Assembly: GCA_902797995.1 (NCBI GenBank)
Contig: CADBUX010000004.1
Span: 1-52,083, forward strand
DNA from: an uncultured Erysipelotrichaceae bacterium
GTDB taxonomy: Bacteria > Bacillota_I > Bacilli_A > RF39 > UBA660
DNA: 52,083 bases
Reading direction: 5' to 3'
A program made the position numbers and the translations under genes. Under the pieces are notes generated by a model, which was given only the letters and a program-made list of their open reading frames with translations, had not been told where the DNA came from and ran no database searches. Below are positions 1-52,083 of the stretch, piece by piece (position 1 is the first letter of the stretch; the number at the start of each line of letters is the position of its first letter).

Positions 1-57
1 ATTTTCCACGTAATTACTATTATATCAAAAAATACTAAAAATTAAAGAAAAAATACA

Positions 58-83
58 TAAAAAAAATAGGTTTTCACCTACTT
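58..83 (-). terminator. Intrinsic terminator of the leftmost gene
   Basis: Read on the minus strand, an 8-bp stem (arms 76-83 and 64-71, with one G-U pair) closes on a GAAA tetraloop and is followed by a T run at 58-65. The TAG stop codon of the upstream gene (78-80) lies inside the hairpin. Confidence 0.75.
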
Positions 84-572
84 TAATCCAAAATACATAA
101 TTGCAGCAGTACTTACTAAAAATACTAAGGCTATTAAAACCGCAATAGATAATAGTATAGCTGTATCAGTAAATCCCCACATCGAATTACTAACGCTACT
201 AGATCCATTACTGCGAGAAACATTATTATCGAAATTACTATAATTAGTAAAATCATCATTACTAACAGATTGACTATGACTTGAATTCATATTTATCCCT
301 CCATGCATTTCCTTTGTTAAAACCCTTTGTTTACTTTGAGTATTACTCTGACCAGTTAAAGTATTTTCAATATCATTAGAGCCATTAATAAGGCCCAAAT
401 CGATATTTTGAGTTTCAAGCTGACGATCGGTATCCCTTATAACAGATTGCCCATCTACATATTCAGTAAGTGGTTCTTTTAAATCTTTTAAAGTCCTAGG
501 TAAAACCTTAGGTATATTATCAATCTCAATTTGTTCAAACTTATCAAAAAGATTATCATTTTTATTTTTCAT
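78..572 (-). CDS. Hypothetical C-terminal single-span membrane protein
   Basis: I do not recognise this 164-residue protein. The first ~130 residues are polar, low in complexity and rich in Asn, Ser and Asp, so probably disordered. The last ~27 residues form one hydrophobic helix ending in GLK, which is the layout of a tail-anchored protein or a substrate held by a C-terminal anchor. I place the start at the ATG at 572 because AGGTGG lies just upstream; a GTG at 584 is also in frame but overlaps that ribosome binding site. The start overlaps the end of the preceding gene by 11 bp, which suggests translational coupling to it. It is the last gene before the terminator at 58-83. Function unknown. 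Confidence 0.6.
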   Translation of the reverse strand: MKNKNDNLFDKFEQIEIDNIPKVLPRTLKDLKEPLTEYVDGQSVIRDTDRQLETQNIDLGLINGSNDIENTLTGQSNTQSKQRVLTKEMHGGINMNSSHSQSVSNDDFTNYSNFDNNVSRSNGSSSVSNSMWGFTDTAILLSIAVLIALVFLVSTAAIMYFGLK

Positions 573-1185
573 CACTACCACCACCTAATGCCATATCCTC
601 AGCTCTTCGCATAATTAACTTAGTTATTCTTTTCATTTGTTCATCACTTAAATCGTATACATTGAAAGCATCTTTAATTTGATTCTTTATATTATCAGTA
701 AAATTAGTCTTATAATAATCAGAAAAAGATTTTTCATAATCCATTCTTCTAAATACTCCTACAAAAAAATCTTGAAGCCAACTAGGAACTTTATTCATAT
801 ATTCATCAAAATTTTCTAAAACATCTAAATCACTTATAACCGCACTACCATCTTCGTTAGCGTACCAACCAAGAATCATAAGTGCAAGTGATACTCTTTT
901 ATGTTCTTTAGAGCTTTTTCTATCAGCCATTAAACTAATACCTGTATTAAAACCTGCAATTGTTTTATCAGTATCGTTGCTAAACAAACTATCAGGAAGA
1001 ACAATATCCCCAGTATTAGTATTAATTTTAATTTCATCAAGGTTTATTCTAATAATATTCCTATTTTCTTTATCAATAGCATCAGATACTTTTTTCATAA
1101 GACGACAAAAAGTATGAATCTTAACGTTTTCGAATTCATCTCTTCTATCTATAAATTGTCTAAGCGAAATTATAGTATCATTCAT
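562..1185 (-). CDS. Hypothetical protein, possibly a degenerate kinase-like fold
   Basis: The protein of about 207 residues has no signal peptide and no membrane segment. I cannot assign a family. The central part (a stretch like IRINLDEIKIN, then a helix containing SLALMILGW, then VPSWLQDFFVGVFRRMD) loosely resembles the C-lobe of a protein kinase without the usual HRD and DFG residues. This is only an impression. The ATG at 1185 has AGGTGG eight bases upstream; the GTG at 1197 is a weaker choice. It follows sigH after a 37-base gap and overlaps the membrane protein gene downstream, so the two probably act together. In Bacillus this place is occupied by rpmG-secE-nusG, so the pair is non-canonical. 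Confidence 0.6.
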   Translation of the reverse strand: MNDTIISLRQFIDRRDEFENVKIHTFCRLMKKVSDAIDKENRNIIRINLDEIKINTNTGDIVLPDSLFSNDTDKTIAGFNTGISLMADRKSSKEHKRVSLALMILGWYANEDGSAVISDLDVLENFDEYMNKVPSWLQDFFVGVFRRMDYEKSFSDYYKTNFTDNIKNQIKDAFNVYDLSDEQMKRITKLIMRRAEDMALGGGSDEK

Positions 1186-1222
1186 ATTAGAGACCACCTA
1201 TCATAGACATTATAGCACAGTT

Positions 1223-1792
1223 TTACGAAAATAAAAAATACTTTTCTAACTTTTTACGAATTTTTAATAATTGATTGTCAACCTTCTTTTCATCTATCTC
1301 AAGTAAACTAGCAATATTTTTATAAGAAAAACCATTGTATCTGAGTTCAAATATCTGAGCATCCAAAGAATTTAAACTATTTTTAAAGTTGATTATATCC
1401 TTTTCATATTCAGTATCAATAAAATTATCAAACATATCAAAATCAGAAATAAATCCTTCCAAATTATCATAGTTTTCTATATCCATATAATTATAACAAT
1501 CTGGTCTGTTAAGTAGTTTTCTAGCATAATTAGAAATAGACCTTTTTAAACAAGTTAAAAGATAAGAATAAAAAAGAACATCTTTCCTAGAATCGTACCT
1601 ATCAATCGCATAACACAAAGTAATGCGTTGATGCTGAATAAGATCCTCAGGATCAAGTCCTTTATATTTGTGTTTTTTAACAAAAGAATATGCAAAACTC
1701 CTAAAAAGCGGTTCATACTTTCTAACCATATAATTTAAAGCTTCTTCATCTTCTTTTATCATATAAACAAGTTCATAATCATTGTATTCCAT
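1223..1792 (-). CDS. sigH: RNA polymerase sigma factor, SigH-type (sigma-70 family)
   Basis: A 189-residue sigma factor. Region 2 is at about residues 20-90, with the core-binding and melting helix including DPEDLIQHQRITLCYAIDRYD and then FYSYLLTCLKRSISNYAR. Region 4 is at the C-terminus (about 135-185), where SLNSLDAQIFELRYNGFSY begins a helix-turn-helix. No sensor or anti-sigma domain is present. The assignment to SigH rests on its size and on its place directly after rlmB and mrnC, as in Bacillus (mrnC-rlmB-yacP-sigH); yacP is absent here. SigH drives early-stationary and sporulation genes in Bacillus, but the regulon here is unknown. GGAGG lies just upstream of the ATG. It starts 8 bp after the rlmB stop, so it is probably in that operon. 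Confidence 0.85.
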   Translation of the reverse strand: MEYNDYELVYMIKEDEEALNYMVRKYEPLFRSFAYSFVKKHKYKGLDPEDLIQHQRITLCYAIDRYDSRKDVLFYSYLLTCLKRSISNYARKLLNRPDCYNYMDIENYDNLEGFISDFDMFDNFIDTEYEKDIINFKNSLNSLDAQIFELRYNGFSYKNIASLLEIDEKKVDNQLLKIRKKLEKYFLFS

Positions 1793-1800
1793 AAAACCTC

Positions 1801-2496
1801 CTACAAGTTCTTTTGCCTCCTTACTTCGTAGATTAAAATACCCGCTGCAACTGAAGCATTTAAACTTTCACATTTTTCACTCATAGGAATTGAAATAATA
1901 TAATCTGATGATTTTTTTATAAGTTCACTAACTCCTTTACCTTCGTTACCAATAACTAAAGCAACATTGCCATCATAAGAAACACTTGTATAACTAGCAC
2001 CATCCATATCACTAGCATAAATCCAGTAGTTTTTAGATTTTAAGTAATTTAGTGTTTGATTAAGATTAGTAACCATACAAATTTTCATATTAATAGCAGT
2101 CCCCACACTTGTCTTCATAACAGTAGAATTAACGCTTACACTACGATCTTTAGGAATTATAATTCCATCCACTCCTGCAGCGGCACAAGTTCTTATAATC
2201 GCACCAAAGTTATGAGTATCTTCCAAATGATCAAGTATCACTATTAAACCATTATCACAAATAATATCATCAAGATCACAATATTCATAATCCCCGACAT
2301 CAATAATTATACCTTGATGATTTTCTTTTGCAAGTTGGTCTAATTCACTTTTCCTACAGAAATGTGGTTCGATTTTTAAAGATTCTATTAGTGAAATCAA
2401 TTTTTGGTCACTAAAACTCATATCCAAATATAACGTTTTAGCATTTTTCCTTTTTTTTAAATATTCATAACAACTATTTTTACCATATATAAGCAT
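1801..2496 (-). CDS. rlmB: 23S rRNA (guanosine-2'-O-)-methyltransferase RlmB (TrmH/SpoU family)
   Basis: Predicted to use S-adenosylmethionine to methylate the ribose of a guanosine in the 23S rRNA peptidyl-transferase loop. The ~231 residues contain an N-terminal substrate-binding domain starting LIYGKNSCYEYLK, then the SPOUT knot domain with its three signatures: LDHLEDTHNFGAIIRTCAA, then a central LVIGNEGKGVS, then ISIPMSEKCESLNASVAAGI at the C-terminus. Those residues form the knotted cofactor pocket. I prefer the ATG at 2496 (AAGGAAG eight bases upstream) over the ATG at 2502, which lies too close to that site. It sits between mrnC and sigH, the conserved Bacillus order. Confidence 0.93.
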   Translation of the reverse strand: MLIYGKNSCYEYLKKRKNAKTLYLDMSFSDQKLISLIESLKIEPHFCRKSELDQLAKENHQGIIIDVGDYEYCDLDDIICDNGLIVILDHLEDTHNFGAIIRTCAAAGVDGIIIPKDRSVSVNSTVMKTSVGTAINMKICMVTNLNQTLNYLKSKNYWIYASDMDGASYTSVSYDGNVALVIGNEGKGVSELIKKSSDYIISIPMSEKCESLNASVAAGILIYEVRRQKNL

Positions 2497-2509
2497 AACC
2501 ATTACTTCC

Positions 2510-2866
2510 TTACAAATTAATTATAAAATTAAACACCTCATCTAAGCGTTTCTTGTCATTAATATACAAATATCCAATCAAAATTTCAAACGCTGTAGCG
2601 TATTTATATGTAACAATATCACAATTTTTTGGACTTTTATGTGTCTTAATATTACGACCTCTTCGAAGAATATCCACCTCATCAAAAGATAAAAATTCGT
2701 TTTTAACAAGCATATCAGCAAAATAAGCTTGTCTTTTAGCAGTTACAAATTTAAGTGTAAACTTCTGTAAATCGTTAAGTTTTACTACATTTTTAGAAAT
2801 AATATACTCACGAACCATAAGTTCAAAGACTGCATCTCCTAAAAAAGAAAGTTGATAAAGACTCAT
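2510..2866 (-). CDS. mrnC: Mini-ribonuclease 3 (MrnC), 23S rRNA maturation
   Basis: A 118-residue stand-alone RNase III catalytic domain without a dsRNA-binding domain, the hallmark of Mini-III, which trims 23S rRNA precursors in Bacillus. The catalytic signature SFLGDAVFE is at residues 7-15 with Asp11. The second acidic helix ATAFEILIGYLYI is near the C-terminus, and the basic RRGRN loop is in the middle. Its ATG shares one base with the stop codon of the upstream metallopeptidase gene (TAATG), so translation is probably coupled. Position between cysS and rlmB agrees with the family. Confidence 0.93.
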   Translation of the reverse strand: MSLYQLSFLGDAVFELMVREYIISKNVVKLNDLQKFTLKFVTAKRQAYFADMLVKNEFLSFDEVDILRRGRNIKTHKSPKNCDIVTYKYATAFEILIGYLYINDKKRLDEVFNFIINL

Positions 2867-3540
2867 TAATCTCTATCCCCCATAAAAGTAAGAACAATTC
2901 TAAATATTTCTATAACCGTAGTAATAAGACCCGCAACATAAGTAAGAGCAGCAGCAAATAAAACCTTACGCGCTCCTTCTTTTTCACTATCATTTAAAAT
3001 ATGATACTCACTTAAATTTTTCATTCCTCTACTTGAAGCATCAAATTCAACAGGAAGAGTTACAAGTTGAAAAAGAAGTATTGCACAAAGCATAACAATT
3101 CCTAAATAAATAAAACTAGTAATTTGAGCAGCAGCCCCAATCACTATAGCTAAATATCCAAACTTAGACGATAAATTAACTGCAGGAATAATTGCACTTC
3201 TAACTTTCATCATAGAATATCCTTCTTTATGTTGAATAGCATGACCAACTTCATGAGCTGCAATTGATGCAGCACTTATAGTAGTACCATGAAAAACATT
3301 AGTAGAAAGTCTAACAACGTTTTGGGTAGGATCAAAATGATCAGATAAATAACCAGTAGTTTCTACAACATAAACGTTATCCATACCATGTCTTTTTAAT
3401 ATTTCCTGAGCAACTTCAACACCAGATAAACCCTTAGTATTATTAATTTTAGAATATTTATTGTACCTAGATTTAATTAATATTTGAGCGCCACCTGATA
3501 AAAGCAGTGACAAAAGTAGTAATAAATATGTATATTCCAT
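2866..3540 (-). CDS. Membrane-bound zinc metallopeptidase, YugP family
   Basis: A 224-residue membrane protein. A helix at residues 4-19 is followed by a soluble part carrying the zinc motif AAHEVGHAIQH (His96 and His100 with Glu97). Membrane segments follow at roughly 125-170 and 195-215. The motif LPVEFDASSRGMKNL matches the conserved stretch after the membrane segments in YugP-type proteins (putative neutral zinc metallopeptidases, substrate unknown). It lies between cysS (8 bp gap) and mrnC (1 bp overlap), where Bacillus has no such gene, so this is a local insertion into a conserved operon. Family confidence is good; biological role is unknown. Confidence 0.85.
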   Translation of the reverse strand: MEYTYLLLLLSLLLSGGAQILIKSRYNKYSKINNTKGLSGVEVAQEILKRHGMDNVYVVETTGYLSDHFDPTQNVVRLSTNVFHGTTISAASIAAHEVGHAIQHKEGYSMMKVRSAIIPAVNLSSKFGYLAIVIGAAAQITSFIYLGIVMLCAILLFQLVTLPVEFDASSRGMKNLSEYHILNDSEKEGARKVLFAAALTYVAGLITTVIEIFRIVLTFMGDRD

Positions 3541-3548
3541 AATTCCTC

Positions 3549-4934
3549 CTATAATACTTCGTATGTAGTACCTTCTTTAGTATCAATAAGTCTAATTCCT
3601 TTTTCTAATAATTCATCACGAATAGCATCAGCTAAAACAAAGTCCTTATTATCTTTAGCAACCTTTCTCTTTTCAATCAGATCAATAATATATTCTTGAG
3701 AAATAGAGCTTTCTTTTTTATCTTCTTTTAATAAATCAAGACTTAGAACTTCATCAAATTTACTTACTAAATATCTTTTTGAAGCATCGTTTAAATCAGA
3801 TTTTAAAACATCATATAAACATGTAAGCATCATTGAAGTATTTAAATCATTATTAATAGCGTTTTTAAACATATCTATGTATTTATCAACACCAGAAACA
3901 TCTCCAGACTCACTAAGACTAGTAATTTTACTTTTTAACTTCTCATAAGAACTGGCAAAACCATCTAACATACCATAACTAAATAACATTTGTTTTCTAT
4001 AATGTGATGATAAACATGCCATTCGATAAACAAGAGGATTATAACCTTTTTCTTCAAGTAAAGAAACAGTTAAAAAATCTCCTTTACTCTTACTCATCTT
4101 ACCAGTTTCATCATTAAGATGTTCAACATGAAACCAATAATTACACCATTTATGTCCCAAAAAAGCCTCACTTTGAGCAATTTCATTAGTATGATGTGGA
4201 AATATATTATCAACGCCTCCACAATGAATATCAAGCTTTTCTCCTAAATGTTTGAGCGCTATACAAGAGCATTCTATATGCCATCCAGGATAACCAACTC
4301 CCCAAGGAGAATCCCATTTAAGTTGTTGATCTTCGAATTTAGATTTAGTAAACCATAATACAAAATCAGTTTTATTTCTCTTATTAGGATCCACATCTAC
4401 ATCATCACGAACACCTTCCAAAAGCGATTCATTAGTATGATTAGTAAGAGAGTAATACTCATCAAGACGAGATGTATCGAAATAAATGTTTTCTCCTGCC
4501 TTATAGGCATACCCTTTATTAAGTAATATCTCTATCATATTGATATATTCATCTATCATGTTAGTAGCAGCCTCAACAATTTCTGGTTTTTTAATATTTA
4601 ACTTATCACAATCAGTAAAAAAAGCCTCAGTATAAAACTTAGCAATATCCATAACCGTTTTATTCTCTCTTTTTGCACCCTTTACCATCTTATCATCACC
4701 AGTATCAGCATCACTAGATAGATGCCCAACATCAGTAATATTCATTACTCTTTTTACATCATATCCTAAAAATCTAAAAGACCTTTCTAAAACATCTTCC
4801 ATTATGTAAGACCTAAGATTCCCTATATGAGCATAATGATATACTGTAGGACCACAAGTATACATCTTAACCTTACCTTCTTCATTTGGAATAAACTCTT
4901 CTATCTTCCTAGTTAATGTATTATATAAACGCAT
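3549..4934 (-). CDS. cysS: Cysteinyl-tRNA synthetase
   Basis: Class I aminoacyl-tRNA synthetase that charges tRNA-Cys with cysteine. Among 461 residues, the N-terminal Rossmann fold begins with MYTCGPTVYHYAHIGNLRS, which holds a zinc-ligand Cys and the HIGN signature. Further zinc ligands are in HIECSCIALK and in GGVDNIFPHHTNE. The KMSKSKG loop is near residue 275. The C-terminal helical anticodon-binding domain ends in a region containing KDFVLADAIRDELLEKGI, typical of CysRS. Length matches the family. It is 12 bp from gltX, in the Bacillus order minus cysE. No T-box is seen because there is no room for a leader. Confidence 0.97.
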   Translation of the reverse strand: MRLYNTLTRKIEEFIPNEEGKVKMYTCGPTVYHYAHIGNLRSYIMEDVLERSFRFLGYDVKRVMNITDVGHLSSDADTGDDKMVKGAKRENKTVMDIAKFYTEAFFTDCDKLNIKKPEIVEAATNMIDEYINMIEILLNKGYAYKAGENIYFDTSRLDEYYSLTNHTNESLLEGVRDDVDVDPNKRNKTDFVLWFTKSKFEDQQLKWDSPWGVGYPGWHIECSCIALKHLGEKLDIHCGGVDNIFPHHTNEIAQSEAFLGHKWCNYWFHVEHLNDETGKMSKSKGDFLTVSLLEEKGYNPLVYRMACLSSHYRKQMLFSYGMLDGFASSYEKLKSKITSLSESGDVSGVDKYIDMFKNAINNDLNTSMMLTCLYDVLKSDLNDASKRYLVSKFDEVLSLDLLKEDKKESSISQEYIIDLIEKRKVAKDNKDFVLADAIRDELLEKGIRLIDTKEGTTYEVL

Positions 4935-4946
4935 TATATCACTCCC

Positions 4947-6368
4947 CTATAAACGTTTTAAAACTTTTTCCTTACCTAGCAAATAAATAGTATCAGGAAG
5001 TTCAGGCCCATGCATTACACCACTAACAGCAATACGAATAGGCATATAAAGCATTTTCCCCTTTACTCCAGCTTTTTCTTTAACATTGTTTATTGCAATA
5101 CTAATACTATCTACATTCCAATCAGAAATAGCTTCAATTTCTTCTTTAAATGCTTTTAAAGTATCATTAACACCATCTTGTTTCATAAAAGATAAGCATT
5201 CTTCATCTAAAGTTATATCATCTTCAAAGAAAATTTTTACCTCATTAACTATTTCCTTACCATAACTTATATGATTTTGATATATACTTACCAAATGATG
5301 AATCCATTCATCACTCTTTTCATCAAGATTATAAGCATCTTTTAAGAAAGGTAAAACAAAATCAAAATAATCATCCATAGATAATCTCTTAATATATTGT
5401 GCATTAAACCAGTTAAGCTTTTTAACATCATACTGACTAGAACTTTTACTAATTCTTTTCGGATCAAAAGCATTAATTAATTCATCCATACTAAATACTT
5501 CTTGATTAGTCTCAGGACTCCATCCTAAAAGCACTAAATAATTAACAATAGCATCTGGTAAATAGCCTTCATTATATAGATCCATAAATGAAGCATCACC
5601 ATTTCTTTTACTAAGTTTTGAACCATCTTCTCCTAAAACCATTGCAACATGAACGTATTCAGGTTTTTCCCATCCAAATGCATCGTATAATAAATTATAT
5701 TTAGCAGTTTGATCTAAATATTCCTTTCCACGCACAACATGAGTAATATTCATCAAATGATCATCTATAACATTAGCAAAATTATAAGTAGGATATCCAT
5801 CAGATTTAATTAGTATTTGGTCTTCCAAAACACTATTATTAATAACTATATCTCCATATACAACATCACTAACAATAGTTTCCCCAGTCTTAGGCATAGC
5901 TTGTCTAATAACATAAGGAACCCCTTTAGCAAGCATTTCATCCACTTCTTCTTTACTTAAATTACGACAATGGCCATCATACATAAACGCTTGCTTATTA
6001 AGACTAGCTACTTCACGAAGCTTATCCAGTCTTTCTTCAGTACAAAAGCAATAATAAGCAGCACCTTTTTCTACAAGTTCAAGTGCATGCTTCTTATATA
6101 TATCTATTCTTTCACTTTGAATATAAGGACCATATTCACCTTCGTTGTTAGGACCTTCATCTATTTTAAATCTGCACAAAGAAAGCGTATCATAAATAAA
6201 ATCAATTGCACCTTCTACTTTTCTAGTTTGATCAGTATCTTCAATACGAAGTATAAAATCACCATTATCTTTTTTAGCAATTAAATATTCAAAAATTGCA
6301 GTTCTTAAATTACCAATATGCATATATCCTGTAGGACTTGGAGCAAATCTAGTTCTTGTTTTTTTCAT
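4947..6368 (-). CDS. gltX: Glutamyl-tRNA synthetase
   Basis: Class I synthetase that charges tRNA-Glu. The ~473-residue product starts with RFAPSPTGYMHIGNLRTA, containing the HIGN signature, and carries the KLSKRNG loop near residue 255. The C-terminal part is the all-helical anticodon-binding domain of bacterial GluRS. I choose the ATG at 6368, preceded by AGGTGAT; the in-frame GTG at 6377 falls on that ribosome binding site. It is separated from clpC by a clear terminator, so a promoter must lie in the 40 bp upstream or transcription reads through. Bacillus has radA, disA and ispDF between clpC and gltX; they are missing here. Confidence 0.97.
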   Translation of the reverse strand: MKKTRTRFAPSPTGYMHIGNLRTAIFEYLIAKKDNGDFILRIEDTDQTRKVEGAIDFIYDTLSLCRFKIDEGPNNEGEYGPYIQSERIDIYKKHALELVEKGAAYYCFCTEERLDKLREVASLNKQAFMYDGHCRNLSKEEVDEMLAKGVPYVIRQAMPKTGETIVSDVVYGDIVINNSVLEDQILIKSDGYPTYNFANVIDDHLMNITHVVRGKEYLDQTAKYNLLYDAFGWEKPEYVHVAMVLGEDGSKLSKRNGDASFMDLYNEGYLPDAIVNYLVLLGWSPETNQEVFSMDELINAFDPKRISKSSSQYDVKKLNWFNAQYIKRLSMDDYFDFVLPFLKDAYNLDEKSDEWIHHLVSIYQNHISYGKEIVNEVKIFFEDDITLDEECLSFMKQDGVNDTLKAFKEEIEAISDWNVDSISIAINNVKEKAGVKGKMLYMPIRIAVSGVMHGPELPDTIYLLGKEKVLKRL

Positions 6369-6393
6369 ATAAATCACCTGCCTGTATTATAAC

Positions 6394-6420
6394 AAAAAAA
6401 CAAAGGTTAGACAACCTTTG
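6394..6420 (-). terminator. Intrinsic terminator of clpC
   Basis: The minus strand reads CAAAGGTT-GTCT-AACCTTTG followed by seven T. The clpC stop codon (6407-6409) is inside this hairpin. Confidence 0.9.
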
Positions 6421-8689
6421 CTACTTTTACTCCATCAATTTTTATCTTATTAAAACCAGACATCATTTTATTAACAATCAACTCTTCAACATCATAACTA
6501 ATTATATCATCAATCTTCCTAGCACCATATTTATCAAATTCACAAAGATTTGTAATCTCTTTAACTAAATTATTAGTAAAAGAACAGATAACCCCTTTTT
6601 TCTTATAAGCCTTTCTTAAAGCACTTAACTTACAGTGAACAAGCCTAGTACAAACATCTAAATCAATCTTATTAAATTTAATAATTTTCCCAATTCTATT
6701 AACAAATTCTACTCCGAAAAACTTATTAATATCTTCATAACTAACCTTATTATCAAAACCAATACTAGTCTTACCACATCCCAAATTCGAAGTCATTATA
6801 ATAGTAGTATTAGAAAAATTAATCTTTTCACCCTTGCTATTTGTAGCAACACCTTCATCAAGTATTTGTAAAAATAAATTAATGACTTCACGACTTGCTT
6901 TTTCAACTTCATCAAGAATAATTAAACTATATGGATTATCTCTAACCTGTTCAAAAACATTTTTATTATCGTTGTAACCAACATATCCTGGAGGAGACCC
7001 GATCATCCTACTAACAGAATGCCCTTCACGATATTCACTCATATCTACCCTGATAACATTATCTCCATAAAAATATTTGCCGTATTCTTTAGCAAGCAAT
7101 GTCTTACCAACCCCAGTAGGCCCCACAAATAAAAAAGAAATAGGTTTATTCTTTCGCACCAAATATTTATTTTTTCTAAATGTATCACAAATAGTAGAAA
7201 CAGCAGCATCTTGCCCTAAAACAATACTACAAGCACTAGTCTTAAACTTATCAAAAAACAAATTAGTATTTTCATAAAGAGGTATTCCACTCATTTCTTC
7301 CACTATTTTTAAAACATCTAAAACCTTAATTTTTTTATAATTTTTCTTTATACTATTAAGTTCCATTCTATTTTTCTTATCTTCAAGAATCATTTCGGTC
7401 TTTTTATATAAAAAAGCTTCATCAAACTTATTATTTATAATAGATTTATTTTTCAAATCTTTTATCTCAGATAGTTTAAGAGATATATCAAGAGCATTAT
7501 TTTTCTTATAACTCGAAACAGAAGTTCTAGAGCAAACCTCATCCATAACATCTATTGCTTTATCAGGTAACTTTCTATCATAAATATAATGATTAGATAG
7601 TGATACTATTTTATCTATCACTTCATCACTAATTTTAACATGATGATATTCTTCATATATAGGACGTAATTCTTTTAAAATCAAAACTGTGTCATCTAAA
7701 GAAGGTTCTTTAATAACAACAGGTTGAAATCTACGAGAAAGAGCCCTATCATTCTCAATAAACTCTTTATATTCAGAAGTTGTAGTAGCTCCGATTATTC
7801 TAACATTACCACGTGCAAGCGCAGGTTTCAATATATTACTTGCATCAATTGCGCCTTCAGCACCTCCGGCACCCACTAAAGTATGAATTTCATCAATAAA
7901 TAAAATAACATCATCATTATCTTCAAGTTCATGAATTATTTTCTCTATACGTTCTTCGAACTCTCCTCGATATTTAGTACCTGCTACCAAACTAGCCATA
8001 GACACGGACACAATTCTCTTACCTACTAATCCTAAAGGAACATTCCCACTTTCAAGAAGTCGAGCAAGTTCTTCAACAACCGCTGTTTTTCCAACTCCAG
8101 CATCCCCCAAAAGAAGAGGATTATTTTTACTACGTCTTGATAAAATTTCAAGAAGACGTGATATCTCCTTATCACGACATACAACAGGATCCATTTCTCC
8201 ATTTTTACTTTTCTTATTTAAATCTATACCAAAAGAATCCACAGTAAGTTTAACACCTTTATTTTTCTTTGAAGTATAAAAAGCATCATATAAACCATCA
8301 ACATCTATATCCATACCCATAAGAATTCTTATAGCAACACCTTCACCTTCTTCAAAAAGAGCCAAAAATAGGTCACTAGTATCAACACATTTTTTACCCT
8401 TATCACTAGAGTCCATACTTGCAGACTCTAAAATATTACGAAGAAGTGGCGTATACAAATAAAAATCATTACTGTTCTTACCAATACCGACAACTCTAAT
8501 TAATTCTTCTTTAAATACTTCATAAGTAATACCGACATTATTAAACTTTTCTACATAATCTCGATTACCATATTTTAAAAGGGACAACAATAAATGTTCA
8601 CTTCCAATATAAGGATGCTTTAAATTCATCATTTCTTTCTGCATATTAACAAGTACCTTTTTTGCTTTTTCATCAAATTTTGAAAACAT
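6407..8689 (-). CDS. clpC: ClpC-type AAA+ ATPase, protease chaperone subunit
   Basis: Hexameric unfoldase that feeds proteins to ClpP. In 760 residues there is an N-terminal double Clp repeat (about 1-145, with [15 protein letters not shown]), a first AAA+ module with Walker A GDAGVGKT and Walker [17 protein letters not shown], a middle domain with a UVR-like segment (around [12 protein letters not shown]), and a second AAA+ module with GPTGVGKT and [10 protein letters not shown]. It is somewhat shorter than Bacillus ClpC (about 810). GGGAGG precedes the ATG. The usual upstream partners ctsR, mcsA and mcsB are absent, and I see no CtsR heptad repeat in the short upstream region, so control of this gene probably differs from Bacillus. 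Confidence 0.93.
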
Positions 8690-8749
8690 AAATATCCTCC
8701 CATTATTATTTTATTCATATAATGAGAAAAAAACAGAAAAATTAAACAC

Positions 8750-8775
8750 AAAAAAAGTGCAAAAATTGCACTTTT
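8750..8775 (-). terminator. Intrinsic terminator of the YfcC-type carrier gene
   Basis: The minus strand forms AAAAGTGCAA-TTT-TTGCACTTTT with a continuing T run, ending a few bases after the stop codon at 8781. Confidence 0.85.
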
Positions 8776-8780
8776 CATAA

Positions 8781-10292
8781 TCACACAAGTAACATTATTG
8801 TAAATACAACAAATGAAACTAGTAATAAACCTAATACAAACTTCCAAATGAATTTTAACCAATCTTTATACTTAACCTCACTAATTGATAATGAAACAAG
8901 TAAAAGTACACTTGAAGGGGCTACAAGCATCACTAAACTGTAAAGATTAGCAAACATAACACTTAGAATTGAAAGTACTGATTTATCTTCATAAACTTGA
9001 GTAATTGGATAAACAATAAATGATGCAAAATAGTAATAATCAACATAGAATAAACTATTTATAATTATATAAATACCTGAAATTGCAACATTAAACTCTT
9101 TTGTAGATTTAAGAAGAGCATTCATAACTGGTGTTAAAACATCATTAAAGTATACGAATAAATGTAAACTTAATGCAAGCACTACTAATACTGCAGGCAC
9201 TATAAATGATTTTAATCCATCTACAAATCCATCAAATGAATCTTCAAACTTAGTTCTATATAGTAATGATATAATTATCATTGCATATATAAGTAAAATT
9301 GAATAAACTTGGAATCTTATAGTTGGTTCAGCCCAAGTACCAAAAGCTCCAATATTTTCTAGTCCAAATAATTTGTTTAAAAGATCAAATTTACCAATAG
9401 TAAAACCAGTCCATGCACTATGAGCAGTAGCAAACCAGTTTTCTGAGCCAATAAGACCACTCCAGTTTGTAGTTCCAAGTAAAGCTATTAGAATCATTAT
9501 ACCAATAACTATCAATGCTGGAACTGCACTACGTTCTCCTCTTTCTTTATGAATCTTAAGAGCTTTTTTAACTCCTTTAGATTTTCTATCTTTTCCTCTT
9601 TTAACAGAACTTTTCTTTACCTTATCACTCTTTTTAGAAGAAACTTTAACTTCCTTGTTATCTCCTTTAATAGAAGCAGGCAAACCATTCTTCTTACAAT
9701 ACATAAGAACAAAAGCTATTAATCCAGCTAATCCTAATACAAAGAAAACTACTTTTGGTATTATTTGGTTAAAAGTTTTAAGATCTAATATTTGGTTATT
9801 AACACCATATAAAGATATTGAAAAAGTAGCACCATACATACCAATTATAGTAGCGCCTAGTGTTGCACTAAGAGCAACCATTTTGTCATAACCTACCTTA
9901 ACTAATAATCCAATTAAAATAGGAAATACAATAAGTAGACCTAAATCAAGCCCTACTACAGAAGATACTAAAGCCATTAAAATGATTACAAGAATTAATA
10001 ATAGTTTTTCTCTTCCAACAACTTTACTAGAGAATAAGTCAATTATCTTATCATATGCTCCAGCAGCTTTTAAAACACCATAGAATGCTCCAACCAATAG
10101 TACAAATGTAATAACCGGAATAAATGTAGGTAATGAATTTAATACATTAAACACAGTTGAAACAAATCCTAATTGATTTGAAACTTTCCATTTAAAGCCA
10201 CCAATACTATTGATTATTGGAATAATCCATGATAATAAAACATATGAAAGAATCACTATTCCCACAGCTTTAAATAAATTACTTTTTTTCAT
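8781..10292 (-). CDS. YfcC/DcuC-family membrane carrier (C4-dicarboxylate or amino acid type)
   Basis: A very hydrophobic 503-residue protein with about 11-12 predicted membrane helices and a basic cytoplasmic loop near residues 215-260 (rich in KSDKVKKSSVKRGKDRK). Features such as VVGLDLGLLIVFPILIGL and ATLGATIIGMYGATFSIS match the YfcC branch of the C4-dicarboxylate anaerobic carrier superfamily; substrates in that branch include dicarboxylates, fatty acids or amino acids, so none is assigned here. I start at the ATG at 10292 because AGGAGGT is seven bases upstream. The frame is open to 10382, but that extension would cover the upstream terminator tail. It is a single-gene unit between two terminators. 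Confidence 0.8.
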   Translation of the reverse strand: MKKSNLFKAVGIVILSYVLLSWIIPIINSIGGFKWKVSNQLGFVSTVFNVLNSLPTFIPVITFVLLVGAFYGVLKAAGAYDKIIDLFSSKVVGREKLLLILVIILMALVSSVVGLDLGLLIVFPILIGLLVKVGYDKMVALSATLGATIIGMYGATFSISLYGVNNQILDLKTFNQIIPKVVFFVLGLAGLIAFVLMYCKKNGLPASIKGDNKEVKVSSKKSDKVKKSSVKRGKDRKSKGVKKALKIHKERGERSAVPALIVIGIMILIALLGTTNWSGLIGSENWFATAHSAWTGFTIGKFDLLNKLFGLENIGAFGTWAEPTIRFQVYSILLIYAMIIISLLYRTKFEDSFDGFVDGLKSFIVPAVLVVLALSLHLFVYFNDVLTPVMNALLKSTKEFNVAISGIYIIINSLFYVDYYYFASFIVYPITQVYEDKSVLSILSVMFANLYSLVMLVAPSSVLLLVSLSISEVKYKDWLKFIWKFVLGLLLVSFVVFTIMLLV

Positions 10293-10380
10293 TTTTTTAC
10301 CTCCTAATATAATTATGACACTTTTAAAACAAAAAATAAAGAAAAAACTGGAAAAAAGCCCATATTTCAAGTACTTTTTC

Positions 10381-10406
10381 AAAAAAAAAGACTATTTAGT
10401 CTTTTT
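10381..10406 (-). terminator. Intrinsic terminator of the wall-polymer cluster
   Basis: The minus strand reads AAAAAGACT-AAAT-AGTCTTTTT and continues in T. The TAG stop of the last cluster gene (10392-10394) sits at the edge of the loop. Confidence 0.9.
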
Positions 10407-13073
10407 ATCACTGGAATTAATGCTCAAAATTGCTTCATATACCCTCTTACAATTATCTTTATCAGTATAGCAGAAAAACTTATCAACACGTTTTTTATAT
10501 TGTTCTTCCATAACACATTTATTTTCGATATATTTAACAATACTATCTACAGAAGATTTTAAATCGTGACAAACTGGACCAAATCCACTTTTTTCATAAC
10601 TAAAATGATCAGTATTTGTATAAATATGCCCAGAAAAGAAAGAATCAGCATCAAATTGTGTATAAACAACAGGTTTCTTCAAATATGCAAAATCCATAGC
10701 TACACTAGAATAATCTGTAATAAGAACATTGCTCTTCTTAAACACAGAACTATAACTCGCAACGCCACTCTTAACTTCTATAGTATCATTTCCTTTAAAA
10801 AACACTTCACTTCCACAGAACGACGGGTGCATATAAAACTCACCCTTATATCCATACTTCTTCATTACTTTAATAAGCTTTTCATTATTAATTAAATCGT
10901 TATAAAACTTACAGTAATCACTGTTCTTTAACTTATCAGAAATAGGTCTTACGCCATTTGAATCCATTGGAGACGCTAATTCTTTACGCCAAGTAGGTAA
11001 AAAAGCTATTACTTTTTTGGGATCATCTTCAAGATAATCATATCTAGGAAATCCTAGCATTTTAACAACAGCTGTATCATAACGATAATTAAACTTCAAA
11101 AACTGATCATATTCATCTCTTCCAGCACAAACCAAAAGCTTTATGTTTTTTCTAATTTTTCCAAGCCAGCTGGATACATCTCCTTGAGTTATACCATGTT
11201 GTAAAAAAACAAAATCATAATTTGCAAAATCCCTCATGAATCTTTCTTTTTCGGAAAACAAATTAAAAACATACTCATCTATATGTGAAGAAATAATCTT
11301 ATCTGCACATAATACTTTCATTTTGTTAGAGAAAGAACCATATTTTAAAACTTTACCATATTGCCTCATTCTGTTATAATCCAAAGAATCTTTTCTAATT
11401 TGAAAATATACTCTTATATCATTATTATTTTGCTTACATAAATATTTAAACAAAGCCTCTCCATTATCTCCAGCCTCAATTGCTCTATCTGAAATAATCC
11501 AAATCTCTTTTTTCTTTAATGTGCGAGCAACCTTGGCTAACCATCTATATAGAATAATTCCTATTTGTTTTTGTTTTAATAAAGACAAATCATATCTAAA
11601 CTCAGATTTTAATCTATTTTTTAAATTATCCTTTAAAACATATATAATATTCCTTCTACATCTTAACAAATAACCATCTTTAGTATAACTGGAACTAGTA
11701 AATTTGACATTAAGTTTAGCCATTTTATCAGTAGATACTTTAACAGGAAATATTTCACCATTTTTATCTTTCATAGCAAATTGAATACTTACACCAACTT
11801 TAAGTGGTAATTCAAGTTCAAAACATTCCCCAGGTAAAATAACTTCACCCGCAAAATTGGTAACTTCAAAAGCCTTACAAGGAAACTTCTTAACTTCATG
11901 AAACTTATTGTTATATAAAACTCCAAGTTTGTAATCGTCTCCTAAAAAAATAAACTTATTGTATCCTTCGATATGAAGAATGCCACCATTAATTTCCAAT
12001 AGCTTAATAGTCACATTGTTTTTACTTTTAGCAGAAATAACAGGTTGATCTTTATAATAGAATATACTATCAACTCTTTTAAGTTTTTTAAAAACATCTT
12101 CATTATATTTTAAAGATAAAGCATACATTTTCCAAACTTGATTCATATTCTTTTGATTTACAATAATATCATCATCTATATCTTGTAATATTCTTATCAT
12201 TGCTTTACGATAATCTTCAACAACAGCATCATACATAGAAGCAGGAACTTTTTCCCTTAATCTCCATTGCATTTCATACATAGACATATATTGAAAATAT
12301 CGCAAAACTTTACCATATCTTTTTTTAGATTCATTAAAGAAATGATCGTGAAATACTTCAAAATTTTCTTTATACCAAGATATATTATCAAGTTTCATGT
12401 CCATTGCAGAATCTCCAGAATCTCTTTTCCTATATAAATAGACAGCATCCTTTAAAACACCATACTTTTTAACATCAATCATTATTTCAGATATATATTT
12501 AGCATCTTCACCAATTCTAAGCCTTGTATCAAATTCCTTGCCTTCAATTACTTCTTTTCTAAACACCACATCATGAACACTCATTTGTATATAATCATAA
12601 TCTTCTTCAATATTTACAATCTTATTTTCAGTATATTTATAATCAAGAGGATGTATAAAACCAATTCTTCTACCAAACATATAATGCCTACAAGCAATAA
12701 AAGGAACATCAGGATTTTTCTCCATAAAATCTCTTATTACTTTAAAAGCTTTTGTATCCCATTTATCATCACTATCAAAAAAGTTAATATATTTACCCGT
12801 GGCATATTTAACACCAGTATTACGAGCAGCACTAACACCAGCATTCTTTTGTTTTATATATATAATATTATCTGGGTATAAAGCACGATATTTCAAGCAT
12901 ATTTCTTCGCTATTATCAGGAGAACCATCATTAACCAAAATTATTTGTATATTGTCTTTAAAACCCACTGTCTGATTGATAACACTAGTTATACTTTCAT
13001 CCAAAAATTCTTCCACATTATAAATTGGCATAATGACAGAGAATAAAAAATCTTTTTTACCATTCTTTTCCAT
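10392..13073 (-). CDS. Bifunctional GT2 glycosyltransferase / CDP-glycerol glycerophosphotransferase
   Basis: An 893-residue two-domain enzyme. Residues 9-230 are a GT-A fold family 2 glycosyltransferase, with VIMPIYNVEEFLDESI at the start, the nucleotide-binding NDGSPDNSEE at 48-57 and the metal-binding FDSDDKWD at about 99-106. A middle beta-rich part (about 350-480) links to a C-terminal CDP-glycerol glycerophosphotransferase domain (about 515-880) with LQHGITQGD, LPTWRKE and LITDYSSVAMDFAYL. Such proteins build or decorate teichoic-acid-like polymers at the inner face of the membrane. AAGGAGG precedes the ATG. It is the last gene of a four-gene operon. Which sugar and polyol it uses cannot be told from sequence. 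Confidence 0.88.
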   Translation of the reverse strand: MEKNGKKDFLFSVIMPIYNVEEFLDESITSVINQTVGFKDNIQIILVNDGSPDNSEEICLKYRALYPDNIIYIKQKNAGVSAARNTGVKYATGKYINFFDSDDKWDTKAFKVIRDFMEKNPDVPFIACRHYMFGRRIGFIHPLDYKYTENKIVNIEEDYDYIQMSVHDVVFRKEVIEGKEFDTRLRIGEDAKYISEIMIDVKKYGVLKDAVYLYRKRDSGDSAMDMKLDNISWYKENFEVFHDHFFNESKKRYGKVLRYFQYMSMYEMQWRLREKVPASMYDAVVEDYRKAMIRILQDIDDDIIVNQKNMNQVWKMYALSLKYNEDVFKKLKRVDSIFYYKDQPVISAKSKNNVTIKLLEINGGILHIEGYNKFIFLGDDYKLGVLYNNKFHEVKKFPCKAFEVTNFAGEVILPGECFELELPLKVGVSIQFAMKDKNGEIFPVKVSTDKMAKLNVKFTSSSYTKDGYLLRCRRNIIYVLKDNLKNRLKSEFRYDLSLLKQKQIGIILYRWLAKVARTLKKKEIWIISDRAIEAGDNGEALFKYLCKQNNNDIRVYFQIRKDSLDYNRMRQYGKVLKYGSFSNKMKVLCADKIISSHIDEYVFNLFSEKERFMRDFANYDFVFLQHGITQGDVSSWLGKIRKNIKLLVCAGRDEYDQFLKFNYRYDTAVVKMLGFPRYDYLEDDPKKVIAFLPTWRKELASPMDSNGVRPISDKLKNSDYCKFYNDLINNEKLIKVMKKYGYKGEFYMHPSFCGSEVFFKGNDTIEVKSGVASYSSVFKKSNVLITDYSSVAMDFAYLKKPVVYTQFDADSFFSGHIYTNTDHFSYEKSGFGPVCHDLKSSVDSIVKYIENKCVMEEQYKKRVDKFFCYTDKDNCKRVYEAILSINSSDKKTK

Positions 13074-13089
13074 TTATAATGACCTCCTT

Positions 13090-14712
13090 CTACTTAAGTA
13101 TTTTATCATTTTTTAAATGTTCTATAATTCTTTCAGAATTCTTACCATCATGAAATTCAACAATTTCTCTATACTTTTCAATATATTCTTTCTTTTGAGA
13201 TTTCATATAATTAGCAGAAAAAGCTTTCTCTAATTCTTTTTTATTAAAACAAACATCCCCATATACATTATCAAGATTAAGCATTAGATGAGCATTGCCT
13301 CCATAATGTTTCATACATTCATCTTTTTCTTCCCAGTAAAATATTACTTTTGAACCTCTATAAAAAGCATCGTAAGCAATAGAAGAATAATCAGTAATAA
13401 GTAAATCGCAAGTTTTTAAAACATCATCATATGTTATATCATCAGAGACCATATATTTAGATAATTCATTCTTATTGTCACTTATAACCTTTTTCATAAG
13501 AGGATGAGGAAGCACAATGAGTTTATCTTTATACTTCTCTGGGACTGAATCAACCATTCGCTTAATCATTTTATAATAATTAGTTTTAGCAAAATCTATA
13601 CTAGCGAGATTAGTTTCCCATCTTCTCCAAGTTGGCATAATAACTATTTTATCAGCATTATCATATCTCATACATTTGTCAAATTTAGCAAGACCAGTAA
13701 CATAAAGTTCATCATCACTGAAACCTCCCAAATCAATAAAATGTTGCTTTTCAAGAGAAGAAGAAACAACTACCTTATACATATTATAATTATTATTTCT
13801 AAAACCACTTCTCATATCAGCATCTAAAGAAACCATATACATTACACCATGTTGTAAAAAAACATACTTAATTTTAGAACTATTAACCTTTTTAGATACA
13901 ATTCTATTTGAGGCTCTAAGCTGTATAGCATGACCAATAGTCTCAGTTCCCACAAACTTATTACACTTAAAAAAATAAATTAAATGCTTCAAACTACCCT
14001 TATCAATAATATTTTTCTTGTATTTAGCATCAATAGTTTTATATTTTGGATTTCTTTTATTCATAATATAATATACATTATTATATCCTAAATCTATTAT
14101 CTTTTCATAAAGAACACTTGCACTTTCCTCATATCTATCACATTCTTTTTCATACATAAGAACGAGGTTAGGCTTATAAACAAAATGTGATAAAAACTTA
14201 GCTTTCTTTAAAAGTCTGATTCCATCTCTAAAATCATAAATATTACTTTCCCTAACCGTTAAATACATAGTATTAAAAACAGTTTGCCTCAAATAGATAG
14301 AAGTATTATTTATTCCAATGACTTTGCTTGTTTTATGTTTTCCCTTTTTTAAGTCAAAAGCATTATAAACAATCCTACCAAAATACTTATCTTTATAATT
14401 AACAATAAGCTTATTTTGAATGTCCAATTTCAAAACTCTATCCAAATCAAGAACTATTTTATATAAATTAAATCTATATCCCTTTACAAATGGAAGACCT
14501 TTTGCATATCTAAAATTAATATCAACTTGATATGGAACATCATCTTCACCAGTAATGTCAAGTTTTACCTTGCTTAAATCAAGTATCTCTTTACTCCTAG
14601 TTAATTTAGTAAAACCACATCCCTTAATAATAATTTTATTATCTTTTTTCTTAAAACTTCTATAAAGATTTATTATTAAAGGAACAGGTTTTGATTTATA
14701 ATCATCTTTCAT
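13090..14712 (-). CDS. CDP-glycerol glycerophosphotransferase family protein
   Basis: A 540-residue member of the Glyphos_transf family. The first ~140 residues form a beta-rich region of unclear role. The catalytic GT-B-like part carries FLQHGVMYM near 283, IMPTWRRWE near 355, and LLITDYSSIAYDAFYRGSKV near 438; the His and the Asp-Tyr-Ser-Ser cluster are the conserved CDP-polyol site. It is likely to add glycerol-phosphate or another polyol-phosphate to a wall polymer at the cytoplasmic membrane face. GGAGG lies just upstream. Gaps to the neighbours are 16 and 26 bp, so it is co-transcribed. Confidence 0.85.
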   Translation of the reverse strand: MKDDYKSKPVPLIINLYRSFKKKDNKIIIKGCGFTKLTRSKEILDLSKVKLDITGEDDVPYQVDINFRYAKGLPFVKGYRFNLYKIVLDLDRVLKLDIQNKLIVNYKDKYFGRIVYNAFDLKKGKHKTSKVIGINNTSIYLRQTVFNTMYLTVRESNIYDFRDGIRLLKKAKFLSHFVYKPNLVLMYEKECDRYEESASVLYEKIIDLGYNNVYYIMNKRNPKYKTIDAKYKKNIIDKGSLKHLIYFFKCNKFVGTETIGHAIQLRASNRIVSKKVNSSKIKYVFLQHGVMYMVSLDADMRSGFRNNNYNMYKVVVSSSLEKQHFIDLGGFSDDELYVTGLAKFDKCMRYDNADKIVIMPTWRRWETNLASIDFAKTNYYKMIKRMVDSVPEKYKDKLIVLPHPLMKKVISDNKNELSKYMVSDDITYDDVLKTCDLLITDYSSIAYDAFYRGSKVIFYWEEKDECMKHYGGNAHLMLNLDNVYGDVCFNKKELEKAFSANYMKSQKKEYIEKYREIVEFHDGKNSERIIEHLKNDKILK

Positions 14713-14738
14713 AATGCCTCCTTCAACTGTTTATCCCC

Positions 14739-15983
14739 TTATTTAAATATTTCAGAAACTACTCTTTCAGTAGCCTTACCATCTTCTAAATAAGTGAATT
14801 TATTATTAAACTTCTTATACTTATCATTATATCTAAAATTATTACTTTTTTCTATAACCTTAACTAGATCTTCCTCTTTTTGAACAATTTCTCCCGGAAG
14901 CTCATGTAAATCTATATAAAAATCCCTTAATTTGCTTTTATAATTATCAAGATCATACATATAAAAAATAATAGGTCTTTTAAGTATAGAATAATCAAAA
15001 AATACCGAAGAGTAATCAGTAATCAATAAATCACTTATAACATACAAATCATTTATATCACTATAATTGCTTACATCATAAACAAAATCTTTATACTTAT
15101 CAAAATTAAAACTATTTGCTACAAAGTAATGAGCTCTAAACAATATAATATATTCATTACTTAACTCATCCTTCAAATAATCAAAATTAACTGGAGACTC
15201 ATAAACGTAACCTACACCACTTTCATGTTGATCATCTCTCCATGTTGGAGCATATAAAATAACTTTCTTTTTTGAAGGGATTCCTAAGTTTTTCTTTATA
15301 CTTTTAACATCAGAACTATTAAAATTAGAAAGAAAATCATTTCTAGGATATCCCTTTTCTATAATTTTTACTTTCTTATTACAATTATCTAAATTAAAAG
15401 CACTCTTATACTTTTCCGTAACAAACTTCGAAGGAGATACCATGTAATCATACTTAATAGCATCGGATTGATACTTATGTCTTATATCTTTAACACTATT
15501 CATTGCGTTACCTCCGGTAACCTCAATATCAAAACCAAGTTTTTTAAGCGGAGTACCGTGCCAACATTGAATATATTTTTGTCCATTTTTCTTTTTCAAA
15601 TCATAATAAACCCTAGAATTACTAATCCAATATCCTGCCATAGCATAATATCTAAAATAATCATTACTTCTATATTTTAAAACTTTCGTATTTCTATTAT
15701 TCTCCAAAAATTTATATTCGTCTGGAGTATTAAAAAACCATATAAAACTATAAGAGCTAAAACGTTTATCATTAATCATATACTCATAAATTGCCCTTGG
15801 ACTATCTGCATATTTAGAACCTATAAAAGATTCAAAAACAATAAGTTTTTCATCAGGTTTCAAGAATCTAAATCTATAATATTTAATACGCTTATATAAA
15901 CTATCAATTTTTCTAAATAAAGACATAAAAAAGTGATGTTTCTTTGCAATATTAAGTAGCACCTTTCTAATTCTTTGATTCAC
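14739..15983 (-). CDS. CDP-glycerol glycerophosphotransferase family protein (TagB/TarF-like)
   Basis: A 414-residue protein close to the compact TagB/TagF catalytic pattern. It shows YWISNSR near 118-124, QCWHGTPLKKLG at 139-150, LYAPTWRDDQ near 244 and LLITDYSSVFFDYSILKRP near 318. This is the best-conserved catalytic set of the cluster. The start is a GTG at 15983, read from GGAG nine bases upstream. It overlaps the end of the preceding gene by 17 bp in another frame, which points to translational coupling. It could be the primase or the polymerase of a glycerol-phosphate polymer. Confidence 0.87.
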   Translation of the reverse strand: MNQRIRKVLLNIAKKHHFFMSLFRKIDSLYKRIKYYRFRFLKPDEKLIVFESFIGSKYADSPRAIYEYMINDKRFSSYSFIWFFNTPDEYKFLENNRNTKVLKYRSNDYFRYYAMAGYWISNSRVYYDLKKKNGQKYIQCWHGTPLKKLGFDIEVTGGNAMNSVKDIRHKYQSDAIKYDYMVSPSKFVTEKYKSAFNLDNCNKKVKIIEKGYPRNDFLSNFNSSDVKSIKKNLGIPSKKKVILYAPTWRDDQHESGVGYVYESPVNFDYLKDELSNEYIILFRAHYFVANSFNFDKYKDFVYDVSNYSDINDLYVISDLLITDYSSVFFDYSILKRPIIFYMYDLDNYKSKLRDFYIDLHELPGEIVQKEEDLVKVIEKSNNFRYNDKYKKFNNKFTYLEDGKATERVVSEIFK

Positions 15984-17091
15984 TATTATAAACTCCTTTC
16001 TCTAATATAAAATTAGCTATATTATCAGTAATATCTCCTTTAATACTTACAACATATTTGTTTTTGAACTTTTCTAATAAAGAATAATTATATTTTTGAC
16101 TATCTAAACAATTATACAAATCACTAGCATCCTTAAAAACATAACCTTTAAATTCATTTTCCAAATTCATATTTATTCCAGGATTATTTTTATAATCATC
16201 TAAATCATATACATACAAATATATAGGCTTATCAATAGCAGCAGCTTCAATCATCATACCAGAGTAATCCGTAATAATATAATCCGCAACTGGTAAAAGA
16301 GAAAAACTATTAAATTCATTGCAAATATACAATCCATCTTGAGGATCTATTTGAACATTCATTCTAGGATGTTTTTTAATAATTAAAACATACTTTTCTA
16401 AATCTATACTACTTATAAGTTCGTTAATTTTATAATTATCATTATCCCTAAAAGTAGGAATATATAAAATAATTTTTTTATTCTTTAATTTGGGATAAAT
16501 AGAATAAACTTTATCTTTCATCGAATCATAATTACTAATTAAATAATCCACTCTAGGAAGGCCAAAAGGATACAGTTTATCTTCTTCATAGCCAAATGCT
16601 TTAGAATAATACTTAATCATTCCCTTACTACAACCATTTACATAATCATAATTTTTATGCATTTTCATTATTTCCGCAATTCTCTTATCTCTAGAAGAAT
16701 ACAAAGTTTGATATCCAAATTTCTTTATTGCGCCCAAAGAATGCCACAATTGCACAATTATTAACCTTTTCTTGTGATTTAAAACGCTAACAGCAATATT
16801 ATATCCATCAGTTATACATACTTTACTGGTAGCCATATGATACATTTGCCTAAGAAGTATAATAGAACTCTTCAAAATAGCAACTACATTTTTGGTAGCT
16901 CTCTTTGTAACAAACACTACTTTTACATCTTTATCTAATTCGTTTATTTTTTTAGCTAACATCAACAAATCAAGCGATGGTTTATCAGATTGTCTACTAA
17001 CAAATACTATTTTATTTTTAATAGGAAAAAGCTTTAGAAAAAAATATATAAACTTTAATAAAAAAACATAAAGATATAAAAACAAATACAT
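15967..17091 (-). CDS. CDP-glycerol glycerophosphotransferase family protein, membrane-anchored
   Basis: A 374-residue Glyphos_transf protein with an N-terminal hydrophobic helix (residues 2-25), then VQLWHSLGAIKKFG near 112, LYIPTFRDND near 210 and YIITDYSGMMIEAAAIDKPI near 278. The second Ser of the usual DYSS is Gly here. As the first gene of the cluster it has its own promoter-like sequence upstream, and it follows the lysS terminator. The four genes share one family, suggesting successive steps in one polymer. The initiating enzymes (tagO, tagA) and the exporter are not in this window. Confidence 0.82.
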   Translation of the reverse strand: MYLFLYLYVFLLKFIYFFLKLFPIKNKIVFVSRQSDKPSLDLLMLAKKINELDKDVKVVFVTKRATKNVVAILKSSIILLRQMYHMATSKVCITDGYNIAVSVLNHKKRLIIVQLWHSLGAIKKFGYQTLYSSRDKRIAEIMKMHKNYDYVNGCSKGMIKYYSKAFGYEEDKLYPFGLPRVDYLISNYDSMKDKVYSIYPKLKNKKIILYIPTFRDNDNYKINELISSIDLEKYVLIIKKHPRMNVQIDPQDGLYICNEFNSFSLLPVADYIITDYSGMMIEAAAIDKPIYLYVYDLDDYKNNPGINMNLENEFKGYVFKDASDLYNCLDSQKYNYSLLEKFKNKYVVSIKGDITDNIANFILEKGVYNSESKN

Positions 17092-17121
17092 AATATCACC
17101 AAAACATATCCTTTCATTTTT

Positions 17122-17130
17122 ATTATATCA
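17122..17130 (-). promoter_or_regulatory. Extended -10 promoter for the wall-polymer cluster
   Basis: The minus strand reads TGATATAAT, a perfect extended -10 element, about 30 bases before the first start codon of the cluster. The matching -35 (TTTAGT, overlapping the lysS terminator) is weak, as is usual for extended -10 promoters. Confidence 0.5.
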
Positions 17131-17137
17131 TACAAAC

Positions 17138-17168
17138 AAAAAAAACTAAACTTATTAAAAGTTTAGTT
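17138..17168 (-). terminator. Intrinsic terminator of lysS
   Basis: The minus strand reads AACTAAACTT-TTAAT-AAGTTTAGTT followed by a run of T, starting three bases after the lysS stop codon. Confidence 0.9.
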
Positions 17169-17170
17169 AA

Positions 17171-18893
<1,723 letters not shown>

Positions 18894-18922
18894 ATTTATC
18901 ATTTTTATACATAATTGTCAAG
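18894..18922 (-). promoter_or_regulatory. Promoter of the lysS T-box transcript
   Basis: A perfect -35 TTGACA (18917-18922) lies within the last codons of dusB, with a weaker -10 (ATAAAT or GATAAA) 16-17 bases downstream, just ahead of the T-box stem I. Confidence 0.55.
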
Positions 18923-19882
18923 CATCAAATTTAAAATATCAAAAAACTCACTTTCAGTTTTAGCAGTAGTAATCATACTTTTATATTTCTTAGCACCCTC
19001 TATTCCTCTTAAATACCAAAGAGCATTCGACCTTATTTCTAAAAGAGCACTTTTTTCGCCGTTATAGTTTTTCAATAATTCATAATGCTTTTTTATCATA
19101 TTTATTTTATCACCAGAACTAGGAGTATCTATAATATCTCCTTTTTCCAAATACTCATTACACTCTTTAATAAACCAAGGATTACCAAGTAAAGCCCTGC
19201 CTATCATAACAGCATCACAACCTGTCTCATCAAGCATTCTCTTAGCATCATAAACAGTCTTAACATCACCATTTCCGATAACAGGTATAGAAACAGCACC
19301 TTTAACAAGTTTAATTATATTCCAATCAGCACTGCCACCATAGCCTTGGCTTCTAGTTCTACCATGTACTGCTATTGCGCTTGCTCCAGCTTTTTCGCAA
19401 ACTCTAGCCACCTCAACAGCATTTATACTTTCACTGTCCCAACCACTTCTTATCTTAACAGTAACAGGAATATCAACAGAATTAACAACAGAAGATACTA
19501 TATCACAAACTTTATCTAAATCTTTTAAAAGAGCACTTCCTGCGTGACCTTTTATAGCAACTTTAGGAACGGGACATCCCATATTAATATCAATAATTGC
19601 AGGATGAAACCTATCTTCAATTATTTTAGCAGCCTTCCCCATAGTAACAGAATCACTACCAAATATCTGAATAGCAATAGGCACATTAATATCTTCTATC
19701 CCATTAAGCATATCAAAAGTCTTTTTATTATTTCTAACAATAGCCTCACTACTTATAAGTTCAGTAATAGCATATCCAAGCCCCATTTCTTCACATATCT
19801 TAAAATAAGCAGGATTAGAAACACCTGCCATCGGAGCCAAAATAACTTTATTCTGTATTTCAATATTTCCTATTTTAAACAA
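18905..19882 (-). CDS. dusB: tRNA-dihydrouridine synthase (DusB family)
   Basis: An FMN enzyme that reduces specific uridines in tRNA. The 325-residue TIM barrel opens with LAPMAGVSNPAYF. It shows INMGCPVPKV with the catalytic Cys near 101, then VTVKIRSGWD, AVHGRTRSQGYGG, VIGNGDV and MIGRALLGNPWF for substrate and FMN phosphate binding. A C-terminal helical domain completes it. The only supportable start is a TTG at 19882: an in-frame stop lies six codons upstream and no ATG is available. It begins 7 bp after the gene upstream. The lysS promoter is embedded in its 3' end. Confidence 0.94.
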   Translation of the reverse strand: MFKIGNIEIQNKVILAPMAGVSNPAYFKICEEMGLGYAITELISSEAIVRNNKKTFDMLNGIEDINVPIAIQIFGSDSVTMGKAAKIIEDRFHPAIIDINMGCPVPKVAIKGHAGSALLKDLDKVCDIVSSVVNSVDIPVTVKIRSGWDSESINAVEVARVCEKAGASAIAVHGRTRSQGYGGSADWNIIKLVKGAVSIPVIGNGDVKTVYDAKRMLDETGCDAVMIGRALLGNPWFIKECNEYLEKGDIIDTPSSGDKINMIKKHYELLKNYNGEKSALLEIRSNALWYLRGIEGAKKYKSMITTAKTESEFFDILNLMLDNYV

Positions 19883-19889
19883 AATACCA

Positions 19890-20372
19890 CTACCTTTTTA
19901 AAACTTTGCCATAATTTATAAGAACATCTCTATAACCATTAGTAATAACATAATCATCGGCATATACATAATCATATCCAACGGGTGTATAATCGATATC
20001 TTCAACGATTTCAGAAACAACCTCAAATCGACCATCTATAGAATCTACTTTCAAAACCTTATAATCATAATCAAACTCTCTACCTTGACAAACGACATCA
20101 TCAATATCATCTATTTTTTCATAATGACTACCAGTTTCAATAATTCCATCAGAGGTTTCCATAAACTCACAAACTTCTGCTTCATAGTAATTACGTGTGA
20201 CATTTCTTAAGTCTTCAATAGGAACAATATTATTTTCATCCAAAAAATCATAAAAATCCTTATTACGAATTTCTTCATATTTATCAGAAATAACATCACA
20301 TGATAACATCAAACTAGAATTAGCAATTATCATAGCACTTAGTGCATAACATTTTAAATTCTTAATTTTCAT
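19890..20372 (-). CDS. Hypothetical secreted protein, possible lipoprotein
   Basis: A 160-residue protein. An N-terminal basic start (MKIKNLK) leads into a hydrophobic helix ending SLMLSC at about residue 25, which could be a non-standard lipobox (the -3 residue is Met). The mature part is acidic and Asp/Tyr rich, with no known domain that I can name. The ATG at 20372 is read from GGAG nine bases upstream; an upstream TTG is in frame but unlikely. It sits 7 bp before dusB. Function unknown; a surface location is the only inference. Confidence 0.6.
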   Translation of the reverse strand: MKIKNLKCYALSAMIIANSSLMLSCDVISDKYEEIRNKDFYDFLDENNIVPIEDLRNVTRNYYEAEVCEFMETSDGIIETGSHYEKIDDIDDVVCQGREFDYDYKVLKVDSIDGRFEVVSEIVEDIDYTPVGYDYVYADDYVITNGYRDVLINYGKVLKR

Positions 20373-20426
20373 AACATTCATCTCCAAACGTAAAATAATA
20401 ATATCATTATTTTTTCAAAAGTCAAG

Positions 20427-20460
20427 AAAAAAAGACCTATTATTATTTAAAAGCCTTTTT
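20427..20460 (-). terminator. Probable intrinsic terminator after the ParB-fold-like gene
   Basis: Minus-strand arms AAAAAGGC (20453-20460) and GGTCTTTTT (20429-20437, one wobble pair) flank a long AT loop that contains the stop codon at 20443, followed by T. Confidence 0.6.
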
Positions 20461-21516
20461 ATCGTCTTTTTTTTCCATAATCAATTCTGGAAAGTATAAG
20501 CTAATATATTCATGAAAGCTCGGAATGCATTCACAAAGTTTAATTACAGTACTACTCCTATCTGCTATCCTATTTAAATTACTTCTCAAAAACTCAATTA
20601 ATTTTTCATCTTTAACTACATAACGTTCATTATTATAATTCAAAACCGAAACACCAACTTGTTTACTTCCTTCGCCTCTTTTTTTTGATAGATATATTGG
20701 AAGACCTGATAAACCAAGCAAAAAATTACTATAAGTTTTAAATAAATCAATTGTTTCCATCTTAACAGGAATCGTATACTTATTTCTTAAGGCATTTCTT
20801 TCGGATTCAGTATTAGTTTTTAATAACTCATTAAGATAAAGCAATCTTAACAAATGATAACGATGCATTCCATTTTCTGAAATAAGAGCCCCGCCATTTT
20901 CAAGTTCAGTTATAACTATAGGTTCCTTATTAAAAGACGAATACAATCCAGACATTATATTGTCAGAAGAATAAGCTAACATTGTATCAGCTCTGTTATT
21001 ATAATTTATAATTTTATCAGTATTTCTAGAAAAATAAAGATTTAGATTATTAACGATATTATCGCTGTCATAATTAGCAGGCTCTGACACAATACCAACT
21101 ATATCTGATATACTTTTTTTGGTAAAAACAGGATCATTATATATAATATATCTTGAAATAATAGAATAATAATTATAAATATTATATACATGCGCCTCAG
21201 CCATTTTAGATATTTCATGTACATCTATTTTATTTTTCTTAAAAAAATCATTTATATTATCTACTACATATTCATTATAAAATTTATCAAAATCACCATT
21301 ATAATTGGTCTGACAAAATGAAAAAACATATTTATTAATAAAATGATTAACAGAAACGTTTTTTCCATTTCTTAAAAAAATAGTATCTGCATCACCAATT
21401 TTTGGTAAAACATATTTTTCTATATATTGATCTGCCGAAATAGAACTTCCGTCAGGTAATAATAAAATACGTTTTTTTACAAAAGGATTAACAAAAAATG
21501 ATTTTAATGCTTCCAT
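20443..21516 (-). CDS. Hypothetical protein with ParB/sulfiredoxin-like motif
   Basis: A 357-residue soluble protein of unknown function. The N-terminus contains a tandem repeat of about 27 residues: LPDGSSISADQYIEKYVLPK at 20-39 echoes FLRNGKNVSVNHFINKYV at 47-64. Around residues 200-226, IVITELENGG, then LISENGMHRYHLLRL resembles the ParB/Srx-fold signature (a strand, then a GxHR-type loop that binds a nucleotide phosphate). The remainder is helical. It is a single gene between the ftsH terminator-free upstream gap and its own terminator. The ParB-fold idea is a motif resemblance only. Confidence 0.6.
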   Translation of the reverse strand: MEALKSFFVNPFVKKRILLLPDGSSISADQYIEKYVLPKIGDADTIFLRNGKNVSVNHFINKYVFSFCQTNYNGDFDKFYNEYVVDNINDFFKKNKIDVHEISKMAEAHVYNIYNYYSIISRYIIYNDPVFTKKSISDIVGIVSEPANYDSDNIVNNLNLYFSRNTDKIINYNNRADTMLAYSSDNIMSGLYSSFNKEPIVITELENGGALISENGMHRYHLLRLLYLNELLKTNTESERNALRNKYTIPVKMETIDLFKTYSNFLLGLSGLPIYLSKKRGEGSKQVGVSVLNYNNERYVVKDEKLIEFLRSNLNRIADRSSTVIKLCECIPSFHEYISLYFPELIMEKKDDKKAFK

Positions 21517-21563
21517 ACTATCACCATCACTATTTTATATTAACAGTATATCACATTAAATCT

Positions 21564-21589
21564 AAAAAAAAAAGAGACTAATTCTCTTT
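21564..21589 (-). terminator. Intrinsic terminator of ftsH
   Basis: The minus strand reads AAAGAGA-ATTAG-TCTCTTT followed by a run of T; the TAG stop of ftsH forms the end of the loop. Confidence 0.9.
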
Positions 21590-23563
21590 AGATAAAGCCT
21601 CTTTTAATTCATCTTTATTCATTTTTGAATAACCCTTTACCTCTTTTTCTTTAGCTAATTCTTTAAGTTCTGCCAAAGAAAGATCTTCTATAGGTTTTGA
21701 TTTAATAGTTTCCATATCAACATCCTCTGGCATATGTCCATGTTCTACTAAATAATCAATTTGCTCTTTTGTTATAGTTTCATATTCAAGAAGAGCGTTA
21801 GCAATTAAATCCAATAAATGACGATTATCTTTAATAATCTTAGTTGCCTTTTTATAACAATCATCCATAATCTCTCTCATTTCCTGGTCTATTTCATATG
21901 CAACTTGTCCAGAGAAATTACGACTTTTATTATAATCTCTTCCCAAGAAAACACTACCTTCTTGAGTCTCAAGTTGAAGTGGTCCAAGCTTACTCATACC
22001 ATATTCGGTAACCATAGCACGAGCAATCTTAGTAGCTTGTTGAAAATCATTGTGAGCTCCGGTTGTTATCTCATTAAATACTATTTCTTCTGCAACACGT
22101 CCACCAAGAAGACCACTTATACTTTCGAGAAGTTCTTTCTTAGTAGATAAATATGTTTCTTCACGAGGAAGCATTAAATTGTACCCACCAGCATGTCCAC
22201 GAGGAACAATAGTAATTTTTTGTACTTCATTAGCCCCTTCAAGCTTAATACCTACAACAGCATGACCAGCTTCATGGTAAGCAACTATTTTCTTTTCTTT
22301 TTCAGTATATTGATGTGATTTTTTTGCAGGTCCCATAAGAACTCTATCATGTGCTTCATCTATTTCAGCCATAGTAATTTCGTTTTTATCACGACGAACT
22401 GCAAGAAGAGCAGCTTCATTAAGTAAATTTTCAAGATCAGCACCACTAAATCCTACTGTACGTTTTGCAATATTTTTAAGTGTAATACCTTTAGCAAAAG
22501 TCTTATTTTTAGCATGCACTTCAAGAATTTCCTCGCGTCCCTTAATATCAGGAAGCGAAACAGTGACTTGTCTATCAAATCTTCCTGGACGAAGAAGTGC
22601 AGGATCAAGTACATCAGGTCTATTTGTAGCAGCAATAATTATTATTCCTTCATTTGCACCAAATCCATCCATTTCAGTAAGAAGTTGATTAAGAGTTTGT
22701 TCCCTTTCATCATGCCCTCCACCAAGACCAGTACCTCTTTGACGACCAACAGCATCTATTTCATCAATAAATATTAAACATGGCGCAGTTTGTTTAGCTT
22801 GTTTAAACATATCACGAACACGACTTGCTCCAACACCTACAAAAAGTTCAACAAAATCAGAACCACTTATATAATAAAATGGAACATTGGCTTCCCCTGC
22901 AACAGCACGAGCAAGTAAAGTTTTACCAGTTCCTGGAGGCCCTACTAAAAGAACACCTTTAGGAATTCTAGCACCAAGTTTTTGAAATTTCTTTGGACTC
23001 TTTAAGAAATCAATTAATTCCTTAACTTCATATTTTTCTTCAACAAGACCTGCTACATCATCAAATGTAACCTTGTTTTTATCAGTACTAAGTTTAGCCT
23101 TACTTTTACCAAAATCAAATGATTTATTAGCACCTCCAACTTGTCTAGTTAAGAAAAATGCTGCAAAACCAATTAAAGCTACAAATGGTAAAAAATTAAC
23201 TAAAATAGCAATAATAGAAGTACTACCTGGATCTTTTTTAACATTAACTTTAAGATTTTTTTCCTTAGCAACACTTACTACATCAGATACCAAACTATCA
23301 GAATAAGGCATACTAATAGTAAAGGTTTCTCTCTCTTCATATCCTTCAAGTTTACCAGTAATTTGATATATAGCAGAACTTTGCTTTGGAGTAATTTCAA
23401 GTTCAGTAACCTTATTACTATTTAAATCTTTTAAAAACTCATCATATGATAATTTATTAACTTTTACATTTGCGCCCTTCACAAGAAGTAAAACACCTAA
23501 AATAAATAGTATTAATAACATATATGACAAGAAAGTATTTCTGTTATTTTTCTTTATATTCAT
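21578..23563 (-). CDS. ftsH: ATP-dependent zinc metalloprotease FtsH with a C-terminal SAP/Rho-N-like tail
   Basis: Membrane AAA+ protease that degrades misfolded membrane and regulatory proteins. In 661 residues there are two membrane helices (about 12-30 and 115-138) around a small extracytoplasmic domain. The AAA+ module has Walker A GPPGTGKT at 208-215 and Walker [12 protein letters not shown]. The second region of homology contains [20 protein letters not shown]. The zinc site HEAGH is at 430-434. The last ~38 residues (from about 624) are unusual: after the normal end they form a helix-turn-helix pattern around [20 protein letters not shown] and [10 protein letters not shown], like SAP or Rho N-terminal domains. 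AAAGGAGG precedes the ATG. hpt, normally between tilS and ftsH, is absent. Confidence 0.96.
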
Positions 23564-23577
23564 ATTTGTCCTCCTTT

Positions 23578-24900
23578 TTAATAATACTTAAGTATTATAT
23601 CACACTTTTTATTCTTTGAAACATCAAACTTAGATTTTTTAAGACCAGGTAACCAAACAATAGTATCTTCTGAATCAACAACAACAGGCCATAAATCTCT
23701 ATTTTTAACAGGTATCTTAGAATCTATAAAAATATCTTTAATTTTTTTCGTTCCATTTAATCCCTTAACCTTCATCTTATCACCAGACTTTCTAGTTCTA
23801 ACACGAAGCGGAAGCACTAAATCATTACTATTAAGCCTGCAATAATTATTATCACTTGTAGAAACATCATCAATTCTTTTTATGTTCTTTCCATTAGGTA
23901 AATTAACATAATCAAATAGTTCTATTTCATATTCATCAATTTGATCTGTTTCATTATCTAAATAAAACTTGCCATAGCTTTTTATAGCCTTAACACCATT
24001 AGGTAAATAAACACTGCTATTGGTACGTTTTGACTGCATCAAACTTTTTATTAAATCAGTATGAATATCAGCAATAAGAATTAAATCGTCTTGATAATAA
24101 TCTTCAAGCATCTTATTAATTATTTTGTTTTGTATAACTTTATCAAGTTTTTCAAACTTCTCTATATCAACATACTTTCCATCAAAACAAACCATTTTAA
24201 ATTTTTTTAAAGCCTCCTCTTCAATATAATTATCATACTCACTTAAAATAGCACTATATTTTAAAAATTTAAGGTGAACATTTTTATCTTCTTTTTTTAA
24301 AAATGGTAAAACATCTTTACGATATCTATTTCTCGTATATTTACTAGAAAAATTAGATTTATCAATTGCATAACTAATACAATTTTTCTTATCGTACTCA
24401 AGTATTTCATCCTTAGTAACAAATATTAAAGGTCTAGCAATATAATAACCATTCTTTTTAATTAACTTCTCAAATCCAGAATACCCATGTGCCGTAGAGC
24501 CCCTAACAATTCTCATTAATACAGTTTCGATTAAATCATCTCCATGATGAGCGGTCATTAAGTATTTAGCATTATATTTATTAACTAATTCCTCAAAAAA
24601 TCTATATCTAATATTTCTAGCCTCATTATGAAAATTATCATCACCATAATTTTTAATAACCATACTCTCAAATATAATATGGTGTCTTTTGCAGTATTTT
24701 TCAAGATAAACAAGTTCATCATCACTTTCTACTCTAAGTTTATGATTAACATGTGCACATACAATAGAAATATTCATTTTTTTTCTATATTTAAGTAAAA
24801 TATCCATAAGCGCCATAGAATCTGGTCCTCCAGAACATCCAAGGACAACAGTATCTCCCTCACTTAAAATTGACATTAAAAAATCATTTACCATTTTCAT
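23578..24900 (-). CDS. tilS: tRNA(Ile)-lysidine synthase
   Basis: Converts the wobble C34 of tRNA-Ile(CAU) to lysidine, using ATP and lysine. The 440-residue product has the PP-loop signature LGCSGGPDSMALMDIL near residue 25, the second motif TAHHGDDLIETVLMR near 125, and a C-terminal substrate-binding domain with GDKMKVKGLNGTKKIKDIF and VVVDSEDTIVWLPGLKKS. The ATG at 24900 follows GGTGAT; the GTG at 24912 overlaps that site. It lies between divIC and ftsH, as in Bacillus. Confidence 0.95.
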   Translation of the reverse strand: MKMVNDFLMSILSEGDTVVLGCSGGPDSMALMDILLKYRKKMNISIVCAHVNHKLRVESDDELVYLEKYCKRHHIIFESMVIKNYGDDNFHNEARNIRYRFFEELVNKYNAKYLMTAHHGDDLIETVLMRIVRGSTAHGYSGFEKLIKKNGYYIARPLIFVTKDEILEYDKKNCISYAIDKSNFSSKYTRNRYRKDVLPFLKKEDKNVHLKFLKYSAILSEYDNYIEEEALKKFKMVCFDGKYVDIEKFEKLDKVIQNKIINKMLEDYYQDDLILIADIHTDLIKSLMQSKRTNSSVYLPNGVKAIKSYGKFYLDNETDQIDEYEIELFDYVNLPNGKNIKRIDDVSTSDNNYCRLNSNDLVLPLRVRTRKSGDKMKVKGLNGTKKIKDIFIDSKIPVKNRDLWPVVVDSEDTIVWLPGLKKSKFDVSKNKKCDIILKYY

Positions 24901-24954
24901 ATAAATCACCACTCACAAAAAATTATAATAAAGCAAAATAAAAAAAGAATCAAT

Positions 24955-24983
24955 ACAAAAATAATAACAATAATGTTATTATT
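24955..24983 (-). terminator. AT-rich terminator-like hairpin after divIC
   Basis: Ten-bp arms AATAATAACA (24974-24983 on minus) and TGTTATTATT (24960-24969) with a 4-base loop and TTTTTG tail; the divIC stop codon is within the first arm. It is all A/U but two pairs, so efficiency is uncertain. Confidence 0.6.
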
Positions 24984-25281
24984 TCATTCTAATAATATAT
25001 TCGTTTTTTCCAGAATAGAAGAATTTTTCCCTTGCATATTTTGCAACATATACAGGATCTTTTAATTTATTAACCTCTGACTTTAAAATATCTTCTTCTT
25101 CTTTCAATTCGTCTAACTTAGTATTAAGTTCTTTACTTTCCTTTTTCATATCGTATACATCGTTTAATATACTTCCAACTGAGTATATGATATAAACATT
25201 AATAGCAAGACAAATCAAAGTAACAAAAAAGATTCTCTTTGCCCTTTTTCTTTTTAACTTTTTGGAACGTCTCTTTGCCAT
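24979..25281 (-). CDS. divIC: Septum formation initiator, DivIC/FtsB family
   Basis: A 100-residue bitopic cell-division protein. A basic cytoplasmic tail (MAKRRSKKLKRKRAK) precedes one membrane helix at about 17-38. A coiled coil (about 45-75, KESKELNTKLDELKEEEDIL) follows, then the conserved end KDPVYVAKYAREKFFYSGKN, where the Y-AR-K pattern is diagnostic. DivIC works with FtsL and DivIB in the divisome. I use the ATG at 25281 preceded by GGTGGTGAG; the longer frame to 25326 has no initiation site. The order yabP-yabQ-divIC-tilS matches Bacillus. Confidence 0.92.
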   Translation of the reverse strand: MAKRRSKKLKRKRAKRIFFVTLICLAINVYIIYSVGSILNDVYDMKKESKELNTKLDELKEEEDILKSEVNKLKDPVYVAKYAREKFFYSGKNEYIIRMK

Positions 25282-25376
25282 AATCTCACCACCATACACT
25301 ACCTCAATATAATTATAACAAAACAACTTTTTTTTTCAATACAAAGAACAAAAAAAGATTATACTTGACACACAAA

Positions 25377-25631
25377 CTATGTAAATATAATCCTCGATAA
25401 AAATAGACCTAAAACAAAAAATAAAAATAAGTAAATATGTAAAACGCCGCCATTAATATTAATTATAGAAATAAGAAATATAATTGCTAAAATAAAATTA
25501 AAAATAATATTAAAATAGATCCTATACTTTGAAAGTACTAAATAAAACCTCAATCTAACAAATAAAAAGTAGTATATAAACCCCCATATAAAACAAAAAA
25601 CAAAAGAAATAATTTGCTGACTAAGTATCAT
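25377..25631 (-). CDS. yabQ: Spore cortex protein YabQ family, short form
   Basis: An 84-residue membrane protein with three predicted helices (about 5-24, 38-58, 64-82). The N-terminal ILSQQIISFVFCFIWGFIYY and LRFYLVLSKY resemble the start of YabQ, a mother-cell membrane protein needed for cortex synthesis in Bacillus. The call rests on this resemblance plus position: its ATG overlaps the yabP stop by 4 bp (ATGA), and divIC follows. It is shorter than most YabQ proteins, lacking the C-terminal cytoplasmic part. Confidence 0.75.
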   Translation of the reverse strand: MILSQQIISFVFCFIWGFIYYFLFVRLRFYLVLSKYRIYFNIIFNFILAIIFLISIININGGVLHIYLFLFFVLGLFLSRIIFT

Positions 25632-25915
25632 TTAAATAATTTTTCCATAAATGAAGACTTATTATTTTTTTTAATACTATCAAAATATGCAAAACTGTCT
25701 ACATTACCCTTTATAGATATAATACCATCTTTAGTATCCAATCTTACAATCTCAAGACCTGAGCCTTTAATGGCTAAAAACCCCATATTTGTATCAAGTA
25801 AAAATTCTTCCTCATCAAAACTTTCTATCTTTTCTACTCCAGTTATATAGATAAGTTTTCTTTCATTAATAGTAATACCATGATTATAGCTAATATTTTC
25901 TGCTTGCCTTTCCAT
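25628..25915 (-). CDS. yabP: Sporulation protein YabP
   Basis: A 95-residue YabP/YqfC-family protein. It begins with a strand-rich core including ITINERKLIYITGVEKIES, EEFLLDTNMGFLAIKGSGLEI and DGIISIKGNVDSFAY, the repeated beta pattern of this family. It lacks signal or membrane segments. In Bacillus it is a mother-cell sporulation protein transcribed by SigE. The ATG at 25915 is preceded by GGAGGA. A CATACATT element upstream matches a SigE-type -10. Overlap with yabQ supports one operon. Confidence 0.88.
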   Translation of the reverse strand: MERQAENISYNHGITINERKLIYITGVEKIESFDEEEFLLDTNMGFLAIKGSGLEIVRLDTKDGIISIKGNVDSFAYFDSIKKNNKSSFMEKLFK

Positions 25916-25933
25916 ATTTTTTCCTCCTACATA

Positions 25934-25941
25934 AATGTATG
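25934..25941 (-). promoter_or_regulatory. Possible SigE-type -10 element for yabP-yabQ
   Basis: The minus strand reads CATACATT 18 bases before the yabP start codon, matching the SigE -10 consensus CATACANT. No convincing -35 is visible 13-14 bases upstream (a T-rich run lies there). Confidence 0.35.
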
Positions 25942-25960
25942 CCAAAAAAAAGAAAGTAGA

Positions 25961-25985
25961 ACAAAAAAAACACCCTAAGGTGTTT
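25961..25985 (-). terminator. Intrinsic terminator of spoVG
   Basis: The minus strand reads AAACACC-TTA-GGGTGTTT followed by a T run, 8 bases after the spoVG stop codon. Confidence 0.9.
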
Positions 25986-25992
25986 AATGATT

Positions 25993-26253
25993 CTATTCTT
26001 CAGCAGTATTGTATGCTTCTAAAATAGCTTCTTCAAATAATGCACGTGTTTCAGGATTGATTGGATGGGCTATATCACGATATCCACCTGTTGAAGTCTT
26101 TCTACTAGGCATAGCGATAAATAAACCATTATCTCCTTCAATAACACGAATATCATGTACTGCAAAGCAATCATCTAATAAAACAGATGCAATTCCTTTC
26201 ATACGTGAACCTTCTTTTTCAATCTTACGTACATTTACTGATGTAATTTTCAT
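25993..26253 (-). CDS. spoVG: SpoVG, RNA-binding regulator of septation and sporulation
   Basis: The 86-residue product starts [11 protein letters not shown] and carries [37 protein letters not shown], then [16 protein letters not shown], which is the near-invariant SpoVG pattern. SpoVG affects asymmetric division and many stationary-phase genes and binds nucleic acid. GGAGG lies ahead of the ATG. It forms a short unit with its own terminator. Bacillus has gcaD-prs-ctc-pth after spoVG; that block is not here, and yabP follows instead. Confidence 0.97.
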
Positions 26254-26348
26254 CTACAATCCTCCTTTAAAAGCAAACTGCTTCTAATTCAATTTTATAT
26301 TAATAAAAGAAGAAAAGTCAATACATTTGCACAAAAAAATAGAGTTTG

Positions 26349-26555
26349 CTAAATATTGACGTCCAAAACGCCAATCAGAACATCAGAATATGAAAAAGAT
26401 TTTTTTATATTATCCGAATCTATAATGAAAACATAATTATAACAACTAGTAATAATTCCTTCAAATTCTTCGATTTGATTGCGACTACCATTATACCTAA
26501 ACATGATTTTTTTATCCTTTAATGCAAGCATATCATTCCTTATCTTATCAATCAT
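26349..26555 (-). CDS. veg: Veg family protein
   Basis: A 68-residue small beta-barrel-like protein. DKIRNDMLALKDKKIMFRYN, then FEGIITSCYNYVFII, then KSFSYSDVLIGVLDV, match the Veg pattern in which VFxI and SYxDVL are the most conserved positions. Its ATG overlaps the yabG stop codon by 4 bp. In Bacillus, veg also follows yabG; there it is highly transcribed and linked to biofilm control. It is shorter than the Bacillus protein (86). Confidence 0.85.
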   Translation of the reverse strand: MIDKIRNDMLALKDKKIMFRYNGSRNQIEEFEGIITSCYNYVFIIDSDNIKKSFSYSDVLIGVLDVNI

Positions 26556-27343
26556 CTAGGATACCCCACATACATAGTACCATTAGTAATAATTCCCCCT
26601 ATTCCGTCCTTTCCATATTTAGTTCTAGAAAGTATTTTCTTTAAATCAATTGGTTCATTCTTATTAGATAAACATATTGAAGAAGCAATAATCGCTGGAT
26701 CAAGAGCATGAATATTTATTCTTCTAGGACTAGAAGCAAAATTAGAACCAGCTTTAATAAGTTCCTCATAATCAGACTGACAAGCCCCTGCAATTATAAT
26801 AAGCTTTTCATGATCTTTCTCATATTCACGAGCAGCTTGTACCGCTTTAACAAAATTTCTACTATTCTTATAATTAGAAAGTTCTTTATAATCATCATCA
26901 CGTTCATAGTAAGCATCATGACCAGTTATTACCAAAACATCAGGTTTAATTTTTTCCAAATGATCTTTTATTTTTAAATGAATCTTATCTTCAAGAATAA
27001 CAACCCCAAAACTAGCAATATTCATATCTTTATAAAACTTAATACACCTATTTAAATAATCCTTATCACTATCGATATGAAGAACCTTTCCAGGAAGATA
27101 AAAATATTGATCTCTATTAAGATCAACACTATCTTGCATCCTTTCATATAAAGTCCTATCTTCTTTAGTTATATCATCAAATTGATCATCACATTTTTTT
27201 AAATCATCCAAAGAAGCATCCGCTATAAGTCTAATATTAACCCCCTCTAAAATAGCAACGTCATTATCAATTTCTTTTATCTTAAAAACTAAATCATGAT
27301 TATGAGAAGACCTAGTTACATAATCTCCCACATTAAAAAGCAT
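26552..27343 (-). CDS. yabG: Sporulation-specific protease YabG
   Basis: A 263-residue protein matching the YabG peptidase family. It starts with an SH3-like segment (FNVGDYVTRSSHNHDLVFKI). The catalytic part includes LPGKVLHIDSDKDYLNRCIKFY, DVLVITGHDAYY with a conserved His, IIIAGACQSDYEELIKAG with a conserved Cys, and FASSPRRINIHALDPA. In Bacillus it cleaves coat proteins late in sporulation. GGAG precedes the ATG, which lies 18 bp after ksgA. Order ksgA-yabG-veg is conserved. Confidence 0.93.
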   Translation of the reverse strand: MLFNVGDYVTRSSHNHDLVFKIKEIDNDVAILEGVNIRLIADASLDDLKKCDDQFDDITKEDRTLYERMQDSVDLNRDQYFYLPGKVLHIDSDKDYLNRCIKFYKDMNIASFGVVILEDKIHLKIKDHLEKIKPDVLVITGHDAYYERDDDYKELSNYKNSRNFVKAVQAAREYEKDHEKLIIIAGACQSDYEELIKAGSNFASSPRRINIHALDPAIIASSICLSNKNEPIDLKKILSRTKYGKDGIGGIITNGTMYVGYPR

Positions 27344-27361
27344 ATAATCATCTCCGCTTAA

Positions 27362-28150
27362 TTATATGCTTAACTTATTAGAAATTTCACAAAAAATATC
27401 AATAGAAAGCTGTTCTGCTCTAACAGATAAGTCATATCCATTAGAATTAAGAACTTGTTCTATCAAAGAAAGATTATATTCTTTCAAATTGTTTCTAAGA
27501 GTCTTTCTCTTAAACCTAAAACTATCTCTAACTAGTTTATAAAACAATGTTAAGTCTTTAACAAAAGTCCGATTTTTCTTGTAAAAAGATACTACAATGC
27601 TGTCAACATTAGGTCTAGGATAAAAGCTATTTCTATTAACAATAAACTCTTTTTTTACATCATAGTTATAATTCAAATAAACAGTCAAAGAACCATAGTT
27701 CTTAGTACCTACAGAAGCACAAAATCTGTCTCCAACTTCCTTTTGAACCATTACCCTTATCATTTCAATATCTAAATCTAAATCAATTATCTTCTCAAGT
27801 ATTGGAGTAGTAATATAATATGGAAGATTAGCAATTACATATAAATTATCATAATCATATTTATTTAAATCGAAAAGAACATCTCTTTTCATAAAATCAT
27901 CAAAATATATGTCATAGTTAGAATAATCACTAAGATTATACAAAAGTCTATCCTTAACTTCTAAATCTATTTCGTAACCGATAACTTTATCAAATTTAGA
28001 ACAAAGATATTTAGTAAGCCTACCATCACCACATCCAATTTCAATAACTAAAGATTTCTCTTTAACAGGAATATCTACAATCTTTCTAACTATGTTTTCA
28101 TCAACCAAAAAGTTTTGTCCATACTTTTTTTTAAAATTAAATGGTTCCAT
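27362..28150 (-). CDS. rsmA: 16S rRNA dimethyladenosine transferase RsmA (KsgA)
   Basis: Dimethylates two adjacent adenosines near the 3' end of 16S rRNA. About 262 residues: KKYGQNFLVDENIV at the N-terminus, the SAM motif VIEIGCGDGRLTKYL, the acidic YEIDLEV, and the catalytic motif IANLPYYITTPIL. The C-terminal helical domain holds NSFYPRPNVDSIVV. The ATG at 28150 is read from GGTGAT. The next gene in transcription order is yabG; the usual upstream partner rnmV is not present, being replaced by the SipW locus. Confidence 0.96.
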   Translation of the reverse strand: MEPFNFKKKYGQNFLVDENIVRKIVDIPVKEKSLVIEIGCGDGRLTKYLCSKFDKVIGYEIDLEVKDRLLYNLSDYSNYDIYFDDFMKRDVLFDLNKYDYDNLYVIANLPYYITTPILEKIIDLDLDIEMIRVMVQKEVGDRFCASVGTKNYGSLTVYLNYNYDVKKEFIVNRNSFYPRPNVDSIVVSFYKKNRTFVKDLTLFYKLVRDSFRFKRKTLRNNLKEYNLSLIEQVLNSNGYDLSVRAEQLSIDIFCEISNKLSI

Positions 28151-28180
28151 CAAATCACCAACACCATTTTAACACCATAA

Positions 28181-28219
28181 AAAAAATAAGGCAATCATTA
28201 CACAGATTGTTCCTTATTT
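28181..28219 (-). terminator. Intrinsic terminator of the SipW locus
   Basis: Minus-strand arms AAATAAGG..CAATC and GATTG..CCTTATTT, followed by a run of T, with the stop codon of the last gene at the loop edge. A two-base bulge interrupts the stem. Confidence 0.85.
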
Positions 28220-28668
28220 TCAGAAATAGTCTTAACATATTTTTTTCTAGTTAAAAGATCGCTTAAAACAAGTAATAAATTAGCAGCACCAAGCATATAC
28301 AACATAACCTCAATTGCAGATAAATTATCTGCAAAATAAGCAGGGTTAAATTTCATTTGATATCTATAATATAGAATCATACTTTTATCAAACATAGCTC
28401 TAAAACAAATAATTATTATTATTAAAAATACAAAACAACTAACAAAATTAAACATTAAACTATTTCCAACCTTTTTACTCCTAGTAATTAAAGTTAGTAA
28501 AAAAGTAATAAGTACAAAACCAAAAGGTAAAAATACGTTAATAGCTTCTCCAAGTGACTTTTCAAGTCTTGAATAAGTCATCATTATTCCATATAAAACA
28601 AGCCCAAAAGAAACAACTAAAAGTATATATTTAAAAAATCCAAAAACTTTACTCAATATATCTTTCAT
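28198..28668 (-). CDS. Hypothetical four-helix membrane protein of the SipW locus
   Basis: A 156-residue membrane protein with four predicted helices (about 10-28, 43-61, 72-92, 118-138) and a basic cytoplasmic C-terminus (LLTRKKYVKT). I do not recognise a family. Its ATG overlaps the stop of the gene before it by one base (TAATG) and uses the GGAGGT just upstream, so the two are translationally coupled. As the last gene of the locus it may anchor or assemble the exported beta-sandwich proteins, but that is only a guess from context. Confidence 0.7.
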   Translation of the reverse strand: MKDILSKVFGFFKYILLVVSFGLVLYGIMMTYSRLEKSLGEAINVFLPFGFVLITFLLTLITRSKKVGNSLMFNFVSCFVFLIIIIICFRAMFDKSMILYYRYQMKFNPAYFADNLSAIEVMLYMLGAANLLLVLSDLLTRKKYVKTISENKEQSV

Positions 28669-29354
28669 TATCTACCTCCTCCAAACTCATTTACATACCA
28701 ATTAGCAACATCATCAAGAATTGAAGCCATCATTCTATAATTATTAACTGTTAATTTAGTTTCATTTAAAAGCTTATTATATACGCCACTTCTTGTAGTA
28801 TCTGTAGAAAAACTATAAGCGCTATTTCCAAGACCAGATTTAGCTAAATAATCAGCATTATCAATAACAATTTGTCTTTTTTGTTCAGTAATATTATACA
28901 TTTTTTGAGCTGATGTACCAAGTTTATATGATTTACTAATAACTGTTATATTATAAGGAATTCCAAAAACACATGACTTATTATATTTTTTCAAAATTTC
29001 ATCATTAGCCTTATATATATCTAAAGTATTAACTGAACTTTTACTTTCAAAAGTTGAAAAAGTTCCTTTATTTAATTGATTAATACAAGTTTGATAATAG
29101 TCATAAATAGGTTTAGCAGTAGAACCATAATTTACATTATTCACATTAACAGACTTCATCTTTTTATCTACACTTTTAAGAATATCTTTATACTCTTTAT
29201 AATCAGCACTTTCATTCATACTAATAACTTGATTATATCTAATTTCCTTATAATGATAAACATTAATAATAAACAAAAATGATGCAAATACTAAACAAAT
29301 AATCAAAACACAACTAGATAATAAATCAAAAAGTTCTCCAAAAAATTCTTTCAT
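28668..29354 (-). CDS. Hypothetical bitopic membrane protein of the SipW locus
   Basis: A 228-residue protein with a single membrane helix at about 10-34 and a mostly helical extracytoplasmic part with two Cys (in YQTCINQL and NKSCVFGI) that could form a disulfide. It ends in GGGR. No family is recognised. AGGAGG precedes the ATG. It lies 9 bp after the previous gene and overlaps the next, so it is in the same operon as the signal peptidase. The first residues FFGELFDLL and the amphipathic exterior could suit a partner of a surface fibre. Confidence 0.7.
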   Translation of the reverse strand: MKEFFGELFDLLSSCVLIICLVFASFLFIINVYHYKEIRYNQVISMNESADYKEYKDILKSVDKKMKSVNVNNVNYGSTAKPIYDYYQTCINQLNKGTFSTFESKSSVNTLDIYKANDEILKKYNKSCVFGIPYNITVISKSYKLGTSAQKMYNITEQKRQIVIDNADYLAKSGLGNSAYSFSTDTTRSGVYNKLLNETKLTVNNYRMMASILDDVANWYVNEFGGGR

Positions 29355-29363
29355 ACAATCCTC

Positions 29364-29993
29364 CTAAACTCCTATATTAATTGCAAAACTAAAATCTAAG
29401 TCCTTATCTATATTATTACCCCAAATCTTAAGCTCATATGCATCAACAGATTTACCAGATATAGTAACATTATATAAATCATTAGTTTTAGAATTACTCA
29501 AACTACCATTTTTTACAACTTGTTGATTTTTTAATAACATATAGCCAATTTTACTTTGATCAATACTATCTAAACCATAATTAGGGTTTTCCAACTCAAC
29601 TGAATATTTAAGATCTACATCATTTTTGTTTTCAACATTAAAATGATAAGTAAAAGAATTACCAGAATTATTATAATTAGCAAAAGACTTAATAGTTCCA
29701 CCATAAGCTTTGTTTGAATGTATTACAGTTAATTTATATTCGTTATGAAATACTCCAATTGGACGACCAGTTAACTCTTTATCAAAAACAACAAGACCAA
29801 GTATAGCTGCAAGTAAAGAAGTAAGAATCAAAAATATCGCCAGTCCTATTAAAAACGGAGCCCCAAAAAACTTTCTAACATAAATATGGTCATCAACCCC
29901 AAGTTTACTATGTAATTCTTCATCAGCAACTTCTTCTTTAAAAATTAATTCTTCAGTATTAGATACATAGTCATCATTATTATTCTGATTCAT
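29364..29993 (-). CDS. Membrane-anchored beta-sandwich protein related to the TasA-like proteins
   Basis: About 209 residues. An acidic cytoplasmic tail (about 1-42) precedes one membrane helix (about 49-72). A beta-rich exterior domain ends YELKIWGNNIDKDLDFSFAI, which parallels the C-terminal strands of the other exported proteins here (YTLRLWIDK at 32295-32948, FRMWYSYD at 30630-31409). It lacks a SipW-type cleavage motif, so it may remain anchored. The start overlaps the end of the signal peptidase gene; GAGGTGG favours the ATG at 29993 over those at 29996 or the TTG at 29999. Confidence 0.7.
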   Translation of the reverse strand: MNQNNNDDYVSNTEELIFKEEVADEELHSKLGVDDHIYVRKFFGAPFLIGLAIFLILTSLLAAILGLVVFDKELTGRPIGVFHNEYKLTVIHSNKAYGGTIKSFANYNNSGNSFTYHFNVENKNDVDLKYSVELENPNYGLDSIDQSKIGYMLLKNQQVVKNGSLSNSKTNDLYNVTISGKSVDAYELKIWGNNIDKDLDFSFAINIGV

Positions 29994-30609
29994 CATCAAC
30001 CACCTCTTTTAACTTCTTTTTAGCCTCAAGTGCTCTTTCACTTTCTAATTCTTTGTTTTTGCTTTTTTTACCAACAGCCCTAAATAGTTTCAATATATCA
30101 CTAATAATAATTCCTAAAGCAGGTATAATTATAGCAACAATCCAACCAGTTTTACTAACCAAAAATTGTTGAATATAACCAGCCTTTGGTATTTTAAAAA
30201 TAACCTTTCCTAAAACATAATCGCTTTTAATAACTTCACTATCTGCAGTATTATTGTTATCACCTTTTGTTTGATATGAATATTCACCATTAACATTGTA
30301 TACCTCTTTTACTCTATGGGTAATAGTAATACCACCGTTATTATTAGAAACAAAAGTTATAACATCACCCTTGTTATATATATTGTTATCTTCTTTATAT
30401 GTTACAACAACATCTCCAGCTTTAATCGTAGGATACATACTTTGAGTAAGTATTGTATAAAAATTTGTTCTAACTTCACCTAAACGATCATTACCTGCCA
30501 AAAACCTAACCCTAACAATATAAATGACAATTATTGCAATTAAAAGTACTAAAATAGTAAATATAGCGGACGAAATAATTTTAAAAATTCTATTAATTAC
30601 ACTTTTCAC
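29980..30609 (-). CDS. sipW: Signal peptidase I, SipW type (S26B)
   Basis: A membrane peptidase of ~209 residues with two helices (about 10-30 and 150-172). The catalytic Ser is in LTQSMYPTIKAGDVV. The general base is His in ITITHRVKEV rather than the Lys of ordinary type I peptidases; this Ser/His pair defines the SipW (ER-like) class. The substrate-loop signature QTKGDNNNTAD is present. SipW-class enzymes mature TasA-type fibre proteins, and such candidates lie immediately upstream. The start is probably the GTG at 30609, spaced from GAAAGGG; a TTG at 30627 is the alternative. A basic cytoplasmic tail follows the second helix. Confidence 0.9.
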   Translation of the reverse strand: MKSVINRIFKIISSAIFTILVLLIAIIVIYIVRVRFLAGNDRLGEVRTNFYTILTQSMYPTIKAGDVVVTYKEDNNIYNKGDVITFVSNNNGGITITHRVKEVYNVNGEYSYQTKGDNNNTADSEVIKSDYVLGKVIFKIPKAGYIQQFLVSKTGWIVAIIIPALGIIISDILKLFRAVGKKSKNKELESERALEAKKKLKEVVDDESE

Positions 30610-30629
30610 ACTAACCAGCCCTTTCAAAA

Positions 30630-31409
30630 TTATTCGTAATAAGCGTCTACTGCAACTTTACATCCAAATTGTTTTGATTCCTTATAAACATTCGCATCAT
30701 AAGAATACCACATTCTAAAAACGTAATCACTAGTTGAACTACTAGTTAAAGTTTTTCTATAAATTACCTTTCCACCAGCACGATATTTACTATTAGGTAA
30801 ATCACTATAATTATTAACTATATTCTTATTTATAGAAACATCTTTACCATCTTCGGTTAAATAAACTCTAATATCTTTTTCATCAATAGTATTACCTTCT
30901 ATAGGAATAAGTGATATTTCATAGACAATTTTGCCCTTTTTAATATTTTTCATAGTAGCAGAAATATTAAAATCAAAATATTCTTTATCCCCAGTAAGTT
31001 TCATACCAACTTCATCACGAGTAGGAAGTACATTAGTCATATAAATATTATTAGATTTCTCACTAAAAGAAAAAAGTATTGTACCTGCTTCTACTTGCTT
31101 AGTAGGAGTCTTTCTTTTAGATGGAGTATAGCCATTAGAAGGAGTAGGACTATTTTCCTCCTTTTTCTTTTTAGTTTGATCAACAACAATATCAGTACCA
31201 ACATCAATAACATTAGTACTATCACCATTATAATAAGTATTAAATATAGCAAAAGATAAAGATGCAACTAAAAATATTAAACAAATAAGAAAAACTAACA
31301 TTAAAAGGAACAACCTATGATCATCCTCTTCAACAGTTAAGATCTCATCAGCAACCTGATCTGCAACATCTTGTTCATATAAATCAAATCTTTTATCATC
31401 ATTATTCAT
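30630..31409 (-). CDS. TasA/camelysin-like exported protein with cytoplasmic extension
   Basis: About 259 residues. A ~30-residue acidic N-terminal tail precedes a hydrophobic segment that ends SLSFAIFNTYYNG, which has the shape of a SipW-cognate signal. A Thr/Lys/Pro-rich linker (with YTPSKRKTPTKQ) follows, then a beta-sandwich domain with FDFNISATM, YEISLIPI and VFRMWYSYD, parallel to the downstream-of-signal domain at 32295-32948. It lies 21 bp before the signal peptidase gene. The ATG at 31409 follows AGGTG. Likely a substrate or anchored partner of the fibre. Confidence 0.75.
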   Translation of the reverse strand: MNNDDKRFDLYEQDVADQVADEILTVEEDDHRLFLLMLVFLICLIFLVASLSFAIFNTYYNGDSTNVIDVGTDIVVDQTKKKKEENSPTPSNGYTPSKRKTPTKQVEAGTILFSFSEKSNNIYMTNVLPTRDEVGMKLTGDKEYFDFNISATMKNIKKGKIVYEISLIPIEGNTIDEKDIRVYLTEDGKDVSINKNIVNNYSDLPNSKYRAGGKVIYRKTLTSSSTSDYVFRMWYSYDANVYKESKQFGCKVAVDAYYE

Positions 31410-31426
31410 ATTCACACCTACTATTC

Positions 31427-31450
31427 TAGTATACCTATACTACTATAGTA
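31427..31450. promoter_or_regulatory. Candidate operator: adjacent palindromes upstream of the sipW operon
   Basis: TAGTATA-CC-TATACTA (31427-31442) is a perfect inverted repeat, directly followed by the perfect palindrome TACTATAGTA (31441-31450). They lie between the tandem terminators and the first gene of the sipW operon, where a promoter is required. No factor is known. Confidence 0.35.
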
Positions 31451-31470
31451 CCACAAAAAAATTAAATTTA

Positions 31471-31534
31471 AAAGAAAAATATTGCAATATGCAATATTAT
31501 TTTCAAAAAAAAGACCATTGATTAACAATAGTCT
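31471..31534 (-). terminator. Tandem intrinsic terminators after the second TasA-like gene
   Basis: Two minus-strand hairpins in series. The first is AGACTATTG-TTAAT-CAATGGTCT with a T run (31505-31534). The second is AATATTGCA-TAT-TGCAATATT followed by TTTCTTTT (31471-31498). They separate the abundant-substrate genes from the signal peptidase operon. Confidence 0.8.
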
Positions 31535-31540
31535 ATTTTA

Positions 31541-32245
31541 TTAAGCTTGTGCAGCTACAACTTTAACTTTAAAGCTATATGTTTCAGAAGCTGAAGTTTT
31601 CTTATGTTGAGCACTACCATCTTGTTGTGGAATAGTTAAATTTCCACTATTTTCAGTATCTGAATTAGCAGCATCAGTAGGTAAATCATAAGTATCTGCT
31701 AAATAAGCTTTTACTTTAAATGTATCAGTTAAATGACCATTATTTAAAGTACCATTAGTTACATAGTGATCTTGAATAAGATTTAAATCACCATGATCAC
31801 TAGCAAAACTTGAAATAAGAACACCACCAGTAGCAGATCCTTTTACATAAGTGCTATTTTTTTGAATAGCTACCTTAACATAATTATCACCTATAGTTGC
31901 ACCAGTAGTAGGTGTAGTAGTTATATCACTAAGACCAACTTCATAGTTAACTGACATTGTAGTATTTGTGCCAAAATCACCTTCAACTGTAAATGTTGTT
32001 TCATTATTAGTATCAGCCATACCAGTAGCATCATCTTCAGGATATTGGTTAGTAATTTCAATATTATTATGTTCAGTATTATCATCAAAAGCAACTGAAA
32101 CCGTACCAGTTTTTAAAACATTTTCTTTAGTACCAGTACCAGTAAATGTAAACATTGCAAATGATACACCAACAACTGCAATAACTAATACAAGTATTCC
32201 AATAATTGATAGAATTAAAGTCTTCTTATTATTATTGTTTTCCAT
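31541..32245 (-). CDS. TasA/camelysin-like exported protein
   Basis: A 234-residue protein. The N-terminus MENNNNKKTLIL leads into a hydrophobic segment (about 8-28) ending GVSFAMFTFTGTGT, a SipW-cognate type signal with likely cleavage after FA. The mature part starts VLKTGTVSVAFDD, typical of TasA/CalY proteins, and continues as a Thr-rich beta-sandwich ending FKVKVVAAQA. It is low in Lys-rich or Cys content and contains no Cys. AAAGGAG precedes the ATG. It follows its paralogue by 49 bp, and its tandem terminators suggest high expression of these two genes relative to the processing genes. Confidence 0.82.
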   Translation of the reverse strand: MENNNNKKTLILSIIGILVLVIAVVGVSFAMFTFTGTGTKENVLKTGTVSVAFDDNTEHNNIEITNQYPEDDATGMADTNNETTFTVEGDFGTNTTMSVNYEVGLSDITTTPTTGATIGDNYVKVAIQKNSTYVKGSATGGVLISSFASDHGDLNLIQDHYVTNGTLNNGHLTDTFKVKAYLADTYDLPTDAANSDTENSGNLTIPQQDGSAQHKKTSASETYSFKVKVVAAQA

Positions 32246-32294
32246 ATATATCTCCTTTCGTTATATTTAAATTAATATTATTCCAATCACAATA

Positions 32295-32948
32295 CTATGG
32301 TTGTGTAGTAATTGGATCAACATGTGAATCGACATTAACTTTTGCATGATATTCTTTGCCAGTTACATCATCATAATCAACAGCTTTATCAATCCACAAT
32401 CTTAAAGTATAATTAGTCGTTTTAGTAGCTGTATCTGAAGCGGTAAATACATCTGACTCAGCATGAAGCAGTTTAGCGCCACTATGCATAGAAGCACTTC
32501 CTAAAGCGCTAATCAAAGTACCATTTTGACCGGTTTCACTAACAAAAGTTCCTTCTTTTTCCAAATATGCCTTTACTTGATTATCGGCCATAGAAACATA
32601 GTAACCTTCTTGCCCTTCAGCAACAGTTGTTTCAACTTTAGTCAAACTAATTTGATATGGTACAGTAAGAGCATTATCAGCTTTAGTTGAAACTGTAAAA
32701 TCAAACCTACCACGATTAGTTTGAGCTTTACCATCAGTATCTGCCATTGGCATAGCATCTTCAACTAAAATAGCATTACTTGGTTCGTTATAACTTACCA
32801 TAACTGTACCAGTTGTAACAGTATTAGCTTCAGAAGTAAACACAGTTGAATATGCTGCAAATGAAATACCAATTACTGCTACTACTAAAATAGCAACACC
32901 TAAAACTGAAAGAAGCACTTTCTTTTGACTATTTTCCTTCATTTCCAT
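32295..32948 (-). CDS. TasA/camelysin-like exported protein
   Basis: A 217-residue paralogue of the next gene. The signal segment (about 9-28) ends IGISFAAYSTVFTS, then VTTGTVMVSYNEPS begins the mature domain in the same register as VLKTGTVSVAF in the neighbour. A beta-sandwich follows with FDFTVSTK, YQISLTKVE and YTLRLWIDK, ending in VNVDSHVDP. TasA-type proteins form extracellular fibres or proteases-like camelysin; I see no HExxH motif, so a structural role is more likely. AAGGAGG precedes the ATG. It is the first gene of the locus. Confidence 0.82.
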   Translation of the reverse strand: MEMKENSQKKVLLSVLGVAILVVAVIGISFAAYSTVFTSEANTVTTGTVMVSYNEPSNAILVEDAMPMADTDGKAQTNRGRFDFTVSTKADNALTVPYQISLTKVETTVAEGQEGYYVSMADNQVKAYLEKEGTFVSETGQNGTLISALGSASMHSGAKLLHAESDVFTASDTATKTTNYTLRLWIDKAVDYDDVTGKEYHAKVNVDSHVDPITTQP

Positions 32949-32965
32949 AACTTATCCTCCTTTAC

Positions 32966-32994
32966 TATATAAATCATATAATATAAAAAGTCAA
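32966..32994 (-). promoter_or_regulatory. Possible promoter of the TasA-like genes
   Basis: TTGACT (32989-32994) and TATATA (32966-32971) are separated by 17 bases. The predicted transcript would start almost at the Shine-Dalgarno sequence, so the assignment is uncertain; another upstream start may be used. Confidence 0.35.
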
Positions 32995-33081
32995 AAATCA
33001 ATAATTTTTTCATATTTTTTTCATGAAATTTACACAATTATATAAATAAAAATAAATGCATTTTAACGCAAACCTTATAAA

Positions 33082-33117
33082 TAAAAGAAAAATATGATTA
33101 TTTTACAAATCATATTT
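33082..33117 (-). terminator. Intrinsic terminator of tatD
   Basis: Minus-strand arms AAATATGATT and AATCATATTT with an 8-base loop, followed by TTCTTTT, ten bases after the tatD stop codon. Confidence 0.85.
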
Positions 33118-33127
33118 TAAAAACTTT

Positions 33128-33877
33128 TTATCTTATATTAAGTCTAAATAAATTTATAACATTATTACTTGTTATATTAGCAACCTCATCAAAGCTTAAA
33201 CCAAGTAAATCAGAAATAAACTCACACACAAGTTTTACATTACCAGGTTCATTTTTTTCTCCCCTTATAGGCGACAAATAAGGGGAATCTGTTTCAAAAA
33301 CAACTCTACCAAGTCCTATTTCCTTTATAACATCCTTTAACTTACTGTTTTTAAAAGTAACAACACCTCCAATACCCAAATAATATCCTAAATCAAGATA
33401 CTGTTTAGCAACCTCTAAAGATCCAGAAAAACAATGAATGACTCCAGAGAGATTATACTCTCTTAATATATTATATGTATCTAAAAAGGCATCTCTTGTA
33501 TGAATAACTACAGGTTTGTTATATTTTTTAGCAAGATCAAGTTGTCTTCTAAAAAGTTCCTTTTGCTCTTCCATATCTTCTTTTCCATAATGATAATCAA
33601 GTCCTATTTCACCTACTGCTACTACTCTATCATTCATTAAGCATTTTTCCAAAAAATTGTAATCATCTTCCGTAACACTAGAAGCCATACTAGGATGATA
33701 ACCAGCACTTAAAAAGATATTATCATATTTATCTAATAGTTTGATATTAAGTTTATTATCATCTCTTTCAGAGCCACTGACAATTAAATACTTAACGTCA
33801 TTTTCTTTTGCCTTTTCTATGATTTCATCTATATTATAATCTTCATTAACTAAATGACAATGCGAATCAATTAACAT
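33128..33877 (-). CDS. tatD: TatD family metal-dependent hydrolase/DNase
   Basis: A 249-residue TIM-barrel amidohydrolase. Metal ligands are visible in LIDSHCHL at the N-terminus, AVGEIGLDYHYG, VIHTRDAF, GVIHCFSG and VFETDSPYLSP. This matches YabD, the Bacillus TatD next to metG; the family degrades DNA or RNA 3' to 5' in known cases. The ATG at 33877 follows GGGTGAT. It is separated from metG by a small membrane ORF. GLGRVVFETDSPYL is the diagnostic C-terminal block. Confidence 0.94.
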   Translation of the reverse strand: MLIDSHCHLVNEDYNIDEIIEKAKENDVKYLIVSGSERDDNKLNIKLLDKYDNIFLSAGYHPSMASSVTEDDYNFLEKCLMNDRVVAVGEIGLDYHYGKEDMEEQKELFRRQLDLAKKYNKPVVIHTRDAFLDTYNILREYNLSGVIHCFSGSLEVAKQYLDLGYYLGIGGVVTFKNSKLKDVIKEIGLGRVVFETDSPYLSPIRGEKNEPGNVKLVCEFISDLLGLSFDEVANITSNNVINLFRLNIR

Positions 33878-33903
33878 AAAATCACCCACTACAATTATAT
33901 CAT

Positions 33904-33927
33904 AAAAAAAGATACAAATAATGTATC
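33904..33927 (-). terminator. Intrinsic terminator of the small membrane ORF
   Basis: The minus strand reads GATACA-TTATT-TGTATC followed by seven T, three bases after the stop codon at 33931. Confidence 0.85.
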
Positions 33928-33930
33928 AAA

Positions 33931-34065
33931 CTACCTTATTTTATATAAAAAGTAAAATAGTACCAAAAAATAAGAAAAATCTATAATGTTAGGTTCTAGT
34001 ACTATCATAGTTAAAAACAATACTACTACTAATGTATTAATTACTGTCCTAGTATCAGTAAGCAT
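33931..34065 (-). CDS. Small hydrophobic membrane protein (44 codons)
   Basis: A short reading frame, too small for usual cut-offs. It encodes about 44 residues starting MLTDTRTVINTLVVVLFL, with two hydrophobic stretches (about 8-22 and 28-41) and ending YKIR, so probably a two-helix or hairpin membrane peptide. The start ATG has AAGGGAG eight bases upstream, and a strong terminator follows the stop, which together support a real gene. It lies alone between metG and tatD. No family is recognised. A type I toxin-like or stress peptide is possible but unsupported. Confidence 0.6.
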   Translation of the reverse strand: MLTDTRTVINTLVVVLFLTMIVLEPNIIDFSYFLVLFYFLYKIR

Positions 34066-34134
34066 TATTTTATCTCCCTTCCTATTATTTTTAACTGCAT
34101 TCTAATTATAAAAATAAAAAAATAGAAAAAACAA

Positions 34135-34169
34135 TAAAAAAAGAGCATAAACCATAAAGTTTACACTCT
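34135..34169 (-). terminator. Intrinsic terminator of metG
   Basis: An 11-bp minus-strand stem (arms 34159-34169 and 34142-34152, with two wobble pairs) is followed by seven T, six bases after the metG stop codon. Confidence 0.85.
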
Positions 34170-34175
34170 ATTTTA

Positions 34176-35690
34176 CTATTTTCTTTCAAATAATACTTCA
34201 GATTCTCCAACTGTAAATGACTCTTTAGTTTCAATATTATTAAAATCAGTAGCAACTACTCCAAGTTGAGAAAATATTCGTTCAGCGGTTTCTGGCATAA
34301 AAGCTTGAAGTAGTACAGCACCTATCCTAATAGCTTCAAGTAAATTAAATAATACCGTTTCAAGTCTTTCATTGTTATTTTCATCCTTAGCTAAAACCCA
34401 TGGTTCGTTTTCATCTATATATTTATTACTACGTCTAAATATATCAAACAAAGCATCTAAAGCATCTGCAACGCGAAGTATTTCCATCTTTTCAAAAACA
34501 GTTGTTTTACAAGTATCAATATAATCAAAAAACTCTTTGTCTTTATCTATATCAACCTTTCTATTAATTACAGTACCATTAAAATACTTATTAACCATAG
34601 TAATTGTTCTATTTACTAAATTTCCTAATGTATTAGCAAGATTAGAATTTAACGATTCAATTAAAAGATCTGTAGTAAAATTACCATCTGAAGCAAAAGG
34701 CATTTCATGTAACATATAATACCTAACTGCATCAACACCAAACTCACTAACTAAATCATCAGCATACACTATGTTTCCTTTCGACTTACTCATCTTATCA
34801 TTACCCATTAACATCCAAGGATGTCCGAATATTTTTTTAGGCATTGGTAAATCAAGAGCTTTAAGTATAATTGGCCAATAAATAGTATGAAATCTTATAA
34901 TATCTTTCCCTACTAAATGTAAATCACAAGGCCAATATTTATTAAATAATTCTGCATTTTCACCATCAGGATTATACCCTAAGAAAGTAATATAGTTAGA
35001 TAAAGCATCTATCCAGACGTATATAACATGCTTTTTATCAAAGGATACAGGAATTCCCCATTTAAAAGAACTTCTACTAACACATAAGTCTTCCAGACCA
35101 GGCTTAATAAAATTATTAATCATTTCATTTTTTCTAGATTCAGGCTCAATAAATTCTTTATGAGACTCAATATATTCTTCAAGCCATTTTGCATACTTAC
35201 TAATCTTAAAAAAATAAGCCTCTTCTTTAGCCTCTATAACATTCCTTCCACAATCAGGACATTTTCCATCCACAAGTTGTGATTCAGTCCAAAAAGATTC
35301 GCAAGGAGTACAATATAAACCACTATATTCGCCTTTATAAATATCACCCTGCTCATAAAGCTTATTAAAGATTTTAGTAACTACATCTTTATGACATTTA
35401 TCGGTAGTTCTAACAAATTTATCATAACTAGCATTCATTGTATCCCAAATACGCTTAATTTCGCCAGAAACAAAGTCAACATATTCCTTTGGTTCTTGAT
35501 TATTATCTTTTGCTTTATTCTCAATCTTTTGTCCATGTTCATCCGTTCCGGTTTGAAAGTAAACATCATATCCTTGAAGCCGTTTAAAGCGAGCAATTGC
35601 ATCTGCTAAAACAACTTCATATGTATTACCTATATGTGGTTTTGCAGAAGCATAAGCAATAGATGTTGCAATATAAAACTTTTTATCCAT
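34176..35690 (-). CDS. metG: Methionyl-tRNA synthetase, short form
   Basis: Class I synthetase that charges initiator and elongator tRNA-Met. In 504 residues: FYIATSIAYASAKPHIGNTY with HIGN near 20, the zinc knuckle CTPC, then CPDC, the signature GTDEHGQKIE, and KMSKSKGNIV near 300, followed by a helical anticodon-binding domain. The C-terminal EMAP/Trbp111-like tRNA-binding domain of Bacillus MetG (about 660 residues) is missing. The ATG at 35690 has GAGAGGTGAT upstream; the frame is open further, but that part is T-box leader. It is controlled by the T-box. Confidence 0.97.
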   Translation of the reverse strand: MDKKFYIATSIAYASAKPHIGNTYEVVLADAIARFKRLQGYDVYFQTGTDEHGQKIENKAKDNNQEPKEYVDFVSGEIKRIWDTMNASYDKFVRTTDKCHKDVVTKIFNKLYEQGDIYKGEYSGLYCTPCESFWTESQLVDGKCPDCGRNVIEAKEEAYFFKISKYAKWLEEYIESHKEFIEPESRKNEMINNFIKPGLEDLCVSRSSFKWGIPVSFDKKHVIYVWIDALSNYITFLGYNPDGENAELFNKYWPCDLHLVGKDIIRFHTIYWPIILKALDLPMPKKIFGHPWMLMGNDKMSKSKGNIVYADDLVSEFGVDAVRYYMLHEMPFASDGNFTTDLLIESLNSNLANTLGNLVNRTITMVNKYFNGTVINRKVDIDKDKEFFDYIDTCKTTVFEKMEILRVADALDALFDIFRRSNKYIDENEPWVLAKDENNNERLETVLFNLLEAIRIGAVLLQAFMPETAERIFSQLGVVATDFNNIETKESFTVGESEVLFERK

Positions 35691-35721
35691 TATTATCACC
35701 TCTCTAATATTAAAAATATGA

Positions 35722-35929
35722 CAAAAAAAAGAAACATTTCTAAGGACGAAATATTTCCGCGGTACCACCTTAATTCAAAAGCGCTCAACATAATAACGGC
35801 ATAAACCGGGGAATACTCCCTGCATCAAGAAATCATACCAATTAATACCCAGTATTTACTTTCACCAAACGTAAACTCTCTAAAACCAAAAGTATTAATT
35901 TCACTTTCTTTCATCACATTTAATGAACT
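35722..35929 (-). promoter_or_regulatory. T-box riboswitch controlling metG
   Basis: Minus strand, 5' to 3'. Stem I carries the AG-bulge/distal loop AGAGAGTTTACGTTTGGTG. The specifier ATG (Met) is at 35834-35836, within GGTATGATTTC. The T-box AAGGTGGTACCGCG is at 35758-35771. The terminator stem GAAATATTT...AAATGTTTC (35731-35757) is followed by eight T. All parts are in their expected order. Confidence 0.95.
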
Positions 35930-35930
35930 A

Positions 35931-35959
35931 ATATTACCACAAAATTAAAAACTATTCAA
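35931..35959 (-). promoter_or_regulatory. Promoter of the metG T-box transcript
   Basis: TTGAAT (35954-35959) and TAATAT (35931-35936) with a 17-base spacer, directly ahead of stem I; the -35 lies over the last codons of spoVT. Confidence 0.6.
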
Positions 35960-36479
35960 TATATTTTCCTAAAAATTTTGAAGCAATCATTCCAGTCTTT
36001 ATAATAAAATCATCAATTTCTTCATCTAAAGACATAATTATAACAGCACCAACAGCATCACCACCGGTGATAATCGGAGCAATAATATAGCTCGCATTTG
36101 TACTTAATCCATCAACAATAGAAATAATCTTTTTTTCTTTAGAAGAAACAACAATTCTACTTTCAATAAGCTTTTCTAGTTCAGAAGAAATACCCTTATC
36201 AAGATATTTTCTTCTTAAATCACCAGAAACTGCTACCACTTTATCTCTATCAACGATAATTACATTATTCCCAATTTCAGAATATATAGAATCAGTATAT
36301 GTCTTATAAAAGTTTTGTAGTCCTTCCAAAGGTGAGTATTTTTTAAGAACGATATTATCACTACTTAAAAATATTTCAAGCGATTCCCCATCTTTTATTC
36401 TAAGTGTTTTTCTTATCTCTTTAGGAATCACTATTCTTCCTAAATCATCTATTCTTCTAACAACCCCAGTATTTTTCAT
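35952..36479 (-). CDS. spoVT: SpoVT, AbrB-family sporulation transcription regulator
   Basis: A 175-residue protein, close to the Bacillus length of 178. Residues 1-50 form an AbrB swapped-hairpin DNA-binding domain (TGVVRRIDDLGRIVIPKEIR, then LRIKDGESLEIF). Residues 55-175 form a GAF-like domain including VIIVDRDKVVAVSGD and APIITGGDAVGAVI. SpoVT modulates SigG genes in the forespore. It follows mfd, exactly as in Bacillus. The ATG at 36479 has a weak site (GTGAGG). An inverted repeat upstream may be its own operator. Confidence 0.93.
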   Translation of the reverse strand: MKNTGVVRRIDDLGRIVIPKEIRKTLRIKDGESLEIFLSSDNIVLKKYSPLEGLQNFYKTYTDSIYSEIGNNVIIVDRDKVVAVSGDLRRKYLDKGISSELEKLIESRIVVSSKEKKIISIVDGLSTNASYIIAPIITGGDAVGAVIIMSLDEEIDDFIIKTGMIASKFLGKYIE

Positions 36480-36591
36480 TTCAAGCCTCACTTTCACTAT
36501 AATTATTTTTTGCAAAATAAACAAAATTATTCTCTATTTTTAACCAATAAATTATATCTCTATTATAATATCTATACTGCCTTATTTTATC

Positions 36592-36606
36592 TGGTAATTT
36601 TTACCA
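36592..36606. promoter_or_regulatory. Inverted repeat upstream of spoVT
   Basis: TGGTAA-TTT-TTACCA is a perfect 6-bp inverted repeat about 25 bases upstream of a TATAAT-like sequence (36562-36567) and downstream of the mfd terminator. It could be an operator or merely a chance AT-rich palindrome. Confidence 0.3.
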
Positions 36607-36612
36607 ATTATT

Positions 36613-36640
36613 GAATAAAAAAAAGAACTATAAAAGTTCC
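36613..36640 (-). terminator. Intrinsic terminator of mfd
   Basis: The minus strand reads GGAACT-TTTAT-AGTTC followed by a run of T; the mfd stop TAG (36628-36630) lies in the loop and second arm. Confidence 0.85.
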
Positions 36641-39600
36641 TTAAATAATTTATTAAAACATATAGGAATATTATCACAATCTTTATACATAAGTTTAATT
36701 CCGATTAAATCATTTTTATATGAAAAAATAAACTTTTTATTAATATCAAGAGCTTTTATAAATAAGTCTTCATAATCTATTCTTTCGGAAGTTGTCTTAT
36801 CCAAAAATACCTCTCTATATATATTATTATCAAAAACTCTCAAAATTCCTAGTTTTTTGCATAAATTTTCAAATAATTGTTCATTCATATATGAAACTAG
36901 TTCAAAATCCACTGGACCAAATCTATCTTCAATTGAAGCCTTAACCTCTTTTAAAGACTCAAAAGAATCAATACTATTGATCATTTTATGAATTTCTATT
37001 TTTACATCTTCATCTTTAACATAACTATCTTTGATGTGTGAAAAAACATTTATATTAATTGATTCTTCCTTTTCTTCTTCTACCTCTATACCCTTTATCC
37101 TATTAACCTCTTCATCAAGCATTTTTAAGTATAAATCAATACCTACAGAATCTATAAATCCCGCTTGATCACTTCCAAGTATATCGCCTGCCCCACGAAT
37201 TGATAAGTCACGAGCAGCAATAGCAAAACCACTTCCAAGCTCTGTAAAATCCTTAATAACTTTGAGCCTTTTAACAGCTTTTTCAGTAAGGACACGTCCC
37301 TTTTCATACATTAAATAAGCATACGCAAGAGAATCGCTTCTACCAACTCGTCCACGTATTTGATATAACTGACTAAGTCCAAATCTATCTGCATCCATAA
37401 TAATTAAACTATTTACATTTGGTATATCTACTCCCGTCTCAATAATAGTAGTACATACTAAAACATCAAATTTGTGATCCACAAATGAAGACATAACTTC
37501 CTCAAAGGAATCCTTATCCATCTTACCATGAGCAAAATTTATACTAACATCAGGTAAAAGTTCACGAAACATATGAACCTTTCTTTCAATATCTTCTACC
37601 CGATTATAAAGAATAAACACTTGTCCTCCCCGGGAAACCTCTTTATATACAATTTCACGAACTAACTTTTTATCAAAAGGAGTTACATAAGTAACAACAG
37701 CTTTTCTATTTTTCGGAGGCGTTTCAATCAAAGATAAATTCTTAATACCAAGAACAGCCATTTGAAGTGTTCTTGGTATTGGAGTAGCAGTAAGAGTAAG
37801 AACATCAATATTACTTTTCATTTCTTTGATCTTTTCTTTTTGAATTACACCAAAACGTTGTTCTTCATCAATAACCAAAAGTCCTAGATCTCGAAAAACA
37901 ACATCAGAACTAAGACCACGATGAGTAGCAAAAAGTATATCAATCTCACCATTTTTTAATTTTTCTAAAGTCTTTTTCTGTTCAGCTACAGATATAAATC
38001 TATTTAAAATACCAATATTAACAGGGTAATTTTTAAATCTATCAAGTGCAACATCAAATTGTTGCCTACACAAAAGAGTCGTAGGACACAAATAAAAAAC
38101 TTGTTTGCTATCAAAAACAGCCTTGAACATAGCACGAAAAGCAACTTCCGTTTTACCATAACCTACATCACCACATAAAATACGATCCATAGGAATAGTG
38201 CTTTCCATATCAGCTTTTATTTCCATAGTAGCCTTTTCTTGATCAGTAGTAAAATCATATTCAAATTCACTTTCAAACATCTCTTGAAGAGGAGTATCCT
38301 TACTAAAAGCAAATCCTTTTTTTATTTGACGTTCCGCTTGAATACGAATAAGTCTTTCAGCCTCCATTCTTATCTTTTCACGAATACGTTGTTTAGCTTT
38401 CACCCAAGCAGTACTACTTAAAGAATTAATATTAGGTACATAACCATCCTTACCATTATACTTACTAATTAATTCTATCTTAGAAGCAGGTATATATAAT
38501 TTATCACCTTTCGCATATAAAATTTCTAAATAATCAGATAAGACGCCACCCTTTTTAAGAGTCTTAATACCATTATAAACACCAATACCATGAAAACTAT
38601 GAACAACATAATCTCCAATTTCAATCTTAGATAAATCACGTATTCTAGAAGTGTTTTTAAAACGAGTTTTCCTATGCATAACTGTCTTACGACCAAAAAG
38701 TTCATAATCAGTTAAAAATATAAATTTATCTTTCTCAAAACCTTCAGCTAATCTTTTCTTAACAATATTAACCTTTCCCGGTAACACATCATAAAAATCA
38801 GTAAGAACATAAGAAACCTCAAGTTCATCCAAAAACTTATTAATATTTGAGGTATTAGTACATATTACAACAGTCTTACCGTCTGAAATAGATTTTTTAA
38901 TAAACTTATTAATTTCTCCAAAGTTTTCTCCAAACATCGGAACAGAACGCACATCAAAATTAATAATATTACTTAAATTAAACTCACTTACATCATTGTC
39001 AAAGTCAAAATAATAAACTTTATTCTTAACTTTTATATCAAGTAAATTAAAATAAAAATCAGAATAATCATAATCAAGTTCAAAACTATCAGAAACTAGT
39101 CTTTCATATGAAAATTTAACTTGATTATAATCCTTATAAATAACAATAGGATTATCTAAATAATCATATAAAGAAGCATTACCATTAGTAGTTTCATTAA
39201 AAGGTAAAATCAAAAATTCTTTTAATTTTTCTATAGACTTTTGACTATCTAAATCAAAATATCTAATAGACTCAATATCATCCCCAAAAAATTCTATTCT
39301 TATAGGATTATCAGCATTAATAGGAAAAATATCAAGAACAAAACCACGAATTGCAAAATCTCCCATCTTTTCAACTATAGAACACCTGTTATAACCAAAG
39401 GATGCAAGTGTTTCAAGAATATCATCTTGAGAAAAACTGTCACCTTTTTTTAAAATAATATTACGATCACTAAAAGTTTTGACATCAGAAAGCTTTCTCG
39501 TAAAACCACGAACATCAGTCAAAACAATACGTTTATTATTGCTAATTAAATCGTTTAAAACATTGATTCTATCAACTTTAAGTTCAGGACTAACCGCACT

Positions 39601-39828
39601 ACCGTCACTAAAACTAAACTCATCGTCCTCAAATAAAACAACACTATCATCAAAAAATTTATTGTATAAAGATCTAGCCTCCAACATATTTGAAGTAACA
39701 ATAAGAATAGATTTATCATAATCAATAAACATCTTCTTAATTACAAGCGCAAAAAAACCACTGGACAAATTAATTAGCCCCGTGTTATTTTTATATTCAA
39801 AATCAGTAAGTTTATCAAAAGCATTCAT
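36628..39828 (-). CDS. mfd: Transcription-repair coupling factor Mfd
   Basis: Removes RNA polymerase stalled at lesions and recruits UvrA. In 1066 residues: UvrB-like N-terminal modules, a polymerase-interacting domain around IGDYVVHSFHGIGVYNGI, and a RecG-like helicase core with Walker A CGDVGYGKTEVAFRA, the DEEQ box in LVIDEEQRFGV, and TLTATPIPRTLQM. The TRG motif region around RDLSIRGAGDILGSDQAGF and a C-terminal autoinhibitory domain follow. The ATG at 39828 follows AGGTGATG. In Bacillus it lies after pth/fin; here an SGNH/acyltransferase pair separates pth and mfd. Confidence 0.97.
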   Translation of the reverse strand: MNAFDKLTDFEYKNNTGLINLSSGFFALVIKKMFIDYDKSILIVTSNMLEARSLYNKFFDDSVVLFEDDEFSFSDGSAVSPELKVDRINVLNDLISNNKRIVLTDVRGFTRKLSDVKTFSDRNIILKKGDSFSQDDILETLASFGYNRCSIVEKMGDFAIRGFVLDIFPINADNPIRIEFFGDDIESIRYFDLDSQKSIEKLKEFLILPFNETTNGNASLYDYLDNPIVIYKDYNQVKFSYERLVSDSFELDYDYSDFYFNLLDIKVKNKVYYFDFDNDVSEFNLSNIINFDVRSVPMFGENFGEINKFIKKSISDGKTVVICTNTSNINKFLDELEVSYVLTDFYDVLPGKVNIVKKRLAEGFEKDKFIFLTDYELFGRKTVMHRKTRFKNTSRIRDLSKIEIGDYVVHSFHGIGVYNGIKTLKKGGVLSDYLEILYAKGDKLYIPASKIELISKYNGKDGYVPNINSLSSTAWVKAKQRIREKIRMEAERLIRIQAERQIKKGFAFSKDTPLQEMFESEFEYDFTTDQEKATMEIKADMESTIPMDRILCGDVGYGKTEVAFRAMFKAVFDSKQVFYLCPTTLLCRQQFDVALDRFKNYPVNIGILNRFISVAEQKKTLEKLKNGEIDILFATHRGLSSDVVFRDLGLLVIDEEQRFGVIQKEKIKEMKSNIDVLTLTATPIPRTLQMAVLGIKNLSLIETPPKNRKAVVTYVTPFDKKLVREIVYKEVSRGGQVFILYNRVEDIERKVHMFRELLPDVSINFAHGKMDKDSFEEVMSSFVDHKFDVLVCTTIIETGVDIPNVNSLIIMDADRFGLSQLYQIRGRVGRSDSLAYAYLMYEKGRVLTEKAVKRLKVIKDFTELGSGFAIAARDLSIRGAGDILGSDQAGFIDSVGIDLYLKMLDEEVNRIKGIEVEEEKEESININVFSHIKDSYVKDEDVKIEIHKMINSIDSFESLKEVKASIEDRFGPVDFELVSYMNEQLFENLCKKLGILRVFDNNIYREVFLDKTTSERIDYEDLFIKALDINKKFIFSYKNDLIGIKLMYKDCDNIPICFNKLFKELL

Positions 39829-39909
39829 AAACATCACCTAAATTCAATAATATACTTCCAAAAAAGCAAACTAATTATACTAAAAAGTAAAAAGAAAATC
39901 AAGAAATTT

Positions 39910-39949
39910 AATAAATAATAATTATCCTATCTAATAATTATCATTTATT
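39910..39949. repeat. Long AT inverted repeat at the end of the SGNH gene, possible terminator
   Basis: Sixteen-bp arms (39910-39925 and 39934-39949, one G-T mismatch pair) flank an 8-base loop. It overlaps the stop codon of the SGNH gene. The tail on the minus strand is only TAAATTT, so termination would be weak; it could also be a protein site. Confidence 0.5.
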
Positions 39950-40603
39950 AATGTATTCTTGTAAAACCGATGTAACACGTAAATATCCCAAATTAGTTAA
40001 ATGAAGTCCTTCCTTAGTATATAATCTTTTAAGGTTTCCTTCCTCATCTGTAAGACTATCAAAAACATTTATATAAGTAACACCATTTTGTAAACACATT
40101 TGTTTTATTTCTTTATTAATAGATTTTATATTTTTATTATAAACTTTATGTTCCTTATTCTCGTTAATTAACTTTTCATTTATTGGGTAAATAGATTCTA
40201 CAAAAATATTAGCAGCAGGACGATTCAGCTTAATATCATTAACTATAGTTTCGATATTTAATAAAATATCATCATCATTAATATCATGCAAAATATCATT
40301 TATTCCCACTAAAATAATCACATCAGAAGGATTATATTGGTATACGTCCTTTTCTATTCTTTCAAGTAAATCTTCCGTTTTATCTCCACCAACACCTTTA
40401 TTAATAATGTATGGTTCATGAAAAAATTTATCCAATTTATATTGTTCAGTGATTGAATCTCCAAAAAATACAATATTTTTCATATTATTACTAGAGTCAT
40501 ATTTACTATACTGAATTAAGTTAAACACAATTGATATAATAAGTAACACACATAATAAAGTAATAACTATTATATATTTGCTAATAAATTTCAACCTTTT
40601 CAT
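39941..40603 (-). CDS. Membrane-anchored SGNH/GDSL hydrolase
   Basis: A 220-residue protein. A helix at residues 9-31 anchors it, with the catalytic domain outside. Block I is VFFGDSITEQY with Ser50. Block II is NKGVGGDKTEDLL with the oxyanion Gly. Block III is LVGINDILHD with the Asn. Block V reads KEGLHLTNLGY: the usual D-x-x-H is E-x-x-H, so the Asp of the triad is replaced by Glu. The pairing with an acyltransferase-3 gene immediately upstream (50 bp) suggests acetylation or deacetylation of a surface glycopolymer. Substrate unknown. Confidence 0.85.
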   Translation of the reverse strand: MKRLKFISKYIIVITLLCVLLIISIVFNLIQYSKYDSSNNMKNIVFFGDSITEQYKLDKFFHEPYIINKGVGGDKTEDLLERIEKDVYQYNPSDVIILVGINDILHDINDDDILLNIETIVNDIKLNRPAANIFVESIYPINEKLINENKEHKVYNKNIKSINKEIKQMCLQNGVTYINVFDSLTDEEGNLKRLYTKEGLHLTNLGYLRVTSVLQEYINK

Positions 40604-40652
40604 AATAACCCTCCAATTAACTAACTATTATAGCATAAATATTAAAAAAATA

Positions 40653-41702
40653 TTAAGAATACAAATACCTAAGCCATTTAAACTTTTCTAGTTTTGATAA
40701 TCTTTCAATGATTATAGAAACAACAATTACCAAAATAATACTTATTATAAACTCTAAAAAAGATAAATTAAACCCAATCCTATGCTTTAAAAATTTAATC
40801 CCCAAAACAACAAAAAAATTAACAAAAGGATGAAGAAAATAAATTAATACTCCAACAATACGAATTTTCTTATATACAATACTATTCGGAAGTTTTATGT
40901 GAGAAGCTATATAAAATAAAAAGAAAGTAGCAGGTAGTAAAAACAAAAACATATTATAATCCTTAGGATTAGAATAATGTTTAAGTAAATAAAACTCAGC
41001 AAATAATAAAATCATCGAAACAAAAAAGCCAATTGCAGCAACACGAAACGACATATTAATTTTTTTGTTAGCCATTATAGCACCCATTAGCACAAAAATA
41101 AGACCAAAAAATATACTGTTACGAGTAGTTTCAAAAATAGTATCATAACCACTTATAATAATTCTAAATAAAGTAATATCCTTTAAAGGACGAATAAAAC
41201 CATAATAAGAATCACCAAATAAACCTATAATGTACAAAATAAAACAACAAACAACAATATTCTTTATACTAATTTTCTTATCTAAAAGATACCCTAATAT
41301 AACAATAGAAACAACTAAAGAAATCAAATACCATAAATGATCAGTATAGCCAACAAAAAGAATCACAGTCCATACACCAATCATTCTTAGTAATTTCAAA
41401 CAATAAGGCTTTACTTTATATATACCAAAATCTTCAAATCCAGTTTTTCTAAATAATAAAAAACCAGAAGTCATAAAATAAAAAGGCACTGCGATTCTAC
41501 AAAAATAATTTTTAAGAAAAAAGTTTAAAGAGTCAGCATGTATAAAATAATCAGGAGCAAAAGGTTTAATATGAATAATACAAACCAAAAAAGCACAAAT
41601 AAATTTCATTAAATCTATACAATTAAACTTATATCCATCAGGTAAGTCAGTTAAAGAATAATTTATATCCAATTTATCATATACAAATTTTTTAATTGCC
41701 AT
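40653..41702 (-). CDS. Acyltransferase family 3 membrane protein
   Basis: A 349-residue integral membrane protein with about ten helices. Near the N-terminus FNCIDLMKFICAFLVCIIHI gives the conserved His after helix 1; FYFMTSGFLLFRKTG follows, then IYFLHPFVNF near the end. This is the OafA/YrhL-type acyl-donor channel family that moves acetyl groups across the membrane. With the SGNH hydrolase downstream it resembles a split two-gene version of the fused acyltransferase-SGNH proteins that acetylate peptidoglycan or wall polymers. The ATG at 41702 follows GAGGTG. Confidence 0.87.
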   Translation of the reverse strand: MAIKKFVYDKLDINYSLTDLPDGYKFNCIDLMKFICAFLVCIIHIKPFAPDYFIHADSLNFFLKNYFCRIAVPFYFMTSGFLLFRKTGFEDFGIYKVKPYCLKLLRMIGVWTVILFVGYTDHLWYLISLVVSIVILGYLLDKKISIKNIVVCCFILYIIGLFGDSYYGFIRPLKDITLFRIIISGYDTIFETTRNSIFFGLIFVLMGAIMANKKINMSFRVAAIGFFVSMILLFAEFYLLKHYSNPKDYNMFLFLLPATFFLFYIASHIKLPNSIVYKKIRIVGVLIYFLHPFVNFFVVLGIKFLKHRIGFNLSFLEFIISIILVIVVSIIIERLSKLEKFKWLRYLYS

Positions 41703-41725
41703 AATCACACCTCAATCAATACACA

Positions 41726-41755
41726 AAAAAACTTATTAACAATAATTGTTAATAA
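41726..41755 (-). terminator. Intrinsic terminator of pth
   Basis: The minus strand reads TTATTAACAA-TTA-TTGTTAATAA then GTTTTTTTG, one base after the pth stop codon. Confidence 0.85.
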
Positions 41756-42310
41756 CTAATTATACTTACTCATTAATTTTTCAAAATCCATTATTACAAA
41801 ATCATTTAATATATCCACAGTCTTAGGTAAAAATTTATCAATAGAATTGATATCATTCTTAGAAAATTTTCCTAATACATATTCTTTAGTATTAATATTT
41901 TTATTATTAGAAATACCAATTCTAAATCTTTTAAAATGATTAGATCCTAAACATCTCTCAATATCTTTAAGACCATTATGACCACCACTTGACCCAAATA
42001 ATCTAAGTCTATAGTCTAAAAAATCCAAGTCAAGATCATCACTAATAACAAGTATATCTGAATAATCTACATCATAATAATTAGAAAAATTTTGAACAAC
42101 TTCACCTGATAAATTCATATAAGATAAAGGTTTAACAAGCAATACCTTTTCTCCAGCAACAAATAAATCTTTATATAAAGCATTAAACTTATTCTTATCA
42201 ATAGAAATTCCTAAACTTTTAGCAAAATTATCTAGTACAATAAAACCCATATTATGTCTAGTATTTTCATATTCTTTACCAGGATTTCCCAGTCCTACAA
42301 TCATCTTCAT
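41756..42310 (-). CDS. pth: Peptidyl-tRNA hydrolase
   Basis: Recycles peptidyl-tRNA. The 184-residue product starts MKMIVGLGNPGKEYENTRHN with the catalytic His19, and carries LLVKPLSYMNLSG, VISDDLDLDF with the Asp, and GSSGGHNGLKDI. Full family length. It is the last gene of a transcription unit from dnaX through ricT, with 8 bp to ricT. In Bacillus it sits after ctc before mfd, so this block has been rearranged upstream of metG. Confidence 0.96.
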   Translation of the reverse strand: MKMIVGLGNPGKEYENTRHNMGFIVLDNFAKSLGISIDKNKFNALYKDLFVAGEKVLLVKPLSYMNLSGEVVQNFSNYYDVDYSDILVISDDLDLDFLDYRLRLFGSSGGHNGLKDIERCLGSNHFKRFRIGISNNKNINTKEYVLGKFSKNDINSIDKFLPKTVDILNDFVIMDFEKLMSKYN

Positions 42311-42318
42311 AAAATCAC

Positions 42319-43104
42319 CTAACCTTTATATTCAACAGTTATAACTTTAGAATCTTCAGTCTCCATTTTACAAGTTCTAGCAAAAATATCAACAGAAATA
42401 ACCTTCCCTGCTTCTCCATTAGAAACTATTTTATCCCCAACCTTAGGAAGACCTTTTTTATAAACACTATAATTATCATTTTCATAAGATAAACAACACA
42501 TAAGTCTACCACATACACCATTTATTTTTTGAGGATTTAGTGCTAAGTTTTGATTCTTAGCCATATTTATAGAAACACTATTTAAATCTCTTAAGAAAGT
42601 AGCACAACAAAGTTCTCTACCACATTGACCGCATCCTCCAACAATTTTAGCCTTATCTCTAACACCAATTTGTCTAAGTTCTATCCTCGTCTTATATATA
42701 GCAGCAAGTCTTTTAACTAAATCTCTAAAATCAATACGAGTATCTGCTAAAAAAGTAAATAAAAGCTGTTTTCTATCAAAAGTAAAAGAAGCATCTAAAA
42801 TTTGCATATCAAGGTCAAGATCTAAAGCAATTTTTCTTGCATCATTCAAAGCCTTCTCTGCATCTACCTTATTCTTTTCATTAACAGATATATCATTTTT
42901 AGAAGCAATTCTAACAATACTCTTAAGTTCAGAATTAAGTTTAGTTTCATCAACCTCTATAAAATCAGTAACTACAGTACCAATTTGTTCTCCTTTTTCC
43001 GTAGAAACAATAACAAAATCACCTTTATTAAGCTTAATATTGTTAGCCAAAAAATAATATATCTTTTTAGAGCCACTAAAACTAACTCCAATTACCTTTT
43101 TCAT
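42319..43104 (-). CDS. ricT: PSP1-domain protein RicT (YaaT)
   Basis: A ~261-residue cytoplasmic protein with the Cys-rich PSP1 C-terminal region: GGCGQCGRELCCATFLRD, then INGVCGRLMCCLSYE. The earlier part contains FDRKQLLFTFLADTRIDFRDLV and RIELRQIGVRDKAK. In Bacillus RicT forms an Fe-S-containing complex with RicA and RicF that activates RNase Y processing and promotes sporulation and competence. The ATG at 43104 overlaps the holB end and has GGGAAG eight bases upstream. holB-yaaT adjacency is conserved. Confidence 0.92.
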   Translation of the reverse strand: MKKVIGVSFSGSKKIYYFLANNIKLNKGDFVIVSTEKGEQIGTVVTDFIEVDETKLNSELKSIVRIASKNDISVNEKNKVDAEKALNDARKIALDLDLDMQILDASFTFDRKQLLFTFLADTRIDFRDLVKRLAAIYKTRIELRQIGVRDKAKIVGGCGQCGRELCCATFLRDLNSVSINMAKNQNLALNPQKINGVCGRLMCCLSYENDNYSVYKKGLPKVGDKIVSNGEAGKVISVDIFARTCKMETEDSKVITVEYKG

Positions 43105-43105
43105 A

Positions 43106-43996
43106 CTAAACACTTCCCATACTAATAATAAAATTATCTAAAAATAAATTAATATTTACATTATATTTAAGATCAAAAATAAATTTATCGATAATTTCCA
43201 TTTTTTTTATTATATCATGAGTATTATTTTTTTCAGCAATTTTTTGAATATCTATATCAAAAGAACTACACTTAACTTTCCTATTAAGTAAATAATTAAG
43301 AACATCAAAATATAAGTAATAACCAAAACACAAAAACTCATAAATACAATCCTTTAAATCATAAAAGTTAGATTTTGTAAGAACTGAAGTCCCTTTTTGT
43401 TCAAACCTCAAATAAATATCAAAAAAATTACTAACATATTCCTTTACAAAGTCTTCATACCTAACATCAGAATCAGTATCATATAAAGAAACAAAAATAC
43501 CATCATAAACATTATCATCATTAATTAAACTAACTATTTGACAACGAGATACAATAGTAGGCATCACATTAATAACATTATCACATAAAAGTATAGCAAT
43601 AACATCGCCTTCAGGTTCTTCAAGAAACTTAAGTAAACTATTCGCAGCATTTTTATTTAAATCTTGCACATCACAAAGAATATAAACTTGCCTTTTATTA
43701 TCAGTAGATTTCATAGAAAAATCAGACTTTAAAGTAACAATGTCAACCTTTTTAACAGCCCCATTATTACCTATAATTTTTAAATTTGGATAATTGCCAT
43801 TATCGATTAAATTACAAATTCTTTCATCATATACTCCATCACACAATAAAAATTTAGCTAAATCAAGCGCTAAATTAAATGAATATGAAACACCACAAGT
43901 TTCAATTAAATAAGCATGAGAAACATGACCAGCATTATTACTGACATTAAAATAATCATAAAACATTTTTTGAGAATCACTATACTTATCTAACAT
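43106..43996 (-). CDS. holB: DNA polymerase III delta-prime subunit
   Basis: A 296-residue clamp-loader subunit. It shows YLIETCGVSYSFNLALDLAKFLLC, where the normal P-loop is degenerate, as expected of delta-prime. VYILCDVQDLNKNAANSLLKFLEEPEGDVIAILLCD and MPTIVSRCQIVSL follow, the latter with the SRC motif of clamp loaders. The Zn-finger Cys set of typical delta-prime is not obvious here. ATG at 43996 with GGAGT upstream; it overlaps no gene but starts 12 bp after bofA. tmk, yaaQ and yaaR of the Bacillus block are missing. Confidence 0.9.
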   Translation of the reverse strand: MLDKYSDSQKMFYDYFNVSNNAGHVSHAYLIETCGVSYSFNLALDLAKFLLCDGVYDERICNLIDNGNYPNLKIIGNNGAVKKVDIVTLKSDFSMKSTDNKRQVYILCDVQDLNKNAANSLLKFLEEPEGDVIAILLCDNVINVMPTIVSRCQIVSLINDDNVYDGIFVSLYDTDSDVRYEDFVKEYVSNFFDIYLRFEQKGTSVLTKSNFYDLKDCIYEFLCFGYYLYFDVLNYLLNRKVKCSSFDIDIQKIAEKNNTHDIIKKMEIIDKFIFDLKYNVNINLFLDNFIISMGSV

Positions 43997-44007
43997 AAAA
44001 ACTCCTA

Positions 44008-44202
44008 TCAAAAAATCATAAAATATACAACAATCAACATAATTAGCCCAGGAATACCTAAAAATCCTACAATCAAAATAGTAAAAGTATTAATAGGAAT
44101 AAAAATATCCAAACTAACAGCCACTTTGTTAAAAATATACAAAATAAATGGTGACAAAAGAAAAGGTCTAAAATAGTTTATCACTTTTTTCAAAGTAAAC
44201 AC
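44008..44202 (-). CDS. bofA: Pro-SigK processing inhibitor BofA family
   Basis: A 64-residue membrane protein with two helices (about 14-28 and 38-62). The C-terminal segment FIPINTFTILIVGFLGIPGL is the diagnostic BofA pattern (IPIN, then GxLGxPG). In Bacillus BofA restrains the SpoIVFB protease during sporulation. It sits between recR and holB, which matches the Bacillus recR-yaaL-bofA order. The presence of sigK and spoIVF genes cannot be judged from this window. Confidence 0.9.
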   Translation of the reverse strand: MFTLKKVINYFRPFLLSPFILYIFNKVAVSLDIFIPINTFTILIVGFLGIPGLIMLIVVYFMIF

Positions 44203-44228
44203 CTCAAAAAAATATATGACCTATAAAA

Positions 44229-44831
44229 CTAATCTAAAACCTCTTTTCTATTCTTAAACGCTGATTCCAAAGTAAGAGAATCAATATAATCCATATCTGC
44301 ACCAATAGGTATCCCATTAGCAATCCTAGAAATAACAATATCACTATCATCTAAACTTTTTTTAATATACAAAATAGTAGTATCAGCCTCAATTCCAGAC
44401 TTAGTAACAAAAATTATTTCCTTAACATTATCCCTTTTTACCCTTTCAAAAAGACCTTTCAAATCAATATCGTTAGGACCAATATCATCAAAAGGAGAAA
44501 TAAGGCCACCTAAAACATGATAATATCCTGTAAAACTACCAATCTTTTCAAGTAAAAAAACATCCTTAGCATTCTCAACAACAATAAGTTCATCCTTATT
44601 TCGTCCCTTATCACTACAAACAAAACATAATTCTTGATCAGTAATACAATTACAAATTTTACATTCTTTTATATCATTCTTAACACTACTAATACTATTA
44701 TTAAAAGCTTCTATATCATCATCATCAAAATCATACAATAAAGAAAACGCCATTCTCTCTGCAGATTTTTGTCCAACACCTGGAAACTTTTTAAAACTAT
44801 CTATTAAATCATTAATGCATTTAGGAAACAT
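44229..44831 (-). CDS. recR: Recombination mediator RecR
   Basis: A ~200-residue repair protein acting with RecO/RecF to load RecA. It has FKKFPGVGQKSAERMAFSLL (helix-hairpin-helix), the zinc finger CKICNCITDQELCFVC, and a Toprim domain starting ELIVVENAKDVFLLE with YHVLGGLISP. I choose the ATG at 44831, because the product then starts FPKCINDLIDSFKKFPG, in register with other RecR; an upstream ATG at 44846 is possible. It begins one base after the ybaB stop. Confidence 0.95.
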   Translation of the reverse strand: MFPKCINDLIDSFKKFPGVGQKSAERMAFSLLYDFDDDDIEAFNNSISSVKNDIKECKICNCITDQELCFVCSDKGRNKDELIVVENAKDVFLLEKIGSFTGYYHVLGGLISPFDDIGPNDIDLKGLFERVKRDNVKEIIFVTKSGIEADTTILYIKKSLDDSDIVISRIANGIPIGADMDYIDSLTLESAFKNRKEVLD

Positions 44832-44832
44832 A

Positions 44833-45135
44833 TTACATAAGTCCATTCATCATACTAGAATATTTACCCATCTTTTGTTCAGTAGTCTTATCAACCTTTG
44901 CAAAAGCATCATTAAGAGCTAAAACAACCATATCTTCAAGCATAGATATATCATCATTTGCTAAATCCTTAGCACCTTCTAAAAATTTAACCTCAACAAT
45001 TTCCTTAGTTCCCTTAACTTTAACAGAAACTAAAGAACTATTCCCTTCAAAAATAGAATTATCTATTTCTCCCTTAATACCAGTAATTTCTTTTTGCATT
45101 GCTTGTGCTTGTTTCATTAAAGCTTGCATATTCAT
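44833..45135 (-). CDS. ybaB: Nucleoid-associated protein YbaB/EbfC
   Basis: A 100-residue DNA-binding protein. The N-terminal helix LMKQAQAMQKEI and the strand pattern NSSLVSVKVKGTKEIVEVKF, then DMVVLALNDAFAKVD match the YbaB family, which forms dimers that bind DNA. The order dnaX-ybaB-recR is universally conserved. GGAGGAAA precedes the ATG. The next gene begins right after its stop. Confidence 0.95.
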   Translation of the reverse strand: MNMQALMKQAQAMQKEITGIKGEIDNSIFEGNSSLVSVKVKGTKEIVEVKFLEGAKDLANDDISMLEDMVVLALNDAFAKVDKTTEQKMGKYSSMMNGLM

Positions 45136-45148
45136 AATAATTTCCTCC

Positions 45149-46777
45149 TTATTTTATTTCAACAATATCATTTCCAAAAACACTTTGAGCAGTTTTCAGA
45201 GCCTCTGGAATATCTCCAGTAGATTTCTCATCTATTATAACATTATTTTTAAAACTATGTTCAATATAATTATACTTTTTTCCTTCTTTAATATCAGAAA
45301 CATATTTATCTTTTAGTTTATGCCATTCATCTGTTAAAATAAAAACAATATTATAAGATCTTCCCATAACCAAATTAAATAAAAGTTCAAGTTTAGTAAT
45401 ATTTCTATTACCATTATCAACAATAGAATCATAATCTGCAGAAATTATAACATCCTTTTCACCAACAACCTCCACTGTAGAATCTAAAAAATAAGAGACA
45501 AGAGAAGAAAACTCCTTGTTATGAACATAATCATAAAACCCTTTCCACTTATTAACAATTTCACTTTTCAAATCTTTATTAGCTAATGCAAAAGCATTAT
45601 TTATAATAATATCAAAGTCTTTACGTCTGTTTTTAAACGTTTGTTCATTTTTTAAAACTTTTTCTTCAGACTTATTAACATTTCTTAATTCTTCATTATT
45701 CTCTAAAATTATTTCCCGGGAAATAATTTTAGTATCATTTTTTACTTTCGAATCATCAGATATAGATTTTATAATCTTAAACATCTCAATTTCAAAAAAC
45801 AACATCTGATTAAAAGAATTTCTAAGACCATTAAATATATTACTAACACCATTAACAATCTTTATAAAATCATCAGAAGACAAAGAAATACTATTATCCA
45901 CGCTTAAACTACGAAGATAAGTAAGCAACTGTTCAGTAATAAGTTCTATACTTTTTCCATGATTTACCAATCTTTCTACAGAATCAAAAACACTTTTAGT
46001 ATTACAATTGCAAATATCAACAAAAAGCTCAGAAATAATATTATTATCAACAAGTCCCACAACATCATAAAACAATTGCTTATTTATAACATTAGAATAA
46101 GATAACAATTTATCTAAAAGACCTATTGAATCTCTCATTCCCCCATTACAATAAGAAGCAATAAGTTTCAAAACGTCTTCATCAGCATCAATATTCTCCT
46201 TAGTACAAATATTAGATAAACAATCAACAATATCATCAACACTAATACGCTTAAAATCATAACATTGGCATCTAGAAATTATAGTTTCAGGCACCTTATT
46301 TATTTCAGTAGTAGCTAAAATAAATATTACATGCTTTGGAGGTTCCTCCAAAGTCTTAAGCAAAGCATTAAAAGCACTTGTAGATAACATATGTACTTCA
46401 TCAATAATATATACTTTATATTTAGAAACACTAGGCATCAAAACAACACTATCACGAATAGATCTAATTTCATCAACCCCATTATTTGAAGCAGCGTCTA
46501 TTTCAATAATATCAGGATTACTTCTATCATTTATAAGTTTACAACTATCACATTCATCACAAGGATCAAAACCATTCAATTGAAAACAATTAACAATCTT
46601 AGCAAGCAACTTAGCAACAGTAGTTTTTCCAGTACCTCTAGGACCAGAAAATAAATACGCATGCATAAATCTATTATTAGTAATAGAGTTTTTAACAATT
46701 TTAACAACATACTTTTGGCCATAAATTTCGTCTAGCTTTTTAGGGCGATATTTACGATATAAAGCAACATATTCCAT
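45149..46777 (-). CDS. dnaX: DNA polymerase III subunits gamma/tau
   Basis: A 542-residue clamp-loader ATPase. It has YRKYRPKKLDEIYGQ, Walker A FSGPRGTGKTTVAK (near 45-52), four zinc-finger Cys (64, 73, 76, 79), Walker B VYIIDEVHML and EINKVPETIISRCQC with the SRC motif. The C-terminal region after ~370 is the tau extension. A Noc-type palindrome lies in the coding sequence at 45705-45730, encoding KIISREIIL. No slippery site that would produce a short gamma form is obvious. AGGGAG lies ahead of the ATG; an extended -10 promoter is upstream. Confidence 0.95.
   Translation of the reverse strand: MEYVALYRKYRPKKLDEIYGQKYVVKIVKNSITNNRFMHAYLFSGPRGTGKTTVAKLLAKIVNCFQLNGFDPCDECDSCKLINDRSNPDIIEIDAASNNGVDEIRSIRDSVVLMPSVSKYKVYIIDEVHMLSTSAFNALLKTLEEPPKHVIFILATTEINKVPETIISRCQCYDFKRISVDDIVDCLSNICTKENIDADEDVLKLIASYCNGGMRDSIGLLDKLLSYSNVINKQLFYDVVGLVDNNIISELFVDICNCNTKSVFDSVERLVNHGKSIELITEQLLTYLRSLSVDNSISLSSDDFIKIVNGVSNIFNGLRNSFNQMLFFEIEMFKIIKSISDDSKVKNDTKIISREIILENNEELRNVNKSEEKVLKNEQTFKNRRKDFDIIINNAFALANKDLKSEIVNKWKGFYDYVHNKEFSSLVSYFLDSTVEVVGEKDVIISADYDSIVDNGNRNITKLELLFNLVMGRSYNIVFILTDEWHKLKDKYVSDIKEGKKYNYIEHSFKNNVIIDEKSTGDIPEALKTAQSVFGNDIVEIK
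45705..45730. other. Noc-type binding site inside the dnaX gene
   Basis: A perfect 26-bp palindrome centred on CCCGGG contains ATTTCCCGGGAAAT (45711-45724), identical to the Bacillus Noc consensus. It lies in the tau region of dnaX, in a stretch encoding KIISREIIL. Confidence 0.85.
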
Positions 46778-46809
46778 ACCATCACACTCCCTTACAAAAT
46801 ATATAAAAT

Positions 46810-46837
46810 ATTATAACATAACACAAAATTTAAACAA
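46810..46837 (-). promoter_or_regulatory. Extended -10 promoter for the dnaX operon
   Basis: Minus strand TGTTATAAT (46810-46818) with TTGTTT or TTTGTT 16-17 bases upstream, about 30 bases before the dnaX start codon. Confidence 0.55.
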
Positions 46838-46890
46838 AGATTTTAACTATTTTTTATTAAAAAAAATCATAATGCTAAAACAAAAAATAA

Positions 46891-46906
46891 TGTTTCACGT
46901 GAAACA
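46891..46906. other. parS site 1 (ParB-binding palindrome)
   Basis: TGTTTCACGTGAAACA, the canonical parS sequence. It lies in the dnaX-tadA gap. The gap (46778-47251, 474 bases) holds no gene that I can support; it contains this site, two more parS sites, two Noc-type sites and the dnaX promoter. Confidence 0.93.
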
Positions 46907-46962
46907 TCATGAGTAATGGTAAAGAACAAAAAATTTTGCGTTAAAAAACCAAAAAAGTATAT

Positions 46963-46994
46963 TATAAAATTATTTCCCGGGAAATAATTTTATA
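46963..46994. other. Noc-type site 2
   Basis: A perfect 32-bp palindrome containing ATTTCCCGGGAAAT at 46972-46985. Extra symmetry on both sides of the core makes it the longest palindrome in the cluster. Confidence 0.88.
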
Positions 46995-47099
46995 GCAAAA
47001 AAACATATTAACAGTTATTCTTTTATGTAAATAACAAGTAAATAAAATTATAATCAATTAACATGTAAAAAAGTAAAATTCACATGTTTTTAGGGATTA

Positions 47100-47127
47100 A
47101 CACTATGTTTCACGTGAAACATAGTGT
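47100..47127. other. parS site 2
   Basis: TGTTTCACGTGAAACA at 47106-47121, within a perfect 28-bp palindrome. Confidence 0.93.
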
Positions 47128-47158
47128 AATTTTTAAATTATCATTACAAACTCAAATT

Positions 47159-47172
47159 ATTTCCCAGGAAAT
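47159..47172. other. Noc-type site 3, variant
   Basis: ATTTCCCAGGAAAT differs by one base from the consensus core (A replacing the central G); flanks AAATT and AATTT keep the palindrome. Confidence 0.7.
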
Positions 47173-47235
47173 AATTTAGAAACAAATACTTATTAACAAT
47201 TAGTATAAAAAATAAATATATTATAAAAGTATATA

Positions 47236-47251
47236 TGTTTCACGTGGAACA
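47236..47251. other. parS site 3, variant
   Basis: TGTTTCACGTGGAACA; its reverse complement TGTTCCACGTGAAACA is the alternate parS form known in Bacillus. It touches the tadA stop codon at 47252. Confidence 0.88.
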
Positions 47252-47671
47252 TTAAAGATTCCTCAATTCCTTAAAAAAATCAGAAACTAATGAAAAATAT
47301 TTAGTATCACAATCAATTTTAGTGTATTTAACATTAGAAATATTTTTATCTAAGTTTTCAGAATAATTAGAATTCAACAAATAAAAAACATTTTTTATTC
47401 TTGATTCCCCAATTGCAGCATTACACATCTTGCAAGGTTTTAAAGTTACATACATAGTACAATCATCTAAATGCCATGATTTTAATGATTTACAGGCTTC
47501 AATAATACACAAAATTTCGGCATGATAAACAGAAACATTACTAGTATTTTTTTTATTATGAGAAGAAGCAATAATCTCATTATCTTTAACAATAACAGCG
47601 CCAACAGGAACATTACCTTCATTATAAGCAATTTCAGCTTCTTTAATAGCAATATTCATAAAATCATTCAT
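47252..47671 (-). CDS. tadA: tRNA(adenine34) deaminase
   Basis: Zinc deaminase making inosine at the wobble base of tRNA-Arg. The 139-residue product has VPVGAVIVKD, the HAE catalytic site (His50, Glu52) in SVYHAEILCI, and the zinc pair PCKMC with Cys80 and Cys83. The start is the ATG at 47671, preceded by GGAGGT; the frame stays open to 47725 across a parS site, but that part is not coding. It lies between the SRP RNA gene and the dnaX block, as in Bacillus. Confidence 0.93.
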   Translation of the reverse strand: MNDFMNIAIKEAEIAYNEGNVPVGAVIVKDNEIIASSHNKKNTSNVSVYHAEILCIIEACKSLKSWHLDDCTMYVTLKPCKMCNAAIGESRIKNVFYLLNSNYSENLDKNISNVKYTKIDCDTKYFSLVSDFFKELRNL

Positions 47672-47693
47672 AAAATACCTCCATAAGCAATAA

Positions 47694-47709
47694 TGTTTCA
47701 CGTGAAACA
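47694..47709. other. parS site 4
   Basis: TGTTTCACGTGAAACA, just upstream of the tadA Shine-Dalgarno site. The tadA-gyrA gap (47672-48268, 597 bases) holds the SRP RNA gene, four parS sites, two Noc-type sites and the gyrA terminator. Confidence 0.93.
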
Positions 47710-47738
47710 TATATTCAAAACTCAAAAATTCAAAAATT

Positions 47739-47752
47739 ATTTCCCGGGAAAT
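47739..47752. other. Noc-type site 4
   Basis: ATTTCCCGGGAAAT, 44 bp centre-to-centre from parS site 4, flanked by AAATT and AATTT symmetry. Confidence 0.88.
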
Positions 47753-47773
47753 AATTTAATAAAAATAATAAAT

Positions 47774-47852
47774 AAAAAAGTGCACACACATAGAGGATCT
47801 TAAGGCTGCTATTTTCCAATCCTGACCTGGTTCAACCATATGTGTTGCACAT
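47774..47852 (-). ncRNA. ffs: Signal recognition particle RNA, small bacterial type
   Basis: The minus strand contains the SRP core: CCAGGTCAGGATTGG, then AATAGCAGCCTTAAG, which is the Ffh-binding helix 8 with its conserved symmetric loop. The ends GTGCAACACATA and TATGTGTGTGCAC pair to close the hairpin, and a T run at 47774-47779 terminates it. The RNA is short (about 75-80 nt), lacking the Alu domain of Bacillus scRNA. Its location next to tadA and dnaX is conserved. Confidence 0.93.
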
Positions 47853-47856
47853 AAAA

Positions 47857-47885
47857 ATAATATAATAAATAGTAATCAAAGTCAA
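47857..47885 (-). promoter_or_regulatory. Promoter of the SRP RNA gene
   Basis: TTGACT (47880-47885) and TATTAT (47857-47862) with an exact 17-base spacer; the start predicted at about 47850 agrees with the RNA 5' end. Confidence 0.75.
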
Positions 47886-47941
47886 TATATTTTATTTTTA
47901 AAAATTTTAAAAGTATAAAACAAATTAATAATAATTATATA

Positions 47942-47957
47942 TGTTTCACGTGAAACA
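47942..47957. other. parS site 5
   Basis: TGTTTCACGTGAAACA in the gap between the SRP RNA gene and gyrA. Confidence 0.93.
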
Positions 47958-48032
47958 TTAGAAATTGTATTTTTTTGTTTTACTTAGTTATAAAAATAAG
48001 TACTAAATGTATAAACATAACAACATAAATTC

Positions 48033-48062
48033 AAAAAAATATTTCCCGGGAAATATTTTTTT
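48033..48062. other. Noc-type site 5
   Basis: ATTTCCCGGGAAAT at 48041-48054, within a perfect 30-bp palindrome of A- and T-rich flanks. Confidence 0.88.
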
Positions 48063-48099
48063 AATAAAACAAATATAATTAAAACACTAAAAACAAACA

Positions 48100-48115
48100 T
48101 GTTTCACGTGAAACA
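48100..48115. other. parS site 6
   Basis: TGTTTCACGTGAAACA, 60 bp centre-to-centre from Noc-type site 5. Confidence 0.93.
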
Positions 48116-48186
48116 TAATGAAAAACCCAAATAAAATAAGGATTTGCTACATTATATTCACAATCTTAATAAAGAATTTACTTTAG

Positions 48187-48225
48187 TTAAAAAAGTTATT
48201 AACAATAATTAATGTTAGTAACTTT
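48187..48225 (-). terminator. Intrinsic terminator of gyrA
   Basis: Minus-strand arms AAAGTTACTAACA and TGTTAATAACTTT (one mismatch) followed by six T. It lies about 45 bases after the gyrA stop codon, beyond parS site 7. Confidence 0.88.
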
Positions 48226-48247
48226 CATTATTTTTTATTATTAAAAA

Positions 48248-48273
48248 AGTAATGTTTCACGTGAAACATTACT
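48248..48273. other. parS site 7, at the gyrA stop codon
   Basis: TGTTTCACGTGAAACA at 48253-48268, extended to a perfect 26-bp palindrome that includes the gyrA stop codon (48269-48271). Confidence 0.93.
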
Positions 48274-50755
48274 CATTTATAGATTCTTCAACTACAGTTA
48301 ATTCAGAATTATCACTAGTCTCTTGCTGATCATCTTCCGTAGATTTTTCAGCAACAGTAACCGAAGTAACAACTTGGTTTTCTCTTAAATTCATAAGTCT
48401 AACACCTTGTGTATTTCTTCGCAAAGTAGAAATTTTGCTAACATCAAGTCTAATAATAGTACCTTCGTCTGTAGTAATTATTATATCCTCATCCCCAACA
48501 ACAGATTTAAATGTAACAATTAATCCATTCTTTTCAGTAATATTAAGAGCTTTAACACCCTTACCTCCACGATGAGTCAATCTATACTCTTCTACATCAG
48601 TCTTTTTACCATAACCCTTTTCCGTTACAACAAGTATCAACTGAGACTTATTAACAACTTCAGCTCCAACTACAACTGCATCTAACATATCAATACCTTT
48701 AACACCAGAAGCCGACCTGCCCATTATTCTAACTTCGTTTTCATTAAATCTAACCATTCTACCAATATTAGATGCCATGATTACCTCATTATTACCAGTA
48801 GTCTTTTTAACACTAGTTAACATATCACCATCTTTAAGAGTTATAGCAATCTTACCATTTTTACGAATAGAATCAAATTCAGCTACATCAGTTCTCTTAA
48901 CCAAACCATTTCTAGTAAAGAACATCAAATACTTAGCATCTTCTTCATTAGATATTGGAATAATAGTATTAACAAACTCATCCTTCTCTAAAGGTAAGAT
49001 ATTAACAATTGGAACACCTTTAGATTGTCTACTAAATTCAGGTATTTCATATCCTTTAACACGATATACCTTACCAAAATTACTAAAGAATAGTAAATAA
49101 TCATGAGTATCACAAGTTATTAACATTTCAACATAATCTTCATCGTTAGTAGACATCCCCTTAATACCTACACCACCACGGTTTTGACTGCGATAAGTAT
49201 CAGCGACCAAACGTTTGATATATCCTCTTTTTGTCATTGATATTACGCTTGTTTCGTTAGGAATTAAAGACTCATCATCAATATAGTCAATAGCAGTCAT
49301 ATCAATATCAGTACGTCTTTCATCACCATATTTATTTTTAATTTCAAGAAGTTCTTCTTTAATAATACCAAGAACTCTTTCCTCAGAAGCCAAAATAGCC
49401 TTATATTCAGCAATCTTTTCAAGAAGTTCAGCAAGCTCGTTTTCAATCTTTTCTCGTTCTAAACCAGTTAGTCTTCTAAGACGCATTTCTAAAATAGCAT
49501 TTGCTTGTGCTTCAGTAAGACCAAATCTACTCATTAAACCATTACGAGCAACATCATCATCTTGAGCAGCTCTAATAAGCTTAATTACTTCATCTATATT
49601 ATCAAGAGCAATTTTTAATCCTTCCAAAATATGGACTCTCTTTTCAGCTTTATCTAAGTCAAATTTAGTTCTACGAATGATAATTTCTTTTTGAAAATCA
49701 ATATATTTAGAAATAATATCCTTAAGTCCTAGACTCTTAGGAACACCTTGATCAAGCATTAAAAAGTTTATACCATAATTAGTTTGAAATTGCGTATGTT
49801 TGTATAAATTATTTAAAACGACCTGAGGATTTGCATCCCTTTTCAAAGTAATAGTAATTTTAATACCATCTTTTAAATCTGTATGATAATCGGAAATACC
49901 ATCAATAACCTTATTATGTACAAGTTCAGCAACCTTATTCTTAAGTTCAGATGTATTAACACCATAAGGAACTTCATCAATAACAATATAATTTTTGCCA
50001 TTTTTTTCCTCAATAGTAGCCCTACTTCTTATAGTAATAGACCCCCTACCAGTCTCATAAGCCTTACGAATACCACTATTACCAAGAATAATAGCACCAG
50101 TAGGAAAATCAGGACCCTTAACATAATTCATAAGTTCATCCAAAGTAACATCAGGATTATCAATATAAGCAACGCACCCATCAATAACTTCACTCAAATT
50201 ATGTGGCGGAATATTAGTAGCCATACCAACTGCAATACCCATAGTACCATTAACTAAAATATTAGGAAATCTACTTGGTAAAATACTAGGTTCTTGTTCA
50301 GACTCATCAAAGTTTGGTTCAAAATCAACCGTATTCTTATTAATATCACGTAAAAGTTCTAGTGACATTCTAGATAATCTTGATTCAGTATAACGCATTG
50401 CAGCGGCTCCATAACCTTCAATATTACCAAAGTTACCATGTCCATCTACAAGCATATAACGATAATTAAAATCTTGAGCCATTCTAACCATCGCTTCGTA
50501 AATAGAACTATCACCATGAGGATGATATTTTCCCATAACATCCCCAACTATTCTTGCACTCTTCTTATGAGGTTTATCAGGAGTATAACCAGATTCATAC
50601 ATTGAATAAAGAATTCTACGATGAACAGGTTTAAGTCCATCTCTTAAATCAGGAAGAGCACGAGACACTATAACACTCATCGAATATTCTAGGAACGATG
50701 TTTCAATTTCATTTACTATATTGTTTTCTTCTAATCTATCTCTACTATGATCCAT
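48269..50755 (-). CDS. gyrA: DNA gyrase subunit A
   Basis: Cuts and reseals DNA in the gyrase reaction. In 828 residues: winged-helix and tower domains with catalytic Tyr122 in [10 protein letters not shown], the quinolone region [13 protein letters not shown] with Ser83 and Glu87 (the usual drug-sensitive pattern), coiled coil near 370-450, and the C-terminal beta-pinwheel with the GyrA box QNRGGVG, variant of QRRGGKG. An acidic Glu/Asp/Ser-rich tail ends it. It follows gyrB by 11 bp, so one operon. Confidence 0.97.
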
Positions 50756-50766
50756 TTCTAACCCTC

Positions 50767-52083
<1,317 letters not shown>

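Follow-up and report, generated by a model that had tools for sequence, protein, structure and literature searches.

A SipW-type signal peptidase locus in a tiny-genome gut bacterium most likely builds surface protein threads

A cluster of seven genes in the tiny genome of an uncultured gut bacterium most likely builds protein threads on the cell surface. We regard it as probable that the locus is a SipW-dependent donor-strand surface filament system of the TasA/camelysin type with its own membrane base. The core machinery is of a known kind. New are a family-restricted pair of membrane proteins, an ordered pair of subunit genes (A-B) and the wide use of the subunit domain. The ordered A-B pairs and the use of this N-terminal domain at the head of larger surface proteins throughout the genome go beyond the first-pass annotation of this DNA.

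The window, i.e. the whole stretch of DNA analysed, comprises bases 1-52083 of contig C4 of a 1.07 Mb assembly (G000), which is 96% complete and whose close relatives are assemblies of uncultured gut Bacilli. As annotated before, seven intact open reading frames were found between tatD (33128-33889) and ksgA (27362-28153), all of them on the minus strand. Sandwich protein A (32295-32948, 217 aa) has a SipW-type signal ending in SFA before AYSTVF, and its putative partner B (31541-32245, 234 aa) one ending in SFA before MFTF; both are predicted to be released subunits. A third sandwich protein (30630-31415, 261 aa) carries an acidic cytoplasmic N-terminal tail and the SFA motif. It is followed by a SipW-type (archaeal/ER-type Ser/His) signal peptidase (29980-30627, 215 aa) and by a membrane-anchored sandwich protein without cleavage or donor motif (29364-29999, 211 aa). 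The last two genes, overlapping by 1 nt, encode a bitopic protein with an N-terminal transmembrane helix, an exterior helical bundle and two Cys (28668-29354, 228 aa) and a four-helix membrane protein (28198-28668, 156 aa). These genes had been thought to replace the usual rnmV region. They do occupy this site, but RNase M5 is not merely displaced: its C-terminal domain (PF13331) was not found anywhere in the assembly. In the relatives a 3D-domain gene (YabE-like, by reading) usually comes after tatD (e.g. L096:2373-2993), in many of them between tatD and the sandwich genes; the window lacks it. At 26349-27343 and 35952-36524, YabG, Veg-like and SpoVT-like genes are retained.

Judged by profile comparison, the four sandwich proteins are homologous, as the first-pass annotation had proposed. 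A was linked to B with E 3e-30 and to the third protein with E 4e-32; the anchored protein was linked to the third with E 2.5e-8 and to A with E 3.7e-7, the latter value improving to 2e-16 with more sequences. Unrelated proteins of the locus scored much weaker. In A, B and the third protein the signal ends with S-F-A; an aromatic residue and N-x-hydrophobic-x-x-G come next. Homologues were scored for this combination of SFA cleavage site, aromatic residue/donor strand and N-x-hydrophobic-x-x-G. It was kept in 46 of 51 A-type, 7 of 8 B-type and 5 of 9 proteins of the third kind, in 27 of 33 Bacillus TasA/CalY proteins and in none of the 24 anchored-type homologues. Thus, the contrast between released and anchored versions, already read from the window, is real and conserved. 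In the third protein a linker, of variable length within the genus, separates the donor-like N-terminal segment from the protein's own sandwich.

The likeness to TasA and camelysin claimed in the first-pass annotation held in part. With the Pfam gathering score of PF12389 (TasA/camelysin) no match was obtained for A, B, the third or the anchored protein, but a remote profile link was indicated and the common motif was found. The comparison set consisted of Bacillus proteins adjoining sipW, two of which were tested and match PF12389 strongly. Its hhalign probability was 19% with a narrow A set and 75.9% with a broader one (E 2.3e-5, 184 columns, whole length); the reversed control gave 0.7%. 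This link falls short of the usual certainty. One member matched the TasA model NF046066 with E 0.0012. The structural check suggested at that time was run on A. The AlphaFold model (pLDDT 75, pTM 0.67) consists of an N-terminal helix and a beta-rich domain; the segment behind the cleavage site has low confidence. Among the best 50 Foldseek matches the PapG pilin domain ranked first, and FimG, FimF, CS20 and the Saci_0406 thread were included. No Foldseek match of A passed E 0.001; these donor-strand pilins and the thread were individually non-significant, TM-scores normalised to A being about 0.2-0.3, and TasA itself was absent from the best 50. Searches of PDB sequences with the sandwich profiles gave chance matches only. 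From the remote profile link, the lack of a Pfam match and the non-significant fold matches we conclude that A likely works like TasA and that its membership in TasA/camelysin is likely but remote. The fold was modelled for A, and B, the third and the anchored protein are predicted to share it from their profile homology.

The assignment of the Ser/His peptidase to the SipW type was confirmed. The protein scored 108.3 bits with TIGR02228 (archaeal/ER-type signal peptidase; cut-off 51.85), SEC11A/C were its closest solved structures (E 2e-10), and the catalytic residues Ser63 and His104 are invariant in the alignment. With NF046067, the equivalog model of Bacillus SipW, it reached 108.7 bits, below the curated cut-off of 190. 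By these scores it is of the same kind as Bacillus SipW and not the Bacillus equivalog. The source genome holds a second SipW-type peptidase of 395 aa with several membrane helices (G000 C6:5000-10000; L160:296-3413), flanked on one side by a DUF5305 protein and on the other by a 239-aa protein whose signal is similar; this group is a separate second system.

Terminators had been annotated after both A and B. The search for intrinsic terminators detected a single one, after gene B (31534-31512 on the minus strand, 9-bp stem, T run), but none after gene A. Hence A-B looks co-transcribed, and A-B and the following five genes are probably two transcription units. Promoter matches at the locus showed no excess over the shuffled expectation.

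The six proteins of the locus other than the peptidase had no match at curated cut-offs in Pfam, NCBIfam, PHROGs or PDB, and the two membrane families downstream were as unfamiliar as the first-pass annotation had stated. The AlphaFold model of the bitopic protein (pLDDT 78) shows a single membrane helix, an exterior helical bundle and a cytoplasmic N-terminal part of a few residues. A fold search gave helical bundles only, e.g. vinculin tail at E 0.06 or worse, which is not significant. Cys90 and Cys128 are both kept in 25 homologues and both lost in 2, never one alone; this joint behaviour points to a likely disulfide. Homology between the bitopic and the four-helix protein was rejected (hhalign between their profiles 28%).

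Of 193 genomes examined from the family, 165 have sipW-type genes, and the bitopic and four-helix genes were found in 22 each. Both occur together in the same 21 genomes, always adjacent, and in all 20 genomes where the contig allows this to be judged, sipW lies directly upstream of the pair. The co-occurrence with sipW outside the window, on which the earlier proposal depended, was thus found. Among 395 genomes drawn from the class, no bitopic gene was detected outside this bacterium's family. A weak bitopic match in G214 was set aside, as neither sipW nor the partner is nearby, as was a four-helix match in G158 with stop codons and no ORF context. The locus of G126 is split over two contigs. 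Beside sipW the anchored protein is missing in G069, G202 and G450; G069 and G202 have another sandwich protein, without the S-F-A motif and with a long linker. Furthermore, most genomes that encode SipW sandwich proteins have neither the bitopic nor the four-helix gene. Therefore, neither the anchored protein nor the pair is needed for the basic system.

Neighbouring A and B genes were found as 17 pairs in seven assemblies, in the order A then B without exception. G004 has three tandem pairs at one site and G031 five pairs; unpaired copies of A or B are few. Beyond the window the source genome encodes eight further proteins with the sandwich domain, which in four of them forms the N-terminal part of a larger protein (374 to at least 1100 residues). 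Up to 42 domain matches were counted in the relatives, many in ORFs of 500-2100 residues. With a query that favours relatives of the window, at least six matches were found in 21 of 21 genomes bearing the bitopic/four-helix pair versus 32 of 172 without it (Fisher p 5e-14, ignoring shared ancestry).

One protein of the source genome (L157:2043-5342, G000 C13), of at least 1100 aa and cut by the contig end, has an N-terminal SipW signal and sandwich and, further on, repeats that include a Listeria-Bacteroides repeat. Two SipW-sandwich proteins that differ in other respects (L155:1730-2854 and L159:2048-3244) have a common Cys-containing C-terminal domain (..CFIxNxTLYCLKG..GIxCSxSG..) without Pfam match. 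In G031 (L098:5429-8034, C6; also L007) a 681-aa recombinase-like ORF directly precedes a B gene whose N-terminus is missing, at a site with no A gene; apparently a mobile element has inserted into an A-B pair. A transposase-like ORF lies on the opposite strand between duplicated sandwich genes in G008 (L101:8511-9665, C2).

For the proposed filament system the following course can be envisaged. A and B would be synthesised with a membrane-spanning signal, and SipW would cut after S-F-A. The N-terminal strand freed in this way would fill the open place in a neighbour's incomplete beta-sandwich (donor-strand exchange), and A and B would co-polymerise into a thread. The third protein, with the same strand and then a linker, may serve as the first or last piece of the thread, like TapA, and the anchored protein would remain in the membrane and hold the base. 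This would amount to a pilot or anchor plus fibre arrangement. Together with SipW, the bitopic and four-helix proteins may form a membrane site at which cleaved subunits are kept or passed on to the growing thread. The larger proteins with the same N-terminal domain could travel by this mechanism too and serve as tips or side branches. We infer these steps and the role of each membrane protein by analogy with studied systems: TasA, once cleaved by SipW, assembles into threads by donor-strand exchange (PMC9674648), TapA is the donor of the first strand (PMC10151520), TasA and CalY of B. cereus co-assemble into heterofilaments (PMC13082335), and BsaA of C. perfringens requires SipW for export and polymerisation into filaments (PMC7395162).

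No relevant literature on this locus in uncultured gut Bacilli was found. As in tapA-sipW-tasA of Bacillus subtilis, a SipW-type peptidase adjoins sandwich proteins whose signal and donor-strand region are the same, and a further protein, which has a linker behind a donor-like N-terminus, may play the part of TapA. In contrast to B. subtilis, there are two different kinds of released subunit, a relative that is anchored and uncleaved, and two extra membrane proteins; the Pfam TasA/camelysin match is lacking and the chromosomal site is another. The Bacillus cereus sipW-tasA/calY/capP genes also comprise two paralogous released subunits, for which co-assembly was shown (PMC13082335), whereas the present locus has a repeated ordered A-B gene pair and membrane base genes, and no CapP gene was recognised. 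With sipW-bsaABCRSD of Clostridium perfringens it shares a SipW-dependent secreted protein, polymerising in that species, and accessory exported proteins (PMC7395162), but two-component genes are missing here and the accessory genes encode membrane proteins from other families. Chaperone-usher pili and the archaeal Saci_0406 thread provided subunits among the best, non-significant fold matches of A. Unlike in chaperone-usher pili, there is no chaperone, usher or outer membrane; the resemblance concerns the working principle and not membership.

Other explanations were considered for the bitopic and four-helix genes. They could simply travel with the conserved tatD-ksgA neighbourhood and have nothing to do with SipW, and the gene order up to ksgA is indeed fixed in most genomes. 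This is contradicted by G118, G129 and G498, in which ksgA lies on another contig and the pair is still found with sipW and the anchored protein. Neighbourhood inertia does not explain the linkage, and we consider this explanation highly improbable. In G118, where the module is off the ksgA site, three small WXG-like ORFs come after the four-helix gene (L127:173-1116, C31). It is unlikely, though deserving more weight, that the two proteins are a sensor or quality-control pair, the exterior bundle monitoring SipW substrates that are uncut or have stalled, with the four-helix protein relaying the signal or acting on it. A pair strictly linked to sipW yet dispensable for it, a bitopic exterior bundle with a likely disulfide, and the lack of resemblance of either protein to an enzyme or a pilin would agree with such a function. 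Against it, neither protein has a cytoplasmic signalling domain, and the N-terminal cytoplasmic part of the bitopic protein is just a few residues long.

The threads themselves may also be doubted. The SipW substrates could be separate secreted or cell-associated proteins which never form threads; the filament is a prediction here, the fold matches of A are weak, many homologues carry large C-terminal domains, and camelysin was originally described as a protease. We judge this rather unlikely, as cleavage site and donor-strand motif lie at the same place as in TasA, the A-B pairs are ordered and occur in repeated copies, and the SipW-linked proteins studied in Bacillus and Clostridium do polymerise (PMC9674648, PMC7395162, PMC13082335). 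A spore-surface appendage, not belonging to growing cells, might be supposed from the YabG and SpoVG/SpoVT-like genes nearby and from TasA, which was first characterised as spore coat-associated (PMC9674648). But SpoIVA was not found in the 96% complete assembly, and the neighbouring genes follow an old gene order; there is very little chance that this is the explanation.

For the locus as a whole a wider reading is conceivable, and we put it forward tentatively: a donor-strand surface display in a monoderm bacterium, in which two-subunit A-B threads and a large, genome-wide, adhesin-like repertoire are assembled by a single SipW with a dedicated membrane base, the common N-terminal sandwich being a plug-in docking domain. 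If true, it would be for a Gram-positive bacterium what the chaperone-usher systems are for Gram-negatives. Little is known about the initiation, anchoring and termination of TasA-type threads at the membrane, and the two membrane families tied to SipW are concrete candidates for the site where this happens. The repeated A-B pairs, and the N-terminal domain which larger proteins have in common, point to the SipW-filament system as a main way in which uncultured gut Bacilli with small genomes build their cell surface, and not as a minor biofilm accessory.
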